Assembly (NCBI GenBank): GCA_944375715.1
Contig: CALWAP010000006.1
Coordinates: 1 to 64,000 of the forward strand
DNA from: an uncultured Clostridia bacterium
GTDB taxonomy: Bacteria > Bacillota > Clostridia > Oscillospirales > Butyricicoccaceae
Direction of reading: 5' to 3'
DNA: 64,000 nucleotides
In this document: positions 1 to 64,000 of the stretch, one piece after another
Position numbering within the stretch: position 1 is the stretch's first letter
How the letters are laid out: every line of letters begins with the position of its first letter
Position numbers and translations under genes: made by a program
Notes under the pieces: generated by a model
Seen by the model: the letters and a program-made list of their open reading frames with translations, nothing else
Database searches by the model: none
What the model was told of the DNA's origin: nothing

Positions 1-908
1 CCCTGAATGGACTTATCCTCATGCCCGCCGTAGGGTGGATTCATCAGGATCACATCAAACTTGTCATCGTCTGTGTAGTCCAGCAGATTGTGTTTCAAAG
101 AGTTCATGTGATAGATATTCGGAACTTCAATATCGTGCAGCAGCATGTTGGTCACGCACAGCAGATAAGGAAAGGGCTTTTTCTCAATTCCGTAAATACT
201 GTCATCAAGCCGCTTCTGATCTGTGGTGTCCCTTACCTGCTTGGAGAGTTGTCTCAGCCAAGAAGTGATAAATCCACCGGTTCCGCAGGCAAAATCTGCC
301 ATATTTTCGCCCAGCTGGGGCTTTATCATCAATGCCATAAACTCGGTGACTGCTCTCGGCGTGTAGAACTCACCGGAAGACCCGGCCGATTGCAGCTCCC
401 GCAAAATCTCCTCATAGACAAAGCCAAAAGCATGGCTTTCCTTCACATCATCAAACTCAATCTCGTCAATGACATCAATGACCTGACGAAGATAAACGCC
501 GTCCTTCATATAGTTGTTGGCGTCCTCGAAGGTGGACTTGACAATGGCTTTCTTAATGGGGGTATCAGGGGTCACCTTGATTCCTTCGTAGAGAACCGTA
601 TCACCATCTTTTACATCGTTGCCCTTCAGCACCGGGAACAGAATGTTGTTGACGAAGTTGAGCAGCTTGTCCCCAGTCATAGCGTGACCGTTTTCGTCGG
701 CTTTTGCCCATTTTCTCCATCTGAGTTCTTCGGGAATGATGGATTCGTAGTCATCCTCGTTCAGTTCCCAATCATCTTCTTTTGCGTCATAGACTTTCAG
801 AAAGAGCATCCATACCATCTGCTCAATTCTCTGGGCATCGCCATTGATACCTGCGTCCATACGCATAATATCTCTGATTCGTTTTATGAATCCTGACTGC
901 ATCGCCAT
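1..908 (-). CDS. hsdM: Type I restriction-modification DNA methyltransferase subunit HsdM (3' end beyond window)
   Basis: Adenine-N6 methyltransferase (M) subunit of a type I restriction-modification system; it methylates the recognition site together with an S subunit. Reading the minus strand from ATG at 908 gives an uninterrupted frame to the window edge. Its N-terminal helical part resembles HsdM_N ('MVWMLFLKVYDAKEDDW'), followed by the target-region signature 'SGEFYTPRAVTEFM', the SAM-binding motif 'ADFACGTGGF' and the catalytic motif IV 'NPPYGG' close to the edge. The start lies 1 bp after the hsdR stop codon and has a good Shine-Dalgarno (GAGGTAGG) inside the end of hsdR, so the two are cotranscribed and probably translationally coupled. 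The C-terminus and any hsdS lie outside the window. Family assignment is firm; activity is inferred. Confidence 0.93.
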   Translation of the reverse strand, partial: MAMQSGFIKRIRDIMRMDAGINGDAQRIEQMVWMLFLKVYDAKEDDWELNEDDYESIIPEELRWRKWAKADENGHAMTGDKLLNFVNNILFPVLKGNDVKDGDTVLYEGIKVTPDTPIKKAIVKSTFEDANNYMKDGVYLRQVIDVIDEIEFDDVKESHAFGFVYEEILRELQSAGSSGEFYTPRAVTEFMALMIKPQLGENMADFACGTGGFITSWLRQLSKQVRDTTDQKRLDDSIYGIEKKPFPYLLCVTNMLLHDIEVPNIYHMNSLKHNLLDYTDDDKFDVILMNPPYGGHEDKSIQ

Positions 909-909
909 A

Positions 910-3246
910 TTAACCTACCTCAAATTCATATATGTTTTCTTCCAGCTCCTTGATGGCCGCCTCATACTGCGCCTTGCCACCAAATAGCTTAACGATCTTT
1001 GCGGGCTTCCCAAAGTTCGCAAAATCGGCCAGGGACAGAACTTTAATATCCTCAACCTCGGTAATGCCCTGGTTCATGTATTTATCCAGAAGAATGCCCA
1101 GGACTGCCTGCGCTTCGGCAGAATACTTGCTGAAGAAGTCTTTTTTCTTAACATTGCTAGCTCTCTCTTTGCGGGTCAGCGGCTTTTTTCCGTATGCCAC
1201 ATAGCAAATAAAGTCGAAATCGTCCACATCTTCCATGCCTTGGTCTGCCTTCAATGCTTTTAGATCAATGCCCATCGCCGTGAAAGATTCCTCAATGGTT
1301 TTCTTTTTGTCCGACGCTTTCCACTTGCGGATAAAATCAGACAGAGAAGCGTATTCACCCTTGATGTTGGTTCTGGTGTAGTCGATAATATCCTCCTGCC
1401 TGAGTAACTTTCCATTCGCATCATAGACTGAAACGGTCTTGTTGATAATCTTCACCTTGCATCCGTCCCTGTCAACGATGGGGGTTTCCACAGGATCCTC
1501 GGGAGGATTCTTATCACCACCACCGTGACCTTCACCTTTCGGCTTGCAGCCGCCATGCTGGAAGCCCTCATCCTGTTCAACCGGGCCGTCCCAGTCAGGG
1601 TCAGTAAATAGCCTTGTCACATTCCGAAAGTCCATCACGACAAAATGGGTCTTGCCGTCCTTTTCTCTGATACGGGTTCCTCGTCCAATAATCTGCTTGA
1701 AAGTGGTCATGCTCTCAACGGTCTTGTCGAGAACAATGAGCTTGGTCATCTTGCAGTCTGCACCGGTGGAAAGCAGTTCCGATGTTGTTGCAATAACGGG
1801 ATATGGTTCAGATACAGAGATGAAATAGTCAAGTTTGGACTTGCCATACACATCTGAGCCGGTAATTCTCACGCAATAGTCCGGGTTCTCCTTCACCATA
1901 TCCTGATTGTAGTTGACAAGAGCAATTCTCATACGCTCTGCATGATCTTCGGAAGCGCAGAACACAATAGTTTTCTGCATTCTGCCGGTGCTTTTCAGAT
2001 ATTCCGTAATCTCTCTGGCAACCTCATCAATACGGTCTTGGAGAATAATGGTGTAATCATAGTCCCGGTTGTTGTAAATTCGGTCGTCAATGACATTACC
2101 AAAAATATCGGTCTGCCCCTGATATGGTCTCCAGCCGTCCCCGATATTGGTTGTGATATTGATGACCTTAAACGGGGCAAGAAAACCGTCCTCAATACCC
2201 TGTTTTAAGCTGTAAATATAAACCGGCTCTCCAAAGTAGTCGATATTGGATACCTTTTCACTCTCCTTCGGGGTAGCGGTCATTCCGATCTGCGTTGCGG
2301 AAGAAAAATATTCCAAAACCTTACGCCAGTTGCTGTCCTCTTTGGCACTGCCACGGTGACACTCATCTACAATAATAAGGTCGAAATATTCTGCCGGTAT
2401 CTGCCTGAAATGTTCTTCGTCATTCTGACCTACCATCTGATGGTAGAGGGCGAAATTCACTTCATGGGAAGCAATCTTGCTCAGGCATTCCTTATCGGAG
2501 AAATCAACCTTATAGATGGTCTTTTCAAGGGGTGCAAAGTCCTGCATAATGCTTTGGTCAACCAGAATATTTCGGTCTGCCAGATATAAAATTCTCTTTT
2601 TTAGGTCAGAACGGAGCAGTCGATAGACAATCTGAAAAGCTGTATATGTCTTGCCGGTTCCGGTAGCCATAACAAGCAGTAATCTCTGCTGTCCTCTTGC
2701 GATTGCTTCCACCGTTCTGTTCACAGCATTTCGCTGATAATATCTTGGTGGATAAGTGCTTTGAGATGAATAATACGGCTGGGAAACAATTTTCTTTTCC
2801 AAGGCGGAAATGCCCTTACCATCATTCAGCTCCGCATAGTAGCGCGCAATCAGCTCGTCCTGCGTCGGAAATTTTTCCAATTCAATCTGCTGTTCCTGCC
2901 CGGTCAGGAAATCATGCTCATAGAAAGCGTCGCCGTTTGACGAATACGCAAACGGCAAGTCCATCATCTGAGCGTATGTCATCGCTTGCTGCAATCCGTG
3001 GGATACAGAGTGGTTGTTGTCCTTTGCTTCCACAACGGCAATCGGCTTGCCATCGTTTAAGTAAAGCAAATAATCGGCAAACTTGGGTTTGCTACGGGCT
3101 ACGATATTACCCCTAATGTTGATGCGACCGTCTGTGATTCTGGTCTCCATCGTGATATGACCTTTCCAACCTCTCTGAATGACCGGAGTTATGAAGTTTA
3201 ACTTGATGTCTTCTTCAGACATCTGTTTTTTGCCTAATATCGTCAT
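910..3246 (-). CDS. hsdR: Type I restriction endonuclease subunit HsdR
   Basis: Restriction and translocation subunit of the type I system: an ATP-driven dsDNA translocase that cleaves unmodified DNA. The 778 residues show an N-terminal PD-(D/E)xK-type nuclease core ('PIAVVEAKDNN', about residues 70-80), then a superfamily 2 helicase with Walker A 'MATGTGKTYT' (about 193), DEAD-like box 'IIVDECHRGS', motif III 'MTATP', and motif VI-like 'QIIGRGTRI'. A charged linker (Gly/His/Lys-rich, near 600) leads to an EcoEI-R-like C-terminal region. The length suits the shorter EcoEI/EcoAI-like class. Order is XRE-hsdR-hsdM, all on minus. Base composition is more AT-rich than the core genes to the right, consistent with acquisition on a mobile element. 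Confidence 0.95.
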   Translation of the reverse strand: MTILGKKQMSEEDIKLNFITPVIQRGWKGHITMETRITDGRINIRGNIVARSKPKFADYLLYLNDGKPIAVVEAKDNNHSVSHGLQQAMTYAQMMDLPFAYSSNGDAFYEHDFLTGQEQQIELEKFPTQDELIARYYAELNDGKGISALEKKIVSQPYYSSQSTYPPRYYQRNAVNRTVEAIARGQQRLLLVMATGTGKTYTAFQIVYRLLRSDLKKRILYLADRNILVDQSIMQDFAPLEKTIYKVDFSDKECLSKIASHEVNFALYHQMVGQNDEEHFRQIPAEYFDLIIVDECHRGSAKEDSNWRKVLEYFSSATQIGMTATPKESEKVSNIDYFGEPVYIYSLKQGIEDGFLAPFKVINITTNIGDGWRPYQGQTDIFGNVIDDRIYNNRDYDYTIILQDRIDEVAREITEYLKSTGRMQKTIVFCASEDHAERMRIALVNYNQDMVKENPDYCVRITGSDVYGKSKLDYFISVSEPYPVIATTSELLSTGADCKMTKLIVLDKTVESMTTFKQIIGRGTRIREKDGKTHFVVMDFRNVTRLFTDPDWDGPVEQDEGFQHGGCKPKGEGHGGGDKNPPEDPVETPIVDRDGCKVKIINKTVSVYDANGKLLRQEDIIDYTRTNIKGEYASLSDFIRKWKASDKKKTIEESFTAMGIDLKALKADQGMEDVDDFDFICYVAYGKKPLTRKERASNVKKKDFFSKYSAEAQAVLGILLDKYMNQGITEVEDIKVLSLADFANFGKPAKIVKLFGGKAQYEAAIKELEENIYEFEVG

Positions 3247-3278
3247 ATCAAAACCTCCCAGTTCATTCTTCGTGTTGG

Positions 3279-3485
3279 CTATTCTCTGATAGTTTCGAGA
3301 ATATCTTCTATACGGCAGTCCATTACCTCGCAGATACGAAGTAGAACATCTGTGGTAATGTTGTCCCCTTTGCCGAGCTTTGCAAGGGAAGCAGAGCTAA
3401 TGCCGGCTTTTTCCTTCAAATCGCTTTTTTTCATCTCTTTATCTATAAGCATCTTCCAGAGCTTATTATAACTGATACGCATCAT
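3279..3485 (-). CDS. Small XRE/Cro-type helix-turn-helix regulator
   Basis: A 68-residue protein that is essentially one Cro/CI-type HTH domain ('KKSDLKEKAGISSASLAKLGKG' is helix 2, turn and recognition helix), of the short YozG-like class. It sits 32 bp upstream of hsdR on the same strand with a strong ribosome-binding site (GGGAGGAC) ahead of tandem ATG codons. By position it could be the controller of the restriction operon, delaying or limiting hsdR expression, but no operator was proven. Alternatively it is a generic element-borne regulator. Confidence 0.85.
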   Translation of the reverse strand: MMRISYNKLWKMLIDKEMKKSDLKEKAGISSASLAKLGKGDNITTDVLLRICEVMDCRIEDILETIRE

Positions 3486-3523
3486 CGAAAGTCCTCCCAG
3501 CTGAGTTCGATAATATTTCTTGT

Positions 3524-3552
3524 ATTATAACACAAATCTGCAAAATTCTCCA
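3524..3552 (-). promoter_or_regulatory. Probable promoter of the XRE-hsdR-hsdM operon
   Basis: On the minus strand, -35 TGGAGA (3547-3552), 17-bp spacer, perfect -10 TATAAT (3524-3529), about 40 bp upstream of the XRE start. The rest of the gap up to 3695 is AT-rich with no gene seen. Confidence 0.55.
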
Positions 3553-3695
3553 CCTGATTAGCAAATTAAATATTTGCAAAAGCAAACTTTATTTTGCGTT
3601 TAGAAACCAAATATCTGTTCTTTTTGCTAGACAATTAAACAGTGATAAATTTAATCAAATAGAGAAAATAAAAATCGTATTTTGTTCTCCTGATA

Positions 3696-3740
3696 GAAAA
3701 AGAAGCGGCCACCAATTATTAAGCAATCGGTGGTCGCTTC
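3696..3740 (-). terminator. Intrinsic terminator downstream of rlmD
   Basis: Twelve-base arms 3702-3713 and 3729-3740 pair with one G-T mismatch. On the minus strand the hairpin is followed by a T tract (3697-3701). It would stop transcription arriving from the rlmD gene before the restriction operon. Confidence 0.75.
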
Positions 3741-3781
3741 TACAAACTCTGCTAATCGTTAATTGAATGCTCCAGAATTCC

Positions 3782-5410
3782 TTAAATCATCTGAAAATGC
3801 TTCAGCGCCTCCATAATTGCCGCTTCCTTTTCCGGCGGACACTGCGGCACTTTAGCGTCTTCCTTCTTTGACAGATTATAATTCTGCCCCACATCCATCC
3901 CGCACTTCCGTTTGACCTGGGAAATATACAGGCTTGACACCTTTAGACCGTACTTTTCCAGCACATACCCCTTGATTTCCTCATAGGTAGCCTTGCTCTC
4001 CGCAGCAGTCAAATCCATCTCATCCAGATTCAACTCCACCTCGATATGCTGCTTGGTATTGAGTTTGGACAATAAACATACCGTCTCGACATTGGCGGTG
4101 GCAGGGAACATGTCAAAGGCTTTGGCCTTTGTCATTTTATACCCCTTTTCCTCAAAGAGCCTTGCGTCCCTGGCCAGGGATGCCGGGTCGCAGGATATAT
4201 AGACTATGCGTCTGGGCCCCATGCGGCAGCAGGCCAAAACGGCCTTTTCATCCATGCCCTTTCTGGGCGGGTCGGTCACTATAAGATCAGGGGAGATTCC
4301 CGCGTTTGAAAGCCGGAAAGCCGCCTTGCCGGCGTCCCCCAGAATAAAGGAAACATTTTCTATGCCGTTCCTGCGGGCGTTTTCCCTGGCGTTTTCAACA
4401 GCCTGTGGGATTATTTCATTCCCCAGGGCATGGGCGCACCTTTTGGCCAAAAGCAATGTTATGGTGCCCGTTCCGCAGTAAAGGTCCAGCGCCCTTTCGT
4501 TTTCTTTAAGCTCTGCCATGTCAAGGGCGCAGGAATAAAGCCTTTGGGCCTGGGCGTGGTTTACCTGGTAAAAGGACTCGGGCGATATATGGAAGTCAAG
4601 CCCCAGAAGATCGTCTTTAAGATACTCCCTGCCGTAAACGCAGAAGGTCTTTTCCCCCAATATCCTGTTGGTTTTTTCGCCGTTTACATTGACAGATATG
4701 CCCGCAAGGTCGGGGCAGCTTTCAAGCGCCGCTGCCGTAAGCTCCTCCTTAAACGGAAGGGAAGGCGAGGACAGCACCAGGCACAGATGGCTTTCCTTTG
4801 CGCCGCAGCGGGCAAATATGCGCCTTACAAGCCCTTTTCCCGTTTCCTCGTCATAGGGCTGCACCCCATGCTCGTTCATCCAGCGGCATACGGCCTTTGC
4901 CAGACGGTTCAACCTGATGTCCTGCATAAGGCAGCCGTTTTCGGGCATGGGCACTATATCATGGCTGCGGGGGCGGTAAAAGCCGGGCACGGCCTTCCCG
5001 TCATATATACCGACAGGAAAGACCGCCTTATTGCGGTACCCCTGCCTTTGGGAAGGCTCGGCAGGGCCGACATCAATGTCTATGCCGCCTATGCGCTTTA
5101 AAGCGTCGCGGACCCTTTGGCCCTTGAGCCTGAGCTCCTCATCGTAGCTCATATGTAAAAAATCGCATCCCCCGCATTTTTTAAATATGGGGCATGAAGG
5201 TTCCCGCCGCGCCTCCGACGTCTTCAGAACACATTCGCTTTTTCCGTAGGCCATGTTTTTGAGGACCTTTAAAACCTTTATCCTATGTACCTCGCCCTCA
5301 AGGGCAAAGGGGACAAAAACGGCCATACCCTCTATCCTGGCAATACCAAAGCCTTCGGAAGAAAAGCCTTTTATAACACCCTCATACACCTTGTTCTTTT
5401 CAATGGGCAT
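3782..5410 (-). CDS. rlmD: 23S rRNA (uracil-C5)-methyltransferase RlmD/RumA family with an unusual C-terminal extension
   Basis: SAM-dependent methyltransferase that makes m5U in 23S rRNA. Visible parts: N-terminal TRAM domain (about 1-60), Fe-S cluster cysteines 'CPIFKKCGGC' (about 73-82), SAM motif 'LDLYCGTGTITLLLAKRC', 'DPPRKGM', and the catalytic cysteine in 'YISCDPASLARD'. The typical family end, 'NVETVCLLS' (about 440-448), is followed by roughly 92 extra residues of a different character (starting 'NTKQHIEVELNLDEMDL' and ending 'PPEKEAAIMEALKHF'). At 542 aa it is 80-100 residues longer than typical RumA proteins. From memory, this tail occurs in many clostridial RumA proteins and is supplied by integrated conjugative elements that enter the 3' end of the gene. 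That explains why the restriction genes start directly downstream. Confidence 0.93.
   Translation of the reverse strand: MPIEKNKVYEGVIKGFSSEGFGIARIEGMAVFVPFALEGEVHRIKVLKVLKNMAYGKSECVLKTSEARREPSCPIFKKCGGCDFLHMSYDEELRLKGQRVRDALKRIGGIDIDVGPAEPSQRQGYRNKAVFPVGIYDGKAVPGFYRPRSHDIVPMPENGCLMQDIRLNRLAKAVCRWMNEHGVQPYDEETGKGLVRRIFARCGAKESHLCLVLSSPSLPFKEELTAAALESCPDLAGISVNVNGEKTNRILGEKTFCVYGREYLKDDLLGLDFHISPESFYQVNHAQAQRLYSCALDMAELKENERALDLYCGTGTITLLLAKRCAHALGNEIIPQAVENARENARRNGIENVSFILGDAGKAAFRLSNAGISPDLIVTDPPRKGMDEKAVLACCRMGPRRIVYISCDPASLARDARLFEEKGYKMTKAKAFDMFPATANVETVCLLSKLNTKQHIEVELNLDEMDLTAAESKATYEEIKGYVLEKYGLKVSSLYISQVKRKCGMDVGQNYNLSKKEDAKVPQCPPEKEAAIMEALKHFQMI
4055..4095 (-). other. Candidate attachment-site junction of an integrative element in the rlmD 3' end
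   Basis: This segment encodes the conserved RumA-family ending (VETV, codons near 4079-4090) and the switch to the extra C-terminal domain. rum/rumA 3' ends are recalled as integration hotspots of Gram-positive ICEs that rebuild the gene end. The exact core cannot be fixed without the other element end, which is outside the window. Confidence 0.4.
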
Positions 5411-5441
5411 GATATCCCGCCCTTTCTTTCAATATGCTAAA

Positions 5442-5470
5442 ATTTTACCATGACGGCGGCTTGCTGTAAA
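5442..5470 (-). promoter_or_regulatory. rlmD promoter
   Basis: Minus strand: -35 TTTACA (5465-5470), 17 bp, -10 TAAAAT (5442-5447) preceded by ATGG (extended -10). It lies 32 bp upstream of the rlmD start. Confidence 0.7.
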
Positions 5471-5553
5471 TGGCAGGCCAGCGCTTTTACACAATATTAT
5501 GTGAAGTTTTTTGTAAGAATTGCACAGTAATCAACGGCTTTTTATGTTGGGTA

Positions 5554-5582
5554 TTGCATTGTTTTTACAAGGGCGGTATAAT
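5554..5582 (+). promoter_or_regulatory. Promoter of the M20 amidohydrolase gene
   Basis: -35 TTGCAT (5554-5559), 17-bp spacer, consensus -10 TATAAT (5577-5582). The expected transcript start near 5589 rules out the upstream in-frame TTG at 5520 as start codon. Confidence 0.8.
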
Positions 5583-5618
5583 TGTCATGACCGAAATATA
5601 CGAAAGGATGTGTTCAGT

Positions 5619-6935
5619 TTGACCGTAAATGAAATGAAGCAGGCCGCCTGCGCCGTTATAGACAAGCATGCCCAGGAGCTTCTGGACCTCAATCAGTCGA
5701 TTTTCGAGGAACCGGAGCTGGGATACAAGGAGTTCAAAACGGCTGAAAAGATAAAAGCCCACCTTGACAAGCTGGGTCTTAAATACCGCGACGGCGTTGC
5801 CATAACGGGTATAGTCACACCTTTGGAAGGACGCAATCACAATATCAGGCTGTCCATCATGGGTGAGCTGGACGCTGTTGTCGTGCCCAACCACAAATTT
5901 GCCGATCCTGTGACCCACGCTGCCCACTGCTGCGGCCACAACTCTCAGGCCACTTCGGTCGTCGGTGTAGCCTATGCGCTCAAGGAATCGGGCATAATGA
6001 ACGAGCTGGACGGGGACATAGTCCTGATGCATGTGCCTTCCGAAGAATTTGTTGAGCTTGGCTACCGCAAGAGCCTTATCGACGAGGGCAAGATCTCGCT
6101 TCTGGGCGGCAAGCAGGAATTTATCAAGCTTGGTGAGTTTGACAACATCGATATGATGATAATGCAGCATACCTCTGGCACCGAAGAGGAAGACGAGACC
6201 CCCATCAAGGCCAATGCCGGCGGCGGCACAGGCATGGGCTTTGTCGGAAAGCTCATTCAGTACATAGGCAAGGAATCCCACGCGGCGATGCCTCACCAGG
6301 GCATTAACGCTTTGAAAGCCGCCCAGCTGGGCCTCCAGGCCATTGACGCCAACCGCGACACCTTCCAGGAGAAGGACACCATCAGGGTCCATCCCATCAT
6401 TACCAAGGGCGGCGACCTTGTCAATGTCGTGCCTGCCGATGTAAGGCTGGAAACATATGTCAGAGGCAGCAATACCGAAGCCATTTTAGAGGCCTCGCAG
6501 AAGGTCGACAGGGCTCTGCAGGCCGGCGCCATGGCTGTCGGCGCCAAGTGCATCATAACCCAGCTTCCCGGATATATGTGCCCCACCGAATGCGACGAGC
6601 TTAAGGATGTCGTTTACGAGAACTTAAAGTATGTATTCGGTGAGGATCACTGTGTAAGAGACGGACGCGGCGGCTCGACCGACGCTTCCGATGTCGCCCA
6701 TATCATGCCGACAGTACACATGATGATAGGCGGAGCTGCCGGCGTCTTCCATGGCGAGACATACCGTGTGCCCCGTCCCGACATCGCTGTTTTGGACGCC
6801 GCCAAGGCTCTGGTCTGCACGGCCATTGATCTTTTGGCCAATGGAGCCGAAAAGGGCGTACACATAAAAGAGAACTTCAAGCCCCTTATGACCAAAGAAG
6901 AATATCTTGAAAAGTGGTGCGGAATAAAGGCTTAA
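5619..6935 (+). CDS. M20-family amidohydrolase (AbgB / peptidase M20D-like)
   Basis: Zinc-dependent amidohydrolase acting on N-acyl or aminoacyl amides in the cytoplasm; relatives include p-aminobenzoyl-glutamate hydrolase and aminoacylases. The metal-site segments are 'GELDAVVVP' and 'HCCGHNSQA' (residues about 85-110), with 'GGSTDASDVAHIMP' near residue 350 forming the second half of the site. A dimerisation 'lid' domain lies between. The start is taken as TTG 5619, because a Shine-Dalgarno (AAAGGA, 5603-5608) is correctly spaced and the promoter at 5554-5582 makes the upstream TTG 5520 impossible; GTG 5610 and ATG 5634 are alternatives. It is monocistronic, with a terminator directly after. 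The substrate is unknown. Confidence 0.9.
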   Translation: MTVNEMKQAACAVIDKHAQELLDLNQSIFEEPELGYKEFKTAEKIKAHLDKLGLKYRDGVAITGIVTPLEGRNHNIRLSIMGELDAVVVPNHKFADPVTHAAHCCGHNSQATSVVGVAYALKESGIMNELDGDIVLMHVPSEEFVELGYRKSLIDEGKISLLGGKQEFIKLGEFDNIDMMIMQHTSGTEEEDETPIKANAGGGTGMGFVGKLIQYIGKESHAAMPHQGINALKAAQLGLQAIDANRDTFQEKDTIRVHPIITKGGDLVNVVPADVRLETYVRGSNTEAILEASQKVDRALQAGAMAVGAKCIITQLPGYMCPTECDELKDVVYENLKYVFGEDHCVRDGRGGSTDASDVAHIMPTVHMMIGGAAGVFHGETYRVPRPDIAVLDAAKALVCTAIDLLANGAEKGVHIKENFKPLMTKEEYLEKWCGIKA

Positions 6936-6953
6936 AGCCGTTAAAAAAGGAAA

Positions 6954-6978
6954 GGGCGTCCTTTTGGACGCCCTTTTT
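6954..6978 (+). terminator. Intrinsic terminator
   Basis: GGGCGTCC-tttt-GGACGCCC followed by five T residues, 18 bp after the amidohydrolase stop. Confidence 0.9.
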
Positions 6979-7105
6979 CGCGCGGTTTTTTACAGGATTG
7001 CTGGTAATATTTATTAAATCATATCTCTTCATATCAATTAAGCATTAGTAAAAAAAGTGTAAATATGTTATATTCAAGTTGATTTTTGTTTTAGGGTGAG
7101 TTGCC

Positions 7106-7627
7106 ATGAACGGATGTAACTTACATGCTCAGGATAAACCCCAATGCCTTTTCCGCATTATTTACGAAAAGGTATGCGATTTGCGGGCGCTGTTCGCCGC
7201 CCCCGAGCGGCAGGGCGCGGGACCCTTTTCCTTTTTGGGATGCAGCCCGGCCGAAAGAAGGCTGCTTCTGTGCATCTGCATACATGACGGCATTTCGGTC
7301 AAGGACCTGGCGGCTATGGAAGGCATAACCCCCAGCGCCGTTTCCCAAACCGTCAAGCGCCTGGAAAAAAGGGGATGCATCATCAAAACTCAGTGCCTTA
7401 CAAATCACAAAAAATATCATATATGTCCCACCGAGCTGGGACTTAATATGTGCAGGGAAATAGTCAAGCGGGACTCGGAAAATGTCGAAAGGTTCAGGCT
7501 CTTTCTCTCCTCCCATTTTTCCGAAGACGAATTGACTTCTTTCTTAAAAGTCCTGACAGGCGTATGTGATTACGCCTCCCGCCGCAGTGCTTCCGAAAAA
7601 AGCAATCACGGCTCAGGCGGGGAATAA
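7106..7627 (+). CDS. MarR-family transcriptional regulator
   Basis: A 173-residue winged-helix regulator. The DNA-binding core 'GISVKDLAAMEGITPSAVSQTVKRLEKRGCI' (about residues 58-90) and the wing region are typical MarR; the flanking helices form the dimer. The ATG follows a usable ribosome-binding site (AGGGTGAG). It stands alone between two terminators, so its targets may be itself, the upstream amidohydrolase or the downstream secreted pair. A Ser/Gly-rich tail ends the protein. Ligand unknown. Confidence 0.88.
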   Translation: MNGCNLHAQDKPQCLFRIIYEKVCDLRALFAAPERQGAGPFSFLGCSPAERRLLLCICIHDGISVKDLAAMEGITPSAVSQTVKRLEKRGCIIKTQCLTNHKKYHICPTELGLNMCREIVKRDSENVERFRLFLSSHFSEDELTSFLKVLTGVCDYASRRSASEKSNHGSGGE

Positions 7628-7629
7628 AA

Positions 7630-7656
7630 GCAGGCCCTTTTTGGGCCTGCTTTTTT
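7630..7656 (+). terminator. Intrinsic terminator of the marR gene
   Basis: GCAGGCCC-ttttt-GGGCCTGC followed by six T residues. The next roughly 250 bp (7657-7909) are strongly AT-rich and must contain the promoter of the secreted pair; no single promoter stands out. Confidence 0.9.
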
Positions 7657-7909
7657 ATTGCGGATAACCGGCTTTCAACTGCGCGGATGATTATATTTAT
7701 GTAAATATTGTTATTAAAATACACATCTTAACCTATTGTATAAAATTCTTTTTTGTATATTTAACACAATATTTTTTTATTTTTTTCTGTATTTCTATAT
7801 ATTGTAATTTTTGTATTTAATTGTTAAAATTTAATTACAAAATAAAAAAGAAAGGAATTGCAATATTAAAAGTAAGTTTTGAAAATTAATATTGCAGATG
7901 GTGACTACC

Positions 7910-8575
7910 ATGAAAAAACGAATTAGTATCCTGCTGGTCTGTCTATTTATGATTGGTAACTTTTCGATAGTTGCCGCTTCCGACACAACTGCTGACGGAT
8001 TTATTACAGCTTTAGATCCGTTCTACACAGATCAGTCCGAATTCACCGTTTTTGACAAGCAAGGTAACGAAATAACCGAAGAGTTCTATATTTCCACAAA
8101 GGATATGCACGATAATAATGATTGGGAGGGAATAAAAAATTATTTTCATCAAAATGTAAGTTCACTTCGACATGAAGAGTACCATGCCCCAACATTCAGA
8201 AATACTGATTTAGCAAAAACTGTCACGGAAACATTAAGTGGAACCATTGATTGTTACGACCCCCAATATTCATCAAAAGAAGTCGCTGCCACCGTAAGAC
8301 AAACTATTTATTATAATCCAAATACTTATGAAATAACCCAATATAATAATCCTACATTAATTAGTGTTTCTTGTGATGGTTTGGGCTACACTTATACAAA
8401 TATATATTCTAATAAAATTAACGATTATACCGTTCGTTTATACCTTTCGATACAATTTGTATTAGCAGTAAATGAAGCGGGACAGTTTGTATATGGTGAC
8501 TTATCTTTCTTCTTCCCTTATTATATTGAAGCTGAATATGAACGCTTTAATCCTACTTTAGATATTACACCTTAA
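7910..8575 (+). CDS. Predicted secreted protein, copy 1 of a tandem paralogous pair (unknown function)
   Basis: Not recognised. The 221 residues begin with a Sec signal peptide ('MKKRISILLVCLFMIG', cleavage probably near VAA-SD), leaving a mature acidic, aromatic-rich domain of about 195 residues. Shared with the next gene are: 'FTVFDKQGNEIT' versus 'YSIYDKNGTDIT', 'NNDWEGIKNY' versus 'NNDWDSIKEY', 'RNTDLAKTVTETL' versus 'RNSDLAKTVTEEL', and 'IYYNPNTYEIT' versus 'IYYNPNTFVIT'. The start is set at ATG 7910 because GATGGTGA lies at Shine-Dalgarno distance, as for copy 2. The gene is far more AT-rich than its neighbours, suggesting recent acquisition. No lipobox or anchor motif. Confidence 0.8.
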   Translation: MKKRISILLVCLFMIGNFSIVAASDTTADGFITALDPFYTDQSEFTVFDKQGNEITEEFYISTKDMHDNNDWEGIKNYFHQNVSSLRHEEYHAPTFRNTDLAKTVTETLSGTIDCYDPQYSSKEVAATVRQTIYYNPNTYEITQYNNPTLISVSCDGLGYTYTNIYSNKINDYTVRLYLSIQFVLAVNEAGQFVYGDLSFFFPYYIEAEYERFNPTLDITP

Positions 8576-8639
8576 AGTGATCTAATATTTTAAATCATAT
8601 TAAAGATTCACATAACATTTTTAGGATGGTGAAAATAAT

Positions 8640-9269
8640 ATGAAGGCAACCAAATTAATTTCTTTATTATTTACAGTATTAATTACTTTTACAACTACTA
8701 TTTCTCCTGTTGTCGCAAGTGAATTTGTTCCTGAAGGATTAACTGTCAGTCAAGAGTTGCTTGTGCCATTTTATGAAGAAAACTTAGATTATGAATATTC
8801 AATTTACGATAAAAACGGCACAGATATCACTTCCTCATTTTTTGAAGCAACAAAAGATTTCTATTTTAACAATGATTGGGATAGTATTAAAGAATACAAA
8901 TCGAATTATGTCAGCAGGATTGTCCAAGAACATGAAACAGTTGCAAGAAACAGCGATCTTGCTAAGACAGTTACAGAAGAACTTGTCCAGATGATGACTT
9001 GTCCAACAAGTACAGGTTATGAAATGGAAGTGTCCTGTGTTGCTCAAGGCACGATTTACTACAATCCCAATACTTTTGTGATTACACAAGCCTCAGGTCC
9101 TAGTATCCTCAGCAAAACCGCTAGTGAAGCGTTTGTAGATTATGTAAATACTATTCCTTCTAAAACCATTAATACCTACTCTGTCACTTTCAGAGTATGC
9201 TTTGATGTCATCCGATTGGGCGTTGAAGATTTTGGCAGGTTTGACCAGAGCTTTACGGTATCCCCTTAA
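8640..9269 (+). CDS. Predicted secreted protein, copy 2 of the tandem paralogous pair (unknown function)
   Basis: Not recognised. A 209-residue paralog of the preceding gene in the same order of motifs: signal peptide ('LISLLFTVLITFTTTI', cleavage probably after VVAS), 'YSIYDKNGTDIT', 'NNDWDSIKEY', 'RNSDLAKTVTEEL', 'GTIYYNPNTF'. Divergence is high, so the duplication is old or the pair was acquired as a unit. The ribosome-binding site GGATGGTGA is well placed. The gene is 64 bp downstream of copy 1 without a terminator between them, and 27 bp upstream of a membrane-protein gene with its own AAAGGAAG site, so a three-gene operon is likely. Confidence 0.8.
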   Translation: MKATKLISLLFTVLITFTTTISPVVASEFVPEGLTVSQELLVPFYEENLDYEYSIYDKNGTDITSSFFEATKDFYFNNDWDSIKEYKSNYVSRIVQEHETVARNSDLAKTVTEELVQMMTCPTSTGYEMEVSCVAQGTIYYNPNTFVITQASGPSILSKTASEAFVDYVNTIPSKTINTYSVTFRVCFDVIRLGVEDFGRFDQSFTVSP

Positions 9270-9296
9270 CACAATTTTCAGAAAGGAAGTGTTTTT

Positions 9297-10445
9297 ATGA
9301 AAAGCAGGACGGTTAAACTGATAACAGCAGCTGCCTTTCTTATCCCGGCACTTCTTTACATAGCTTCCTTCCTTATATCGGTCTATGCCGGGAGCCTGCC
9401 CATTCCCGAGGGGCCTTTTGACACCAACCGCCCGCCCCCCGAGTGGTACAGTTATCTGAAATCGCTGGAAATACAGGATATCGCCACTGTGGTTTTACAT
9501 GTATCGGAGGCGGCTGCGGCCGCCTCGGTCATGGCCCTGGGCTATATGTGCTTCAAATCGCTGATAAGCGTCAAAAGTTATGTTTTTATGCCCTTCGGCC
9601 TTGCGCTCATGTGCCTTGTTATGAGCCATATTATGGATAAAACGCAGTTTGCCGGCCGTGGCGGTGCTTATTCTTTCGGATACTTTACTGTATACCGCAC
9701 GATATCCTTTGTTTTCGCGGCCTGCATGCTGGCCCTTATTTCCACAAAAGAGCGGGGTGAGACAAAGCCCTTTTACAAAAACCCCCTTATAGGCCTTCTG
9801 GTATTGTGCATGATCCCAAGCTTAATAAAAGCGGCCCGGCTGTCCCCTTTTTCCGGCATACCCCTTTTACCCATGGTTTGGGTTATGTTGGAGATGCTAT
9901 ACCTCCGCCCCTGGCTGATGGTCTTTGCAGCGGCGGCCTTCAAGGGGTCAAAAGGGTATGCATGGGTCCCGCCCTCCCTTGTGCTGTGCGTCCTTTCCTA
10001 TCTGTCTGACCGGGCCATGTTCGGCTTTGACCTGCAAAGCAGCTATGGCCTGCAAAGCCTTATTGTACCCATTGTCCTTTGCGCCCTTGCGGTATACGCC
10101 GTTTCGGCCAAACCGTCAGAGGGCAGGGGCTTTTACAAAAGACCGCTGATATGGGTGCTTTCGGTATGTCTTCTGCTTATTCCCGACATTTTTGTCGGCG
10201 CCTGTCTGGCTTTTATGCTGTTTATCGCCGCGGTATGCCGCAAAAGCCTGCCGGCAGGGCCCGCCGCGGCTGTGGCGGCAATATGCCTCGGTTTCAGGCT
10301 GTGGCAAGACCCGGCCATGCACACCATTGTTTTGCATTACGCCGACGGCGCCTATATAAGCGAAAAAATAATCATCCTTCTGGCTTTTATCCAGATGTTC
10401 CTTTATTACCGTGAGGCTTGCAAACCCAAAAGTGCGGAGGGCTAA
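9297..10445 (+). CDS. Polytopic membrane protein, unknown family
   Basis: Not recognised. The 382 residues are mostly hydrophobic, with about ten predicted membrane segments, the first at residues 10-30 ('LITAAAFLIPALLYIASFLI'). A proline-rich extracytoplasmic stretch ('PFDTNRPPPEWY', about 42-53) follows the first segment. There are no transporter or enzyme motifs I can name. GC content returns to the core-genome level here, unlike the two genes before it. A good ribosome-binding site (AGAAAGGAAG) lies upstream. The TAA stop lies in the loop of the terminator hairpin that ends the gene. Confidence 0.75.
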   Translation: MKSRTVKLITAAAFLIPALLYIASFLISVYAGSLPIPEGPFDTNRPPPEWYSYLKSLEIQDIATVVLHVSEAAAAASVMALGYMCFKSLISVKSYVFMPFGLALMCLVMSHIMDKTQFAGRGGAYSFGYFTVYRTISFVFAACMLALISTKERGETKPFYKNPLIGLLVLCMIPSLIKAARLSPFSGIPLLPMVWVMLEMLYLRPWLMVFAAAAFKGSKGYAWVPPSLVLCVLSYLSDRAMFGFDLQSSYGLQSLIVPIVLCALAVYAVSAKPSEGRGFYKRPLIWVLSVCLLLIPDIFVGACLAFMLFIAAVCRKSLPAGPAAAVAAICLGFRLWQDPAMHTIVLHYADGAYISEKIIILLAFIQMFLYYREACKPKSAEG

Positions 10446-10460
10446 GGCCCTCCGCTTTTT
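10434..10460 (+). terminator. Terminator whose 5' arm is coding sequence
   Basis: GCGGAGGGC (10434-10442), loop TAAG, GCCCTCCGC (10447-10455), then T5. The loop contains the stop codon of the membrane-protein gene. Confidence 0.9.
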
Positions 10461-10475
10461 ACGAGGGGAGGATAT

Positions 10476-11171
10476 ATGACAGGAAAGAGGAAAATACTGA
10501 CGGCGCTGGCGTTATGCTGCGCCCTTGCATTGGGGGCCCTGCTGCTTATGCCGAAGGAAAGCCCCGAAAAGGCCGAAAAACAGGTTTATGAAAGGACCAT
10601 GACGGCGTTTTCCGAATACCCCGCCTTTTCGTCCCTTGACGAGCTGAAAGACAGCGCCTCTTTGGCGGTGCTGGGCACCTGGGAGGATTTTTCGGGGACA
10701 TACAATGTGACCCGTGACGCAAGCGACCCTTCAAAAGAAAGCGGGGAAAGTTACTCCGAGGGCAGGGAATATTCCTTTAAGGTAAAGGAGGTCCTTTACG
10801 GCAGCCTTTCGGAAAAAAGCATAGATGTCGGCATAAAGGCCTCCGACGGCTTTGATTTTGACGGCGTGGAGGTGCAGGTGCCGAGCCAATATTTTTACGA
10901 GCCGGAAATGGGCGAAACGAGGGTCCTGTTTTTGAGCTTTGACGAAAATACCGGCCTTTATTACCCCTGCGGCAGGCCTTGGGAGATAGCCGTCGGGCAA
11001 GGGGAAGAACTTAACTTCTGTATGCCCCCGCAGGCCGAACAGGCCGAGGGCCAAGCCGAAACCGCAGACGGCATATACCGCATGACCGTAAAGTACGGCA
11101 GCTCACAAAGCCCTTCCGACTTTGTTTCCTCCATGACGCTGGATGAGCTCAGGCTGGCGCTGGGGGAATAA
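10476..11171 (+). CDS. Secreted or membrane-anchored protein of unknown function
   Basis: Not recognised. The 231 residues start with an N-terminal hydrophobic segment ('ILTALALCCALALGALLLM', residues 7-25) acting as signal or anchor, followed by an acidic extracellular domain of about 200 residues. The domain has a 'FKVKEVLYGSLSEKSIDVG' stretch and 'ETRVLFLSFDENTGLYYP'; this pattern of export-linked beta-rich domain recalls small Firmicutes proteins that carry a 'VLKGD..G..I.V....G' core, but I cannot name the family. It begins just after a terminator and ends at another, so it forms a one-gene unit; the start ATG follows GAGGGGAGGA. Confidence 0.72.
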   Translation: MTGKRKILTALALCCALALGALLLMPKESPEKAEKQVYERTMTAFSEYPAFSSLDELKDSASLAVLGTWEDFSGTYNVTRDASDPSKESGESYSEGREYSFKVKEVLYGSLSEKSIDVGIKASDGFDFDGVEVQVPSQYFYEPEMGETRVLFLSFDENTGLYYPCGRPWEIAVGQGEELNFCMPPQAEQAEGQAETADGIYRMTVKYGSSQSPSDFVSSMTLDELRLALGE

Positions 11172-11180
11172 ACCGCAATA

Positions 11181-11210
11181 AAAAAGGCCGCGTTATGACG
11201 CGGCCTTTTT
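11181..11210. terminator. Bidirectional terminator between convergent genes
   Basis: GGCCGCG-ttatga-CGCGGCC with A5 before and T5 after, so it works for the plus gene ending at 11171 and for the minus gene ending at 11214. Confidence 0.85.
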
Positions 11211-11213
11211 CCA

Positions 11214-11789
11214 TTAATCTATCGGCTTGCAGACAAACCTGTCGACCTTTGTTTTCAGTATGGTTGCCGAAGGGTAGGGCCTAAGGACAACGGCGGTGTC
11301 GGCCCCGCCGCCCGAACCTGCCACGGCCATGACGCTTTCGCCCGCCCTTATGTACCCGGCGTCGCAGGCCATCGCCCCTATCTCCAGGCAGACCTTGGTG
11401 CCCCTGCCTATCATGCGCAGGGCGTGGGCCATTATCTCGGCGGGATATGCCCCGTGGAATGTGCCCGAAATGCTCCTTTCAGAGCTGCTTAAAGCATGGC
11501 CGGCCGTGCAGACATGGAAGCCCTTTTCGATAAAGGCCCGGCGCTTTTCCTCGCTGAGCCTGTTGTAAGGCTCCTGGTCGGTATAGGCCAATGTAACTAT
11601 CGTTATGTCAAGCCCCTCGGCCTCCTTCATACCCATCAGGGCCTCGGCCGTAAAGCCCGTGCTGGAGGCGGCCACCAGCTTTTTTATACCCAGCCTTTTG
11701 GCCTCGGCCACGGCCAGCCTGAGGGTCTCAAGGGTGTTGTCGGGGCCTCCCTTTTCAAAATAGGCGATGCTTTCCTTAATGGCGCTCAT
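11214..11789 (-). CDS. Stand-alone pyruvate kinase C-terminal (alpha/beta) domain protein
   Basis: A 191-residue protein built on the Rossmann-like domain that forms the C-terminal third of pyruvate kinase (PK_C), here without the catalytic barrel. Signs are 'TLETLRLAVAEAKRLGIKKLVAASSTGFTAEAL' (ligand-binding loop after the first strand), 'ITIVTLAY', and a Gly-rich 'AVAGSGGGADTAVVLRP' near the end. In clostridia such orphan proteins are common and poorly characterised; they may bind a phosphorylated or nucleotide ligand. It has its own promoter (11827-11855) and shares terminators on both sides, so it is monocistronic. Confidence 0.85.
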   Translation of the reverse strand: MSAIKESIAYFEKGGPDNTLETLRLAVAEAKRLGIKKLVAASSTGFTAEALMGMKEAEGLDITIVTLAYTDQEPYNRLSEEKRRAFIEKGFHVCTAGHALSSSERSISGTFHGAYPAEIMAHALRMIGRGTKVCLEIGAMACDAGYIRAGESVMAVAGSGGGADTAVVLRPYPSATILKTKVDRFVCKPID

Positions 11790-11826
11790 ATCTTTTGCTC
11801 CTTTCGGTTAGTTTTGGCTTACCTTG

Positions 11827-11855
11827 ATTTTACCATGAATCCCGATTTTTTGCAA
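11827..11855 (-). promoter_or_regulatory. Promoter of the PK_C-domain gene
   Basis: Minus strand: -35 TTGCAA (11850-11855), 17 bp, -10 TAAAAT (11827-11832), with ATGG just before the -10 (extended -10). Confidence 0.75.
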
Positions 11856-11856
11856 C

Positions 11857-11889
11857 AAAAAGGCGCGGCATAAAGCCGCGCCTTTTTTT
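11857..11889 (-). terminator. aspS terminator
   Basis: AGGCGCGGC / GCCGCGCCT arms flanked by A and T runs on both sides; it overlaps the aspS stop codon on the minus strand and can act in both directions. Confidence 0.85.
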
Positions 11890-13678
11890 ATTTATCCTTT
11901 TTGAGGTCGAGCTTTATTGAAAGGTCCCTAAGCTGCTTTTCATCAACGGGGGAGGGGCAGTCCATCATCAGGTCGGAGGCGTTCTGCACCTTGGGGAAGG
12001 CGATGACGTCCCTTATATTCTCGGTGCCGGCCAGCCACATGACAAGCCTGTCAAGGCCGTAGGCCAGGCCGCCGTGAGGGGGCGCGCCGTACTTGAAGGC
12101 GGTCAGAAGGTGGCCGAAGCGCTCTTCGGTGTCCTCTTTGGTAAAGCCCAAAGCCGAGAACATCTTCTGCTGGATATCGCTTTGATGTATCCTTATGGAG
12201 CCGCCGCCCAGCTCGGTGCCGTTCAAGACGATATCATAGGCCTTGGCGCGCATGTCCTGGGGCCTTGTTTCAAACAGGGGGATATCCTCGTCCTTAGGCG
12301 CCGTGAAGGGGTGGTGCTTGGCGTAAAGCCTGGTGTTGCCATCGTCGTCCTCGCCGTACTCGAAAAGCGGGAAGTCGACAACCCACAAAAACTTGAAGGT
12401 ATTTTCGGGGATAATGCCCATCTTTTTGGCCACATGGCACCGCAGCGCGCCCAGGGCGTTCTGGGCAAGCTCCCGCTCGCCGTCGGCTACGCACAGAATG
12501 AGGTCGCCGTTTTCGGCTCCCACGGCCGATTTTATCTCCTCAAGCTTTCCTTCCTTAAGGAACTTTGCAAAGCTGGAGGTCATCGCCCCGTCGGAAGCCA
12601 GCTTGACCCATGCAAGGCCCTTGGCCTTATAGGTCTTGACATACTCGCCCAGGGCGTCTATCTCTTTCCTTGAAAGGCTGCCGCCCTTTTTGACGCATAT
12701 AGCCGTAACAATGCCGCTTTGTACAGCGCCTTCAAAGACCGAAAACCCGCAGTCCTTTGCAATGCCGGTTATGTCGTGCAGCTCCATTTCAAAGCGGGTG
12801 TCGGGCTTGTCGGAGCCGTAACGGTCCATGGCCTCCTTATAGCTCATGCGGGGGATGGGCAGGGGGACATCCACCCCTATGGTATCCTTAAAGACCTTCT
12901 GCAAAAAGCCCTCGTTTACCTCAATGACATCATCTATGTCGGCAAAGGACATTTCCAGGTCTATCTGGGTGAACTCGGGCTGGCGGTCATAGCGCAGGTC
13001 CTCGTCCCTGAAGCAGCGGGCAATCTGGAAATAGCGGTCAAAGCCGGATATCATCAGAAGCTGCTTGTACTGCTGGGGCGACTGAGGCAGGGCATAAAAC
13101 TCGCCGGGATGGACCCTGGAGGGCACAAGGTAGTCCCTGGCGCCTTCGGGGGTGGATTTGGTAAGCACGGGGGTCTCTATTTCCAAAAAGCCCTGGGAAT
13201 CAAAATAATTGCGGGCTATCTGGGTGGTCTTGTGCCTTAAGGCCAGGGCCTTCTGCAAAGAGGGCCTGCGCAGGTCGAGATAGCGGTATTTGAGCCTTAA
13301 GGCGTCGTTTACCGAAACATCGTCCAGAATCTCAAAGGGCGTCGTTTCCGAAGGGGTGAAGATCTTTACGCTTTCGGCCAATATCTCGACCCTGCCCGTG
13401 GGGATCTTGTCGTTTATCGAGGAGCGCTGCCTGACGGTGCCGGTGATGGACGCCGTATACTCGCTTCTGAGCTTTAAAGCCTCTTCAAAAAGCCCGCCGT
13501 TTACCGTCTGGTCAAAAACACACTGAGCAATGCCCTCCCTGTCGCGCATGTCGACAAAAATAAGGCCGCCCAGGTCCCTGGCCCTGGCTACCCAGCCGCA
13601 GACCGTGACCTTTTTGCCTATATCTTCTTCTCTTATGGAGCCGCAGTAAACCCTGCCGCCCTTAAAAGGACTGTTCAT
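11888..13678 (-). CDS. aspS: Aspartyl-tRNA synthetase
   Basis: Class II aminoacyl-tRNA synthetase that charges tRNA-Asp. The 596 residues are the full bacterial length: N-terminal OB-fold anticodon-binding domain ('VTVCGWVARARDLGGLIFVDMRDREG', about 24-50), class II motif 1 ('IETPVLTKSTPEGARDYLVPS'), motif 2 ('FRDEDLRYDRQPEFTQIDLEMS'), the GAD insertion (about 300-420), and motif 3 ('GGLAYGLDRLVMWLAG'). No T-box leader is evident in the 116 bp between mgsA and the start; that gap holds a GC-rich hairpin following mgsA. The usual hisS neighbour is absent. Confidence 0.98.
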   Translation of the reverse strand: MNSPFKGGRVYCGSIREEDIGKKVTVCGWVARARDLGGLIFVDMRDREGIAQCVFDQTVNGGLFEEALKLRSEYTASITGTVRQRSSINDKIPTGRVEILAESVKIFTPSETTPFEILDDVSVNDALRLKYRYLDLRRPSLQKALALRHKTTQIARNYFDSQGFLEIETPVLTKSTPEGARDYLVPSRVHPGEFYALPQSPQQYKQLLMISGFDRYFQIARCFRDEDLRYDRQPEFTQIDLEMSFADIDDVIEVNEGFLQKVFKDTIGVDVPLPIPRMSYKEAMDRYGSDKPDTRFEMELHDITGIAKDCGFSVFEGAVQSGIVTAICVKKGGSLSRKEIDALGEYVKTYKAKGLAWVKLASDGAMTSSFAKFLKEGKLEEIKSAVGAENGDLILCVADGERELAQNALGALRCHVAKKMGIIPENTFKFLWVVDFPLFEYGEDDDGNTRLYAKHHPFTAPKDEDIPLFETRPQDMRAKAYDIVLNGTELGGGSIRIHQSDIQQKMFSALGFTKEDTEERFGHLLTAFKYGAPPHGGLAYGLDRLVMWLAGTENIRDVIAFPKVQNASDLMMDCPSPVDEKQLRDLSIKLDLKKDK

Positions 13679-13794
13679 ACATTCACCTCGTTTTATAATC
13701 CGGACCGCAAACCAAAACCGCGCGGCGGGAGAGCAAAAGCCCGCCCGCCGTTCTTTTCCATATATCTTTTCCGTTTTCGGGGACGACCCTGCTT

Positions 13795-14196
13795 TTACTG
13801 CGGATTTACGATCTCACGCCAGGCAAGGTCGCCCCTGGCCAGCCCCTGGATAAGCACCTCGGCAGTGGCCACATTGGTGGCGATGGGGATGCTGTTCTTG
13901 TCGCAGTTGCGGACCAGGTCGTTCAATGTCGTCTCGCTATCATATTTTACCATAGGATCCCTGAAAAGCAAGACCAAATCGATCTGGTTGTAAACCACCC
14001 TGGCCGATATCTGCTCCTCGCCGCCCGTCGCCCCGGGCATGAGGCAGTCTATCTTGAGCCCCGTGGCGTCGGCTATCATCTTTCCCGTAGTCGCCGTAGC
14101 GCAGAGGTTATGTTTGGCCAGGACTCCGCAGTAGGCGATGCAAAATTGGATCATGAGTTCTTTTTTGCTGTCTTGTGCCACGATGGCAATATTCAT
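13795..14196 (-). CDS. mgsA: Methylglyoxal synthase
   Basis: Converts dihydroxyacetone phosphate to methylglyoxal plus phosphate, an overflow bypass of glycolysis. The 133 residues contain the phosphate-binding and catalytic region 'TATTGKMI' and 'GATGGEEQI', with the essential Asp in 'LVLLFRDPM'. The start is placed at ATG 14196 because a GGGGGAAACCGGA stretch gives a ribosome site there and the family starts at 'MNIAIVAQD'. Position downstream of minD and the mre genes is the standard clostridial arrangement, though rodA, which usually lies between, is missing. Confidence 0.96.
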   Translation of the reverse strand: MNIAIVAQDSKKELMIQFCIAYCGVLAKHNLCATATTGKMIADATGLKIDCLMPGATGGEEQISARVVYNQIDLVLLFRDPMVKYDSETTLNDLVRNCDKNSIPIATNVATAEVLIQGLARGDLAWREIVNPQ

Positions 14197-14253
14197 TTCC
14201 GGTTTCCCCCTTTTTTGTATTTGCCGCAAGCGGCATGATAAGTAAACAGGACT

Positions 14254-15015
14254 TTACCTTCTGAGCTTGACACCGCTTAAAAGCCGCACCCTCGCGCCCC
14301 TGAGCCTTCTGGCTATGTTGGCATAGGCTACCCTGGCATAACCGTGGGAAAAGAGCACCAGCACCCTTCCCAGGTTGCCGCAGGCGATGACATCTTTATC
14401 CTCGGGTATGACGCCCAGAAGGGAAAGGTTGGAAGCGTCCATGGCGGCGTCAATGTCGACCGAGTCGCCCGAGTTTATCATACCGGCGCGCACACGGTTG
14501 ACGGCTATTTTGATGTTTTCAAGGCCTCCTTCGGCCATCTGCGCCCCTATCTTCTGTGCTCCCCTTAAAGAGGTATGGTCAGGTGTCGATATGACCACGG
14601 CCATGTCGCTTTGCAGAGCAAAGTTCATTATTTCTCCGCCGAAGCCAGCGGGGCAATCGATGAGTACATAGGTGAAATGCTCCCTGGCCCTTTTTAAAAG
14701 GGAGCCTATCTCATCAAAGGTAAAGCCAAGCCCGTCTTTTATCGAAACGGGCGATGTCAAAACACGGAGGTTCTTGACTATGGGATGTTTTACGGCTGCT
14801 TCCTTTAAAGAGCACCTTTTCCTTATGACATCGCCGTAGGAAAAAAGCAGGCTGTCGCTCATGCCCAAAACGATGTCAAGACTGCGTATGCCGCAGTCGG
14901 CGTCGATAAGCAGCACCTTTTCACCCAAAGCACACAGGGCGACGGCCACCCCGGCGCAGAAAGATGTCTTTCCCGTGCCGCCTTTTCCCGACACGACCGA
15001 TATGACCTGTCCCAC
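14254..15015 (-). CDS. minD: MinD/ParA-type septum-site ATPase
   Basis: Membrane-associating P-loop ATPase that positions the division site. It starts at GTG 15015 behind an ideal GGAGGAG site and has the deviant Walker A 'SGKGGTGKTS' at residues 9-18, switch region 'LIDADCGIRSLDIVLG' and 'VLIDCPAGFG'. The 253-residue protein ends with a basic-hydrophobic helix ('YANIARRLRGARVRLLSG') in place of the usual membrane-targeting sequence. Neither minC nor minE is adjacent, unlike the common mreBCD-PBP2-minCDE-rodA order. A promoter at 15047-15075 lets it be transcribed apart from the mre genes. FlhG-type roles are less likely in this context. Confidence 0.9.
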   Translation of the reverse strand: MGQVISVVSGKGGTGKTSFCAGVAVALCALGEKVLLIDADCGIRSLDIVLGMSDSLLFSYGDVIRKRCSLKEAAVKHPIVKNLRVLTSPVSIKDGLGFTFDEIGSLLKRAREHFTYVLIDCPAGFGGEIMNFALQSDMAVVISTPDHTSLRGAQKIGAQMAEGGLENIKIAVNRVRAGMINSGDSVDIDAAMDASNLSLLGVIPEDKDVIACGNLGRVLVLFSHGYARVAYANIARRLRGARVRLLSGVKLRR

Positions 15016-15046
15016 AAAGCTCCTCCTAACATTCGATACCAATTCT

Positions 15047-15075
15047 ATTATATAATAAGCTATCACTATGCACAA
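15047..15075 (-). promoter_or_regulatory. minD promoter
   Basis: Minus strand: -35 TTGTGC (15070-15075), 17 bp, -10 TATAAT (15047-15052). An AT-only hairpin (about 15078-15103, GATATT/AATATC arms plus T tract) just upstream may weakly terminate the PBP2 transcript. Confidence 0.65.
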
Positions 15076-15127
15076 GAAAAAAATATCAAAAAGATATTTT
15101 TTATATAATGTCACCCATAAAAAAGGC

Positions 15128-17167
15128 TCAGTTTTGTAACCCGTCTTCCTCCTGATCGTTAAGCCCGAAATACTCGTCATAAATGGCCACCGCTACGGGG
15201 GCGACGCTGCCGCCTGAGCCGGCATACTCGCCTATTACGCAGACGGCTATTTCAGGCTCGTCATAGGGCGCGAAGGAAACAAAGACGCCGTGGGCCGAGC
15301 GGTTTGAAGATGTCTGGGCCGAACCCGTTTTGCCGCCGACGGCTATGGGGTAATTTCTGAAGACCGATGAAGCCGTACCGTCGTCGGTGACGACGCCCCT
15401 CATTCCTTCCTTTATGGCGTCGACGGTCGACTGCGAAAGCTCTATCGTATCCAGCACCTCGGGTTCGGTTTCCTCCAAAAGCTCGGTATTGCTGTAATCC
15501 ATGACCTTTTTAAGAAGATGGGGACGGTATCTTGTGCCGCCGTTTACCAGCGTGGCTATATAATTGGCCAGCTGCAATGGGGTGAACTGATGGGCCGATT
15601 GGCCGATAGCAGCCTGGAGCACCAGCCCGCCTTCCCAATCTTCAACGGTGTCGGGCGAGGCCACCTGTCCCGGCTTCTCTCCCGCCAGCTCTATGCCCGC
15701 CTTCTGGCCCAGGCCGAAAGCATGGGCGTAATCGACCAGCGTGTCTATTCCCATTATCCTGCCGACCTCATAAAAGAAATAATTGCAGGAGTATTTTATG
15801 GCGTCGCTGACATTGATCCTGCCGTGGGTCCTGCCGGTATCCTTGTAAAGCCAGCATCTGGGCTGGTAATCGTCGTAATAGGTATAACGTCCCAGGTCGG
15901 TTATCATGGTGTCGGGGGTTATGATCTCGGTTTCCAGCGCCGCGGCCGCCGTCACCATTTTGAAAGTGGAGCCGGGGGGGTAAAGGCCCTGGATGGCCCT
16001 GTTGTAAAGGGGCGAAAGCTCATTGTCCCGAAGGCTCGCGTAATCCTCTTTATATGTGGCAAGGCTGTATGTGGGGTAGCTGGCCATGGCCAGGATCTCG
16101 CCATTTCTGACATCTATCACAACCACGGCGCCGCCTTCGGCATCTGCCCCCTGCCTTGATGAAGATGACTGACCCCTTGCCCTGATACTTTCTATCGTTT
16201 CGGCCAGGGCCTTTTCAGCCGTTTCCTGAATGTCCAGGTCTATCGTCAGATAGCAGTTATCGCCCGGCTGGGGCTCCTGTGATACATATTTCTCGGTGGC
16301 CCCGCCATTTATATCCATGACGACCGTCTGCTTTCCGTCAATGCCTCTTAAATATTTTTCCAGGGTCTTTTCCATGCCGTCCTTGCCCAAAATGGCGTTA
16401 ATGCCGTATCCCTGATCTTTAAGCTCGGCATACTCGTCGGCATATATTATATCGACCCTGCCCAGGATATGGGCGGCGCTTTCGGTCTCGTATTTTCTTG
16501 TGCTCTCGCCCTCGATAAAAACCCCGGGCAGCTCAAGATAAAGCTGGGTTATGTGGCCGACCGTGTCTATATCGGCCCCCGAGGCCAATGTAAAGGGGGC
16601 ATAGGCCGAAAACTGCCTTATCTCCATTTCGTACCTGACCCCGGCTATCAGCCTCTGGCTGCCGCCGGGCAGGGAAGTGTCGATATCATAACGCCCGACA
16701 AACCAGGAAAGGAGCTCGGAGGCCTCCGGCAGGCTTTCAAAATCACTTTTTTTAAGGACAAACTCCTCCATCTGGTCATAATCGCCGTCACCCTCACCCA
16801 GGGTATACTCAAAAGGATAGCTTAAGCTTATGGGCAGACTGTCGTAATGAGAAACCCCTCCCTCGGTCAGTATGGCGCAGGTATCCAGGATCACATCATT
16901 CTGCTTTTCCCTGTCCCAGGAAAAATAATCGAACTTGACGGCATAGCTCAATTCATTCGATACCATAGCCTGTCCGTTCCTGTCGAGTATCTCGCCGCGG
17001 GAAGCCGTTATCGTATACCTGACCGAAGTCTGTCTGGCGGCAGTTTCCCTGTATTCATCGCCCTTGGCCAGCTGAAGATAGACCAGCCTTAGGCACAGCA
17101 CCGACGCTATAAGGGCCATTGCCGCCGACAAGGCCGTTGTTCTTATCAAAATCTGTTTTTTGCTCAT
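15128..17167 (-). CDS. mrdA: Penicillin-binding protein 2 (elongasome D,D-transpeptidase)
   Basis: Class B PBP that cross-links side-wall peptidoglycan with RodA. The 679-residue protein has an N-terminal cytoplasmic stub and membrane anchor (residues 8-32), the PBP dimer region (about 55-290), and a transpeptidase domain with the three active-site motifs S400-T-F-K, S460-C-N and K613-T-G. The start is ATG 17167, which overlaps the mreD stop (TAATG), indicating translational coupling. The operon order is maf-mreC-mreD-mrdA. The tail ('EYFGLNDQEEDGLQN') is short. An upstream in-frame extension to 17410 exists but is the mreD gene region. Confidence 0.96.
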   Translation of the reverse strand: MSKKQILIRTTALSAAMALIASVLCLRLVYLQLAKGDEYRETAARQTSVRYTITASRGEILDRNGQAMVSNELSYAVKFDYFSWDREKQNDVILDTCAILTEGGVSHYDSLPISLSYPFEYTLGEGDGDYDQMEEFVLKKSDFESLPEASELLSWFVGRYDIDTSLPGGSQRLIAGVRYEMEIRQFSAYAPFTLASGADIDTVGHITQLYLELPGVFIEGESTRKYETESAAHILGRVDIIYADEYAELKDQGYGINAILGKDGMEKTLEKYLRGIDGKQTVVMDINGGATEKYVSQEPQPGDNCYLTIDLDIQETAEKALAETIESIRARGQSSSSRQGADAEGGAVVVIDVRNGEILAMASYPTYSLATYKEDYASLRDNELSPLYNRAIQGLYPPGSTFKMVTAAAALETEIITPDTMITDLGRYTYYDDYQPRCWLYKDTGRTHGRINVSDAIKYSCNYFFYEVGRIMGIDTLVDYAHAFGLGQKAGIELAGEKPGQVASPDTVEDWEGGLVLQAAIGQSAHQFTPLQLANYIATLVNGGTRYRPHLLKKVMDYSNTELLEETEPEVLDTIELSQSTVDAIKEGMRGVVTDDGTASSVFRNYPIAVGGKTGSAQTSSNRSAHGVFVSFAPYDEPEIAVCVIGEYAGSGGSVAPVAVAIYDEYFGLNDQEEDGLQN

Positions 17168-17691
17168 TAAAAGTCTTCTCCGCAAAGCCTGCGCTCCAGC
17201 CACCCCACCGCAAAATAGCACAAAGCCCCGGGAACAAGGGACACTGCTATTATCCGCAGGTAGGAAGCCAGGACCGTAAAAAACGGCACCGAGTAAAAAA
17301 TCCAATAATATGTGGCAGAGATCACTCCCCTTAAAGCCAAAAGCCCGCTTCCGCAGGCCAGGACCGATGGCAGCATCCTGCGCATGTAATTTACGGCCAG
17401 AAAGCCGCAAAAGGCCCCGAACAGCCCCAGGACAAGCGCCTCAGCCCCCTCGGGAGTAGCGGAGGAAAGGGACATGAGTACCCCGGCATATACCCCTGCC
17501 AGAGCCGAGGCGTATCCTCCCCGGTAAAATCCCACGGCCGCCACCAGAAAGGGCATTGCATTGACCGAAGCCAGGTCAAAAGTAAGGAACGCGCCCCTGA
17601 CCGTGCTCAGGATATATACAGCCGTTATCAAAAGCCCCAGGCAGAAGATGTAAAGAGCCTTGCGCCTGCTGAAAGAAAAGGAAAAGTCCAT
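17167..17691 (-). CDS. mreD: Rod shape-determining protein MreD
   Basis: Small integral-membrane elongasome component. The 174 residues have five to six hydrophobic segments beginning at 'ALYIFCLGLLITAVYIL', with the MreD-like 'LASVNAMPFLVAAVGFYRG' and 'LVLGLFGAFCGFLAVNYM' regions. MreD is poorly conserved, so the call leans on its place exactly between mreC and PBP2; the start abuts the mreC stop codon and the stop overlaps the mrdA start. Confidence 0.9.
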   Translation of the reverse strand: MDFSFSFSRRKALYIFCLGLLITAVYILSTVRGAFLTFDLASVNAMPFLVAAVGFYRGGYASALAGVYAGVLMSLSSATPEGAEALVLGLFGAFCGFLAVNYMRRMLPSVLACGSGLLALRGVISATYYWIFYSVPFFTVLASYLRIIAVSLVPGALCYFAVGWLERRLCGEDF

Positions 17692-18525
17692 CTATTCCAC
17701 TACCTCAAAATCCTTTACGACATAAACCCACTTGAGCTGAGCTATATCGTCCACCGGCCGCACGACGGCATAGCTCATAAGTCCGCTGGTGTCCAGCTTT
17801 ATCTCCATTACCCTGCCCAGCATTACCCCCGAAGGGTATATGCCGCCGTAGCCCGATGTTTCGACTATGTCATAGGGCTGTATGTCGCAGTCGCGGGGAA
17901 GATAGGACAGCTTGAAGCAGCCGTCACCCGAAAGCTCGAAATCCCCCTCGGCTATGACCGTTTCACCCGTGCGGGATATCCTGGCCTCAGATTTGAAGGA
18001 AATGTCCAGCAGCGTCACGACCTCGCTGTAATTGGGGCCGACGGCCGAAACATAGCCGATAAGCCCGCTGTCGGTCATGACGCTGTCTCCCTTGTCTATG
18101 CCGCTTAACGAGCCTTTGTTCAAAACCATACCTGTCTGGGCCACGCCCCTGTACACCGATGATACCCTGCAAAGCTCAAATTCGAAATCGCTGTATTTTT
18201 CAACCAGCCCCGTCATGCGCCGCAATTGGGCGTTTTCATTGATGGCGCTTAGATACTCCCGCTCCATCTCGCGGTACTCTGAAAGTTCTTCCTCAAGCCT
18301 TTCGTTTTCCTCCTTAAGGGCCTCATAGCGGTAAAAATAGCCGAAGAAATCCTTAACCCCGTCGATAACCCCCGAAAGGGCGCTCTGGACGGGGGTGACG
18401 ACCGTACCCAAAGCCGAGGCTATGGGCGAGGGGGAGCCGGCGGCCCCCTGATATATCATCAGGCCGGCGCAGAACAGGCAGAGGGCCAAGATAAAGGCAA
18501 ATACCCTGGAACCGAAGATCTTCAC
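17692..18525 (-). CDS. mreC: Rod shape-determining protein MreC
   Basis: Bitopic scaffold that links MreB filaments to PBP2 outside the membrane. The 277 residues have one N-terminal transmembrane segment (about 7-27), a periplasm-facing coiled coil (about 65-105, 'YEALKEENERLEEELSEYREM') and the MreC double beta-barrel domain ('GVAQTGMVLNKGSLSGIDKGDSVMTDSGLIGYV'). It overlaps maf by 4 bp (ATGA), so the cluster is one transcription unit. mreB is not in the window. Confidence 0.96.
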   Translation of the reverse strand: MKIFGSRVFAFILALCLFCAGLMIYQGAAGSPSPIASALGTVVTPVQSALSGVIDGVKDFFGYFYRYEALKEENERLEEELSEYREMEREYLSAINENAQLRRMTGLVEKYSDFEFELCRVSSVYRGVAQTGMVLNKGSLSGIDKGDSVMTDSGLIGYVSAVGPNYSEVVTLLDISFKSEARISRTGETVIAEGDFELSGDGCFKLSYLPRDCDIQPYDIVETSGYGGIYPSGVMLGRVMEIKLDTSGLMSYAVVRPVDDIAQLKWVYVVKDFEVVE

Positions 18526-19094
18526 CCGGCATTACCTCCGCTCATGACCCCCAGCTCCTCCAAAACACAGGAAAGGGAACACATGGGAAGGCCCATGACA
18601 TTGTAAAAGTCCCCCTCTATCCTGCTGACAAACCTTCCGCCCGCGCCCTGGGCGCCATAGGCCCCGGCCTTGTCCATAGGCTCGCCGCTTTCCACATACT
18701 CGCGTATCAGGCCGTCGCTTATCTCCCTGAAATAAACGGCGGTATCCTCGCAGAAATGCCTTACCCTGCCTTTCGAAATGACATATACCCCCGTATAGAC
18801 ATGGTGCCTTTTCCCCGAAAGGCTTTTAAGCATAAAAAAGGCCTCTTCCCGGTCTTTCGGCTTGCCCATTATGCGGGAATCCAGGCACACGACGGTGTCG
18901 GCCGCGATAACGCTGTCGGATTTATGCTTAAGCCATACCCACAGAGCCTTCCTGCCTGCAAGGCGCAGCACATATCGCCGGGGGTCCCGTTCCTCGGCCT
19001 TTTCGCCTATCTCCGCCGGGCAGACCCGGAACTCAAGGCCCATTTTTTCAAGTATCTCCCGCCTGCGGGGGGACTGTGATGCCAGAATAATCAT
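18522..19094 (-). CDS. maf: Maf-family nucleoside-triphosphate pyrophosphatase
   Basis: Hydrolyses non-canonical or modified NTPs (dTTP/UTP class in many homologs) to monophosphates; classically linked to septum control. The 190 residues start with the family signature 'ILASQSPRRREIL' (residues 3-15) and carry 'AADTVVCLDSRIMGKPKD' and 'LSGKRHHVYTGV'. Immediately upstream of mreC with a 4-bp overlap, the standard genomic neighbour. Confidence 0.95.
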   Translation of the reverse strand: MIILASQSPRRREILEKMGLEFRVCPAEIGEKAEERDPRRYVLRLAGRKALWVWLKHKSDSVIAADTVVCLDSRIMGKPKDREEAFFMLKSLSGKRHHVYTGVYVISKGRVRHFCEDTAVYFREISDGLIREYVESGEPMDKAGAYGAQGAGGRFVSRIEGDFYNVMGLPMCSLSCVLEELGVMSGGNAG

Positions 19095-19109
19095 TTTCGC
19101 CTTCCAAAA

Positions 19110-19571
19110 TCAAAGTTTGTCTGTACCCGTCGAGCCAAAGCCGCCCCGGCCCCTTATGGTTTCGTCCAGCCCTGGGCTGGGCTCAAGGCAAAGCTCGGGC
19201 ATGGAAAAAACGACCAGCTGGGCTATCCTCATGCCGTCCTCCACCAAAAACGGCTCGGTCCCGCCGTTTTCCAGGCTGACCGTTATCTCGCCGCGGTAGT
19301 CGCTGTCGATAAGCCCGACACAGTTGGAGGGCCTGACGCCCCTTTTGTGGGCAAGGCCGCTTCTCGCCATTACAAATGCGCAGCACCCCTCGGGCAGCGC
19401 CATATATATCCCCGTAGGGATAAGGGCCCTTTCCCCGGGCCGTATCTCCACCGGCCTGTCAAGAAATGCCGAAAGATCCCACCCGGCCGAGCCGGGCGTC
19501 GCCTTTTTCAAAGGGGAGGGGAGCCTGCCGCTGCGCATCTCCGTTTTATAGTATGCCTTGGCTTTTTCCAT
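19110..19571 (-). CDS. dut: dUTP diphosphatase
   Basis: Trimeric dUTPase: dUTP to dUMP plus pyrophosphate, protecting DNA from uracil and feeding dTMP synthesis. All five motifs are visible in 153 residues: 'AGWDLSA' (1), 'ARSGLAHKRG' (2), 'GLIDSDYRGEI' (3), 'DGMRIAQLV' (4) and the P-loop-like 'RGRGGFGSTG' (5) near the C-terminus. Its start codon abuts the stop of the upstream U32 gene, placing it in the zapA-U32-dut run. Confidence 0.96.
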   Translation of the reverse strand: MEKAKAYYKTEMRSGRLPSPLKKATPGSAGWDLSAFLDRPVEIRPGERALIPTGIYMALPEGCCAFVMARSGLAHKRGVRPSNCVGLIDSDYRGEITVSLENGGTEPFLVEDGMRIAQLVVFSMPELCLEPSPGLDETIRGRGGFGSTGTDKL

Positions 19572-21674
19572 TTACTGCACGCCCCTGTAATAAAGTCCCC
19601 TGGTGCTCTTCAAAGGCGGCTCGGCGGCGCCTTCATTATATTCCACCGCCCTTTTCAGGCATTCCCTGGGGTTTTCGGTGGTAAAGCTCAGCCTGTGCCA
19701 TTTTACCCCCAGGTTCCCAAGGTCGGCCAGCCTGTCGGCCAGGTATAAAACATCGGAATTGTAAAGTGTACTGCGGCAGCCCTCCTCGCGCATGGCGTAA
19801 AAGGTCCTGCCCGTCTTGTCGGAAAGCCCCACGGGCCCGCCGTCGCAGGGGCAGCCCCTGCCTTCCATGTCACGCAAAAGGCAGTTTTCGGTTATCATCA
19901 AAGGCAGCCTGCCGTATACCATCATCTCGCAGTCCAGGATATATGAAATATCCCTTATCTGGGGCAGGGTCATCTCAAAGGACAATGTTGCCGAAGACAG
20001 GCCCATATCCTTTAAAGACCTGAGGGTCTGGGAATTCATCACATTGAGGCCGAAGTCGCCCCTTATCTCAAACCCCAGGCCCTTCAAAAGCCCGGCCTGG
20101 CCGATATTGGTCACAACAACGGCCTTTACCCCGGCTTTTTTTACCTCCCTGAGCTTTAAAAGGGTGCTTTCCCACTCGCGGTCGAAAATGACCCTGGGCA
20201 GCACGGCCCCGAGGCCTATCCCGCTTTGGGCAAGGCCCTTTGTCAGTTCCTTTTCCCCGTAAAGCTCGCTTAAAGGCAGGTATATATAATCGGGCCTCAG
20301 CTTGATTATGCCCTGGGATATCTGGGAAAAGCTGAGAAAAGAGTATATCTTTTTGGCCCTGCTCTCGTATCCCAGGCGCCTTACGCCGCTCTGCCAATCG
20401 GAGATAAGGCGCTTTTCGGGCGTGCGCCTGAGGCTGGTTATGCCTTCGGTGCACTGACGGCGCATGGCGTTTATGGCTGCCGCCGGTATCCTCAGCCCCT
20501 CATCCAGCTCTATCCTGACATCTGAGGGATAAAAAACGGTCCCTCCCGTTTTATGAAGGGAGGAGGATACATCCTCCCTGCATGTCGGACGGTTAAGGGC
20601 CTTTTCGGGCACAGGCCCCTCGGCCGAATATGTGTTGCCCAGGTCGTCTTTGGCAAAAAGCTTCATGGGCGAGCCTTCACGGGCCTCGAAATAAAAGTCT
20701 ATGGGAGCAACAGGCGGCTCGGGCGAGGACTCGTATATCTCCCTGGCCTGCTTGTAAATGGCCCTTGTTTCCCTGTTGTCGGTTTCGCCCCTTACGCCGA
20801 ACATATGCCTGCCCTTTTTATCCTCCAGATAACCGTTTGTAAAACCGTCGCGGGAGAAAAGGGTCTTTAATGTCTCGATATCGTCCTTGGAAGGGTTCCT
20901 GCCGAAGGTAACGGCATCCTTGTATATTTTGGTGACCAGGGCCGTGTACTCGGGCCTTTTCATCCTGCCCTCTATCTTGACGCACTTTACCCCGGCCTTT
21001 TCTATGTCCCTGAGGTACTGCGCGGCGCACAGGTCCTTTAAACTCAGCGGATAACAGGGCTTTCCCCCGCTGTAAGAATACATCATGCGGCAGGGCTGGG
21101 CGCACAGGCCGCGGTTGCCGCTGCGTCCCCCTATCAAAGCCGACATATAGCACTGCCCCGAATAGCACATGCACAAAGCGCCGTGGCAGAATATCTCGAT
21201 TTCAATAGGGCTTCTTTTGCATATGAACTCTATCTCCGAAAGGGGCAGCTCCCTGGACAGAACCACCCTTTTAAAGCCCAGCTCATGGGCTGCCAAAACG
21301 CCCCCCAGGTCATGCACCGTCAGCTGGGTCGAGGCGTGCATGGTCATCTGGGGCGATACGGCCTTTACAAGCCTTGCCACCCCCAGGTCCTGGATTATAA
21401 GGGCATCGGCCCCCATCCGGGTAAGCTTCTCGACCAGCGATTTGGCTTTTGAAAGCTCCCTGTCGCTCAAAAGGGTGTTTACCGTAAGATATGTCTTGAC
21501 GCCCCTGAGGCGGCAGTATTTTATTGCCTCCGCCAGCTCCTCGTCACTTAAATTTTTGGCGTTGCGGCGGGCGTTGAAATCCCCCGCCCCGAAATAAACG
21601 GCGTCGGCCCCGCCCCTTACGGCCGCAGTGACCGATTCCAAAGAGCCCGCGGGGCTCATAATTTCCAAAGCCAT
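19572..21674 (-). CDS. U32-family peptidase-like protein (RlhA/YdcP-like rRNA hydroxylation factor)
   Basis: Long U32 protein (700 aa). Relatives in Escherichia coli (RlhA, TrhP) are needed for prephenate-dependent hydroxylation of a 23S rRNA cytidine or tRNA uridine rather than for proteolysis; collagenase-type activity is an older annotation. The N-terminal barrel ('MSPAGSLESVTAAVRGGADAV') is followed by the conserved cysteine-rich signature 'CYSGQCYMSALIGGRSGNRG' plus 'LCAQPCRM' (about 167-195), likely an Fe-S or metal site. A C-terminal DUF3656-like half follows. It directly follows zapA with adjacent stop and start codons, a conserved pairing in Firmicutes. Confidence 0.9.
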   Translation of the reverse strand: MALEIMSPAGSLESVTAAVRGGADAVYFGAGDFNARRNAKNLSDEELAEAIKYCRLRGVKTYLTVNTLLSDRELSKAKSLVEKLTRMGADALIIQDLGVARLVKAVSPQMTMHASTQLTVHDLGGVLAAHELGFKRVVLSRELPLSEIEFICKRSPIEIEIFCHGALCMCYSGQCYMSALIGGRSGNRGLCAQPCRMMYSYSGGKPCYPLSLKDLCAAQYLRDIEKAGVKCVKIEGRMKRPEYTALVTKIYKDAVTFGRNPSKDDIETLKTLFSRDGFTNGYLEDKKGRHMFGVRGETDNRETRAIYKQAREIYESSPEPPVAPIDFYFEAREGSPMKLFAKDDLGNTYSAEGPVPEKALNRPTCREDVSSSLHKTGGTVFYPSDVRIELDEGLRIPAAAINAMRRQCTEGITSLRRTPEKRLISDWQSGVRRLGYESRAKKIYSFLSFSQISQGIIKLRPDYIYLPLSELYGEKELTKGLAQSGIGLGAVLPRVIFDREWESTLLKLREVKKAGVKAVVVTNIGQAGLLKGLGFEIRGDFGLNVMNSQTLRSLKDMGLSSATLSFEMTLPQIRDISYILDCEMMVYGRLPLMITENCLLRDMEGRGCPCDGGPVGLSDKTGRTFYAMREEGCRSTLYNSDVLYLADRLADLGNLGVKWHRLSFTTENPRECLKRAVEYNEGAAEPPLKSTRGLYYRGVQ

Positions 21675-21977
21675 TTACTGCACCTCTTTTACGCTTTTTC
21701 TGAGCTTTGTCAGCTCGGAACGCAGGGAGGAGCATTCCTCCGAATAGCTTTTTATCTGCTGGCGCATATTCTCGCTGGACTGCTGTGCCTTATAATATTT
21801 ATCGGCTATATTAAGCGCCGCCAAAACGGCGCAGTCCACCGACGAAAGCCGGCTCTGCGCCTTGGTCTCGGCTATGCTTTTATCGACCAGCTCGGCGCTG
21901 CGCCTTATGTAGCTTTCGTCTTCCTCGGCGATTATCGTGTATGCCTTTCCGTCTATCGTTACCGTCACTCTGTTCAT
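21675..21977 (-). CDS. zapA: Cell division protein ZapA
   Basis: FtsZ-bundling protein that promotes Z-ring assembly. The 100 residues show the N-terminal ZapA fold 'NRVTVTIDGKAYTIIAEEDESYIRRSAELVDKSI' and a C-terminal coiled coil (about 60-98). It heads the run zapA-U32-dut-maf-mreCD-mrdA from the promoter at 22035-22063, bringing division and elongation functions together. Confidence 0.92.
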   Translation of the reverse strand: MNRVTVTIDGKAYTIIAEEDESYIRRSAELVDKSIAETKAQSRLSSVDCAVLAALNIADKYYKAQQSSENMRQQIKSYSEECSSLRSELTKLRKSVKEVQ

Positions 21978-22034
21978 AAATCTTTCCCCCCGCTTTGTGA
22001 CCTTAGGTGACTGTTTTTCTGTATTTATTAATTA

Positions 22035-22063
22035 AGTATACCATAGACACCCTTCCTTTTAAA
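22035..22063 (-). promoter_or_regulatory. Promoter of the zapA-led operon
   Basis: Minus strand: -35 TTTAAA (22058-22063), 17 bp ending in ATGG, -10 TATACT (22035-22040). It is divergent from the CYTH promoter. Confidence 0.7.
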
Positions 22064-22113
22064 CACTCTTTAAGCGATTAAACTTATGCAAATTGTAAAT
22101 CTTTATCATTAGG

Positions 22114-22142
22114 TTGTCTGAAAGTATTGGGGATGGTAAAAT
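22114..22142 (+). promoter_or_regulatory. Promoter of the CYTH-DUF3810 pair
   Basis: -35 TTGTCT (22114-22119), 17 bp ending in ATGG, -10 TAAAAT (22137-22142). The -35 TTG coincides with a potential upstream start codon, so translation must begin later, at 22165. Confidence 0.7.
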
Positions 22143-22164
22143 GGTAAAAGAAAGGAGAGTGCTT

Positions 22165-22788
22165 ATGGAAAGAGAAATAAAGCTGTCTCCCGTTATGGCA
22201 AAAACGGCCTCTGAAATATTCGCCGCCCCCGATATAGCCCCCTTCCTGGGGCCTTTGGAGAGGACCGACATGGAAACCGTATATTTTACCGACAGCCAAG
22301 GGGTGCTGGAGGGCCTTAAGGCCGCTTTGCGCCTGCGGCGGGAAAACGGCGTTTCGGTCTGCTGCTTCAAAATGGAAAAGGCCGTGGGCAGGGCCCTTTC
22401 CGAAAGGCTGGAGCTTTCCTGCGAGGCCCCCGATATAAAAAGCGGCGCACATGACCTGGCCCTGATGCCCGAAATGCCCGAAAGCGCCAAAAACACGCTT
22501 TTAAACGGCGAGCTTCTGCCCGTCTGCTCCTGTGTATTCACCCGCACCCACGGGGTTTTTGAAAAGGATGGCCTTTCCTTTGTTTTAAGCTACGATACAG
22601 GCGAGCTTTCAAAGGGGAAAGCAAAGGGAAGCATATGCGAGCTGGAGCTGGAGCATGTTTCGGGCGATATCTCCCTTATGGAAAAGCTGGCGGACGATAT
22701 ATGCGCAAAATACGGCCTTTCTCCCTGCTCTCTGAGCAAATACCAGCGGGCCATGGCATTAATGGATACCGATGAAAAAGCGCTTTAG
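22165..22788 (+). CDS. CYTH-domain protein (triphosphate tunnel metalloenzyme)
   Basis: The 207-residue protein starts with the CYTH signature ExExK ('MEREIKLSP', residues 2-6), and continues with the alternating charged strands expected for a triphosphate tunnel: 'METVYFTDS', 'AALRLRREN' and 'ICELELEHVSG' near residue 165. Family members hydrolyse inorganic triphosphate or bind organic triphosphates. The ATG is preceded by AAAGGAG. It overlaps the next gene by 17 bp, so the two are coupled. Confidence 0.88.
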   Translation: MEREIKLSPVMAKTASEIFAAPDIAPFLGPLERTDMETVYFTDSQGVLEGLKAALRLRRENGVSVCCFKMEKAVGRALSERLELSCEAPDIKSGAHDLALMPEMPESAKNTLLNGELLPVCSCVFTRTHGVFEKDGLSFVLSYDTGELSKGKAKGSICELELEHVSGDISLMEKLADDICAKYGLSPCSLSKYQRAMALMDTDEKAL

Positions 22789-23836
22789 TTCCCTTCTGCC
22801 CGTTTTTGCCCTTCTGCTGCCTTCCTGCTTTTACGCCCTGGCGCCGGTACTTAAGCCTCAAGGCCTGCTTTCCCTGTTAAGGCCCCTGGGGGTGAACCTG
22901 GGGGCCTTGCTTTCGTGGCTCTTTTCGCTTTTCCCCCTGCCGTTTTCCGAGATCTGCTGGCTTTTACTCCTGCCCCTGGGGCTTTACTTCTGCCTTCTGC
23001 GCCCCCTTTTTAAAAAGCGGCCCCGGGCGGCAATGATGCGCACCCTTTCAGCTTTAAGCGCCGTTTTCACCCTTTGGAGCAGCGTCTTCCTTGTGCAGTA
23101 CTCAGCACCGCCGCTGAGCAGCCGCCTGGGCCTTGAAACATATGAATATACAAAAGAGGAGCTTTACTCTGCCGCCCGCCTCCTGGCAGAGGACTTAAAT
23201 GAGGCCGCCCAAAGCGCCTCACGCTCCCAAAACGGCCTTTACTCGCCCCCCTCCCTTGAAAATATGCTGCCCGAGATAAGGCGCAGCATGAAAGAGGGCA
23301 GTCTGAGCTCCCTTATCCCCGCCATAATGCCGGCGCCGGCCAAAAGCTCCTTTTTCCTGTCCAAAGCCCTTGCCTACCTGGGCATAACGGGTTATTACTT
23401 CCCCCTGACGGGGGAGCAGAACGTCTCGGCCTGTGTCGCCCCCGCCTCCCTGGCCTTTACGGCGGCCCACGAAACTGCTCACGCTCTGGGCATTGGACCT
23501 GAAAAGGAGGCCAACTTCGCCGCCTTTCTGTGCTGCCTGGAATCAAATGATCCTGACATTGTATATTCCGGGCTTCTAAATGGATATATATACCTTAATA
23601 ACTCCCTTTACGCCGAGGACCCGGAGCTTTGGCAGAGCCTTTATTCCTCCCTTTCCCAAAGTGTCAGGGACGATCTGGCGGCCAAAAACGCCCATTACGA
23701 CCAATACGAAGGCCCCGTAAGGGAGGTAGGTTCGGCCGTAAACGACGCATATATAAAGGCAACGGGCCAGCCCCAGGGTGTGAAAAGCTACGGTCTGGTT
23801 ACCGATCTGATAGTTTGCTTCTATCTTTCGGATTAA
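22772..23836 (+). CDS. DUF3810-family membrane protein with HExxH-like motif
   Basis: The 354 residues begin with three hydrophobic segments (about 7-25, 45-57, 63-80 and 90-110 region), then a soluble domain with 'AHETAHALGIGPEKEANFAAF' (near 232-252). HETAH plus the downstream Glu of 'EKEANF' mimics the zincin metal site, as in the DUF3810 family, so a membrane-bound metalloprotease is likely but unproven. It overlaps the CYTH gene by 17 bp. The C-terminal 'DAYIKATGQPQGVKSYG' is the conserved family end. Confidence 0.87.
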   Translation: MKKRFSSLLPVFALLLPSCFYALAPVLKPQGLLSLLRPLGVNLGALLSWLFSLFPLPFSEICWLLLLPLGLYFCLLRPLFKKRPRAAMMRTLSALSAVFTLWSSVFLVQYSAPPLSSRLGLETYEYTKEELYSAARLLAEDLNEAAQSASRSQNGLYSPPSLENMLPEIRRSMKEGSLSSLIPAIMPAPAKSSFFLSKALAYLGITGYYFPLTGEQNVSACVAPASLAFTAAHETAHALGIGPEKEANFAAFLCCLESNDPDIVYSGLLNGYIYLNNSLYAEDPELWQSLYSSLSQSVRDDLAAKNAHYDQYEGPVREVGSAVNDAYIKATGQPQGVKSYGLVTDLIVCFYLSD

Positions 23837-23853
23837 TATTTGTGCATTTTCAC

Positions 23854-23895
23854 GGATAATTATGTATTGCATAATTATCCTTAATATCGTATAAT
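23854..23895 (+). promoter_or_regulatory. Promoter of the solute-binding lipoprotein with an overlapping palindrome
   Basis: -35 TTGCAT (23867-23872), 17 bp, -10 TATAAT (23890-23895). A perfect 11-bp inverted repeat (GGATAATTATG 23854-23864, CATAATTATCC 23870-23880) covers the -35. It lacks a T tract, so an operator fits better than a terminator. Confidence 0.7.
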
Positions 23896-23938
23896 TATGC
23901 CACAGAAAAGAAATACTCTTCCGAAAAGGAGAAGCATT

Positions 23939-24760
23939 ATGAAGACATTCAATTTTAAAAAGATAGCTGCCATGGCCCTTTCCGTAATGACCCTTATCTC
24001 TGCAACGGCCTGCTCGGGCGAAGACGCTCAGGAAAACGAGGATCAGCAGCAGGAAAATAATGCTATCGTTTTCGGCACTTCAGCCGACTACGCCCCCTTT
24101 GAGTTCCACACCCAGATAAACGGCGAGGATACCATTGTCGGCTTTGATGTCGAGCTTGCCAAGATGATTGCCGAGGACATGGGCAAGGAGCTGGAAATAA
24201 AGGACATATCCTTTGACCTGCTTTTAAACGAGCTGCAGAACGGCACCATCGATTTTGTCATAGCCGCCATGGCGGCCACCGATGAACGCCTGGAGCAGGC
24301 AGACGCCTCCGATTCCTACTACACCGAGGATTACCAGAGGGTCGTGTTCAGGGCTGAGGACGCCGATAAATATACCGATTTTGACTGCTTTGAGGGCGCC
24401 AAGGTGGCCGTGCAGTCCGGTTCCATCCAGGTTGGCATGGCTGAGGAGAACCTTCTCGGCTGCGAGCTTTTGATACTTCAGTCGGCGGCCGATACGTTCA
24501 ACAACCTGTTAAACGGCAAGTGCGACGCCGTTTTGGTCGACGGCAATGTGGCCGATGGATATGTGGCCAGCAACGAGGGCCTGGCCCTTCTGGACAAAGA
24601 TTTCCCCTCTACCGAGGGCAGCTGCGTATGGGTCCAGAAGGACGACCCCAAAGGCATCCTGGACAGCATCAACGCCACTATTGACAAGGCCCAGGAAACA
24701 GAGGGCTTGATGGCCGGCTGGATGGCCGATGCCGAAGAGCTTTCGGGCACAGAAGAATAA
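23939..24760 (+). CDS. ABC transporter substrate-binding lipoprotein, amino-acid type (family 3)
   Basis: Extracellular lipid-anchored receptor of 273 residues for a polar amino acid or similar solute. A signal peptide ends in a lipobox-like 'SATAC' (Cys about 24) and is followed by an acidic linker ('GEDAQENEDQQQEN'). The fold is clear from 'VFGTSADYAPFEF', 'TIVGFDVELAKMIAEDMGKELEI', and 'DFVIAAMAATDERLEQADASD'. The start at 23939 has an AAAAGGAG site; an upstream in-frame ATG (23897) lies too close to the promoter. No permease or ATPase is adjacent, so it must partner with a transporter elsewhere. Confidence 0.93.
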   Translation: MKTFNFKKIAAMALSVMTLISATACSGEDAQENEDQQQENNAIVFGTSADYAPFEFHTQINGEDTIVGFDVELAKMIAEDMGKELEIKDISFDLLLNELQNGTIDFVIAAMAATDERLEQADASDSYYTEDYQRVVFRAEDADKYTDFDCFEGAKVAVQSGSIQVGMAEENLLGCELLILQSAADTFNNLLNGKCDAVLVDGNVADGYVASNEGLALLDKDFPSTEGSCVWVQKDDPKGILDSINATIDKAQETEGLMAGWMADAEELSGTEE

Positions 24761-24768
24761 ATATTTTG

Positions 24769-24799
24769 AGCAAAGCGCCCATACAGGCGCTTTGCTTTA
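24769..24799 (+). terminator. Hairpin terminator (short T tract)
   Basis: AGCAAAGCGCC-loop-GGCGCTTTGCT, 9 bp after the lipoprotein stop; the T tract is weak. Confidence 0.65.
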
Positions 24800-24831
24800 T
24801 GTAAAAGTTATTAAAATATACAAAAACCCGC

Positions 24832-24860
24832 TTGACTTAAAGCAAACTTTAAGGTATACA
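24832..24860 (+). promoter_or_regulatory. Promoter of the DUF362 gene
   Basis: -35 TTGACT (24832-24837), 17 bp, -10 TATACA (24855-24860). Confidence 0.75.
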
Positions 24861-24896
24861 ATATTCTCAAATAAAAAAAAACAGGGGGAGATTCCC

Positions 24897-25772
24897 ATGA
24901 AATCCAAAGTCTACTTCACAAAAAACATCACCCCGGAAAAGGTCCTGGATCTTTACAAGCTCCTCAGCGCAGATCTTACGGGCAATATTGCCATCAAGCT
25001 GCATACGGGCGAGGTCGGCAACCAGAACTTCTTAAGGCCCGAATTCTGGAAACCCGTCATTGACGCTGTCGGCGGCACCGTTGTCGAGTGCAACACAGCC
25101 TACGAAGGCGAGCGCAACACCACCGAAAAGCACCTCAAGACCATCGAGAAGCACGAGTGGAGCAAGTACTTTACAGTCGATCTGCTGGACGCTGAGGGCC
25201 CCGATATCGAGCTTGATATCCCCCGGGGCAAGGTCATCAAGAAGAATTACATCGGCAAGGACAGCGCCAAATATGATTCCATGCTCGTCCTTTCCCACTT
25301 CAAGGGCCATCCCATGGGCGGATACGGCGGAGCTTTGAAGCAGCTGGCCATCGGCATGGCTTCCTCCTATGGCAAAGCCTATGTCCACGGCGCCGGCGTA
25401 CCCGAGGATATCTGGACGGCCGACCATGACAAGTTCCTTGAGTCGATGGCTGATGCCGCTTTGTCGATAACCGAATACTTCAAGGCAAAGGGCGGCAAGA
25501 TAGCCTATATCAATGTCATGAAGAACATGTCGGTTGACTGCGACTGTGTCGCCCACGCCGAGGATCCCTGCATGGCCGATATCGGCATCCTGGCCTCCCT
25601 TGACCCCATCGCCATCGACCAGGCCTGCATCGACCTTGTGTACTCCTCCAACGATCCCGGTAAGGGCCACCTTATCGAAAGGATCGAAAGCCGCAACGGC
25701 GTCCATACCATCGAAGCCGCTGCCGAGCTGGGCTTTGGCTCCAGGGAGTACGAACTTATAAATATCGACTGA
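24897..25772 (+). CDS. DUF362-domain protein
   Basis: A 291-residue cytoplasmic protein of the DUF362 family, often found as an iron-sulfur-associated protein of unknown reaction. Conserved pieces include 'IAIKLHTGEVGNQNFLRP', 'VLSHFKGHPMGGYGGALKQLAIGMAS' and the Asp/Cys-rich 'CDCVAHAEDPCMADIGILASLDPIAIDQA'. It lacks the C-terminal 2x[4Fe-4S] ferredoxin module that longer members have. The start is ATG 24897 with AGGGGGAG upstream; promoter and terminator make it a one-gene unit. Codon use is strongly biased to C-ending codons, suggesting high expression. Confidence 0.9.
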   Translation: MKSKVYFTKNITPEKVLDLYKLLSADLTGNIAIKLHTGEVGNQNFLRPEFWKPVIDAVGGTVVECNTAYEGERNTTEKHLKTIEKHEWSKYFTVDLLDAEGPDIELDIPRGKVIKKNYIGKDSAKYDSMLVLSHFKGHPMGGYGGALKQLAIGMASSYGKAYVHGAGVPEDIWTADHDKFLESMADAALSITEYFKAKGGKIAYINVMKNMSVDCDCVAHAEDPCMADIGILASLDPIAIDQACIDLVYSSNDPGKGHLIERIESRNGVHTIEAAAELGFGSREYELINID

Positions 25773-25788
25773 TTTTATATTCAGGTGC

Positions 25789-25820
25789 AAAAAAGCCGCG
25801 GCATATGCCGCGGCTTTTTT
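25789..25820 (+). terminator. Palindromic terminator
   Basis: AAAAAGCCGCGGC and GCCGCGGCTTTTT form a near-perfect palindrome; it can act in both directions. Confidence 0.85.
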
Positions 25821-25851
25821 ATTTTTATGGAGGAATAAAGAGGGGTAATTT

Positions 25852-27138
25852 TTAGTCCCAATCCCTTTCGTAATCCAGGACCTTGCCGCTCCGGGCGTCT
25901 ACCTTTATCTCATACTCATAGCCGCCGCAGCGGAACTCTATCTCATATTCCCATCTGCCGTCGTCTTCATCCAGCTCGCACTTAAAGCCGGAAACATCTC
26001 CCGATGAAACGCCCGCACGATCCAGCGCTATCTCTTTGGCCTTATCACGGCTTATGAGGCTGCCGGTAGAAGGAGTGTAATATTCGGCATCATGATCCAC
26101 CGAAATTATCTTGCCGGTCGCGGCATTTATTTCGTAGTCATATTCGGTGTTGCCTGAGTAGAATTCGACCTCATATTCCCATACGCCGTCGTCATAGTCC
26201 AGCTCGGCCTTGACAAAGGTGGCCTTGCTCGAGCTTACGCCGGCATGGTCAAGGGCTATCTCCTTGGCCTCGTCGCGGCTTATAAGGCTGTCTGTGCCCT
26301 GGGAAGGGGTGAAATTCTCGATGTCGTGGTCAAAGGAAATTATCCTGCCGGTCTTGGCGTTTATCTCGTAATCATATTCGGTATTGCCCGAATAAAACTC
26401 TACCTCATATTCCCATCTTCCATCATCATAGTCCAGCTCGACCCTTACAAAGGAAGCCTTGCTCTGGCTTACGCCGGCATGGTCAAGGGCTATCTCCTTG
26501 GCCTTTTTTTTGGAAATAAGACCGTCGGGAGCGCTGACGCCGCTCTGGCCAAAGGAATCGGCATCGGTGACAAGGGAACCCTCGCCGCCGCTTAAGGAAG
26601 CGGTATATGTCTCGCCGTCCCAGGATACCGTCTTGCCCATCAGGTTGCCGATGGCCCTGAGGGGGAGGTAGGTGGAGCCTTCATAAAGCAGGGGATAGAC
26701 CGTTTTGCCGTTTACATCCTTAAAGGTCTGCTTTTCACCGTCTATCACAATGGTGAAATCATACCTCAAAGTGGCCGTTACGTTCTTCCTGGAAGCATCT
26801 TTATCCTCTGTGCCCCTGGTGACGCTGCCGCCGCGGCTGCCGCTTAAGGTGGCTGTCTTTGTGCTCTGGTCCCAATTTACGTTCTTGTCCATCAGCTCGC
26901 CGATGGCCCTGAGGGGAAGGTATGTCGTGCCGTTATAAAGAATGGGGTGGACCTCCTGGCCCTGGGCATTGTAGAAGTCCCGCTCAATGCCGTCGATCAA
27001 AATGGTAAAGTGGGGGGAAAGCTGGGCGGTAACATTCTTGTAATCCTCCGCAGCGTAAACCGATGTGCCTATAAGGGCAGTCACCAGCATGGCTATGGCC
27101 AGAATGGCAGCCAGGGATTTTTTCTTTAAGTTCTTCAT
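25852..27138 (-). CDS. Secreted protein with two stalk (copper-amine-oxidase-N-like) and three PepSY domains
   Basis: The 428 residues are modular. A signal peptide (1-29, 'LAAILAIAMLVTALIGTSVYA') precedes two stalk domains (about 36-105 and 118-185), each with 'ILYNGTTYLPLRAIGELM' or 'LLYEGSTYLPLRAIGNLM' and a 'VNWD'/'VSWD' beta turn. Three PepSY domains follow (about 207-285, 287-358, 362-428), each starting 'S(K/R)..AKEIALD.AGVS' and ending with a 'Y.YEI.A.(T/S)GKI' strand. PepSY domains inhibit or chaperone proteases; stalk domains bind cell-wall polymers or support extracellular enzymes. The close nucleotide-level similarity of PepSY 1 and 2 points to recent internal duplication. Calcium- or wall-related function is inferred only. 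Confidence 0.9.
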   Translation of the reverse strand: MKNLKKKSLAAILAIAMLVTALIGTSVYAAEDYKNVTAQLSPHFTILIDGIERDFYNAQGQEVHPILYNGTTYLPLRAIGELMDKNVNWDQSTKTATLSGSRGGSVTRGTEDKDASRKNVTATLRYDFTIVIDGEKQTFKDVNGKTVYPLLYEGSTYLPLRAIGNLMGKTVSWDGETYTASLSGGEGSLVTDADSFGQSGVSAPDGLISKKKAKEIALDHAGVSQSKASFVRVELDYDDGRWEYEVEFYSGNTEYDYEINAKTGRIISFDHDIENFTPSQGTDSLISRDEAKEIALDHAGVSSSKATFVKAELDYDDGVWEYEVEFYSGNTEYDYEINAATGKIISVDHDAEYYTPSTGSLISRDKAKEIALDRAGVSSGDVSGFKCELDEDDGRWEYEIEFRCGGYEYEIKVDARSGKVLDYERDWD

Positions 27139-27243
27139 GATTTCACCTTTCTTTCATTATTGTGTCAGCAGCTTCTCTTTTTGCGCTTTCACCCATATAA
27201 TGCAAAAGGCGGGGCGGTTTATCGCATACTTTTAAAAAATTTT

Positions 27244-28608
27244 TTAAATCATTTCCTCGGGCTTATAAAGCCTGCCAAACTCCTCCTCGTCCAGATACCC
27301 CAACTTAAGACAGGCCTCTTTAAGCGAGATATTCTCGGCAAATGCCGTTTTGGCCACCCTGGCCGCGTTATCATATCCGATATGGGGGCTTAAAGCCGTG
27401 ACCGTCATCAGCGAGCGGTCCAGGTTCTCCTTCATCTTGGCCCTGTCGGCCTTAAGGCCGCTCAAACAATTTTTATCGAAGGAAACCATGCAGTCGCCCA
27501 GCAGTTTTGCCGACTGAAGGAAATTATATATCATCACGGGCATGAACACATTCAGCTCAAAATTGCCCTGAGAGGCGGCAAAGCCAATACAGGCATCGTT
27601 GCCCATGACCTGTACGGCCACCATCGTGACGGCCTCACACTGAGTGGGGTTGACCTTTCCCGGCATAATGGAACTGCCCGGCTCGTTTTCGGGTATCCTT
27701 ATCTCCCCAAGGCCGCACCGGGGGCCGCTGGCCAGCCACCTTACATCGTTGGCTATCTTCATAAGGTCCCCGGCCAGGGCCTTCAGCGCCCCGTGGGCAA
27801 AGACAAGCTCATCCTTCGAGGTCAAAGAGTGGAACTTGTTTTCGGCCGTCACAAAATGCTGGCCTGTCAGTGCGCTTATCTCCTCGGCCACCGCTTTGTC
27901 AAACCCCTCGGGGGCGTTGAGGCCGGTCCCGACAGCCGTCCCGCCCAAAGCCAGCTCCCTTAAGCCCTGCTGGCCCAAAAGCACCATGTCGCGGCATTTT
28001 TCCATCATGGCGCGCCAGCCTGATATTTCCTGGGCAAAGGCTATGGGCGTTGCGTCCTGCAGATGGGTGCGCCCCGTTTTGACTATACCGCGGTTCACCT
28101 CCTCCAGGCGCCTTAAAGTCGCCGTAAGCCTGTCAATAGCCGGCAGTATCCCCCCTTCGGTGGCCAGAACGGCAGCTATGTGCATGGCGGTGGGGAAGGT
28201 ATCGTTGGAGCTTTGGGACATATTTACATGGTCGTTGGGGTGAAGCAGTTTTTCGCCCAATATCTCGTTGCCCCTGGCGGCGATGACCTCGTTGACATTC
28301 ATGTTGGACTGCGTGCCGCTGCCTGTCTGCCACACGACCAGGGGAAAGTGATCGTCAAGACAGCCGTTTATGACCTCGTCGCAGGCCTGCTGAATGGCCT
28401 TGCACCGTCTTTCATCCAGCTTGCCCAGCTTGAGGTTGGCCAGAGCCGCACCCTTTTTGAGTATGCCGAAAGCCCTTATTATCTCCCTGGGCATCTTCTC
28501 CCATCCGATGACGAAGTTCTCAAGGCTCCTTTGGGTCTGTGCGCCCCAATACCTGTCGGAGGGCACCTTCATTTCTCCCATGGAGTCTTTTTCTATGCGG
28601 TATTCCAT
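27244..28608 (-). CDS. fumC: Class II fumarate hydratase
   Basis: Iron-independent fumarase, fumarate plus water to malate, homotetramer of the aspartase/fumarase superfamily. The 454-residue protein has all signature regions: 'GSGTQSNMNVNEV' (about 99-111), 'TGRTHLQDATPI' (about 158-169), and the mobile-loop signature 'GSSIMPGKVNPTQ' (about 316-328) containing the catalytic Ser. A weak promoter with an extended -10 (ATGG-TAAAAT, 28647-28652 on minus) lies just upstream. Convergence with malate-type enzymes nearby (Ldh2 dehydrogenase, 30.7 kb) is suggestive of C4-acid metabolism. Confidence 0.97.
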   Translation of the reverse strand: MEYRIEKDSMGEMKVPSDRYWGAQTQRSLENFVIGWEKMPREIIRAFGILKKGAALANLKLGKLDERRCKAIQQACDEVINGCLDDHFPLVVWQTGSGTQSNMNVNEVIAARGNEILGEKLLHPNDHVNMSQSSNDTFPTAMHIAAVLATEGGILPAIDRLTATLRRLEEVNRGIVKTGRTHLQDATPIAFAQEISGWRAMMEKCRDMVLLGQQGLRELALGGTAVGTGLNAPEGFDKAVAEEISALTGQHFVTAENKFHSLTSKDELVFAHGALKALAGDLMKIANDVRWLASGPRCGLGEIRIPENEPGSSIMPGKVNPTQCEAVTMVAVQVMGNDACIGFAASQGNFELNVFMPVMIYNFLQSAKLLGDCMVSFDKNCLSGLKADRAKMKENLDRSLMTVTALSPHIGYDNAARVAKTAFAENISLKEACLKLGYLDEEEFGRLYKPEEMI

Positions 28609-28688
28609 AACTTTTCTCCCTTCGGGGCCTTTGCCCGTTTTTTATCATTTTACCATAGCCGGACCCTTAAAAAAATATAAAAGGGCGT

Positions 28689-28713
28689 AAAAAAAGGGCC
28701 GAAGCCCTTTTTT
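28689..28713 (-). terminator. Terminator of the ydcF-like gene
   Basis: A/T-flanked GGGC-cgaa-GCCC hairpin (UUCG tetraloop when read on minus) followed by a T tract; it begins in the stop codon of the gene at 28712. Confidence 0.8.
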
Positions 28714-29500
28714 ATTCGTCTATGCCGAAGATATCCTTTATATACATGACGACAATGCTGCAATATTCCCTGACATAGCTGCTGACCGTCACGACAGGGT
28801 TAAAATCCGAACTTGCCGAAAGCGCCAGGGCGTTTATGCCATACCTTTCAAAGATCTTTTTGGCCCTGTAAAGGTGGAAATCCGAGCTTACAACGGCGAT
28901 CGTGCCCGAAAGCCCCTCTTCTTTTATAAGCTCCATGGAAAACTTTATGTTCTGAGCCGTATTCCTGGAGCGGCTTTCGGTATAAAGCCGCCGGGGATCT
29001 ATGCCCCTTTCCTCAAGATACAGTGCCATGGCGCGGCTTTCGGCCATATCCTCGTTGTCCCCCTGGCCTCCCGAAAGGACGGCGACGGCCCCAGGGTGCT
29101 TTTCCAGATAGTCAAAGGCCCTGTCAAGCCTGGATTTGAGCATGGGGGAGGGGGTGCTGCCGTAAAGCCCGGCTCCCAACACAACAAGGATATCGGCCCC
29201 TGCGGCCGACTCCATATCCCCCCGCTTCTCGGAAAAAATAAGGGCCTGGACATAAATAAAGGACAAAAACAGCAAAACCAGCCCCAGCGCCATAAGGCGC
29301 CTTAAAACCAGGCAGGCCTTTTTAAGCCCGCCCTCAAAGGGCCAATAAAGGAAACAGGCAAAGGCGCCCAGCAAAAGCGCCAGCCCCGAAAGCTCAAACA
29401 AAAAGGACGCCCCGACTGCCGCCATCGACACCCCAAAGGATACAAAAGCCAGAAAGGAAAGCGCGCCCGCACGGGCAAGTATCTTTTTCCTTTTGTCCAA
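28712..29500 (-). CDS. YdcF/SanA-family (DUF218) membrane protein
   Basis: A 262-residue protein: three N-terminal transmembrane segments (about 12-30, 33-53, 68-88), then an extracytoplasmic DUF218 domain with the family motifs 'DILVVLGAGLYGSTPSPMLKSRLDRA', 'VLSGGQGDNEDMAESRAM', 'ESRSRNTAQNI' and 'VVSSDFHLYRAKKIF'. Members (YdcF, SanA, ElyC) bind nucleotides or act in envelope maintenance; the exact reaction is not established. It follows the methyltransferase gene by about 35 bp on the same strand. Confidence 0.9.
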   Translation of the reverse strand: MDKRKKILARAGALSFLAFVSFGVSMAAVGASFLFELSGLALLLGAFACFLYWPFEGGLKKACLVLRRLMALGLVLLFLSFIYVQALIFSEKRGDMESAAGADILVVLGAGLYGSTPSPMLKSRLDRAFDYLEKHPGAVAVLSGGQGDNEDMAESRAMALYLEERGIDPRRLYTESRSRNTAQNIKFSMELIKEEGLSGTIAVVSSDFHLYRAKKIFERYGINALALSASSDFNPVVTVSSYVREYCSIVVMYIKDIFGIDE

Positions 29501-29535
29501 AACCTCACCTCCGCAAAGCTTTGGACTTTATTTTG

Positions 29536-29707
29536 CTAAATCTGTTCCCCCTTCATAAGCCTGTAAAGGCAGGGGGAAAGGGAAAACTCCTCCATCAGCT
29601 CCTCGGCCTGCCTCAGCGACCTTTCGCGGACGTTTTGGGGCAGGGAAGCCCTGCGGGCCCTTATAAGTATGTTTTTGGGCGAATGGGCCAGGTCGACAAA
29701 CTCCAAA
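29536..29707 (-). pseudogene. Out-of-frame 3' end of the methyltransferase gene (frameshift at 29705-29707)
   Basis: Read one frame over, the minus strand continues with 'EFVDLAHSPKNILIRARRAS' and further to 'YRLMKGEQI' before a TAG stop at 29536-29538. This matches the expected C-terminal end of the upstream methyltransferase. Adding one T to the T3 run (AAA at 29705-29707 on plus) would join the two frames as TELLEFVDLAHSPKN. It may be a true mutation or a one-base assembly error in a homopolymer. Confidence 0.75.
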
Positions 29708-30665
29708 GCTCGGTCTTGTACCCCGCGCTTTCCACAAGGCAGCCCCTTATGGCGTCGGTCATCAGGGCCGAAAACCGCTCCTTTATAATGCCGTATTTCG
29801 TAAGGGCCGAAAGCCTGTCTCCCTTTATCTGCCCGTTAAGCTCATGCTGGCAGCAGGGGACCGAATATATCATCTCGGTTCCCCAGCTCAATGCGTTGAA
29901 TATGGCGTAATCGGTGGCCGTGTCACAGGCGTGCAGGCTTATGACGATATCGGGGGTGTGCAGGGGCTTATATCCCGCTATATCCCCAAGGCAGAAGCTT
30001 AATGCGTCATAGCCGTACTTCTTTGCCGTTTCATTGCACCTGTCGATGACATCCGCCTTGAGGTCAAGCCCCGTCATCTCGATGTCCAGGCCCCTGACCT
30101 CCTTTAAAAAGTAATAGACGACAAATGTCAGGTACGACTTGCCGCAGCCGAAGTCGATTATCCGTATCCTTTGCTTTTTAAGCTGCCTTACCCCGTCGTC
30201 CAGAAGCTCCATAAAGCGGTTTATCTGGCGGTATTTGTCCTGCATTTTGGAAGCCACCCTGCCCTCGGGTGTAAATACCCCCATGTCTACAAGGGGAGGT
30301 ATTATCTCGCCCTCCTTTAAAAGGCGGTTCTTTATCTTGTTGTGTGCGCTTTCAGAGGGCTTCATATCGGAAGGGCGGGAAACAACGCTCTGCCTGCCCT
30401 TTTTGGATATCCTCAATGTGCGGCAGACCCCGGGGGCAAAGCAGTCCAGCTGCCTGAAATCCTCCATCTTTTCCTCAAGGTAGGCCCTGAGGTCCGAGGG
30501 CTTTATATTGTCGTGAAAGACCTGGCGGTCGGTATACTTTTCGGCCTGGTACGCGCTGCCGCCGCCGATGGTTTTAAGGGATATGTTTATCCTGCGGAAG
30601 GCCCCCTTGGAGCCGCTTAAAACCAGCTTAAATGCCTCCTTTTCGATATTTTCGGGCAGGTTCAT
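29661..30665 (-). CDS. SAM-dependent methyltransferase (Methyltransf_25-like), C-terminus displaced by a frameshift
   Basis: Class I methyltransferase of 334 residues as written. An N-terminal domain (about 1-150) precedes the Rossmann core with SAM motif 'IIDFGCGKSYLTFVVYYF' (about 190), acidic loop 'MTGLDLKADVIDRC' and the post-I motif 'PDIVISLHACDTATDYAI'. A Cys pair follows in 'VPCCQHELN', recalled from homologs proposed to modify RNA. The last 18 residues ('WSLSTWPIRPKTYL' end) are frameshift product: the genuine ending lies in another frame down to 29536, giving a natural length of about 375 residues. It overlaps the upstream dehydrogenase by 4 bp. Likely an RNA methyltransferase; the specificity is unknown. 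Confidence 0.85.
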   Translation of the reverse strand: MNLPENIEKEAFKLVLSGSKGAFRRINISLKTIGGGSAYQAEKYTDRQVFHDNIKPSDLRAYLEEKMEDFRQLDCFAPGVCRTLRISKKGRQSVVSRPSDMKPSESAHNKIKNRLLKEGEIIPPLVDMGVFTPEGRVASKMQDKYRQINRFMELLDDGVRQLKKQRIRIIDFGCGKSYLTFVVYYFLKEVRGLDIEMTGLDLKADVIDRCNETAKKYGYDALSFCLGDIAGYKPLHTPDIVISLHACDTATDYAIFNALSWGTEMIYSVPCCQHELNGQIKGDRLSALTKYGIIKERFSALMTDAIRGCLVESAGYKTELWSLSTWPIRPKTYL

Positions 30666-31708
30666 ATATTAAATTCCTCCTCAAGCTCCTGCGACAGCTC
30701 CTTAAGGGCCTTGTGCGAGCTTTCGGAAAGCTCCAGCCCCTCTTTAAGGCCCCTTTGCATTTTCAGGTATTCCAGCTCGCCGGGAAGATATATCTCATCC
30801 GTCCCGGGGTTTTTCTCCAGCGATTTTATCTCCATGGCCATCTGCTGCATATCCCTTTCAAATTCGCCCTTCTCCCTGAAAAGGCAGGGGTCTATGGCCG
30901 TAAAGACATGGCCCACATTCTGCCTTTGGGAAAAGCCGCCGAACAGCGTGCCGATATGGCTGCCGAAGCAGGCCCCCGCCAGCACCCCGCATATGCCGTC
31001 CAAAGCCAGGGCCAGCCCCGAACCTTTGGGCCCGCCCATGGGCAGTATGCAGCCATCCCAGGCCTTTTGCGGGTCGGTGGTGGGATTGCCCTGCCTGTCC
31101 AAGGCCCAGCCCTCGGGTATGCTTTCCCCCTTCTGTATGGCCAGCATAAGCCTGCCACGGGGGATAACGCCGGGGGACATGTCAAGGCAGACGGGGAAGC
31201 CCTCTTTATAAGGCAGGGCTATCGAAAGGGGGTTGGGGCCCAGATAGGCCTCGTGGGAGCCGAAAGGCGGAAGGGCCGAGGGGGCGTTTGTCGAGCTTAT
31301 GCCGATAAATCCCTTTTCGGCCGCCATGCGGGTGTAATAGGCCGCCATGCCGTAATGGGAGGAGTTTCTGACAAAGACGGTATAGGCCCCGGCGCTGCGC
31401 GCTTTGTCCATGGCAAGCTCCATGGCCTTTACCCCCGTAGGCTGTCCCAGGGCCCCGCCGCCGTCGCACAAAGCGGCGCCCGGATACTGCTTTATTATCT
31501 CAAAGCCGCCTGTTACGCTGACGCCGCCTTCTTTTATCCTCTTAATATATGTCGCCATGCGGCTTACGCCGTGGGTCTCGACGCCGTAAAGGTCGGCGCT
31601 TACAAGGCTGTCGGCCGTGACGCGGGCGTCATATTCGCTTGCTCCCGCCTTTTTAAGCAGCCGGAAACACAGGTCTTTTAAGTTTTCGGCCTTTACTTTG
31701 TATCCCAT
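30662..31708 (-). CDS. Ldh2-family malate/L-lactate/ureidoglycolate dehydrogenase
   Basis: NAD(P)-dependent 2-hydroxyacid dehydrogenase of the Ldh2/MdhB/AllD fold (348 aa), unrelated to classical LDH. Diagnostic parts: 'ADLYGVETHGVSRM' (substrate-binding His, about 38-51), 'VRNSSHYGMAAYYTRMA' (catalytic His), 'NPLSIALP', and 'GPKGSGLALALDGICGVLAG'. The start is ATG 31708, with GAAGGAG eight bases upstream; an in-frame ATG further up has no site. Malate or lactate oxidation fits the nearby fumarase and the nickel-pincer (lactate racemase cofactor) genes, but the substrate cannot be read from sequence. Confidence 0.92.
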   Translation of the reverse strand: MGYKVKAENLKDLCFRLLKKAGASEYDARVTADSLVSADLYGVETHGVSRMATYIKRIKEGGVSVTGGFEIIKQYPGAALCDGGGALGQPTGVKAMELAMDKARSAGAYTVFVRNSSHYGMAAYYTRMAAEKGFIGISSTNAPSALPPFGSHEAYLGPNPLSIALPYKEGFPVCLDMSPGVIPRGRLMLAIQKGESIPEGWALDRQGNPTTDPQKAWDGCILPMGGPKGSGLALALDGICGVLAGACFGSHIGTLFGGFSQRQNVGHVFTAIDPCLFREKGEFERDMQQMAMEIKSLEKNPGTDEIYLPGELEYLKMQRGLKEGLELSESSHKALKELSQELEEEFNI

Positions 31709-31797
31709 AGATAAGACTCCTTCTTTTTTCACCATTATATTAAAGGCAGCGGCAAAAATCAATTCCGCCCGTTCACAAATAATTTATACTTATACAG

Positions 31798-31826
31798 TAG
31801 ACATTTGCCCCATATTATGGTATCCT
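31798..31826 (+). promoter_or_regulatory. Promoter of the micro-ORF at 31.87 kb
   Basis: -35 TAGACA (31798-31803), 17 bp ending in ATGG, -10 TATCCT (31821-31826). With the strong AAAGGAG site downstream it supports a real small gene. Confidence 0.55.
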
Positions 31827-31875
31827 GTAAGTGAAAATAAAAGCGGTAAATGAAAGGAGCGGTAATATGTTCTGA

Positions 31876-32028
31876 ATGCTGGCCGACCTTCTTCGGAGTT
31901 CCGAAAAAAATCCCGCCGAAGGCAACGAAGCGCCCCTTTTCGAGAGAAAGCACATCATCGCCCTGTTTGCCTCCTTAAGCGGGCTTATCGCCCTGACAGC
32001 CCTTTTATCGGGCGTTTTGGCACAGTAA
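31876..32028 (+). CDS. Membrane micro-protein (50 aa) with a UGA-interrupted upstream start
   Basis: From ATG 31876 the frame encodes 50 residues: a charged N-terminal part ('MLADLLRSSEKNPAEGNEA', then 'PLFERK') and one C-terminal transmembrane helix ('HIIALFASLSGLIALTALLS'). The best ribosome-binding site (AAAGGAG, 31853-31859) is spaced for a different, in-frame ATG at 31867, giving ATG-TTC-TGA-ATG. Either translation restarts at the second ATG after the UGA, or the UGA is decoded (Trp by mutation from TGG, or Sec), or the gene is newly broken. A promoter upstream and a terminator right at the stop codon frame it. The family is unknown. Confidence 0.55.
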   Translation: MLADLLRSSEKNPAEGNEAPLFERKHIIALFASLSGLIALTALLSGVLAQ

Positions 32029-32054
32029 AAAAGCGCGGCTTCTGCCGCGCTTTT
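32029..32054. terminator. Bidirectional terminator between the micro-ORF and jag
   Basis: AAAAGCGCGGC-ttct-GCCGCGCTTTT, serving the plus-strand micro-ORF and the minus-strand yidC-jag operon end. Confidence 0.85.
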
Positions 32055-32067
32055 GATTTTTGTCCCT

Positions 32068-32796
32068 TTATTCAACGGTCTCTGCGGTCTCGTGCTTTTC
32101 CTCATGCTTGTGGCCCCTTCTGTTTTTGGAGGGCCTGCGGCCCTGGGGCTTTTTCTGTGCACGGGGCGGGATATCGGTGGGAGAGACGATGACCTTGCGG
32201 TTAGGCTCGTTGCCTGTCGAATAGGTGGTGACACCCTCGATATCCTGGACAGCCGAATGTATGATCCTGCGCTCGTGGGGGTTCATGGGCTCCAGAGCCA
32301 CGGGCTTTTTGTACTTTAAGGCCTTCTGGGCCATCTTATTAGCCAGGGCTATGAGGGAAGCCTCCCTCTTGGCGCGGTAATTCTCGGTGTCGACCGTGAC
32401 TATCCACCGCTCTTCCTCGCCTTTGTTCGTAACTATGCTGGTAAGGTACTGAAAGGCGTCAAGGGTGTCGCCCCTGCGGCCAATGACGGCCCCCATATTA
32501 TCGCCCGAAAGTTCGATATGTATGGTCCTTTCTTCGCGGTTTTCACTGACCTCTATATGCGCGGGGGTGCCGAAACGCACGAGCATGCCCTCGATAAAGT
32601 CCTTTGCCTTCCCGGCAGGTGAGGTTTCATATGTCACCTTGACGACGGCAGGCTCCTTGCCAAAGCCCAGAAAGCCCGACTTGGGCTTGCTTATGACCTC
32701 GACCGAAACATCATCGCGATCGCAGCCCAGCTTGGCCAGGGCGTTTTGTATGGCAGCGTCAATAGTGTCGCCCTTGGCCTCTATTACCTTGATCAT
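32068..32796 (-). CDS. jag: Jag/KhpB RNA-binding protein
   Basis: RNA-binding regulator (KhpB/EloR) of 242 residues, linked to cell elongation and sporulation in Gram-positives. Domains: Jag-N (1-52, 'KSGFLGFGKEPAVVKV'), KH (about 75-150, 'GAVIGRRGDTLDAFQYLTS' is the extended GxxG region) and R3H (about 155-215, 'NPHERRIIHSAVQD' holds R-x3-H). A basic, low-complexity tail ('PQGRRPSKNRRGHKHEEKH') follows. It overlaps yidC by 4 bp. Confidence 0.96.
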   Translation of the reverse strand: MIKVIEAKGDTIDAAIQNALAKLGCDRDDVSVEVISKPKSGFLGFGKEPAVVKVTYETSPAGKAKDFIEGMLVRFGTPAHIEVSENREERTIHIELSGDNMGAVIGRRGDTLDAFQYLTSIVTNKGEEERWIVTVDTENYRAKREASLIALANKMAQKALKYKKPVALEPMNPHERRIIHSAVQDIEGVTTYSTGNEPNRKVIVSPTDIPPRAQKKPQGRRPSKNRRGHKHEEKHETAETVE

Positions 32797-33674
32797 TTTC
32801 TAATTCCTCCGGTCTTATACAGCTCTTGCTCTTTCTTTTCCTGGTCCATGCAGTATTTGGTCAAAACTACCTCCTGTACGCAGGAGAAAAGGTTATTGGT
32901 TATCCAATAAAGCCCGACGGCCGCCGGAAGCACGAAGGCGAACCATGCCGACATAAGCGGCATTATAAGGCTCATGGTCTTGTTCATCTGCTGCATCTTT
33001 TCCTCTTCGGCGCTTTCGCCCGTCTGTCCCGCACCCGCCATGTTCATGGTGGTGGTGACATGGGAATAGCCCCAGGAGGTCAGCGCCGAAAGCAGCGGCA
33101 CTATCCACAAAACCGAAAATTCCTTAAAGCTGGGGGTAGCGGCCAGATTGATGCCGTAGAATGTAAAATCGACGGGTATGGCCGAAGCGGCAATGGATTT
33201 TACCGTTTCCAGATGCTCGGAAAACATGCCGGCCAGGGTCAGCTGATAGCCGAAATTGCTCATCTCGACCCCCAATGCCTCGGCCAAAGCCGTTATCTGC
33301 TCGGTCGGCAGGTGCATGAAGTAGGTCAAAGGCATGGTGACGACATAATAAAGGCCCAGCATTATAGGCAGTGTCAGAAGTGAGGTGCCGCAGCCTCCCA
33401 TGGGCGAGGCGCCGTAATCGTCATAGAGCTTCTGGACCTCTCTTGAATATTTTTCCCTGTCGTTTCCGTACTTGCGCTGGAGCTCTCTGAGCTTGGGATT
33501 TATACGCTGGGTAACTATCATGCTGCGCTTCTGCTTTATCGAAAGGGGCAGCATGACTATCTTTGCCAAAAGGGCAAACGCCATGATGGAATAGCCGTAA
33601 TTTTCCAGGAGCTTATAGATATACTCCATGACATATCCCATCGGTGTGGCAATAATACCGAATATTGCACTCAT
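32793..33674 (-). CDS. yidC: YidC/OxaA membrane protein insertase
   Basis: Inserts and folds membrane proteins alone or with SecYEG. The 293 residues carry the Oxa1-type core: first membrane helix ('YSIMAFALLAKIVMLPLSIKQKRSM', with the hydrophilic-groove Arg in the KQKRSM segment), a coiled-coil hairpin ('MIVTQRINPKLRELQRKYGNDREKY'), 'SPMGGCGTSLLTLPIMLGLYYVV', and two C-terminal helices. There is no lipobox, which is usual in clostridia. The gene sits between yidD and jag in the ribosomal protein L34 cluster. Confidence 0.96.
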   Translation of the reverse strand: MSAIFGIIATPMGYVMEYIYKLLENYGYSIMAFALLAKIVMLPLSIKQKRSMIVTQRINPKLRELQRKYGNDREKYSREVQKLYDDYGASPMGGCGTSLLTLPIMLGLYYVVTMPLTYFMHLPTEQITALAEALGVEMSNFGYQLTLAGMFSEHLETVKSIAASAIPVDFTFYGINLAATPSFKEFSVLWIVPLLSALTSWGYSHVTTTMNMAGAGQTGESAEEEKMQQMNKTMSLIMPLMSAWFAFVLPAAVGLYWITNNLFSCVQEVVLTKYCMDQEKKEQELYKTGGIRK

Positions 33675-33744
33675 CAGGTGTTTTCTCCTTAGCTTTTCCG
33701 CATAAAAGCGGCTTTAAAATGGCAGGGGCCAAGCCCCTCCTCTT

Positions 33745-33960
33745 TTACGGTACCGGATCGTATCCCCCTTTGGAAAAGGGGTTGCACCGTATTATCCGCC
33801 AAAGGGCCAGAAGACCCCCTTTTATGGCGCCGTACTTCTCAATGGCCTCTATGGCGTATTGAGAGCAGGTGGGAATATAGCGGCATGAAGGATACCGCTT
33901 TAATGGCGAGATGTATTTCCTGTAAAGCTTTATCAGTATAATAAGCAGCCTTTTAATCAT
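33745..33960 (-). CDS. yidD: Membrane protein insertion efficiency factor YidD
   Basis: Small peripheral membrane protein (71 aa) with the family signature '[37 protein letters not shown]' (two Cys) and '[18 protein letters not shown]' at the end. The ATG at 33960 overlaps the rnpA stop (ATGATTAA), so expression is coupled to rnpA. Confidence 0.95.
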
Positions 33961-34306
33961 CCCGACCACCAAGGGTCAGGCCCAAACGGGAAAATATAAG
34001 GCCCATCTCCTCCGAAACGGCGGCAAAAGGCGCGCTCTCGCTGCCCTTCCTGGCCACCATGACTATGTCATACCCGGTCTTAAGTCCCGGCTCGTGCAGC
34101 CTGTACGCCTCCCTTAACCTGCGGCGAACCAGATTGCGCGTCACTGCCTTTCCGAGCTTTTTGGACACGGTCAGCCCGAGCCTGTTTATCTGCCCCGCGC
34201 GGTTTTTCATACAGTACACCACAATGTACCTGCCCGCGCGGCTTTTGCCCCTTGCATAAAGGGCGCGGAACCTGTGATTTTCGTTAAGGGACTGAGTTTT
34301 GATCAT
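33953..34306 (-). CDS. rnpA: Ribonuclease P protein component
   Basis: Protein subunit that helps RNase P RNA bind pre-tRNA. The 117 residues show the central signature '[34 protein letters not shown]' with the RNR-like motif. The start is ATG 34306 (site AAGGGTGA); the in-frame region upstream is the rpmH-rnpA spacer. Confidence 0.95.
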
Positions 34307-34329
34307 AAAGTCACCCTTTAAAACTTTAA

Positions 34330-34352
34330 GACCGCTTATGCAAGCGGTCTTA
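34330..34352 (-). promoter_or_regulatory. Hairpin in the rpmH-rnpA spacer
   Basis: AAGACCGCTT and AAGCGGTCTT arms with a 3-4 base loop, 6 bp after the rpmH stop on the minus strand. There is no T tract, so it is more likely an mRNA-processing or stability element that sets the L34:RnpA ratio than a terminator. Confidence 0.5.
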
Positions 34353-34358
34353 ACTATC

Positions 34359-34493
34359 TCAGTGGGACAGCCTGACTCTCCCCTTAGCACGACGCCTGGC
34401 CAGAACTTTTCTGCCGTTCCTTGTCCTCATGCGCTTCATGAAGCCATGCTCTTTGCTGCGCTGACGCTTTTTAGGCTGATAGGTACGAAGCAT
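34359..34493 (-). CDS. rpmH: 50S ribosomal protein L34
   Basis: A 44-residue, very basic ribosomal protein: starts '[20 protein letters not shown]' and continues '[19 protein letters not shown]', the classic L34 pattern. First gene of the rpmH-rnpA-yidD-yidC-jag operon. In most Firmicutes dnaA is divergent next to it; here the upstream gene is a lipoprotein. Confidence 0.97.
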
Positions 34494-34564
34494 GTTTACA
34501 CCCCCCAATACGGTTTATTGACAAGCCTTTAAAGGCATTCTTCCTTTACAGTAACGCACTTTGT

Positions 34565-34594
34565 ATTATATATTCCAAAACCCTTCCCTGTCAA
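34565..34594 (-). promoter_or_regulatory. Strong rpmH promoter
   Basis: Minus strand: consensus -35 TTGACA (34589-34594), 18 bp, consensus -10 TATAAT (34565-34570). A 12-bp palindrome GCCTTTAAAGGC (34525-34536) lies in the 5' untranslated region. Confidence 0.85.
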
Positions 34595-34772
34595 TCTATT
34601 TTTGCCGTTTTTCGGCAGCCATTCGGGTTTTTTTGTAATTTTTTATTTTGATTATACGAAGAGTATTGTCATTCGTCCCATCTTCCAAAAAAAGGATAAA
34701 CGGCATGTATTAATCGGCCCCTTTAAGGACGATAATAAGGGTACACAAATCGGTAAGAAAGGAAATGTAGCA

Positions 34773-35345
34773 ATGAAAAAAGCTTCCCTGACGGCTTTAT
34801 GCCTTCTTATGTGCCTGTTTTTGCTGCCCGCCTGCTCAAACAAGGATGAGGGCAAAAACAACCAGACCGACCAGAATATCCAAAACGAGGATAAAAACAA
34901 CATGGGCGGCGACCTTGAGGATGATATAAAGGACGGCGCAGACGACATCAAAGACGGCGTTGAGGACGCCGCCATGTCGGCCCGCGAGCTGTGGACCAGG
35001 CTGACCGACGGAATGACCCTTACCCATCCCGATATGACCGAAAGGGACGAGGCCGCGCTCAAGGAGCTGTACGGCATACAGCCCCAGGAGGTCGACAGTT
35101 TCGCCCTTGTTTCCTCGGATGATGAAAACGACTACGCCGAGGTCCTTATCGCAAGGCCCAAGGACGGATATGAGGACCAGGTAAAGACGGCGGCCGAAAA
35201 CCGCAAGAAGGCTTTGGAAGAAAAGTACGGCGAAAGCGACACAAAGGCCGAGGTCAAAACCAGGGGCGGCTATGTGCTGATGTCCTTCCACCCCGAAAAC
35301 GAAAACCTTCTTAAGGGCTTTGAGGACACGGTAACCGACAAATAA
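34773..35345 (+). CDS. Lipoprotein of DUF4358-like type
   Basis: The 190 residues begin with a lipoprotein signal peptide ('LCLLMCLFLLPAC', Cys about 21), then a charged linker (about 22-65, many Asp/Asn/Lys, with the duplicated 'DDIKDGADDIKDGVED'), then a compact domain 'ELWTRLTDGMTLTHPDM...' to the end. The stretch 'YGIQPQEVDSFALVSSDD' followed by 'AEVLIARPKDGYEDQVKTAA' fits DUF4358, a small Firmicutes domain of unknown function. Start ATG 34773 has AAAGGAAAT upstream. Not obviously linked to neighbours. Confidence 0.8.
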   Translation: MKKASLTALCLLMCLFLLPACSNKDEGKNNQTDQNIQNEDKNNMGGDLEDDIKDGADDIKDGVEDAAMSARELWTRLTDGMTLTHPDMTERDEAALKELYGIQPQEVDSFALVSSDDENDYAEVLIARPKDGYEDQVKTAAENRKKALEEKYGESDTKAEVKTRGGYVLMSFHPENENLLKGFEDTVTDK

Positions 35346-35349
35346 CCCT

Positions 35350-35366
35350 GCCCGGCAAAGCCGGGC
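35350..35366. terminator. Weak hairpin between convergent genes
   Basis: GCCCGGC-aaa-GCCGGGC, with no clear T tract on either strand; it overlaps the radical SAM stop codon. Confidence 0.4.
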
Positions 35367-36241
35367 TACATATTGTTTTCCTCCTGCCTTATAAGGTCAT
35401 CTATGCTCTTGAGAGCCGATTCCAAAGCATAGGGCATCCTTATGGATATCGTGTATTTGTTGAGGGCCGTCGAATCGACATAAATGCATTCTTTTCTCAT
35501 GTCGGTTTTGGAAAGCATGAGCCGCTCCTCCTTTAGGACCTCCAGCGGGGTCATCTGCTGGAAAGCGCCGCTTTCGGCCATTTTGTAAAGAGGCGTACGG
35601 GGCCATATCTTAAGGGCCATGCACCATATGCTGACCGGATGCAGGGTATTTAAGACCTCGGCTGTTTTCAAAGCGTGCTCCTGCGAAAGCCTCCTGCCGC
35701 CCATGCCCAATATGGCCGTCAGGTGGTAGTTTATGTCGCAGGACTCGAGGGTATCCAGCGCCTTTTTGATATCGCTTACCGTCTCGCCCTTGTTGTGCAG
35801 CTTAAGGACCTCGTCGCTGCCGCTTTCCAGCCCCACATGCAGATCGGTTATCCCCGCCTGCCTTAACCTGTTCATGTCTATCCATGACTTGCGGTTTATA
35901 TCGTCGGCCCGGGCGTACATGGCTATCTGCTCGACCGACGGCAGGTATTTATGCACGGCGTCGGTTATGGTCAGAAGCCGCCTTGTGGGCAGGCAGAAGG
36001 GGTTTGAGCCCAGGAAATAAAGGCGGTCATTGCCGTCTATGACATGGCTCAAAAGGCGTATTTTGGAAATGACGTCCTCCAGGTCAAAATGGTAATAGGC
36101 GTCGTTTGCAAAATCGCAGAAAAAGCATTTGCCGTAGCTGCACCCGTGGGTCACCTCCAAAAGGGCGCTTTCGGCCTCAAAGGGGGGACGGTAAACCTCG
36201 GGATCGTCGTAAAGCAGGGCGTATATTTCTTCTCTGGTCAT
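35366..36241 (-). CDS. Radical SAM protein
   Basis: A 291-residue radical SAM enzyme binding a [4Fe-4S] cluster through 'CSYGKCFFC' (CxxxxCxxC spacing by count C-SYGK-C-FF-C; near residues 33-41) after a short N-terminal 'MTREEIYALLYDDPEVYRPP'. The Elp3/HemN-like barrel is suggested by 'DLHVGLESGSDEVLKLHNKGET' and 'YHLTAILGMGGRRLSQEHA'. The CX4CX2C spacing differs slightly from the classic CX3CX2C. Such proteins are common in clostridia; substrate unknown. The start ATG 36241 follows GGAGTGG. Confidence 0.9.
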   Translation of the reverse strand: MTREEIYALLYDDPEVYRPPFEAESALLEVTHGCSYGKCFFCDFANDAYYHFDLEDVISKIRLLSHVIDGNDRLYFLGSNPFCLPTRRLLTITDAVHKYLPSVEQIAMYARADDINRKSWIDMNRLRQAGITDLHVGLESGSDEVLKLHNKGETVSDIKKALDTLESCDINYHLTAILGMGGRRLSQEHALKTAEVLNTLHPVSIWCMALKIWPRTPLYKMAESGAFQQMTPLEVLKEERLMLSKTDMRKECIYVDSTALNKYTISIRMPYALESALKSIDDLIRQEENNM

Positions 36242-36317
36242 AAAACCACTCCGTTTTGTTTTTTTTATATAACAATATAATACCATCACCTTTTTCATGT
36301 GGCAACAGTCCTTTTGG

Positions 36318-36367
36318 GTTGACAGGTCAACAGCTTAGGGCTATACTTTCTTTGTTGACAACTCAAC
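36318..36367 (+). promoter_or_regulatory. marR-exporter promoter with two MarR-type operator palindromes
   Basis: -35 TTGACA (36319-36324), 17 bp, -10 TATACT (36342-36347). Palindrome GTTGACAGGTCAAC (36318-36331) covers the -35, and a related palindrome GTTGACAACTCAAC (36354-36367) lies at and past the transcript start. Centres are 36 bp apart. The layout is that of an autorepressed marR operon. Confidence 0.85.
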
Positions 36368-36389
36368 TACGCGGGGAAAGGAAGATAAG

Positions 36390-36842
36390 ATGGATAAAAA
36401 ACCGACCTTTGCCGAACTTTTTGCGCTGTCGCGGCGCTTAAACCACATGCTGCACCATTTTATAAAGGATTCGGTCAGAAACACCCCTTTAAAAGGGTAC
36501 CACGCCGCATACCTTTTATATATGGCGGGCAGGCCGCCCCTTTCGGGCAAGGAGCTTTCGGACGCCCTGGGCTTTGACAAGGCCCACACCTCCAGGGTGC
36601 TTTTGGAGCTGGCCGAGCTGGGGTTTGCCTGCCGTGAAGGGAGCAAAAACGGACTTTATTCCCTGACGCAGGAGGGCCTTGAGTGGGCACAGGAGCTTAA
36701 AGAGGTCTTCCGCAGGGCCGACAGGCTTTTGCCCCTTTATGTTTCAGGCGAGGATATGCAGCGCCTTTCGGACATATCGGACAGCGCCTCGGAATTTTTA
36801 AAACGTCTTTCGCAGGAGGAGGGAAGGCATGAAAACGCTTAA
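36390..36842 (+). CDS. MarR-family repressor of the ABC exporter operon
   Basis: A 150-residue winged-helix protein: 'YHAAYLLYMAGRPPLSGKELSDALGFDKAHTSRVLLELAELGFACREGSKNGLYSLTQEG' is the HTH plus wing. It overlaps the first exporter gene by 14 bp, and two matching palindromes lie in its promoter, so autorepression relieved by a drug-like ligand is the simplest model. Confidence 0.92.
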   Translation: MDKKPTFAELFALSRRLNHMLHHFIKDSVRNTPLKGYHAAYLLYMAGRPPLSGKELSDALGFDKAHTSRVLLELAELGFACREGSKNGLYSLTQEGLEWAQELKEVFRRADRLLPLYVSGEDMQRLSDISDSASEFLKRLSQEEGRHENA

Positions 36843-38853
36843 AAGCCTGTGGCTTCAGCGGCTGCCTTTCATGCTCTGCGCCCTTTTGATACTCATTACC
36901 CAGGCCAGATGCGACCTTTCGCTGCCGGGGTATACCTCCTCCATAGTCGATACGGGCATAGCCCGGGGCGGCATTGAGGAAAGCCTGCCCTATATGATAC
37001 CGGAGGAAATGTACCTTGAGCTGGCATCGGAATGTCCCGAAGCTTCGGAGGCCTACCTGCCCTATGACAGCCAAAGCTCCCTCTGCCTTGAAAGGGCCGA
37101 AGGGCTGCCTTTGGCAAAAGAGGGATATTACCTTAAAGATGGGGATTTCCCCGCGGCTTCCGAGGCCATAACCCGGATATACGCCCAAAGCGGCGAAAGC
37201 TCGCCCTTGGAGCCCCGGGCGGCCTGGATACTGAAATGCTACACCCTCCTGGGCGCCGACGATCGGGATATCCAGATGGGCTATATAATCTCGGAGGGAC
37301 TCAAAATGCTTTCCCTCGTGTTTTTAAGCGCCTGCCTTTCTGTGGTTTTGGGGTATCTCAGCGCCTATGTCGGCTCCTCTTTGTCGAGGGATATAAGGGA
37401 GCGGCTTTTCAAAAAGGTGCTGTCCTTTTCACCGGCCGAGACAGACGGCTTTTCGGTGGCTTCGCTGATAACCCGCAGCACCAGCGATGTGCAGCAGGTG
37501 CAGATGATGACCGTCATGCTGATGCGAATGGTCTCCTACGCCCCGATAATGGCCATAGGCGGCACGATAAAGGTCTTTGAAACGGCCCCTTCGATGTGGT
37601 GGGTCATCGGCGTCGGCGTGCTGGCCATCGGCATAATGCTCTTTACGCTGATGCGTCTTACGATGCCGCGGTTTCGGCTGCTGCAAAAACTCATCGACAA
37701 CATCAACCGCATAAGCCGCGAGACCCTGGGCGGCATGATGGTCATAAGGGCCTTCGGCAGCGAGAAAAGGGAAAACGAGCGGTTTAAAAGCGCCAACGGC
37801 GAGCTGACCTCTGTCAGCCTTTTCGTAAACAGGGTCATGGGGGTCATGAACCCCGGCATGAACCTTGTGATGAACGGCACGACCCTCCTTATCGTGCTGG
37901 CAGGCGCCCGTCAGATAGGCAGAGGGCTTTTGCAGGTGGGGGACATGATGGCCTTCATAACATATTCGATGCAGATAATTTCGGCCTTCCTGACCCTGGG
38001 CATGATATCGGTATCGGCCCCCAGGGCCCTGGTCAGCGTCGGCAGGATAGCCGGTGTGCTGGAGGCCGAAAGCTCGATAAAGGACGGGCCGGAGGATTTT
38101 ACACCCCAAAGGCGTGGGGAAGTGGCCTTTGAAAATGTGTCCTTTTCCTATCCCCAAAGCCCCGTAAAGGCCCTGTCGGGCATATCCTTCCGGGCATTGC
38201 CCGGCACGGTGACGGCCGTCATCGGCCCGACAGGCTCGGGCAAATCGACCCTGGCAAACCTCCTGATGCGCTTTTACGATGTGCAGCAGGGGCGCATCAC
38301 GATAGACGGCAGGGACATACGGGACTTCAAGCTGACTACCCTCAGGGACATCATAGGCTATGTACCCCAGCGCTCCCTCCTGTTTTCGGGCACGGCAGGG
38401 GAGAACATAGCCTTCGGGCTTGAAAGCTATGACGAAAAGAGGGTCCGGGCTGCGGCCGCCGATGCTCAGGCCGACAGGTTCATTTCCTCGATGGAAGAGG
38501 GCTACGGCGCCTATATAGCCCAGGGCGGCAGCAACCTTTCGGGCGGCCAGAAGCAGAGGGTCGCCATCGCCAGGGCCCTGGCCAAGCGCTCCCCCGTATA
38601 TATATTTGACGACAGCTTTTCGGCCCTGGACCTCAAAACCGACCTTAAAGTCAGGGAAGCCATTGCCCAAAGGCTTTCAAAGAGCACGGTGATAATAATA
38701 GCCCAGCGGATAAGCACCGTCATGAACTGCGACAACATAATCGTTTTAAGCGGCGGGAAGATAGCCGGCATGGGCAGGCACAGGCAGCTGCTTGAGACCT
38801 GCCCGCAATATAAGGAAATAGCCCTTTCGCAGCTTTCGGAAAAGGAGCTTTGA
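36829..38853 (+). CDS. ABC exporter half-transporter A (degenerate catalytic site)
   Basis: The 674-residue half-transporter has a six-helix transmembrane domain with a large extracytoplasmic loop (about 35-150, between helices 1 and 2) and a C-terminal nucleotide-binding domain: Walker A 'GPTGSGKST', signature 'LSGGQKQR', Walker B 'VYIFDDSFSALD'. The catalytic Glu after Walker B is Asp here, while the partner's signature is 'ISQGQKQ'. Together they form one degenerate and one canonical ATP site, as in heterodimeric multidrug exporters (BmrCD, TM287/288). Two bases separate it from subunit B. Confidence 0.95.
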   Translation: MKTLKSLWLQRLPFMLCALLILITQARCDLSLPGYTSSIVDTGIARGGIEESLPYMIPEEMYLELASECPEASEAYLPYDSQSSLCLERAEGLPLAKEGYYLKDGDFPAASEAITRIYAQSGESSPLEPRAAWILKCYTLLGADDRDIQMGYIISEGLKMLSLVFLSACLSVVLGYLSAYVGSSLSRDIRERLFKKVLSFSPAETDGFSVASLITRSTSDVQQVQMMTVMLMRMVSYAPIMAIGGTIKVFETAPSMWWVIGVGVLAIGIMLFTLMRLTMPRFRLLQKLIDNINRISRETLGGMMVIRAFGSEKRENERFKSANGELTSVSLFVNRVMGVMNPGMNLVMNGTTLLIVLAGARQIGRGLLQVGDMMAFITYSMQIISAFLTLGMISVSAPRALVSVGRIAGVLEAESSIKDGPEDFTPQRRGEVAFENVSFSYPQSPVKALSGISFRALPGTVTAVIGPTGSGKSTLANLLMRFYDVQQGRITIDGRDIRDFKLTTLRDIIGYVPQRSLLFSGTAGENIAFGLESYDEKRVRAAAADAQADRFISSMEEGYGAYIAQGGSNLSGGQKQRVAIARALAKRSPVYIFDDSFSALDLKTDLKVREAIAQRLSKSTVIIIAQRISTVMNCDNIIVLSGGKIAGMGRHRQLLETCPQYKEIALSQLSEKEL

Positions 38854-38854
38854 T

Positions 38855-40735
38855 ATGAGTGAGAACAAAAACCGTACCCAGGCCCCCCGTCCGGCCTTCC
38901 CCATGCGCGGAGGCGGCGGACGCCGCGGCGGCAGGATAGCCGAAAAGCCAAAGAACTTCAAAAAGGCGCTTAAAAGGCTTTTGAAATATATAAGCCGGCG
39001 CAGGCTGCCGCTTACCTTTGTCGCCCTTTTTTCGGCCCTGAGCACTGTCTTTTCGGTATCGGCCCCCAAAGTGCTGGGGCAGGCGACCACCGAGATATAC
39101 AAGGGGGCCATGGGCGCCCTTTCGGGCTCGGGAGGGATAGATATGCAGGCTTTGGGGCGCATACTTTTTATCCTGAGTCTGCTTTACCTGATAAGCGCCC
39201 TTTTCTCCCTTGCCCAGACCTATATAATGAACGGCATAACCCAGAAGCTGGGCTTTGAACTGAGGCAGGACATAAACGAAAAACTCATGCGCCTGCCGAT
39301 GGATTACTTTGACAGGCGCACCCACGGCGAGATCCTAAGCTATATCACAAACGATGTGGACACCGTGACCCAGGGCATTTCCCAGAGCGTCACCCAGATA
39401 ATAACCTCCCTTGCCACCCTCATAGGCGTGCTTTACATGATGCTTTCGATAAATGTGCTTATGACGGCGGCCGTACTTCTGGTCCTGCCCTTTTCGGGCC
39501 TTATCGTTTCAAGGATACTCAAGCTGACCCAGCCCCTTTTCAAGGCCCGGCAGGCCGAGCTTGCCAAGGTCAACGGCATAGTCGAAGAATGTTACGGCGG
39601 CCAGACGGTGCTCCAGGCCTTCAACCACCAAAACGCCTCGATAGCCGATTTTCAAAGGGAAAACAAGGCCCTTTACGAAATATCGCGCAAAAGCGAATTT
39701 TTGGGCAGCTTCATGCACCCCGTCATGGATTTCATGGGCAATATTTCCTATGTGGCCGTGGCCGTTTTGGGCGCATACTCGGTGTCTGTGGGATACATGG
39801 AGATCGGGTCCATACAGTCCTTTATTCAGTATTCCAAGCGTTTCAGCCAGCCGATAAACCAGGTGGCCCGCACCAGCAATATGCTTCAGTCGACCATGGC
39901 CGCGGCCGAAAGGGTATTCGGGCTTTTGGACGAGCAGGAAGAGCCCCTTTCGGAAAACGCCGCTTTGGACGGCGATACAAAGGGCGGCGTGTCCTTTAAG
40001 CATGTGCGCTTCGGCTACCTGCCCGGCAAGACGGTCATCAATGACTTTTCGGCCGACATACGCCCCGGCAGCCGTGTCGCCATAGTCGGCCCCACAGGTT
40101 CGGGCAAGACCACCCTCATAAAGCTGCTGATGCGGTTTTATGATGTGCAGGAGGGATCTATCGAGATAGACGGCAGGGACATACGCAAAATGCGCCGCAG
40201 CGGCCTGCGCTCCCTGTTCGGCATGGTTTTGCAGGACACATGGCTCTTTTCGGGCACTATTGAGGACAACATAAAATACGGCCGCCCCGAAGCCTCCCCC
40301 GAAGATGTGCGCGCCGCGGCCGAGGCCGCCATGGCAGCCCCCTTCATAAACCAGCTCCCTCAGGGCTACAAAACCATCCTGGGCGAGGACTCGGACACCA
40401 TTTCCCAGGGCCAGAAGCAGCTTCTGACCATAGCCAGGGCATTTTTAAAGGACCCCAGGATACTGATACTCGACGAGGCCACCTCCAGCGTCGACACCAT
40501 GACCGAGGTTATGATACAGAAGGCCATGGACAGCCTGATGAAAAACCGCACCTGCTTTATAATAGCCCACCGCCTTTCGACGATACGCTCCTGCGACAAC
40601 ATACTCGTCATGCGTTCGGGAGACATAGTGGAACAGGGTACCCACGAGCAGCTGCTGGAAAAGGACGGCTTTTACGCCGAGCTTTACAACTCGCAGTTCG
40701 AAACGGGCGAGCGTGAGATACTTGACTTGCAGTAA
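38855..40735 (+). CDS. ABC exporter half-transporter B (catalytic Glu present)
   Basis: Partner of the preceding gene, 626 residues. The N-terminal tail is basic and Gly/Arg-rich ('MRGGGGRRGGRIAEKPKN'), followed by a six-helix domain (about 50-330) and an NBD with Walker A 'GPTGSGKTTL', signature 'ISQGQKQLLTIARA', Walker B 'ILILDEATSSVD' (intact Glu) and 'IIAHRLSTIRSCDNI'. The substrate is unknown; MarR control suggests drug or toxic-metabolite efflux. Confidence 0.95.
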   Translation: MSENKNRTQAPRPAFPMRGGGGRRGGRIAEKPKNFKKALKRLLKYISRRRLPLTFVALFSALSTVFSVSAPKVLGQATTEIYKGAMGALSGSGGIDMQALGRILFILSLLYLISALFSLAQTYIMNGITQKLGFELRQDINEKLMRLPMDYFDRRTHGEILSYITNDVDTVTQGISQSVTQIITSLATLIGVLYMMLSINVLMTAAVLLVLPFSGLIVSRILKLTQPLFKARQAELAKVNGIVEECYGGQTVLQAFNHQNASIADFQRENKALYEISRKSEFLGSFMHPVMDFMGNISYVAVAVLGAYSVSVGYMEIGSIQSFIQYSKRFSQPINQVARTSNMLQSTMAAAERVFGLLDEQEEPLSENAALDGDTKGGVSFKHVRFGYLPGKTVINDFSADIRPGSRVAIVGPTGSGKTTLIKLLMRFYDVQEGSIEIDGRDIRKMRRSGLRSLFGMVLQDTWLFSGTIEDNIKYGRPEASPEDVRAAAEAAMAAPFINQLPQGYKTILGEDSDTISQGQKQLLTIARAFLKDPRILILDEATSSVDTMTEVMIQKAMDSLMKNRTCFIIAHRLSTIRSCDNILVMRSGDIVEQGTHEQLLEKDGFYAELYNSQFETGEREILDLQ

Positions 40736-40763
40736 GCTGTAAGCGCTGATTGCGAAAGCGGCC

Positions 40764-40793
40764 TCTCCCGCCTTTCAGGCGGGAGATTTTTTT
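40764..40793 (+). terminator. Terminator of the exporter operon
   Basis: TCTCCCGCC-tttca-GGCGGGAGA followed by seven T residues. Confidence 0.9.
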
Positions 40794-40826
40794 GCCTCAA
40801 AACAGGCTGTTTTGATTTCAAAACCC

Positions 40827-40855
40827 TTGCAAAAAGGTCCCTTCGTCATTATAAT
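40827..40855 (+). promoter_or_regulatory. purA promoter
   Basis: -35 TTGCAA (40827-40832), 17 bp, -10 TATAAT (40850-40855). The 5' untranslated region is about 80 bases; I see no purine riboswitch in it. Confidence 0.7.
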
Positions 40856-40941
40856 TGACATGTAAAAGACAAAACCATCATATAAACGGTTGTGGGCTCT
40901 GTTGCGGCCTGCGACCTTAAATGTTAGGAGGACCTTATATT

Positions 40942-42225
40942 ATGGTACGAGCAATCGTAGGCGGCTGCTGGGGCGACGAAGGCAAAGGGAAAATGACCGA
41001 CCTTTTAAGCGAGGACAGCGATATTGTCGTCCGTTTTCAGGGCGGCGCCAACGCCGGCCACACTATAATAAACCAATACGGCAAATTTGCCCTTCACCTT
41101 CTGCCCTCGGGCATATTCCGTCACAATGTGACCAATGTCATCGCCCAGGGCGTCGCTTTCAATCCCGATGAGTTTTTCAAGGAGCTGGACAGCGTTTTAA
41201 GCCAGAATGTCCCGACCCCCAACATCCTCGTTTCCGACAGAGCCCAGATAGTCATGCCCTACCACATGCTTTTTGACGCTCTGGAAGAGCAGCGCCTGGC
41301 GGGCGGCAGCTTCGGCAGCACAAAATCGGGTATAGCCCCCTTCTATTCAGACAAGTACCTTAAAATAGGCATCCAGGTCTGCGACCTTTTTGACGAAAAG
41401 GGACTTATGGAAAAGCTGGAAAAGGCCTGCTTCCAGAAAAATGTCACGCTGAAGGCCCTTTACAAAAGTGACATAACCTTAGACCCCAAGGAGCTTTTCG
41501 ACAAGCTTATTTCCTACCGCGAGAGGCTCAGGCCCTTTGTCGGCGACGCCGCCCTCTTTTTGAACAATGCCATAAAAGAGGATAAGACCATTTTGCTGGA
41601 GGGCCAGCTGGGCTCCCTTAAGGACCCTGACAACGGCATCTATCCCTTCACCACCTCCTCCTCGCCCCTGGCCGGCTTTGCCAGCGTCGGCGCGGCCGTG
41701 CCTCCCCATGCCATAAAGCAGATCATAGTCGTCGTCAAGGCCTATTCCTCGGCCGTCGGCGCGGGCGCCTTTGTTTCGGAGATATTCGGCCAGGAGGCCG
41801 AGGACCTGCGCAACCGCGGCGGCAACGACGGCGAGTACGGCGCCACCACCGGCAGACCCAGGCGTATGGGCTGGCTGGACACGGTGGCCGTCAAATACGG
41901 CTGCATGCTCCAGGGCTGCACCGACGTCTGCCTTTCCCTTATTGATGTCCTGGGTTATCTCGACAAGATACCCGTCTGCACGGCCTATGATATTGACGGC
42001 AAAATAACCACCGATTTCCCCGTCACCCCCCTTCTTAACAAAGCCAAGCCCGTCTATGAATACCTGGACGGCTGGAAGTGCGACATAATGGGCTGCAAGA
42101 GCTATTCCGAGCTGCCCGAAAATGCCAAGAAATACATCTCCTTTATCGAGGAAAAGATAGGTTATCCCATCACGATAATCTCCACCGGCCCCAAAAGGGA
42201 GGATATAATCTACCGCAGGAAGTAA
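40942..42225 (+). CDS. purA: Adenylosuccinate synthetase
   Basis: GTP-dependent conversion of IMP plus Asp to adenylosuccinate, first step to AMP. The 427-residue protein begins with the P-loop-like 'GGCWGDEGKGKMTDLLS' and 'VRFQGGANAGHTI', has 'LEGQLGSLKDPDNGIYPF' (a variant of the usual GAQG loop), 'TTGRPRRMGWLD' and 'TGPKREDII' near the end. Start ATG 40942 has an ideal TTAGGAGGAC site; an upstream in-frame ATG at 40921 overlaps that site and is rejected. Confidence 0.96.
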   Translation: MVRAIVGGCWGDEGKGKMTDLLSEDSDIVVRFQGGANAGHTIINQYGKFALHLLPSGIFRHNVTNVIAQGVAFNPDEFFKELDSVLSQNVPTPNILVSDRAQIVMPYHMLFDALEEQRLAGGSFGSTKSGIAPFYSDKYLKIGIQVCDLFDEKGLMEKLEKACFQKNVTLKALYKSDITLDPKELFDKLISYRERLRPFVGDAALFLNNAIKEDKTILLEGQLGSLKDPDNGIYPFTTSSSPLAGFASVGAAVPPHAIKQIIVVVKAYSSAVGAGAFVSEIFGQEAEDLRNRGGNDGEYGATTGRPRRMGWLDTVAVKYGCMLQGCTDVCLSLIDVLGYLDKIPVCTAYDIDGKITTDFPVTPLLNKAKPVYEYLDGWKCDIMGCKSYSELPENAKKYISFIEEKIGYPITIISTGPKREDIIYRRK

Positions 42226-42254
42226 TCCCGCCTTTTAAAAAAGATATGGATATG

Positions 42255-42287
42255 AAAAAGCCCCCGCTTGAAAGCGGGGGCTTTTTG
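42255..42287 (+). terminator. purA terminator
   Basis: AGCCCCCGCTT and AAGCGGGGGCT arms with A5 before and T5 after. Confidence 0.9.
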
Positions 42288-42302
42288 ACAGCCTGTGGAA
42301 AA

Positions 42303-42328
42303 AAAGCAGGACCCGAAGGTCCTGCTTT
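42303..42328 (-). terminator. ppdK terminator
   Basis: AAAGCAGGACC-cgaa-GGTCCTGCTTT; on the minus strand a long T tract follows (A run at 42297-42305 on plus). Confidence 0.85.
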
Positions 42329-42351
42329 CAAAGGCTTTTATGAAATAAGCC

Positions 42352-44994
<2,643 letters not shown>

Positions 44995-45077
44995 TGAACT
45001 GCTCCTTTATGTAAGTATTATCATACAAAGCTTGTCTCAAACCGCCCGGCAGGCCCTCCCGCCGACCGATTTAATTA

Positions 45078-45106
45078 ATTATATCAGATATATTTTTCTT
45101 TTGCAT
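45078..45106 (-). promoter_or_regulatory. ppdK promoter
   Basis: Minus strand: -35 ATGCAA (45101-45106), 17 bp, -10 TATAAT (45078-45083), in a very AT-rich divergent region (45000-45280) that also holds the promoter of the small gene to the right. Confidence 0.6.
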
Positions 45107-45282
45107 CATTTTTTTAACAAAAAAACGCCTCTTTTCAACGCTTTTCTTTATTGCACAAGTTATATATACCTCTTTAGCCGTTATTTTTTATTTTGCGCTT
45201 TTTTATTGTAACGGGAGGAAATTTGTGATATCATTATTAAAAGTTTTAAAAACAGCCCTGGCCCCACGGAGGTATTGACATT

Positions 45283-45492
45283 ATGAAAGCTGTTAAGCGG
45301 TCCCTTATGGCGGCTGCGGCCCTGGCCATCTGCATGGAAAACACCGTTCTGGCCGCCCCTTTGAAGGAAGACGAGATATCGGTTTTATTCTACGGCGTCT
45401 TCATCGGTGCGGGCGTGCTGCTTTACATAGCCGCCGGCAAGCTTTTTGACAAGTTTGTCAAAAGACGGAAAGAGGAAAAAGAGAAGAAGTAA
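45283..45492 (+). CDS. Small membrane protein, unknown function
   Basis: The 69 residues comprise an N-terminal signal-like segment ('SLMAAAALAICMENTVLAA', 7-25), a short exposed stretch, one transmembrane helix ('VLFYGVFIGAGVLLYIAA', about 34-51) and a very basic/acidic C-terminal tail ('KLFDKFVKRRKEEKEKK'). Not recognised; a topology with cytoplasmic Lys-rich tail is predicted. It has a good GGAGG site and is followed by a hairpin. Confidence 0.75.
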   Translation: MKAVKRSLMAAAALAICMENTVLAAPLKEDEISVLFYGVFIGAGVLLYIAAGKLFDKFVKRRKEEKEKK

Positions 45493-45516
45493 AAGGACGC
45501 CTTCGGGCGCCCTTTT
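45491..45516 (+). terminator. Terminator of the small membrane-protein gene
   Basis: AAAGG-CGCC / GGCG-CCTTT arms with a TTCG loop and one mismatch, then a short T tract. Confidence 0.7.
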
Positions 45517-45547
45517 GCTTTGCCTTTGCATAAATGCCGCTTTTCCC

Positions 45548-45576
45548 TTGTGGCTCTGTAAATTGTGTGCTAAAAT
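45548..45576 (+). promoter_or_regulatory. Promoter of the MFS gene
   Basis: -35 TTGTGG (45548-45553), 17 bp with TG one base before the -10, -10 TAAAAT (45571-45576). It excludes the upstream in-frame start at 45446. Confidence 0.65.
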
Positions 45577-45622
45577 GTTGTTTGCAGAAAATTTACAAAC
45601 CAAAGGGAGGTTCTTTTCAAAA

Positions 45623-46828
45623 ATGAAGCTGAAAAAAGAGGCCTACGGCTACATAATCATGCTGGGCCACCTGTGCGCCGACATAAGCGGCGGCGCGCTG
45701 CCGGCGATACTGCCCTTCCTTATGACCCAGAAGGGCATATCCTACACCTCGGCCGCCGGCCTCACATTCGCTTTGAGTTCGATAGGCTCCATTATCCAGC
45801 CCCTTTTCGGCTCGATGGCCGACAAGCACTCCAGGCCCTGGCTGATGGCCGCCGGCATATTCATGTCGGGCTGCGGAATATCCATGCTGGGCTTTCTTGA
45901 CAGCTATGCCGCCATGTTTGTTGCCGTCGCCATAACGGGCATAGGCTCGGCCATATTCCACCCCGACGGCGGGCGCATGGCAAACTATGTCGCCGGCGAG
46001 GCCAAGGGCAAGGGCATAAGCAACTTTTCGGTCGGCGGCAACATGGGCGGCGCTTTGGGTCCCATATTGGTCGTTGCCGGCATAAACGCCTTCGGCATGC
46101 GCGGCACCGCCGTTTTGGCCATACCTGCCTTTGCGATGGCCGCCTTCCTTCTGACCCAGAACTCCCGCTTCAGGCAGTTCGCGGCCGAAGGCTCCCGCGC
46201 TACGGCCGAGGCCATAGCCCACGGCCAGAAGGACGATTGGAAGTCTTTCTCCAAGCTGACCGGCGTCGTCTTTTTGCGCTCTACCATAACCATGGGCATG
46301 AATACCTTCATCCCCCTGTTCTTCCTTAACATACTGATGCAGTCGGAATCCCGCTCCGGCTCGGTCACGACGATAATCTCCATCTCGGGCGCAGTCGCCA
46401 CGCTGATAGGCGGCCGCCTGGCCGACAGGGTCGGATTCAACAGGGTCATCCGTACGGGCCTTGTCTGCCTTATACCCTGCCTTGCCATAATCACCATGTC
46501 GCGCAACCCCGCCTTTGTCACCTTCATGCTGGTGCCGGCAGCCGTTTCCCTCAATATGGCCTTCAGCCCCTCGGTGGCTTTGGGCCAAAAGTTCGTGCCC
46601 AACCACTTAGGCCTTGCCTCGGGCATAACGATGGGCCTTGCCTCCAGCGTCGGCGGCGTTGTTTCCCCCATGCTGGGCAAGGTGGCCGACAACGGCGGCC
46701 GGACAGGCGTTATAACCGTTTTGTGGATCCTGGTTACCCTGGCGGCTTTGGCTGCGGCGGCGTCCTTCTTTGTCCCCGACGCACCCGGCTTCAAGAAAAA
46801 AGCCAAGGCCGAAACACCTGCCGATTAA
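45623..46828 (+). CDS. MFS transporter, fosmidomycin-resistance (Fsr) family
   Basis: A 401-residue proton-linked exporter with twelve predicted helices. Family signs: 'LGHLCADISGGALPAILPFL' in helix 1, 'GSMADKHSRPWLMAAGIFMSGCGISMLG' (loop 2-3 motif A-like), 'GIGSAIFHPDGGRMANYVAGEAKG' (hallmark of the Fsr group) and 'GRLADRVGFNRV'. Start ATG 45623 uses AGGGAGG with 12 bases of spacing, which is long. Substrate unknown. Confidence 0.92.
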   Translation: MKLKKEAYGYIIMLGHLCADISGGALPAILPFLMTQKGISYTSAAGLTFALSSIGSIIQPLFGSMADKHSRPWLMAAGIFMSGCGISMLGFLDSYAAMFVAVAITGIGSAIFHPDGGRMANYVAGEAKGKGISNFSVGGNMGGALGPILVVAGINAFGMRGTAVLAIPAFAMAAFLLTQNSRFRQFAAEGSRATAEAIAHGQKDDWKSFSKLTGVVFLRSTITMGMNTFIPLFFLNILMQSESRSGSVTTIISISGAVATLIGGRLADRVGFNRVIRTGLVCLIPCLAIITMSRNPAFVTFMLVPAAVSLNMAFSPSVALGQKFVPNHLGLASGITMGLASSVGGVVSPMLGKVADNGGRTGVITVLWILVTLAALAAAASFFVPDAPGFKKKAKAETPAD

Positions 46829-46845
46829 AAATATAGGTCTATAAT

Positions 46846-46875
46846 AAAACCCCCGCCATGTGGCGGGGGTTTTTG
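46846..46875. terminator. Terminator of the MFS gene
   Basis: ACCCCCGCCA-tg-TGGCGGGGGT with A4 before and T5 after. Confidence 0.9.
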
Positions 46876-46959
46876 CTTCGGATAATATATTTATGCACAA
46901 TGTCTATATAATTATGCTTTGTATTCTGCGATATATTTGGCTAAAATATATAAAATTTG

Positions 46960-46974
46960 CAACAAACTTTGTTG
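46960..46974. promoter_or_regulatory. Operator-like palindrome upstream of the 47-kb membrane gene
   Basis: CAACAAACTTTGTTG is a perfect odd-centred palindrome in an AT-rich region. A candidate promoter follows (TTGATA at 46986-46991, 17 bp, TAATTT). Confidence 0.4.
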
Positions 46975-47050
46975 TATCCAATAATTGATAAAATCTCTTT
47001 ATTATGGTAATTTAATAATGTAAAGGTAAATGCTTAAGGGAGGGAGAATC

Positions 47051-47572
47051 ATGGGCAACAAAAAATTGCTGAAGCTTATATGTGCCGCAAATGCGCTTTT
47101 TGTTTTGGGGTACTTCCTTTTCTGTGCCCTTCTTATGTATATCAATATATTCTATCCCTATCCCTTAAATATATCTTACGATTATGAAAGCGGCATGGAG
47201 GTGCTTCGCCTTAGGATTTATATCAGGGATACCTTCCAGCAAAACGCCGTGGCGGCCGCCCAATGGGCGCTTTATCTGGGATACATGGCGGCGGGGGTCA
47301 TTGCGGCCTTTGACATCTTCAAAAAAGGGCAGGTGCGGCTGACAAAGGCTTATTTTAAAATACCCGCCATATCCCTTGCTTCCATGTTCCTTATATCCAT
47401 GCTTTTTATCCTTGCGGATTCGGTTTTCATGCAGGGGAGGTTCAGCGGGAATTACCTGACAAGGCTCCTTACCATGGGCTCGTACCTGATACGGGTATCT
47501 TTATACTATGTTATCTGGTGCGCCGCCTGCCAATGTATTGCCGGGAAAATCATCAAAAGAAAGGCTGAATAA
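47051..47572 (+). CDS. Four-helix membrane protein, DUF2975-like
   Basis: The 173-residue protein has four hydrophobic segments (about 6-30, 65-87, 100-125, 140-163), a short extracytoplasmic loop after the first and a basic end ('KIIKRKAE'). The layout resembles DUF2975 proteins, which usually lie next to a small HTH regulator; none is present here. Start ATG 47051 follows GGGAGGGAG. Function unknown. Confidence 0.7.
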   Translation: MGNKKLLKLICAANALFVLGYFLFCALLMYINIFYPYPLNISYDYESGMEVLRLRIYIRDTFQQNAVAAAQWALYLGYMAAGVIAAFDIFKKGQVRLTKAYFKIPAISLASMFLISMLFILADSVFMQGRFSGNYLTRLLTMGSYLIRVSLYYVIWCAACQCIAGKIIKRKAE

Positions 47573-47587
47573 TAAAGCCTTAAAATC

Positions 47588-47623
47588 AAATATCCCCCGC
47601 CTTATTGGCGGGGGATATTTTTT
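47588..47623. terminator. Bidirectional terminator between convergent units
   Basis: AAATATCCCCCGCC-ttatt-GGCGGGGGATATTT followed by T residues on plus and by A/T on minus, ending the lar operon from the other side. Confidence 0.85.
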
Positions 47624-48986
47624 ATTTTATGAGCTTCCTTACCTTTGCCAAAGGCAGCTTTTCCTTTCTGGCAATAGCCGCCAGGTCCTCGTACTCGGGC
47701 TTTTCCTTTTGGCACCCAAATCCGAAGGAGCGCTTTACCCTGACCTTGCCGTAAGGGGTCTCGCCCTCGTCAAAAGCCCTTTCCAGGGTATACCGCTTGC
47801 AGGTGTACTCCCTTATGCCCAGAGTGCCGGTATGCTCGAACATCAGCCTTACCATCTTGTCCCTGTCGGCCTTTTTGCACATGCAGGTCAAAAGGACGCC
47901 GTAGCGGGATTTTTTCATCGAAGCCGCCACGGTATAGACATCCAAAGCGCCGTTTTCAAAGAATGTCTCGCAGGCAAAGGCTATATCCTCGGGGGTCATG
48001 TCGTCCAGGTTGCAGGCAAGCTCGACTATCTCGCCCGCTTCCTCGTCGCTTTCGCCCACCATGGCCCTTACACAGTTGGCCCGCTCAAAATCCTTTTTGC
48101 CCATGCCATAGCCGATGGCCCCGACCTTCATGACGGGCTGGGGACCGAAGCCCCGGGCGAAATATTTGAGCAGGGCCGCACCCGTCGGGGTGCACAGCTC
48201 GCCCTTTACATCGCCGCCGTAGGTCGGCACATCCCTGAGTATATACGCCGTGGCGGGGGCGGGGACGGGCAGCACACCGTGGGCGCACCTGACATTGCCC
48301 GAACCCACATGGATGGGGGAGCAGATGACCTTTTCGGGGTTTATCTCGTACATAAGCAGGCAGGCCCCGACTATATCGGCTATGGCGTCGGCCGTGCCTA
48401 CCTCGTGGAAATGCACCTCTGTAATAGGTTTGCCGTGGGCATGGGCCTCGGCCTCGGCTATAAGGCGGTAAACGCCCAGGGCGTCCTTTTTGACCTTTTG
48501 GGGGATATCGAGGGAGCCTATTATGCCCTCTATGTCCGAAAGGCCCGAGTGGCTGTGGGAATGGCCATGTCCGTGGCCGTGGTCATGCTCGTGGTCATGG
48601 TGATGCTCGTGGTCGTGGCTGTGTTCGTGTTCATGGTCATGCTCGTGCTCATGGTCGTGGTCGTGGCTATGTTCGTGTTCATGGTCATGCTCGTGGCTGT
48701 GTTCATGCCCGTGCTCATGGTCATGGCAATGCCCGTGCTCATGGTCGTGGTGATGCTCATGCACATCGAGGCTCTCTTCCTCGACACCCCCGACGCTGAC
48801 GCTTATATGTGTGCCCTTGATTCCGCACTTTTCGCTTTCCTCGGCCCTGACCTCGACGCCGTTAAGGCCCAGGGAGTTCATTTTTTCCAAAAAAGCCTCT
48901 TTTTTATCGGGGCAAAGCTCCAAAAGGGCGGCGGTCAGCATATCGCCGGCAGCCCCCATATTGCATTCAAGATAAAGGGTTTTCAT
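47622..48986 (-). CDS. larC: Nickel-pincer cofactor cyclometallase LarC with a 72-residue His-rich insert
   Basis: CTP-dependent nickel insertase, last step in making the nickel-pincer nucleotide of lactate racemase (LarA). Known LarC features are 'YLECNMGAAGDMLTAALLEL' at the N-terminus, 'HFHEVGTADAIADIVGACLLM' in the middle and 'ELACNLDDMTPEDIAFACETFFENGALDVY' before the C-terminal domain. It is one continuous frame, while Lactiplantibacillus makes LarC1/LarC2 by frameshifting. Residues 76-147 are almost pure His alternating with Asp/Glu/Gly/Ser, a probable nickel-storing region. Gene order larE-larB-larC, no larA adjacent. Confidence 0.95.
   Translation of the reverse strand: MKTLYLECNMGAAGDMLTAALLELCPDKKEAFLEKMNSLGLNGVEVRAEESEKCGIKGTHISVSVGGVEEESLDVHEHHHDHEHGHCHDHEHGHEHSHEHDHEHEHSHDHDHEHEHDHEHEHSHDHEHHHDHEHDHGHGHGHSHSHSGLSDIEGIIGSLDIPQKVKKDALGVYRLIAEAEAHAHGKPITEVHFHEVGTADAIADIVGACLLMYEINPEKVICSPIHVGSGNVRCAHGVLPVPAPATAYILRDVPTYGGDVKGELCTPTGAALLKYFARGFGPQPVMKVGAIGYGMGKKDFERANCVRAMVGESDEEAGEIVELACNLDDMTPEDIAFACETFFENGALDVYTVAASMKKSRYGVLLTCMCKKADRDKMVRLMFEHTGTLGIREYTCKRYTLERAFDEGETPYGKVRVKRSFGFGCQKEKPEYEDLAAIARKEKLPLAKVRKLIK
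48546..48761 (-). repeat. His-codon low-complexity repeat within larC
   Basis: About 216 bp of degenerate hexameric repeats built on CAT/CAC-GAx, coding for alternating His and acidic residues. Such repeats expand and contract by slippage, so copy number may vary between strains. Confidence 0.9.
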
Positions 48987-48998
48987 ATATTTCCTCCG

Positions 48999-49757
48999 TT
49001 AAAGATGGTTTATCATGCTGGCCTGGTAGCCCGCGCCGAAACCGTTGTCGATATTGACGACGCTGACGCCGCTGGCGCAGGAATTGAGCATTGACAAAAG
49101 AGCCGAAAGTCCGCCCAATGAGGCCCCGTACCCGACACTTGTCGGCACGGCTATGACGGGGCAGTCGGCAAGCCCCCCTATGACGCTGGCCAAAGCGCCT
49201 TCCATCCCGGCTATGGCGACGATGACCCTGGCGCTCATAATATCGTCCATATGGGAAAGCAGCCTGTGAAGCCCGGCCACCCCCACATCATAAAGCCGCG
49301 TCACCTTATTCCCCAGAAACTCGGCCGTCAAAGCCGCTTCCTCGGCAACGGGCATATCGCTGGTGCCCCCCGTGGCAACGACAATGGCCCCCTTGCCGTC
49401 GGGATCTTTCATATTCCCGGCAATGCCTATTTTCGCCAGCTCGTAATAGGTAAAGCAAAGCCCCAGCTCCCTGACCCTCTGGGCGCTTTCGGGGGAAAGC
49501 CTTGTTATCAAAACCGAGCTCTGGCCCCGCTCTATCATGGCCGAGGCTATGGCGGCAATCTGCTCGGGCGTCTTGCCCGCGCCGTAAATGACCTCGCCGG
49601 CCCCCTGCCTTAAAGCCCTGTGGCTGTCGTACTTGGCAAAGCCCAGGTCGACAAAGGGCTGCTCTTTAAGGGCCAGCACGGCCTCGTCCAAACTCAGTTT
49701 TCCCTCTTTGAAGCGTGTAAGCGTATCCTTTATATCCCTTTGAGTCATAATATTCAC
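48999..49757 (-). CDS. larB: LarB, NaAD carboxylase/hydrolase of nickel-pincer biosynthesis
   Basis: Carboxylates the pyridinium of nicotinic acid adenine dinucleotide and releases AMP, giving the dicarboxylated mononucleotide that LarE then sulfurates. The C-terminal half (about 110-252) is PurE-like: 'IVVATGGTSDMPVAEEAALTAEFLG', 'AGMEGALASVIGGLADCPVIAVPTSVGYG'. The active-site Cys lies in 'NSCASGVSVVNIDNGFGAG'. 252 residues, full length. Overlaps larE by 4 bp. Confidence 0.95.
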   Translation of the reverse strand: MNIMTQRDIKDTLTRFKEGKLSLDEAVLALKEQPFVDLGFAKYDSHRALRQGAGEVIYGAGKTPEQIAAIASAMIERGQSSVLITRLSPESAQRVRELGLCFTYYELAKIGIAGNMKDPDGKGAIVVATGGTSDMPVAEEAALTAEFLGNKVTRLYDVGVAGLHRLLSHMDDIMSARVIVAIAGMEGALASVIGGLADCPVIAVPTSVGYGASLGGLSALLSMLNSCASGVSVVNIDNGFGAGYQASMINHL

Positions 49758-50500
49758 CTTCTGTCAAGATCCAAAAGCACTTTTTTAAAATAAGGGGAAA
49801 GGCCGGCCTTTATCCGGTCGGCCATTGAGGCCGCCCTTTCAAACTGATCGCTTTTAAGCTGAAGGCAGGCCATACCCGAGCGCACCCTGACCCTAAGGTC
49901 CCAAAAGCCCAGCTTTTTCAGTTCTTCCTCGGCGCCTTCGATCCTCTTCAAAATATCGGCTGATATCTCCACTCCCGTTTCCACCCTGGTGGCAAGGCAG
50001 GCATAGGCCGGCTTGTCCCAGGTGAAAAGCCCGGCTTCTTTTGACATGCGCCGTATTTCATCTTTCGTTATGCCGCACTCGTAAAGGGGGGAGCGGACCT
50101 CAAGCTCCCTTAAAGCCCTGACACCCGGGCGGTCGGAAAGGTCGTCGGAGGCGTTGGTGCCGTCCGTTATCATGACGCATCCGTCCTCTTTTGCCTTTTT
50201 TTCCAAAGCGCCGAATATGGCCCTTTTGCAGAAATAGCACCTGTCGGGGCCGTTTGCCCTTATATCCCGGCAGGCAAGATTGTCAAGCTCTATGACATTG
50301 AGCCTTACGCCGACAAAATCGGCTATGCCCCGGGCGTCCTCCAGCTCAAATTGCGGCTGGAAGGCTGTTTTTACGAAATATGGCCTTATGTCGGCTCCGT
50401 AATGCTTTCCCGCCCACAGAAGAAAACAGGAATCGACTCCGCCCGAAAAGCCCAAAGCGACGGGGCCGCCCGCGCTTTCAAAGAACTCTTTAAGGGTCAT
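49754..50500 (-). CDS. larE: LarE, ATP-dependent sulfur insertase of nickel-pincer biosynthesis
   Basis: PP-loop enzyme that adenylates the LarB product and donates sulfur to form the thiocarboxylates. 'LGFSGGVDSCFLLW' (residues 17-30) is the pyrophosphate loop. Conserved cysteines lie in 'PDRCYFCKRAIF' (about 88-95) and 'AYACLATRVETG' (about 165); the latter is the position of the sacrificial Cys, while the CxxC could support a cluster-using, catalytic type. That distinction is inference. First gene of the operon, preceded by a structured leader. Confidence 0.94.
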   Translation of the reverse strand: MTLKEFFESAGGPVALGFSGGVDSCFLLWAGKHYGADIRPYFVKTAFQPQFELEDARGIADFVGVRLNVIELDNLACRDIRANGPDRCYFCKRAIFGALEKKAKEDGCVMITDGTNASDDLSDRPGVRALRELEVRSPLYECGITKDEIRRMSKEAGLFTWDKPAYACLATRVETGVEISADILKRIEGAEEELKKLGFWDLRVRVRSGMACLQLKSDQFERAASMADRIKAGLSPYFKKVLLDLDRR

Positions 50501-50679
50501 TTTTCTCCCTTCTTTCCTTAAACCGGTATAAAAAAGGCCGCGAAAGAACCTGCCGGAACCTGCGGCATGTTACCTTCGTGGCAACCGTTTTTTCAAAATC
50601 ACCCGCCAAAGCCCTTCGGGGCTTTTTGCCTTAAAGCGGGGAACATATATATTATACCATAGCCCTGCCTTTATGGCAA
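50501..50679 (-). promoter_or_regulatory. lar operon promoter and structured 5' leader with internal terminator
   Basis: Minus strand: -35 TTGCCA (50674-50679), 17 bp ending in ATGG, -10 TATAAT (50651-50656). The roughly 140-nt leader holds three hairpins in order: AAAGCCC/GGGCTTT (50608-50625), GTTGCC/GGTAAC (50569-50585) and GCCGC/GCGGC (50537-50566). The last is followed on minus by six T residues (50530-50535), like an intrinsic terminator 30 nt before larE. Not a riboswitch class I can name; attenuation control is inferred. Confidence 0.6.
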
Positions 50680-50681
50680 AC

Positions 50682-50710
50682 AAAAAAAGGCGGGACATAC
50701 CCGCCTTTTT
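50682..50710 (-). terminator. Terminator of the CNNM/CorC gene
   Basis: AAAGGCGGG-acata-CCCGCCTTT flanked by A7 (T7 on minus), immediately upstream of the lar promoter. Confidence 0.85.
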
Positions 50711-50714
50711 GATT

Positions 50715-51974
50715 TTAACACCCGGCTTCCTGCTTTTCATGGTAAAGGACATTGATAGAGACCTTTTCGACCCTCTTGTTGTCCATTTCCATGACCTTTA
50801 CATCAAGGCCGTGGTACTCAAAGCTGTCGCCCTTTTCAGGCACCTTGCCTATCTCCTCCATGGCCCAGCCGCTGACCGTAACGACATCTGGCTCGGCGTC
50901 TATGCCCAGGCGCTCAAAGAGCTTCTGGACATTGGCGCTGCCCAGCACCTCGTATTTATCTTCGGATATCTCCTTTATCTCCTCGACTATCCTGTCGTGC
51001 TCGTCCCATATCTCGCCGACCAGCTCCTCAAGGATGTCCTCCATCGTCACAATGCCGATGGTGCCGCCGAACTCATCCAGCACAACGGCGATATGTGATT
51101 TTTTCTTCTGAAGCTCCTTTAAAAGCTCGCCTATGCGTTTGCCCTCGGTGATATAAAGTGCAGGGCGGATTATCGAGGCTATCTCCCGGTCTGTGTTGCA
51201 CACACGGTTGTGGAAATCCTTCTGATAGACGATGCCGACTATATGGTCAATATCCTCCTCGTAAACGGGTATCCTCGAAAAGCCCGTTTCGGCAAAGGTT
51301 TTTGCCATCTCATCCTTGGTACAGTCGACGGGCAGAGCCACCACATCGGGCCTCGGGGTCAGTATGTCTACCGCCTCCAGCTCGGAAAACTCAATGGCCG
51401 AGCGGATAATCGAGCTTTCCTGCTCGTCTATCTCGCCCTCCTGCCTGGCCTCGTCAACGATGGTAAGCAGTTCTTCCTCGGTTATCGTGCTGTCCTCCCG
51501 GGTCTTAAAGACCAGGGAAAGAAGCTTTTTCCACTGCCCGAAAAGGAAGTTGAAGGGTGAAAGCACCTTGGTGAACACATTAAGCAGCGGGGCCGAAAAC
51601 AAAGCGAAGCTCTCGGGGCTCTCCTTGGCGATGCTCTTGGGGGATATCTCGCCGAAAATCAGGACGATTACCGTAGTCACCGCCGTTGATACGCCGGGGC
51701 CTATGTCATCGCCCAGCATCTTTACAAAAAGCACGGTGGCCAGCGATGCGCTGGTGATGTTCACTATGTTGTTGCCTATCAGTATCGTGGAAAGAAGGAT
51801 GTCATAGTTGTCAGACAGCTTCATAACCAAAGCCGCCTTGCGGTTGCCCTTATCGGCCATGTTCTTGACCCTTATCCTGTTAAGGGAGGAAAAGGCCGTC
51901 TCGGTGGCCGAAAAGTATGCCGACATGATTATGCATGCCACGATAATGATAAGCAAAATACTGTCACTGTCCAT
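50715..51974 (-). CDS. CNNM/CorC-family magnesium (or divalent cation) transporter
   Basis: Membrane protein of 419 residues formerly called 'hemolysin C'. The N-terminal DUF21/CNNM domain (about 1-175, three long helices, 'SAYFSATETAFSSLNRIRVKNMADKGNRKA' and 'GNNIVNITSASLATVLF') forms the ion path. A cytosolic CBS pair (about 205-330, 'MTPRPDVVALPVDCTKDEM' type pattern, 'LDEFGGTIGIVTMEDILEELVGEIWDEHD') senses Mg-ATP, and a CorC_HlyC domain closes the protein. Bacillus MpfA, a close type, exports Mg2+. The start is ATG 51974 (site GAAAGGA); the longer in-frame start at 52049 is inside the leader. Its long leader has a terminator and an acidic leader ORF. Confidence 0.93.
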   Translation of the reverse strand: MDSDSILLIIIVACIIMSAYFSATETAFSSLNRIRVKNMADKGNRKAALVMKLSDNYDILLSTILIGNNIVNITSASLATVLFVKMLGDDIGPGVSTAVTTVIVLIFGEISPKSIAKESPESFALFSAPLLNVFTKVLSPFNFLFGQWKKLLSLVFKTREDSTITEEELLTIVDEARQEGEIDEQESSIIRSAIEFSELEAVDILTPRPDVVALPVDCTKDEMAKTFAETGFSRIPVYEEDIDHIVGIVYQKDFHNRVCNTDREIASIIRPALYITEGKRIGELLKELQKKKSHIAVVLDEFGGTIGIVTMEDILEELVGEIWDEHDRIVEEIKEISEDKYEVLGSANVQKLFERLGIDAEPDVVTVSGWAMEEIGKVPEKGDSFEYHGLDVKVMEMDNKRVEKVSINVLYHEKQEAGC

Positions 51975-52027
51975 AATTTTTCCTTTCTCTTTTATAACTG
52001 TGTGTCGGAGCCATTCCTCGGGAAGTC

Positions 52028-52077
52028 TAAAAAAGACAGCAAAAGGCACAGCCTATGCGATTACGCAAGGCCGTGCC
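52028..52077 (-). terminator. Leader terminator ahead of the CNNM gene, overlapping the leader-peptide stop
   Basis: On the minus strand GGCACGGCCT-TGCG (plus 52064-52077) pairs with CGCA-AGGCTGTGCC (plus 52045-52059) with one bulge, leaving the loop TAAT. T tracts follow (52041-52044 and 52028-52034). The TAA of the leader ORF is in the loop. Confidence 0.75.
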
Positions 52078-52129
52078 CTAAATCCTCAATATATATTATT
52101 CGGTCGGCGTCACTGTCCGCGTCGTCCAC
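52061..52129 (-). CDS. 22-codon Asp-rich leader peptide upstream of the CNNM transporter
   Basis: GTG start (52127-52129) nine bases after a perfect GGAGG (52139-52143), then 'DDADSDADRIIYIEDLGHGLA' counted from codon 2 and TAA. Five of codons 2-9 are Asp. An in-frame TAG just upstream fixes the start. The last five codons form the 5' arm of an intrinsic terminator, so ribosome movement over the ORF should control whether transcription reaches the transporter gene. Acidic leader stretches destabilise ribosomes at low Mg2+ in enterobacterial mgtL systems. The coding call rests on the ribosome site, placement and terminator geometry. Confidence 0.6.
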   Translation of the reverse strand: MDDADSDADRIIYIEDLGHGLA

Positions 52130-52163
52130 TTGGAACTACCTCCGTAACTTAAATACAGTATAT

Positions 52164-52192
52164 ATTCTATCATATATCCGGCTTATTTGCAA
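52164..52192 (-). promoter_or_regulatory. Promoter of the leader peptide-CNNM unit
   Basis: Minus strand: -35 TTGCAA (52187-52192), 17 bp with TG one base before the -10, -10 TAGAAT (52164-52169). It overlaps the 3' end of the acetyltransferase gene. Transcript start is near 52157, giving a leader of about 180 nt. Confidence 0.7.
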
Positions 52193-52731
52193 TAGCTGTT
52201 TGAACCTTTCCACTCGCGGCTTAAAATGCGCATCATGACAAAATCGCTGTATTCGCCGTTATAGTAATAAGCCTCTTCCAAAATGCCTTCCTGCTTAAAG
52301 CCAATTTTCCGGTAAAATTTCAAAGCCTCCGCATTAAGGCCCACCACCCCTATCGAGACCCTGTGCATCTGATACTTGTTGAAAGCCATGTCTAGCATAA
52401 TCCCGACGGCTTCGGTCCCATATCCCTTGTGCTGGTCACGGGGATAGGGAATGATTATCGTAAGATCTGTCTGTCGCCACGCGGGGAACATGCTCAGAAG
52501 GCCGGTTTCCCCTATGATGCTGCCATCAAGGTCGGTAACTGTGAACCAGACCGAATCCTCAGAGCGGTGGTTTACCGTAATGCATCTTCTGACCTCTTCC
52601 TCGCTTGTGGGCTTTTCAAAGCCGCACTGAAACATGACCTGCGGCTGGTTGAACCAATAGGCGAAAAAGGGGGCGTCCTCCTCCCTCTGCTCACGCAGGA
52701 TTATCCTTTTTCCTCTTATTTCTTTTTCCAT
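52183..52731 (-). CDS. GNAT-family N-acetyltransferase (RimJ/RimL type)
   Basis: Acetyl-CoA-dependent acetyltransferase of 182 residues. Pattern: N-terminal 'RGKRIILREQREEDAPFFAYWFNQPQVMFQCG', central 'FTVTDLDGSIIGETGLLSM', and acetyl-CoA binding loop 'RDQHKGYGTEAVGIMLDMAF' (Q/RxxGxG/A; about 108-127), then 'GVVGLNAEALKFYRKIGFKQEGIL'. This subgroup acetylates protein N-termini, aminoglycosides or polyamines; the substrate cannot be told. A promoter lies at 52784-52812. Confidence 0.92.
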   Translation of the reverse strand: MEKEIRGKRIILREQREEDAPFFAYWFNQPQVMFQCGFEKPTSEEEVRRCITVNHRSEDSVWFTVTDLDGSIIGETGLLSMFPAWRQTDLTIIIPYPRDQHKGYGTEAVGIMLDMAFNKYQMHRVSIGVVGLNAEALKFYRKIGFKQEGILEEAYYYNGEYSDFVMMRILSREWKGSNSYCK

Positions 52732-52783
52732 GCGGTTAAATCCTTTCTTTTATCTCGGTAAATCCCGTTTATCCGCCAAACTG

Positions 52784-52812
52784 AGTATATCATGTGCATG
52801 CCGCCATTTCCA
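52784..52812 (-). promoter_or_regulatory. Promoter of the acetyltransferase gene
   Basis: Minus strand: -35 TGGAAA (52807-52812), 17 bp ending in ATGA, -10 TATACT (52784-52789). Confidence 0.55.
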
Positions 52813-52865
52813 CCCCGACAGATCACCCCGGAAAAACTTCGTTTTCCCGGGGACCCCGATATTTC

Positions 52866-52972
52866 ACCCCAAAAAAGCTGCGCTTTTTCGGGGACCCCGA
52901 TGATTTATTAGGTCAGGCGGCTGCGCCGCCATCTCGGTAACACCTATGCCGGTTTCATATCTCCAAATACCA
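52866..52972. repeat. Intergenic repeat module 2, copy A
   Basis: The segment AAAAAGC-tgc-GCTTTTT followed by CGGGGACCCCG and GATGATTTATT, then after 23 inserted bases CTCGGTAACAC..., recurs at 53264-53353. A shorter relative of the first half lies at 52829-52860 (CCCCGG...CCGGGGACCCCG). Each hairpin is self-complementary. No gene is seen in 52813-53552. Confidence 0.75.
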
Positions 52973-52982
52973 AAAAAGCATG

Positions 52983-53097
52983 CCTTTCCCCGAATTGCGA
53001 CCCAGCGCAGGCGGTCGCAATTCGGACGCGAGGAGCAGCGGAGCGTATGAAAGGCAGGCTGCACTTTTTAAGCCTGCCGCGAAGAATGCGAAGCTTG
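52983..53097. repeat. Two-hairpin repeat element, unit 1
   Basis: Structure: hairpin A (CCGAATTGCGACC 52990-53002 / GGTCGCAATTCGG 53013-53025, loop CAGCGCAGGC), core GAGGAGCAGCGGAGCG (53030-53045), hairpin B (GGCAGGCT 53053-53060 / AGCCTGCC 53071-53078). It is repeated with only a few changes 126 bp downstream. Confidence 0.85.
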
Positions 53098-53108
53098 CCT
53101 TTCTCTTT

Positions 53109-53224
53109 CCTTTCCCCGAATTGCGACCCAGCGCAGGCGGTCGCAATTCGGACGCGAGGAGCAGCGGAGCGTATGAGAGGCAGGCTGCACTTTTTAAGCC
53201 TGCCGCGAAGAATGCGGAACTTGC
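53109..53224. repeat. Two-hairpin repeat element, unit 2
   Basis: Near-identical copy of unit 1 (about 116 bp, differing at a few bases such as GTATGAGAGG for GTATGAAAGG), separated by a pyrimidine-rich 11-bp spacer. Confidence 0.85.
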
Positions 53225-53230
53225 GACGAG

Positions 53231-53263
53231 CGGGTGACCGGACTCGAACCGGTACGGCAACCC
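53231..53263 (-). pseudogene. tRNA-Leu 3' fragment (T arm and acceptor strand)
   Basis: Minus strand reads GTACCGGTTCGAGTCCGGTC then ACCCGC, i.e. variable-arm edge, T arm identical to that of the intact tRNA-Leu at 53553, and a different acceptor half. No matching 5' half is present, so it is a relic of another tRNA-Leu. Confidence 0.65.
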
Positions 53264-53353
53264 ACCCCATAAAAGCTGCGCTTTTCCGGGGGCCCCGATG
53301 ATTTATTCGCTCGGTAACACTCGTACCGGTTCATCTGCGTACTCGGAATACCA
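53264..53353. repeat. Intergenic repeat module 2, copy B
   Basis: Copy of the 52866-52972 module without the 23-bp insertion. It contains a 20-base match to the intact tRNA-Leu in opposite orientation (53313-53332 versus 53573-53592). Confidence 0.75.
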
Positions 53354-53437
53354 ACAGAAAAGGCACCCCAAAGGGTGCCTCTCTTTTTGGACATAGCAAC
53401 AGTATAGATGCCGGAGCTTCCAAGTTTGTACCCAAGC

Positions 53438-53550
53438 CCAAATCGAAGCCCAGCGCAGCGGGTTCGATTTGGAAAGGAGGAGCAAGGGAGCGGGTGGATG
53501 ACGCTTTTTTATATAAAAAAAGCGTCGGAGCAAAGCGGACTTTGCTCCGA
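53438..53550. repeat. Two-hairpin repeat element, divergent unit 3
   Basis: Same architecture as units 1 and 2 but with different stems: hairpin A CCAAATCGAA 53438-53447 / TTCGATTTGG 53463-53472 around the same CCAGCGCAG loop, core GAGGAGCAAGGGAGCG (53477-53492), hairpin B on GACGC/GCGTC (53500-53526), then an extra hairpin GGAGCAAAG/CTTTGCTCC (53527-53548) directly next to the tRNA. Confidence 0.75.
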
Positions 53551-53552
53551 CG

Positions 53553-53638
53553 TGGTGCCGGTGACCGGACTCGAACCGGTACGAGTGTTACCTCACGGGA
53601 TTTTAAGTCCCGGGCGTCTACCATTTCGCCACACCGGC
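53553..53638 (-). tRNA. tRNA-Leu (anticodon UAA)
   Basis: 86 bases on minus including an encoded CCA (plus TGG 53553-53555). The acceptor stem GCCGGTG/CACCGGC pairs fully with discriminator A. The anticodon stem CCCGG/GGGA-type region frames ACTTAAAAT, giving anticodon TAA. A long variable arm (GTGAGGTAACACTC) marks a class II tRNA, and the T arm is CCGGTTCGAGTCCGG. Decodes UUA and UUG. Confidence 0.95.
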
Positions 53639-53655
53639 AGAAACGAACACAAAAA

Positions 53656-53684
53656 AGTATATATCATTTCTCTCTGCCCGTCAA
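53656..53684 (-). promoter_or_regulatory. tRNA-Leu promoter
   Basis: Minus strand: -35 TTGACG (53679-53684), 17 bp, -10 TATACT (53656-53661), 18 bp before the tRNA 5' end. Confidence 0.8.
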
Positions 53685-53792
53685 GGTGCTTTAAGGCGGA
53701 TACTGCCGAAGGGTGCAATTTTGGATACCCGCAAAGGCAATCCCTTAACGCAATGGCCGTAAAACACGGAATGGTGAGCGCGTATACGCGCC

Positions 53793-55673
53793 CTATTTGC
53801 CGAAATGCGAAAAATAGTCGTGCTTCATGAAATACTCAAGGCAGAGGAAATCGTTATATACGGCAGCCGTTTGCTCATCGGGGTAAGCCGTCAGCTGGCC
53901 TGTTTCCCTGAGCCTTATAAGCCCCGAGGAGTTTATGACATCGATACTTTGGTAAACATCGCTTGCATACTGCATATATGCGCTGCCCCGGTACCCGCAT
54001 TCCTCAAACAGCCTGTTCATCAAAAAGCAGGGGCTCATGTCGCCGCCGTCGCCCTGGAAATCTGCCGAAAGGGTCTCTTTTGCGCTGTCGTTTGCCCATA
54101 TGACATAGGGGGTGCAGTAATAATTGTAAAAGCCCTCGGTCGTACCCCTGTCCAGCGATACCCCTATTTCCTCGAAAACAAACGAATTGTCCCCCAGCCA
54201 GGGATTGTGGTCGCCGAAAATGACCACCGCCGTGGGGTAGGGGCTTTCCCGCAGGCTCTCTATGAGGTTTTCGATCGCCCTGTCGGTCATGTCAATCCCC
54301 AGGAAATAGTTGTTTAAGATATTGTAGGCTTCAAAAGAATACCCCTTGGTCACGACATACTCCCTCGACGGGTCATAAAGATAATCGGAGGCATAGGGGC
54401 CGTGGTTCTGGTACGTCACCGAGAAATTGAAATAATTCTCCCCGTTTTCCACAGCCTGTTGATAAAGCCCCAGGATATCCTCAAAGAACTCCATATCCTC
54501 CATGAGATATGTGCCGTCGGTTTTGTACCTGTCCTCAAAGAAATAATAATTTTCAAAACCGAAATATTCGGCCACATTGCGCCTGTTGTAAAACCAATCG
54601 TAACCCGGGTGGCCGCCCTCGACGGTATAGCCCTGGGACGCCATATAGGAGGCGTAGGTCGGTATGCTCTTTCGGTACTGCGTCATGTTGGGATAGCCCG
54701 TTATAAACGACCGCTCGGTGTCTATCGTGCCGCCGGCGAATATATTTGTCACCAGCCTGCCCGAAATGCTCTCTTTTTGCAGCTTGTGGAAATATTCATA
54801 GGGGTCGTTTACAAATGTCAGCGTGTCAAAGGAGGAAAAATCGTTGTAGGCCTCCAGCATTATGGCGATTATGTTTATCTTTTTATCCTCGGGAATTACC
54901 CCGTCCTCATACCCGGAGAGCATGCTTGCGGCTTCATCCTCGTCATAACCCTCGGGAGGCAGCTCGACGGCGCTTTCGGCGCTGTGGAGGAAAGGGTAGA
55001 CAAAGCCCCTGGAAATAAACTGATCTTTGTCAGACCACTGACTCAAAAACCAGGCGTTGCGCTCGATATTTTCACTCGAGGAATAGATATCGCCGTTGAG
55101 ATAAAGCCCGAAAAAGGCCAGCGCCGCAAGCGCCAGGGACAAAACAAGCCCCGCAAGCCTTTTTACGCCCCTGACCCTGAGCTTTGCAAAAAACACCGAA
55201 ACCAAAAACCCCGCAAGGCAGCACAGAAGGCACAGCACAACGGGCAGGGTAAGGGATATCTCGTAATTGCCCACCATGTCCGCAGCCTCCGACACAAGGG
55301 TTATATCGGCCGCCAGCAGGGGGTCGTTGCGCAGCATTATCTTATAATAGTTGACAAGGGAGGGCAGCATGACGAAAGCAAAGGAGCCCAAAACCCCGCC
55401 CCAGACCCTGCCGAAGGCAAAAAAGAAAACACCGGCCAAAAGCAGGCAGGGGACAAGGTTTAAAAAAAGCAGCAGGGGGGATTTGATATAGGAAATCAAA
55501 AGGGGCAGCCAATATTCGCAGCCGTGGGAGGCAAGGTAAAGGCTTAAAAGCCCCAGACCCATGCTCCACAGGAAAAGGAAAAGGGCGCACCGGACCAAAA
55601 CGCCCTTTTTCCTTCCGCCTTCCAGGCTGTCCCAGCTTGCGCGGGCAGTATTTATGATATCCTTAAAACTCAT
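53793..55673 (-). CDS. LtaS-like membrane sulfatase/phosphoglycerol transferase
   Basis: Alkaline-phosphatase-superfamily enzyme of the LtaS/MdoB group: transfers glycerophosphate from phosphatidylglycerol to a wall polymer outside the membrane. 626 residues: five N-terminal transmembrane helices (about 25-190), then the extracellular sulfatase domain with 'INIIAIMLEAYNDFSS' (metal Glu), the catalytic Thr region 'AGGTIDTERSFITGYP', 'GGHPGYDWFYNRRNVAEYFGF', and metal ligands in 'VTYQNHGPY' and 'VVIFGDHNPWLG'. The start is placed at ATG 55673 behind AAGGATATGG. The polymer made (lipoteichoic-acid-like or other) is not known. Confidence 0.92.
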   Translation of the reverse strand: MSFKDIINTARASWDSLEGGRKKGVLVRCALFLFLWSMGLGLLSLYLASHGCEYWLPLLISYIKSPLLLFLNLVPCLLLAGVFFFAFGRVWGGVLGSFAFVMLPSLVNYYKIMLRNDPLLAADITLVSEAADMVGNYEISLTLPVVLCLLCCLAGFLVSVFFAKLRVRGVKRLAGLVLSLALAALAFFGLYLNGDIYSSSENIERNAWFLSQWSDKDQFISRGFVYPFLHSAESAVELPPEGYDEDEAASMLSGYEDGVIPEDKKINIIAIMLEAYNDFSSFDTLTFVNDPYEYFHKLQKESISGRLVTNIFAGGTIDTERSFITGYPNMTQYRKSIPTYASYMASQGYTVEGGHPGYDWFYNRRNVAEYFGFENYYFFEDRYKTDGTYLMEDMEFFEDILGLYQQAVENGENYFNFSVTYQNHGPYASDYLYDPSREYVVTKGYSFEAYNILNNYFLGIDMTDRAIENLIESLRESPYPTAVVIFGDHNPWLGDNSFVFEEIGVSLDRGTTEGFYNYYCTPYVIWANDSAKETLSADFQGDGGDMSPCFLMNRLFEECGYRGSAYMQYASDVYQSIDVINSSGLIRLRETGQLTAYPDEQTAAVYNDFLCLEYFMKHDYFSHFGK

Positions 55674-55751
55674 CCGACCATATCCTTTATGCGGTTTCAT
55701 AAAAATACATATATAGAAGTATATTATACCCCCATTTTTCCCAAAGTCAAC

Positions 55752-55784
55752 AAAAGGGCGGCCGCCTTGCGGCAGCCGCCCTTT
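55752..55784 (-). terminator. selAB terminator
   Basis: AAAGGGCGGC (55753-55762) and GCCGCCCTTT (55775-55784) arms with further GC pairing inside; T4 follows on minus. Confidence 0.8.
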
Positions 55785-55792
55785 AACAAGGC

Positions 55793-57685
55793 TCAGGCCC
55801 TTATCCTGCCTTCGCCCTTCATTTTTGTTATCCTGGCTTTGTCGAAACTCTCCAAAAGGGCCACGGCATATTTGCGCGATGTGCCCAAAGCGTCCCTGAA
55901 CTCGCCCAAGGTGACCTGGCCCTTTTGGTCGATTATCGAAAGGGCCTTTTCCTTTGCCTCGCCGTAAAGCCCGGCATCCATGTTTATCTGGGCGTCCAGC
56001 CTGACAAGCGCGCCCGAGGCGACCATGGCCTCTAAAACCTGGGAGGCCTGCTTGCTGCCGCTCTGGGCAATTACATCGTCGGTGGCGGGGGGAGTATAGC
56101 CGGCCTTTTTGTAAATGGCCGATATTTCCTCCATCAGCTTCCGGAGCTTTTCGCCGGCCTCGACCTTGAAGGAACTGAGGGACACAAGCCCCGCCTGTTC
56201 CTTTAAACTGCCCGAGGAAATAAAGTAATTTATAAGGCTGTCCATGTCGGATATCTTTATATCGGCCAAAAGGCGGGACCGCAGCTCCTCCCGCTTCATG
56301 CCGCCCCTTAACGGGTTTGCCTTGTGATAGGCCGAAAGCGTGGAAACGGCCTGCCGCCTTATCTTTTTGACATACTCCATGTCAAGGCAGATATCCCTCC
56401 CTATCATAACGGCCTTTCCTTCCTTTTCCAAAGCGCCTGCCTGCTCTTTTGTCTCTTCAAGGGTAAAGGAAGCCAGGACGGCTATTTCCGAAACAGGGGT
56501 CCAGAACCTGCTGTGCTCCGAAATAAGGGCCGAAACTATCTCCTTTTTGTCGCCTTTGTGCTTTATCTCCATGACCGAAAGGGCCTTTTTGTCACCCCTG
56601 CGGTGCTTTAAGGGGCAGGGGTCCAAAATCTCGCCGCCTCCCACCGTTTCCACCGGGGAATAGAACCTGACGACAAACCTGTCGCCCCTTTTGGCGGCAA
56701 AGCTCTCCTCCAGCCTCAGCTGGGCATAACAGCTTTCGCCGGGGTGCAGGACCTCCCTGTCCATCAAAATGACCTTGGAAAGGATCTCCCTGGCGCCGTG
56801 GTAAAGGTGCACGCGGCTTCCCGTTTTGATATCCCTCATGCCCTCTTTAAGGCAGCTTAAATAAACATCGGCCATCATCGAAGGCACCATGCTGCCCGGA
56901 GCGGCTATTACCTCGCCCCTTTCGATGTCCTCCCTTTTGATTCCGGCCAGGTTGACGGCCACCCTCTGGCCGCCGTAGGCCTCCTTGACATCCTTGGAAT
57001 GTACCTGTATGCTCCTGGCTCGGGTCGAAAGCCCCGAGGGGTAAAGGGTTATCTCGTCCCCCTCTTTCAAAGTGCCCTCGATAAGGGTGCCCGTTATGAC
57101 CGTGCCGAAGCCGCCCAGGGTAAAGACCCTGTCGGCAGGCAGCCTGAAGGGCCTTGAAAGGTCCTTGCCGCCCGAATGTGCGGCCAGCTCCATAAGCTTT
57201 GCCTTGAGCTCGTCAAGCCCCATGCCCGTAAAGGCCGAAACCGCAACCATGTCGGCCCCTTCCAAAAAGGTGCCGCTGACGGCCTCCTTTATATCGTCCT
57301 TGACCAGCTCGACCCAATCGGGCTCCACCGTATCGCACTTTGTTATGACTATTATGCCGCGGGGGATGTTGAGAAGGGAAAGTATGCTCAGATGCTCCCT
57401 GGTCTGGGGCATGACCCCTTCATCGGCCGCCACTATCAGCATGGCTATGTCTATGCCTCCGGCGCCGGCCAGCATATTCCTTATAAACCGCTCGTGCCCC
57501 GGCACATCGACTATGCCGGCCACCGTGCCGTCTGGCAGCTTTAAGGAGGCAAAGCCCAGCTCGATGGTTATGCCCCTTTTCTTTTCCTCGGCCAGGCGGT
57601 CGGTGTCTATGCCCGTCAGGGCCTTTATGAGGCAGGTCTTGCCGTGGTCGACATGGCCTGCCGTACCGATTATGACATGGTTCAT
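55793..57685 (-). CDS. selB: Selenocysteine-specific elongation factor SelB
   Basis: GTPase that carries Sec-tRNA(Sec) to UGA codons marked by a SECIS hairpin. The 630-residue protein opens with the G domain 'IIGTAGHVDHGKTCLIKALTGIDTDRLAEEKKRGITIELGFA' (G1 and switch I), 'DVPGHERF' (G3) and 'VITKCDTV' (G4), followed by two beta barrels, an SelB-specific barrel and C-terminal winged-helix repeats (about 370-630) that bind SECIS RNA. The start overlaps the selA stop (TAATG). Confidence 0.96.
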   Translation of the reverse strand: MNHVIIGTAGHVDHGKTCLIKALTGIDTDRLAEEKKRGITIELGFASLKLPDGTVAGIVDVPGHERFIRNMLAGAGGIDIAMLIVAADEGVMPQTREHLSILSLLNIPRGIIVITKCDTVEPDWVELVKDDIKEAVSGTFLEGADMVAVSAFTGMGLDELKAKLMELAAHSGGKDLSRPFRLPADRVFTLGGFGTVITGTLIEGTLKEGDEITLYPSGLSTRARSIQVHSKDVKEAYGGQRVAVNLAGIKREDIERGEVIAAPGSMVPSMMADVYLSCLKEGMRDIKTGSRVHLYHGAREILSKVILMDREVLHPGESCYAQLRLEESFAAKRGDRFVVRFYSPVETVGGGEILDPCPLKHRRGDKKALSVMEIKHKGDKKEIVSALISEHSRFWTPVSEIAVLASFTLEETKEQAGALEKEGKAVMIGRDICLDMEYVKKIRRQAVSTLSAYHKANPLRGGMKREELRSRLLADIKISDMDSLINYFISSGSLKEQAGLVSLSSFKVEAGEKLRKLMEEISAIYKKAGYTPPATDDVIAQSGSKQASQVLEAMVASGALVRLDAQINMDAGLYGEAKEKALSIIDQKGQVTLGEFRDALGTSRKYAVALLESFDKARITKMKGEGRIRA

Positions 57686-59064
57686 TATTTACCTCCGCAT
57701 ATTTCCTTCAAAGCCGCGGCTATCTTAAGCTCGTCCCCCTCCAAAAGGGTCCTTACGTCAAAGACGACCTTATCCTTTATTATGCGGCAGATTATGCTGT
57801 GCTCCCGCCTGAGCCTTTCCTCCAAAAGGGCGGCCGACATATCCTTTGCCTGCACCTCGACGGCCCTGGTCTCTATGAACTCGGAAGGCACCGAGCCTCC
57901 GCCCACCTGGCTTTTTTCCCGCATCACGGCGCACCAGAGGGAAGGCGCCTCCTCCAAAAGCCCGGCCAGCTCCTTGGCCTTTTTGTCAAGCTCGGGCACC
58001 GTGCGGCGTATCATGCCGATGGCCGGCACGGACATTTCGCCCCCCTCGCTGAGATAGCACCTGAGGGTCTCCTCCAAAGCGGCAAAGGTCATCTTGTCGA
58101 CCCTGAAGGCCCTTGTCAGGGGGTTTTTCTTCATCTTTTCGATATATTCCTTTTTGCCTACGATTATGCCGGCCTGGGGGCCGCCCAGAAGCTTGTCGCC
58201 GCTGAAGGATACGACGTCGGCCCCGCTCCTGACGGCCGGCTTTACCATAGGCTCGTCAAATATCCCGGCTTCCGCCAGGGAACACATAAGCCCGCTGCCC
58301 AGGTCGTAAATGACGGGGACTCCGTGTGCATGGCCTATTTCCACCATTTCCTCCAAGGATACCTCCTCGGTAAAGCCGGTCACCTTGAAGTTGCTGGTGT
58401 GGACCTTTAAAAGCACGCCGGTATTCTCGTTTATGGCGTTTATATAATCATAGGCGTGGGTCTTGTTGGTGGTGCCCACCTCCCGCAGAATGCCGCCGCT
58501 CTGCTCCATTATCTCGGGTACGCGGAAAGCGCCCCCTATCTCCACAAGCTCGCCGCGGGAGACAATGGCCTCCCTGCCCTTGACCATCGTCGAAAGCACC
58601 AGCATGACGGCGGCGGCGTTGTTGTTGACCACCATGGCGCTTTCGGCCCCCGTGACGCGGCACAGGAGCTTTTCGATGTGGCTGTAACGGGAGCCGCGCT
58701 GGCCCTTTTCGATGTCATACTCGAGGTTTGTATAGCTCCTGGCGGCATGATAGGCCGCCATGGCGGCCCTTTCGCACAAAACGGCCCTGCCCAGGTTGGT
58801 GTGCAGCACGACGCCCGTGGCGTTTACGACGGTGTGCAGGTGGGGGGCATAGATCTCCCCGAGCCTTTTTTCGACCATATCGGCCATAGCCTCAGGGGAA
58901 ATGTCGGCGTCGCCCCCCGAAAGCAATGCCGCCCTTGTCTCGTCAACACACTCCCTGACGCAGGAGAGCACCATGTCCTTGCCGTATTTGTCCCAAAGAT
59001 GTGAAAGGCTTTCGCCCAAAGCGTCGACCCTGGGCAGGCCTCTGAGTTTTGCTTTATTGTCCAT
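57685..59064 (-). CDS. selA: L-seryl-tRNA(Sec) selenium transferase SelA
   Basis: PLP enzyme that converts Ser-tRNA(Sec) to Sec-tRNA(Sec) with selenophosphate. 459 residues; family marks are 'VVNATGVVLHTNLGRAVL', 'YTNLEYDIEKGQRGSRYSHIE', 'VVNNNAAAVML', and the PLP-lysine loop 'SFSGDKLLGGPQAGIIVGKK' (about 285-304). The start is ATG 59064, in front of AATGATAAGG and GAGGAA; a TTG six codons upstream is an alternative. selD and the tRNA-Sec gene (selC) are not in this window. Confidence 0.96.
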   Translation of the reverse strand: MDNKAKLRGLPRVDALGESLSHLWDKYGKDMVLSCVRECVDETRAALLSGGDADISPEAMADMVEKRLGEIYAPHLHTVVNATGVVLHTNLGRAVLCERAAMAAYHAARSYTNLEYDIEKGQRGSRYSHIEKLLCRVTGAESAMVVNNNAAAVMLVLSTMVKGREAIVSRGELVEIGGAFRVPEIMEQSGGILREVGTTNKTHAYDYINAINENTGVLLKVHTSNFKVTGFTEEVSLEEMVEIGHAHGVPVIYDLGSGLMCSLAEAGIFDEPMVKPAVRSGADVVSFSGDKLLGGPQAGIIVGKKEYIEKMKKNPLTRAFRVDKMTFAALEETLRCYLSEGGEMSVPAIGMIRRTVPELDKKAKELAGLLEEAPSLWCAVMREKSQVGGGSVPSEFIETRAVEVQAKDMSAALLEERLRREHSIICRIIKDKVVFDVRTLLEGDELKIAAALKEICGGK

Positions 59065-59141
59065 ATCCTTATCATTCCTCAAATATATTTTTTTACCCTA
59101 TACACCGTATTATATATTTGATTTGTCCCTTATTGCAAGAC

Positions 59142-59168
59142 AAAAAAGCGCCCCTTTGCAAGGGGCGC
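59142..59168 (-). terminator. Terminator of the FAH-family gene
   Basis: GCGCCCCTT and AAGGGGCGC arms; T6 on the minus strand (A6 at 59142-59147). Confidence 0.85.
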
Positions 59169-59202
59169 CCAAATATAGATTTTTCCTATAAGAAAGCTCA
59201 AA

Positions 59203-60051
59203 TCATTCTTCAACAGTGTTCTCAAGGCATCCTATCTGCCCGACATAAACCGAAACCCTGTCCCCCTTTTTAAGCCAATCCCTCTTGCCCTCGGGCCTGC
59301 CGCTTATGACCCCCGACGGCGTGCCCGTCAGGATAAGGTCGCCGGGGCGGAGGGTCATTATTTTCGATATATAGCTGACAAGGAAGGGGATGGGGAATAT
59401 CATCTCGGAGCTTTGGGCCTTCTGCCGAAGCTCGCCGTTTTTATATCCCTCCAGCGTCATGGCGTCATAGCTTACGCTGTCTGCGGTCAGTATGCAGGGC
59501 CCCAGGGGGCAGAATGTGTCGCTGCCCTTGCCCTGGGTCCATTGGCCCGTGCGGCTTTGAAGGTCCCTGGCCGTTATGTCATTGGCAAGGGTATAGCCGA
59601 AAACATAGCTGAGGGCCTTTTCCTCGGGCACATCCCTGCATTCTTTCCCGATAACCACGGCTATCTCGGCCTCGTAGTCGTGCATGGACGAAGCACTGCA
59701 CAGCCTGACAGGGCCGTTATGGGGCGTAAGGGCGTTATTAAACTTGCCGAAGATGACGGGGTAGGGGGGAAGCCCGGCGCTTTTTTCAAACTCCTCGATA
59801 TGGGGCTTGTAATTTAATCCGATACAGAGTATCTTCTCGGGGCGGGCAACGGGGGTAAGGAACCTTACGCTTTGGGGCGCAAGGGTGCTTTGCCCCTCGG
59901 CCAGCTTTTCAATGACGCCTAAGGCGTCAAGCCCCATGGCCTCCTCCATGGTTTGGGGGGCGCCGGGGATCAGGCTCAGGTCGACAATGCCCTCATCCTT
60001 CCAAAGGCCCAGGCAGGGCCTGCCGTCCCTTTCAAACATAAGCAGTTTCAT
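59203..60051 (-). CDS. Fumarylacetoacetate hydrolase (FAH) family protein
   Basis: Mg2+-dependent hydrolase or decarboxylase acting on C-C bonds of oxo-acids; the group includes acylpyruvases and 2-hydroxyhepta-dienedioate isomerases. The 282 residues have the short N-terminal domain and the FAH core: 'ILCIGLNYKPHIEEFEKSAGLPPYPVIFGKFNNA', metal ligands in 'DYEAEIAVVIGKECRD', then 'GYTLANDITARDLQSRTGQWTQGKGSDTF' and 'GDLILTGTPSGV'. The start is ATG 60051, with AAAGGAGC eight bases before. Monocistronic. Confidence 0.93.
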   Translation of the reverse strand: MKLLMFERDGRPCLGLWKDEGIVDLSLIPGAPQTMEEAMGLDALGVIEKLAEGQSTLAPQSVRFLTPVARPEKILCIGLNYKPHIEEFEKSAGLPPYPVIFGKFNNALTPHNGPVRLCSASSMHDYEAEIAVVIGKECRDVPEEKALSYVFGYTLANDITARDLQSRTGQWTQGKGSDTFCPLGPCILTADSVSYDAMTLEGYKNGELRQKAQSSEMIFPIPFLVSYISKIMTLRPGDLILTGTPSGVISGRPEGKRDWLKKGDRVSVYVGQIGCLENTVEE

Positions 60052-60120
60052 GTTTTCCGCTCCTTTCAATTACACGATGTTTCATCGGTTCCCGCAAAAC
60101 ACGCCGTCTTTTTCATTTCT

Positions 60121-60150
60121 TTGACATTTTACGACCGATTTTCATATAAC
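60121..60150 (+). promoter_or_regulatory. Promoter of the convergent short gene at 60.2 kb
   Basis: -35 TTGACA (60121-60126), 18 bp, -10 TATAAC (60145-60150). A tandem repeat TTTCCGGGAT (two copies, 60173-60192) lies between transcript start and ribosome site and may be an operator. Confidence 0.65.
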
Positions 60151-60218
60151 GCGAACAATATATTCATGGAAATTTCCGGGATTTTCCGGGATAATCTTCC
60201 TTGAAGGAGGATAACCCA

Positions 60219-60668
60219 ATGTTTGATGACCGCACAGGCAGGCGTATGCCGGGCTTCTGCCTGGCGGTCAACCTTATGCCGGTGCCGGGAACAGACCCGT
60301 CGGCCCTGCTGCGGGAGATAGCAGCGCAGACCCGGTCCATCTTTGCGGCCTTTTGTACGACCTGCTTTGACAGACCTTTATTCGGGCGCTTTGAGGGAAT
60401 CGACCATGGATATGTCCCTGAGCTTTCCGGTCATGACCAGGCTGACAAACAGGGAAAAGAGCATCGTCAGCCCCAGGGAATAGACATAGCTTTGGGGCTC
60501 TATGACCCTGCCGAACATTACCATGTCGACCTCGGCCGTTCTGGCCACAAATGCGTGGAGCAGCTTGCCGGCAAACAGCCCGAATATGCCGCCTATAAAG
60601 GAGAGCATATTGGTTTCCCTGAGGACATAGGCCGATACCTCGGAGGGGTAAAATCCCAGAACCTTTAG
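60219..60668 (+). CDS. Short hypothetical protein overlapping the FtsX gene end antisense
   Basis: Not recognised. Promoter, a perfect AAGGAGG (60204-60210) and ATG 60219 all support translation. The first 53 residues ('MFDDRTGRRMPGFCLAVNLM', then 'PVPGTDPSALLREIAAQTRS') look protein-like. From codon 54 on, the frame runs antisense to the end of the big FtsX-type permease gene for 291 bp and is composed of unlikely sequence (Gln/Gly/His-rich). The simplest reading is an originally longer gene that lost its 3' part by rearrangement; a true convergent overlap is the alternative. No terminator separates the two genes. Confidence 0.45.
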   Translation: MFDDRTGRRMPGFCLAVNLMPVPGTDPSALLREIAAQTRSIFAAFCTTCFDRPLFGRFEGIDHGYVPELSGHDQADKQGKEHRQPQGIDIALGLYDPAEHYHVDLGRSGHKCVEQLAGKQPEYAAYKGEHIGFPEDIGRYLGGVKSQNL

Positions 60669-63600
60669 GGTGGCAATTTCCTTTATGCGCTCGTTTATGT
60701 TTATGTTGGTAAGATTATAAAGTACGACAAAGGCCAGAAGCCCTGCGCAGATTATCAGAACGACGACTATCATGTCGATGCTCTTAAAGGTATCCTGAAG
60801 GCTGTCCCAGGTGTCCCTTGTAAATGTGACCGAGGCGCAGGAGGGGCATTTAAGCAGCTTTTCGGCCAGCGCGTCCCTTTCCGAGGGGTCCTCAAGCCGG
60901 CTTTTGCACAGGGCCATGTTGCCCTCGAAGTCCTCGCCGAAAGAGCTTTGGTACACATCGGGGGCTATGTATATATAACCCTGGATATAGTTTTCGGTTA
61001 TGCCGGTTATTTCTATCTCGGTTTCGTTGTCGTCGGCGTCCCTGAGGGTTATGGTGTCCCCCGCCTTTATGCCCAGGGTATCGGCCGCCTTTTCGGTTAT
61101 GACTGCCGAACCTTCATTAAACCCGACGGCCCTGCCGCCGACCCTCTCTTTAAAACTGACATAGCTTTTAAAGGCATCGGGGTCGGAGGGAACCATTATC
61201 GAGACCTCGCTGGTCTTTTTGCCGTTTACCGCCGTGCCGCTTTCCTGCATGACAATCATGCTCTCGCCCGTCTGATCCAGAATGCTTTTCATCTCGCCGT
61301 CGGACTGCATTTCCTCCGGCTTGAGCCCGACCATCAGGTCGAACTGCCAGACATTTGTATACTGATTGTAAAGTATCCCCGAAATGGAGTCCCGCAGCCC
61401 AAAGCCGGTCAGCAGCAGCGCCGTGCAGCCCGTGATGCCCGTGACCGTCATGAAGAACCTCTTTTTATACCGGAAAATATTCCTGGCCGTCACCTTGTGG
61501 TTGAAGCTGAGGCGCTTCCAGATAAAGCCTATGCGCTCCAGAAAGACCCTCTTGCCGGGCGCCGGGGCCTTGGGCAGCATAAGGGAAGCGGAACTCTCCC
61601 TCATCGACTCAAAACAGGCCCAACCCGCAGCACCCATGGTGCAGGCAATGGTGGGCAGGGTGGAGTAAAGGGCATAACCGATATTGAAAGGGGTGTAAAG
61701 CCGCGGCAGGCGATACATTATGCCGTAGGCGTTCCAGATTATCGCCGGGAACAGCTTAAGACCGACTCCCAGGCCCAAAGCGCAGCCCAAAAGGGAAGCG
61801 GCTGCGGCGTAAATAAGATATTTGGCCGATATTTCACCCGTGCGGTACCCTAAGGCCTTCATCGTGCCGATGACGCCCCTTTCCTCATCGACCATCCTGG
61901 TCATAGTCGTAAGACAGACCAGCGCGGCGATAATGAAGAAAAACACGGGAAACACTTTGGCTATCGAGGCCACCTTTTCGATATTCGACTGAAATGTTGC
62001 CGAGGTTATCATGCTGCTTCTGTCAAGGACATACCATTTCGGCTCATCCATGTCCCTGAGATCGGCTTCGGCCTTCAGAAGCTCCAGCTCGGCCTCCTTA
62101 AGCTCACGCTCGGCCTCCTCCTTGCCGCTGTAATAATCCTGCCAGCCGTCTATCAGTTCCTGTTCGGCGTCGGAAAGCTCGCGATAGCCGTCCCTAAGCT
62201 CACTGTCATACTCGACCCAGCCGTCTGTCAGTTCGCGCTCGCCGTCCTTAAGCTCGATAAAAGCGTCATTTAATTCCTGCTCGGCGTCCAAAAGCTCCCG
62301 GTAGCCATCCTCCAGCTCACGGTAGCCGTCTATAAGCTCCTGCTCGGCCTTCTGCATTTCTTCTTCGCCCTTGGAAAGCTGACGCTTGGCATCATCCAGC
62401 GTCAGGCGGGAATCCAGCAGCGTCCGTCTGGCCTTTTCCAGCTCGGCCTTGCCATCCTCCAGCTCCTTTCTGCCTTCCGCCAGGCTTTCCTCGCCGTATT
62501 CCAGGTCCCTAAGGCTGTCCTCCATCACCTCCATGGCCGTGTCTATCTGCGCCTGACCTTCCTCCAGCGGCGCTATAAGGCCCCCGAAGGCCGCTTCCAG
62601 CATGGGGTCGGAATGGACCAGGGAAATAAGCTGGCTTGCCGTCTGTATGCCCTCGAGCCCTGCGGCCCGGGCCGCCGCCGCGGCCTGATCGTCCAGCAGC
62701 TGCTGCTGGGCACGAAGCTCGTCATAGCCGTCGTAATAGGAGTCATAGCCCATGCTTATCTGGTTTTCGGCCCTTTTGAGCCTCAGCTCGGCCTCCTCAA
62801 GCTCGGCCTTGCCGTCCAGATACTGCTGATAGCCCTCCTCGTATTCCTTTTCACCGTCGTAATACTCCTGCCATCTTTTGTCCAGCTCGGCCCGGCCTTC
62901 GTTATATTCTTCCTGGCCGTCAAGGTATTTTACCTTGGCGTCCTCAAATTCCTGTTTGCCCTCTTCGTAGTCCTTCTGGCCGTCGTAATACTCCTGCCAG
63001 CCGTCCCTTATATCCTGTTCGGCGTTCAAAAGCTCGTTATATCCGCTTTCCTTGCCCTCGTAATATTCGCGCCAGCCGTCCGAAAGCTCACGCTCGCCAT
63101 CCTCAAGGTCTGAAAGGGCGTCAGAAAGCTCCCTCTCGGCCTTTTCCTTTTCCTCGTAATATTCACTCCAGCCGTCGTCTATTTCGGCCCGGGCCTCAGT
63201 TACGACCTTATCGTGGCGTATGTACTGCCTGTAATCGGCAAGGCTCTCCAGCCCGTCAAATATGGGCTGTGCCTTTTCGTCATATTCGTCGCTTTGGGAA
63301 ACAAGGCCCTCAAGGCCCCGGCCTTTCACGAATATCTCGGTATAATAATCGGTGTCAAAGCAGCTTTCCAAAACATATATTATGTCGCTTATCTGACCTG
63401 TGCCCACCGTTGTGGACTCCCTCTGCATGGACATATAGAAAGGGTTTTCCACCATTCCCACCACTGTCAGCTCCTTTTGCGTGAACTCCTCCAGGGCCGA
63501 CTCGCTATTCTGCCGTGACAGTGTTATTTTGTCCCCTATTTTCAGATGGCCCGTGGGAGAAACCGTGCTTTCGGCAAGGCATTCGCCCTCGTTTTCCGGC

Positions 63601-63986
63601 AGGCGGCCCTCGCTTAAGCTCAGGGTATTGACGCTGTCCGAAAGGGGAGTGCCCGAAAGCCCCCTTACCGTTACCCCAATGCTCATGCCGTCCTCCTTTT
63701 CAAAAAGAAGGTCGGCCGTTTTGTAAATCACCGCACTTTCAACGCCCTCTGCGCCCAAAACGGCATAAAGGTCATCCATATCAAAGCCGATATTGGACAG
63801 AAGCCGGAAATCGGCAAAGTTTGTCTTTTCGTAATATCTCGAGCCCGAAAGGGCCATGTCGGGGGTGGCCGAGGCTATGCCTGCCAAAAAACCCACGCCC
63901 AGGGCCGATATGGCGAAAATCGCGGCAAACCGCCCCAAAGAGCTTCCAATGGCCCTCCGGATCATTTTTACCGTTACTCTGTTCAC
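60378..63986 (-). CDS. Giant FtsX/MacB-type ABC transporter permease with long coiled-coil stalk
   Basis: 1,202 residues. N-terminal helix (about 18-38), then an extracytoplasmic MacB-like domain (about 45-260), an Asp/Glu/Tyr/Trp-rich coiled-coil region of about 400 residues (about 265-670) built on repeats like 'DGWQEYYDG', 'ELEDGYRELLDAEQEL' and 'DGKAELEKA', then a first FtsX bundle (three helices, near 690-830), a second extracytoplasmic domain and a final FtsX bundle (three helices, about 1055-1190). It presumably works with an ATPase encoded just outside the window to the right. GTG 63986 is the start; an in-frame TAG lies four codons before it. Such long-stalk permeases are typical of clostridia and may extrude lipoprotein, peptide or wall-related cargo. 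Confidence 0.92.
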   Translation of the reverse strand: MNRVTVKMIRRAIGSSLGRFAAIFAISALGVGFLAGIASATPDMALSGSRYYEKTNFADFRLLSNIGFDMDDLYAVLGAEGVESAVIYKTADLLFEKEDGMSIGVTVRGLSGTPLSDSVNTLSLSEGRLPENEGECLAESTVSPTGHLKIGDKITLSRQNSESALEEFTQKELTVVGMVENPFYMSMQRESTTVGTGQISDIIYVLESCFDTDYYTEIFVKGRGLEGLVSQSDEYDEKAQPIFDGLESLADYRQYIRHDKVVTEARAEIDDGWSEYYEEKEKAERELSDALSDLEDGERELSDGWREYYEGKESGYNELLNAEQDIRDGWQEYYDGQKDYEEGKQEFEDAKVKYLDGQEEYNEGRAELDKRWQEYYDGEKEYEEGYQQYLDGKAELEEAELRLKRAENQISMGYDSYYDGYDELRAQQQLLDDQAAAAARAAGLEGIQTASQLISLVHSDPMLEAAFGGLIAPLEEGQAQIDTAMEVMEDSLRDLEYGEESLAEGRKELEDGKAELEKARRTLLDSRLTLDDAKRQLSKGEEEMQKAEQELIDGYRELEDGYRELLDAEQELNDAFIELKDGERELTDGWVEYDSELRDGYRELSDAEQELIDGWQDYYSGKEEAERELKEAELELLKAEADLRDMDEPKWYVLDRSSMITSATFQSNIEKVASIAKVFPVFFFIIAALVCLTTMTRMVDEERGVIGTMKALGYRTGEISAKYLIYAAAASLLGCALGLGVGLKLFPAIIWNAYGIMYRLPRLYTPFNIGYALYSTLPTIACTMGAAGWACFESMRESSASLMLPKAPAPGKRVFLERIGFIWKRLSFNHKVTARNIFRYKKRFFMTVTGITGCTALLLTGFGLRDSISGILYNQYTNVWQFDLMVGLKPEEMQSDGEMKSILDQTGESMIVMQESGTAVNGKKTSEVSIMVPSDPDAFKSYVSFKERVGGRAVGFNEGSAVITEKAADTLGIKAGDTITLRDADDNETEIEITGITENYIQGYIYIAPDVYQSSFGEDFEGNMALCKSRLEDPSERDALAEKLLKCPSCASVTFTRDTWDSLQDTFKSIDMIVVVLIICAGLLAFVVLYNLTNININERIKEIATLKVLGFYPSEVSAYVLRETNMLSFIGGIFGLFAGKLLHAFVARTAEVDMVMFGRVIEPQSYVYSLGLTMLFSLFVSLVMTGKLRDISMVDSLKAPE

Positions 63987-64000
63987 GCTACCACTCTATC

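Follow-up and report, generated by a model that had tools for sequence, protein, structure and literature searches.

What is the meaning of a UGA that follows an ideally placed start codon by a single codon, abuts a second start codon in the same frame, and occurs in a genome that decodes UGA as selenocysteine elsewhere? This question is raised by a short intergenic locus in the window, which is the whole 64,000-nucleotide stretch of DNA analyzed here. Direct reading of the + strand gives AAAGGAG, a Shine-Dalgarno (SD) sequence lying 7 nt from one ATG (31867) and 16 nt from a second (31876), and ATGTTCTGAATG at positions 31867 to 31878, so that a two-codon minigene runs directly into a 50-codon ORF. 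The ORF sits between two genes of the opposite strand, encoding an Ldh_2-family dehydrogenase and Jag (Table 1). A preliminary description had set out this anatomy, including the 7-nt spacing and a hairpin within the ORF, and re-reading of the sequence reproduced it exactly. Two overlapping candidate promoters precede the SD sequence; promoter-like sites number three on both strands of a 501-bp region, compared with 0.6 in shuffles, although a consensus match of this kind is no evidence of function and use of the promoter is presumed. The terminator beyond the ORF (fold z = -5.1, with 0 of 200 shuffles as good) may act bidirectionally and serve both convergent genes.

Table 1. Features of the locus and of the selenocysteine machinery of the genome.
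Feature	Position	Strand	Basis or remark
Ldh_2-family dehydrogenase gene (PF02615)	30662-31708	-	start taken at ATG
Second candidate promoter, overlapping the next	31791-31818		consensus scan
Candidate sigma-70 promoter, TAGACA-17-TATCCT	31798-31826	+	consensus scan; TG before -10
Shine-Dalgarno sequence, AAAGGAG	31853-31859	+	
Two-codon minigene, ATG-TTC-TGA (Met-Phe-stop)	31867-31875	+	in frame with 50-codon ORF
50-codon ORF	31876-32028	+	single C-terminal membrane helix, no Cys
Hairpin, TTCGG (31892-31896), AGTT (31897-31900), CCGAA (31901-31905)	31892-31905	+	proposed SECIS
Rho-independent terminator, 11-bp stem	32029-32054		fold and scan; between 50-codon ORF and convergent jag
jag/eloR (NF041568)	32068-32796	-	
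SelB gene	55793-57685	-	TIGR00475, 405.7 bits, over cut-off
SelA gene	57685-59082	-	TIGR00474, 582.1 bits, over cut-off
selD with one in-frame TGA (SGG-U-GAKIGPG)	L159:1501-2424 (G000:C10:40980-41903)		

The codon usage of the ORF is like that of the window genes, and it is therefore probably a coding gene, albeit an orphan. Measured against background, its score is 0.388 bits per codon; in-frame samples of 50 codons, 1412 in all and drawn from 36 genes of the window, have a median of 0.426, and 59.8% of the samples score at least as high. The score was reached by none of the wrong-frame open 50-codon stretches of window genes (0 of 811 and 0 of 2972) and by 1.8% of 13,085 antisense open stretches. 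The predicted 50-residue protein has a Kyte-Doolittle 19-residue maximum of 2.25 at residues 27 to 45, is modeled by single-sequence AlphaFold2 with a helix at residues 24 to 49 (mean pLDDT 78, pTM 0.43), and contains neither Cys nor a redox motif. An alternative +1 frame (31850-31978, 42 aa) had a non-coding codon score and was set aside. A type I toxin assignment, based on size and hydrophobicity alone, was likewise dropped, with no homologue or antisense evidence to back it.

Relatives were sought with the ORF as a 50-residue query, or as 53 residues with TGA read as W. Only the genome itself matched in the genus (7 genomes) and in the class (391 genomes). The family search (87 genomes) gave nine matches at E values up to 10, the best non-self match (E = 0.076) lying inside a 698-codon frame, and the order search (394 genomes) gave the genome itself and one match (E = 0.013) inside a 2415-codon frame; the non-self matches at both levels are at chance level. 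None of the 595 candidate stretches from GTDB contigs or the 115 from IMG/VR viral contigs was confirmed as a relative, a DNA search of plasmids and phages gave no match, Pfam, NCBIfam, PHROGs, and PDB sequences left the protein unmatched, and Rfam returned sub-threshold chance matches alone for the locus. The flanking genes are retained in the genus, jag in six relatives (72-82% identity) and the dehydrogenase in four of these six (53-60% identity); when synteny was followed from both genes, the neighboring DNA of the relatives differed from the ORF locus, and two jag contigs end ∼330 nt past jag. The preliminary description had named the lack of an orthologous ORF as a finding that would count against it, and as far as the searched collections reach there is none. 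The searched collections thus offer no orthologue in which TGG, TGA, or TGC at the codon, or a conserved minigene, could be seen. Downstream of jag in one genus relative we observed a 31-codon ORF for a single-helix membrane protein (L010:2634-2729, + strand), with a strong SD sequence and flanked by stretches reading GGTCAGC and GCTGACC. Pfam held nothing significant for this ORF (best E = 0.59), and the arrangement is reminiscent of type I toxin loci.

How, then, would the 50-codon ORF be translated? We measured aligned SD-to-start spacing for the 38 window starts that have an SD match of at least 5 nt. The spacing was 4 to 10 in 30 of the 38, 6 for ATG 31867, and 15 for ATG 31876; the three starts in the set with a spacing of at least 14 are script-chosen internal GTG or TTG alternatives. 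The spacing of ATG 31867 is thus typical of window genes, and initiation there is to be expected. We modestly favor a joint reading in which translation starts at ATG 31867, the UGA at 31873 to 31875 acts as a stop and not as a selenocysteine codon, translation reinitiates at ATG 31876, and the ORF is a species-restricted gene for a 50-residue single-helix membrane protein. Ribosomes would initiate at the start best placed for the sole good SD sequence, make Met-Phe, terminate normally, and reinitiate at the abutting in-frame ATG, at a stop-to-start distance of 0; we infer each of these steps, and also the effect on output, which would probably be lowered expression with no sensed switch. The locus has the anatomy of a minigene, with an SD sequence at working distance, a start, one sense codon, and a stop close upstream of a gene, and that of a termination-reinitiation junction, in which stop and start overlap or lie very few nucleotides apart. 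Against this reading, no conserved minigene can be demonstrated in the absence of an orthologue, the SD plus ATG-NNN-TGA motif occurs genome-wide at the rate of shuffles and so gives no sign of selection as a device, the 50-codon ORF could be non-functional, and one wrong base in the assembly would be enough to make the whole puzzle vanish.

Elsewhere in the window, three - strand genes (21675-21977, 19572-21674, and 19110-19571) are joined by in-frame TAA codons abutting ATG, and these operon junctions (21674/21675 and 19571/19572) have the same stop-start distance as UGA-ATG 31876. An SD sequence of its own lies 6 nt ahead of the ATG of the gene starting at 21674; for the gene starting at 19571 the scan favored a start 33 nt further in.

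Parallels for termination followed by reinitiation are found in several systems. One study (PMC10666635) describes a very strong dependence of E. coli reinitiation on stop-start distance, with an upstream gene of 15 nt being sufficient. Termination at a UGA start-stop followed by reinitiation is release factor 2-dependent in a recombinant system, according to PMC9841429, which gives E. coli narQ as a natural case. At the narQ GUGUGA, initiation at the first start is followed by near-immediate termination at UGA by release factor 2 and reinitiation at the neighboring start, as proposed here; the narQ starts, however, overlap in different frames, whereas here an in-frame two-codon ORF has its stop abutting the next ATG. 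In B. subtilis ycbK (Yakhnin et al. 2006, as summarized in PMC8708949), dipeptide minigenes immediately upstream of the main gene share one SD sequence with it and lower its translation. Those two-codon ORFs lie 5 and 10 nt upstream, in contrast to the abutting one here, ycbK is a TRAP-regulated efflux gene, and its regulation was experimentally tested. The same paper describes mg2 of axe-txe, where a small gene likewise has a two-codon ORF in its leader and the authors proposed translational coupling; mg2 differs in having a UAA stop, in preceding the toxin gene txe within a toxin-antitoxin operon, as part of its leader, and in raising txe expression. By analogy with these systems, the mechanism proposed for 31867 to 31876 is of a known kind and the arrangement an ordinary one.

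The origin of the UGA is a separate matter. A gene of 53 codons whose proper start is ATG 31867 may have acquired it by recent nonsense mutation, or it may be a variant of that gene within the population or a base error in the consensus, and the abutting ATG would then be a piece of luck that may partly rescue expression. ATG 31867 is in frame with the ORF at an ideal distance from the SD sequence, and a single base change turns the UGA into a sense codon. The frequency of the two-codon motif points the same way. SD plus ATG-NNN-TGA occurs once in the window, versus 0.72 in shuffles, and 19 times in the 1.74-Mb genome, where scaling 0.72 per 64 kb predicts ∼20; the pattern read backwards occurs only five times, and we attribute the excess of the forward pattern over it to true starts having an SD sequence and an ATG. 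ATGNNNTGAATG occurs twice in the window compared with 0.64 in shuffles, 11 of 100 of which reach two. At 13 of the 19 genomic motifs, a frame of at least 30 codons has some start between -4 and +20 nt relative to the TGA, and 31867 to 31878 is the only one with an ATG at distance 0. Because the motif is no more frequent than chance, a chance point mutation or a base error that interrupted a gene of once 53 codons is still a serious rival, which we consider possible but less probable than the favored reading: the ORF is present in no relative searched, so that the sense codon is seen nowhere, and the downstream ORF is unbroken, its codon usage is normal, and it has a terminator. A mutational origin is compatible with rescue by reinitiation, and our confidences in the two partly overlap. 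At two others of the 19 (loci L210 and L212), an SD-preceded ATG-ACA-TGA minigene overlaps, as ATGA, the start of a 481- and a 501-codon frame, and the main ATG itself lies 8 to 9 nt from GGAG.

Translation directly from ATG 31876 by way of the same SD sequence, with ATG-TTC-TGA being coincidental and of little use, is improbable. ATG 31876 alone opens the long frame, and a short local fold might draw the SD sequence closer (the fold of 31826 to 31915 is at shuffle level, z = -0.55), but such a spacing is seen at no convincing start of a window gene and ATG 31867 is better placed. We find it similarly doubtful that the ORF is no gene at all and that the space separating jag from the dehydrogenase gene is open in this frame by chance. 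Its small size and the lack of a homologue in the collections searched would suit such a frame, but its codon usage is frame-specific, it encodes a hydrophobic helix, and it is accompanied by a consensus promoter, an SD sequence, and a terminator.

The preliminary description had also cast termination-reinitiation as a control switch. Reinitiation itself gives the best fit to the UGA-AUG anatomy, as we infer it, but the switch finds no sign of selection for the motif. We regard it as very unlikely that selection has made the UGA a control point, at which 50 residues made by reinitiation are balanced against 53 residues with selenocysteine or Trp at position 3 according to release factor 2 activity or selenium supply.

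The genome uses selenocysteine, as judged from its genes for SelA, SelB, tRNA-Sec, and a UGA-containing selD. SelA and SelB had been recognized in the preliminary description, and both TIGR models support them (Table 1); the tRNA-Sec, on another contig, scores 72.2 bits against a gathering score of 47. The selD gene carries a SECIS-like stem-loop, UAGGAC-CGGGU-GUCCUA, which provides a yardstick for the hairpin within the 50-codon ORF. Matches to selD at E values up to 1e-40 were found in 63 of the 87 family genomes, with one TGA inside the match in 21 of the 63, and in all 21 a five-base loop (CGGG plus one base) stands at +17 to +21 from the UGA, closed by 4 to 6 contiguous pairs. UGA 31873 to 31875 has 0 pairs in this register. 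Both it and the selD UGA are followed by a hairpin with a G in the apical loop, but the loop here is AGUU, at +22 to +25, instead of CGGGU from +17, the fold energy equals that of shuffles (z = +0.18 over 43 nt and -0.44 over 58 nt), and the ORF is without homologues in the collections searched. The hairpin does satisfy the loose bacterial SECIS rule given in PMC13188914, namely a G at the first or second position of the loop and 16 to 37 nt from UGA to loop. Implemented with stems of at least 5 pairs including G-U and loops of 3 to 14, this is a weak criterion, met by 43% of the 788 + strand and 48% of the 948 - strand UGAs of the window; a stricter version (Watson-Crick stems, loops of 3 to 6), which UGA 31873 to 31875 also passes, is met by 5.6% and 7.2%, respectively. 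The likeness to a SECIS noted in the preliminary description thus holds for the loose published distance and loop rule and fails on register and fold, and the hairpin is most likely incidental coding sequence. According to the same paper, Cys homologues exist for nearly all selenoproteins; here, the genus, family, order, class, and GTDB searches yielded no homologue, whether with Cys or with UGA at this codon. Insertion of selenocysteine at codon 3, directed by this hairpin, is therefore the least credible reading and can be set aside despite a host with the full machinery.

These results also warn that a loose SECIS rule is passed by nearly half of all UGAs in genomes that use selenocysteine. 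Were the UGA a selected control point after all, the leader would be a sensor setting the level or the N terminus of a small membrane protein. The locus settles no open question and would not surprise a specialist. If it is translated as we propose, a Clostridia-type genome would provide a clean, natural case of in-frame reinitiation at distance zero after a two-codon ORF.

Follow-up and report, generated by a model that had tools for sequence, protein, structure and literature searches.

A candidate antitermination switch of small tandem hairpins upstream of larEBC and metal-uptake genes, mainly in Clostridia

In the window (the whole stretch of 64,000 nucleotides analyzed here), the leader of the larEBC operon contains a hairpin with a conserved loop whose 3′ arm also serves as the 5′ arm of an intrinsic terminator. 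On balance, we judge that this leader is a conserved transcription antitermination switch for genes of metal (probably nickel) uptake and of nickel-pincer nucleotide (NPN) synthesis, found mainly in Clostridia; in many gut bacteria its close relatives lie ahead of genes for nickel cofactors and metal transport. Judged from sequence, the element would be a new cis-regulatory class that is not listed in Rfam, with a ligand and a direction that are predicted. A leader that links larEBC with Nik-like, CbiM and FecCD transporters and an ECF S component outlines a candidate nickel-economy regulon. It also offers a way to approach DUF3842 and the substrate of the ECF transporter, and an antitermination system that is simple, can be tested and has a loop code other than that of ANTAR proteins.

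The larEBC operon of the window and its leader

LarE, LarB and LarC of the window, which account for NPN synthesis, all score above curated cut-offs (Table 1), and the genes lie on the minus strand in the order larE, larB, larC. The upstream CNNM/CorC-type gene has a terminator directly ahead of the lar promoter, which makes lar a separate transcription unit. This promoter, which a preliminary description of the DNA had called good, agrees with the consensus at 11 of 12 positions and has an extended −10 element. Because larE is on the minus strand, the leader is read on that strand, from about 50650/50644 to 50501. It is ~143 nt long, close to the 140 nt first estimated, and 29 nt separate the end of its T6 tract from the larE ATG (30 nt had been given).

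Table 1. Features of the lar locus in the window, in the direction of lar transcription
Feature	Position	Strand	Basis or remark
Terminator of upstream CNNM/CorC-type gene	50710-50684		lar promoter −35 directly after
Extended −10 sigma-A-type promoter (TTGCCA, 17, TG.TATAAT)	50651..50679	-	consensus scan 11/12
Leader stem 1	50599..50642	-	fold; inner hairpin AAAGCCC[CGAA]GGGCTTT (50625-50608)
Antiterminator hairpin A2, GTTGCC[ACGAA]GGTAAC, conserved loop C[ANGAA]G	50569..50585	-	strict caller; R1; covariation in relatives
B2-position hairpin TGCCG[CAGGTTC]CGGCA (terminator apex)	50551..50567	-	folds
Intrinsic terminator (stem 50582-50537, CTTTTTT, T6 at 50535-50530)	50530..50582	-	fold
Ribosome-binding region of larE (AAGAAGGGAG)	50501..50520	-	sequence
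larE, sacrificial sulfur transferase	49754..50500	-	TIGR00268 220 bits, cut-off 150
larB	48999..49757	-	NF033503 290 bits, cut-off 175
larC, C1 and C2 domains in one frame	47622..48986	-	TIGR00299 217 bits and NF052512 140 bits

Three consecutive hairpins had been proposed for this leader. Stems 1 to 3 do fold; stem 2 (hairpin A2) and the terminator, however, are alternatives that share bases 50574-50569 and exclude each other. In folding, the terminator stem reaches −22.7 kcal/mol (z −3.7) and the two-hairpin alternative −13.3 kcal/mol. Taken over its full length, the leader shows no unusual stability (folding energy z −1.1), which identifies the terminator as its stable part. When the window leader was shuffled by a Markov model, the strict caller found a conserved-loop hairpin overlapping a terminator in 19 of 4000 shuffles.

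A 15-codon frame, MFPALRQKAPKGFGG, starts just after the window promoter and could in principle serve translation-coupled attenuation by a leader peptide. Its ATG lies at the expected transcription start and has no ribosome-binding site, and among relatives the distance between loops differs in steps of one base (18, 19, 20, 21, 22), unlike a coding stretch. We regard leader-peptide control as extremely improbable.

Several other features of the region were recorded. LarC carries a long His/Asp/Glu-rich insert (HDHEHDHEHEHSHD..., window 48530-48787) that is probably metal-binding. LarA (PF09861) was not found in the window genome (G000) or in the same-genus genome G006, which are both 98-99% complete; since G000 has larE, larB and larC without LarA, the user of NPN there may be an unrecognized enzyme. 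Homologs of selB and selA lie a few kb upstream of lar (window 55793-59082) and place selenocysteine incorporation in the same region, and the sole tRNA of the window is a tRNA-Leu. A 116-nt direct repeat (97%) at window 52983-53224 holds the inverted repeat CCGAATTGCGACC...GGTCGCAATTCGG. Three copies of a dispersed 50-nt element lie at window 52824-53312.

Conserved loops, shared arms and the genes behind them

In 96 larE upstream regions, two types of hairpin loop dominate: C[ANGAA]G, mostly as AGGAA, ACGAA or AAGAA, and C[NGAA]G, mostly as AGAA. We counted 120 short hairpins of these two types, compared with 2-12 in Markov shuffles. The 5-nt loop precedes the 4-nt loop in 30 of 36 tandem pairs, and the loop starts are 18-22 nt apart in nearly all. 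Alignment of 26 pairs shows a fixed loop and closing pair on stems that vary freely, with 90% of the cells paired; because a hairpin descriptor was used to choose the rows of this alignment, the unbiased evidence comes from the shuffle test and not from the number of pairs. Most relatives with the element have an extra tandem pair upstream (A1/B1) with the same loop signature. Upstream of larE in locus L043, four C[AGAA]G hairpins stand in a row before the switch hairpin, which suggests that the binding unit can be repeated.

Nearer the gene lies the further C[ANGAA]G hairpin, A2, whose 3′ arm doubles as the 5′ arm of the terminator. The strict caller found this shared arm in 23 of the 96 lar leaders, the window included, versus 0-1 of 96 after shuffling; when other loop patterns were asked for, it found 0-4. 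Across 30 lar and non-lar leaders, covariation reaches 0.639 for A2 (0.374 shuffled, at most 0.235 slid) and 0.522 for the terminator (0.296 shuffled, at most 0.163 slid). As both alternatives covary, the antiterminator and the terminator are both conserved and are mutually exclusive. In many species, the terminator is capped by a C[NGAA]G hairpin (B2); A2-B2 thus repeats A1-B1, and for this reason the pair model matches twice in leaders G026, G288 and G673. The attenuator layout first noticed before larEBC is therefore conserved, and the covariation among relatives that had been named as its test is present for both its forms. A strong terminator alone would suffice if it merely lowered larEBC expression and were unregulated. 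Such a terminator would not, however, call for an alternative hairpin and loop that are conserved, covary and recur at functionally related, unlinked genes, and we consider it very unlikely.

The recurrence at other genes was found with R1, a covariance model made from lar leaders only and run on more than 700 genomes of the family, order and class. Among the 26 distinct R1 hits at about E ≤ 5e-4, 22 precede lar, ABC-transporter or ECF S-component genes, and 12 of these 22 are non-lar. The element stands (i) in G019 before a NikA-like substrate-binding protein and its ABC transporter (the NCBIfam models that fit the protein best, those of oligopeptide and of nickel binding proteins, both score below cut-off), (ii) in G050 before a FecCD-type permease with its ATPase, and (iii) repeatedly before an unnamed ECF-transporter S component of PF12822. 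In G017, a CbiM/NikM gene lies behind the same leader. Of 80 lar loci, about 30 have a NikA-like gene after larC, four have FecCD/ATPase genes ahead of larE and two are followed by CbiM. In an independent test of the ECF S family, 30 homologs carry 51 hairpins with the same loops upstream, versus 0-2 when shuffled, and R1 matches most of the leaders of the closer homologs. When a further model, R2, was run over 93 lar loci, 59 of 63 hits at E ≤ 0.05 lay on the sense strand just before the lar operon, including loci outside training: Acidaminococcus (L064), L052, L055 and Lentisphaeria (L082). Because of the genes behind the element, we take its regulon to be metal (probably nickel) uptake plus NPN synthesis. 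The specificity for nickel rather than cobalt is a prediction with only larEBC and the Nik-like annotation as its basis. The nickel theme of the preliminary description is borne out by the Nik-like ABC, CbiM/NikM and FecCD genes that carry the element; its suggestion of lactate as a signal is not.

Hits of R1 and R2 in the window genome outside lar, and hits in L137, L143, L144, L145, L148, L167, L171 and L247, fall within coding sequence and were dismissed as chance. ECF S components (PF12822, motif PMH[IL]PV) were located at L139 2193-2750, L146 1698-2255 and L245 2375-2926. In G023, the ECF S component lies about 6 kb from a LarA homolog, near a glycerate kinase and a GntP-like permease. 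Two small conserved proteins are encoded between the leader and larE in L064 (1900-3000), L052 (1900-2950), L082, L084 and L168; neither the first (MACFLVP..., about 140 aa) nor the second (MTLLTTVFAA..., about 105 aa, membrane-like) matches a Pfam family.

Within this family of leaders, the window leader is, by its sequence, a divergent member of the conserved element, in which A1 and the B2 loop are non-canonical. The A1 partner is degenerate (GGC[AAAAA]GCC) and the loop at the B2 position is not of the conserved type. The best R1 match in the whole window is the A2 region (50586-50550, 12.8 bits, E about 0.09), and the window leader was not listed by R2. We assign it to the class because of its position, its A2 hairpin and shared arm, its C[CGAA]G hairpin and the canonical leader of G006. 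The combination that marks the class, a C[ANGAA]G-loop hairpin with a 3′ arm that doubles as the terminator's 5′ arm shortly before the gene, is present at 50585-50530. The inner hairpin of stem 1 is B1-like and the probable equivalent of the upstream B1, with a loop of the C[NGAA]G type that is enriched in larE leaders, and G006 has a full A1/B1 pair (R1, 40.8 bits).

Comparison with known RNA regulators

Rfam 15 at gathering score, applied to the window and 20 further loci with the element, returned only tRNA matches, and at permissive thresholds only chance hits appeared. The element thus fits no named riboswitch class, NiCo and NAD+ among them, as the preliminary description had said of the window leader. 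Our literature search found no account of a nickel or lar leader RNA or of lar regulation in gut Clostridia; a description outside the literature searched may exist.

The nearest known logic is that of the ANTAR dual-hairpin antiterminator, in which the downstream one of two hairpins is exclusive with the terminator (PMC3369931). Like the targets of EutV, NasR and AmiR, the lar element consists of small paired hairpins that are separated by a few bases and end in conserved loops, and its downstream hairpin overlaps and excludes the terminator. Binding of an ANTAR protein switches its genes on, and the same direction would apply to the lar leader. The loops of the two systems differ: those of the lar element are ANGAA (5 nt) and NGAA (4 nt) closed by C-G, whereas ANTAR proteins recognize a hexanucleotide loop with A1 and G4. 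The lar element, unlike ANTAR targets, also usually has an additional upstream pair. In addition, the ANTAR domain is absent from nine carrier genomes, namely G000 (that of the window), G006, G008, G020, G021, G030, G032, G033 and G038. Despite the common logic, we therefore hold it to be highly improbable that a two-component ANTAR protein binds both hairpins.

A less close resemblance is to the guanidine-II (mini-ykkC) riboswitch, which likewise has two tandem hairpins with similar conserved loops. The ACGR loops of guanidine-II dimerize by loop-loop contact, whereas the second loop base of the lar element is free (G, C, A or T) and its loops are not complementary: the A loop is ANGAA, with N mostly G, and the B loop is NGAA, mostly AGAA, so that neither is ACGR. 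The guanidine-II regulon is guanidine export, in contrast to metal uptake and NPN synthesis, and the lar element has no Rfam match. Cobalamin and NiCo riboswitches have large junction-type aptamers. They resemble the lar element in that a leader RNA controls genes for metal transport or metal cofactors; unlike them, the lar element matches neither Rfam model. In the ribonucleic antiterminators of BglG/LicT, too, the antiterminator hairpin and the terminator have one arm in common, and a protein stabilizes the hairpin. The lar antiterminator is not known to resemble the RAT hairpin in sequence or length, and the BglG/LicT regulon, sugar PTS genes, is unrelated to that of the lar element.

Direction, candidate partner and ligand

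By default, the leader RNA can form the strong terminator. A trans-acting factor would recognize the tandem hairpins and hold the antiterminator, polymerase would pass, and binding of the factor would turn the genes on. This direction is the most likely one because the conserved loop sits in the antiterminator and is dissolved in the terminator. Nickel itself is unlikely to throw the switch, since the targets are importers and cofactor synthesis; switching on both together instead suggests that the metal or its cofactor is scarce. Most likely, the factor is a protein that binds RNA and acts when nickel (or its cofactor) runs low.

Among named proteins, DUF3842 (PF12953) is the best candidate for a part of such machinery; at many lar, nik, cbiM and ECF S loci its gene directly precedes the leader. 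Among carriers found by R1 only, 12 of 12 (background 35/60, hypergeometric 0.0006, phylogeny ignored) and 10 of 10 (background 8/18, Fisher 0.003, phylogeny again ignored) encode it, which makes 22 of 22 carrier genomes found independently of DUF3842. Among lar genomes it occurs in 46 of 50 and is too common there to discriminate, and in the window genome its gene is not beside lar. The family is common in Clostridia and occurs widely where there is no such leader, and structure prediction (pLDDT 82) gives it a Rossmann-like fold that finds generic matches only in structure comparison and carries no hint of RNA binding. For these two reasons, we treat it as a candidate, not a finding. A sequence search of the PDB with DUF3842 found nothing, and a literature search found no mention of it. 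The full proposal, that DUF3842 proteins are new RNA-binding sensors of nickel or cofactor status that act on C[ANGAA]G/C[NGAA]G tandem hairpins and antiterminate a metal-uptake/NPN regulon that extends to a new ECF transporter, with a nickel chelate or a precursor of NPN as substrate, is speculative, and we think it unlikely.

There is a second possibility for what holds the antiterminator. The tandem mini-hairpins could themselves, as in guanidine-II, be the aptamer of a small-molecule or metal riboswitch and stabilize the antiterminator directly once Ni2+, a nickel chelate, an NPN intermediate or some other metabolite is bound. In favor of this, the tandem hairpins are small and conserved and keep their loops and spacing, transport and cofactor genes are typical riboswitch targets, and DUF3842, like any other single protein partner, is only a candidate. 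Several properties of the element argue against this. The conservation is confined to the loops and closing pair; the loops are purine-rich and not mutually complementary, which leaves no kissing loop of the guanidine-II type; and a Ni2+ on-switch for importers would amount to positive feedback. We give the riboswitch reading tentative standing, as a possible but rather doubtful one. Because the conserved part is a pair of small hairpins that are constant only in their loops and closing pair, the leader has the look of a protein-binding dual-hairpin antiterminator, which appears at least as likely as the riboswitch first suggested.

NPN was rejected as the sole or common ligand, since several carriers have neither larE nor a clear LarA; as a common ligand, NPN or its intermediates would have to be imported. 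The ECF S carriers G005, G010, G020, G021, G032 and G038 have no larE and no LarA above cut-off. Among all larE-less genomes, LarA above cut-off is found in 9 of 16 carriers versus 5 of 27 others (p 0.014), and given this excess, the ECF or FecCD transporter may take up NPN or one of its precursors. Genomes G008, G023, G033, G035 and G050 have LarA homologs above cut-off without larE, and their leader stands before an ECF or FecCD transporter; LarA without larE in these carriers is a hint of NPN or precursor uptake.
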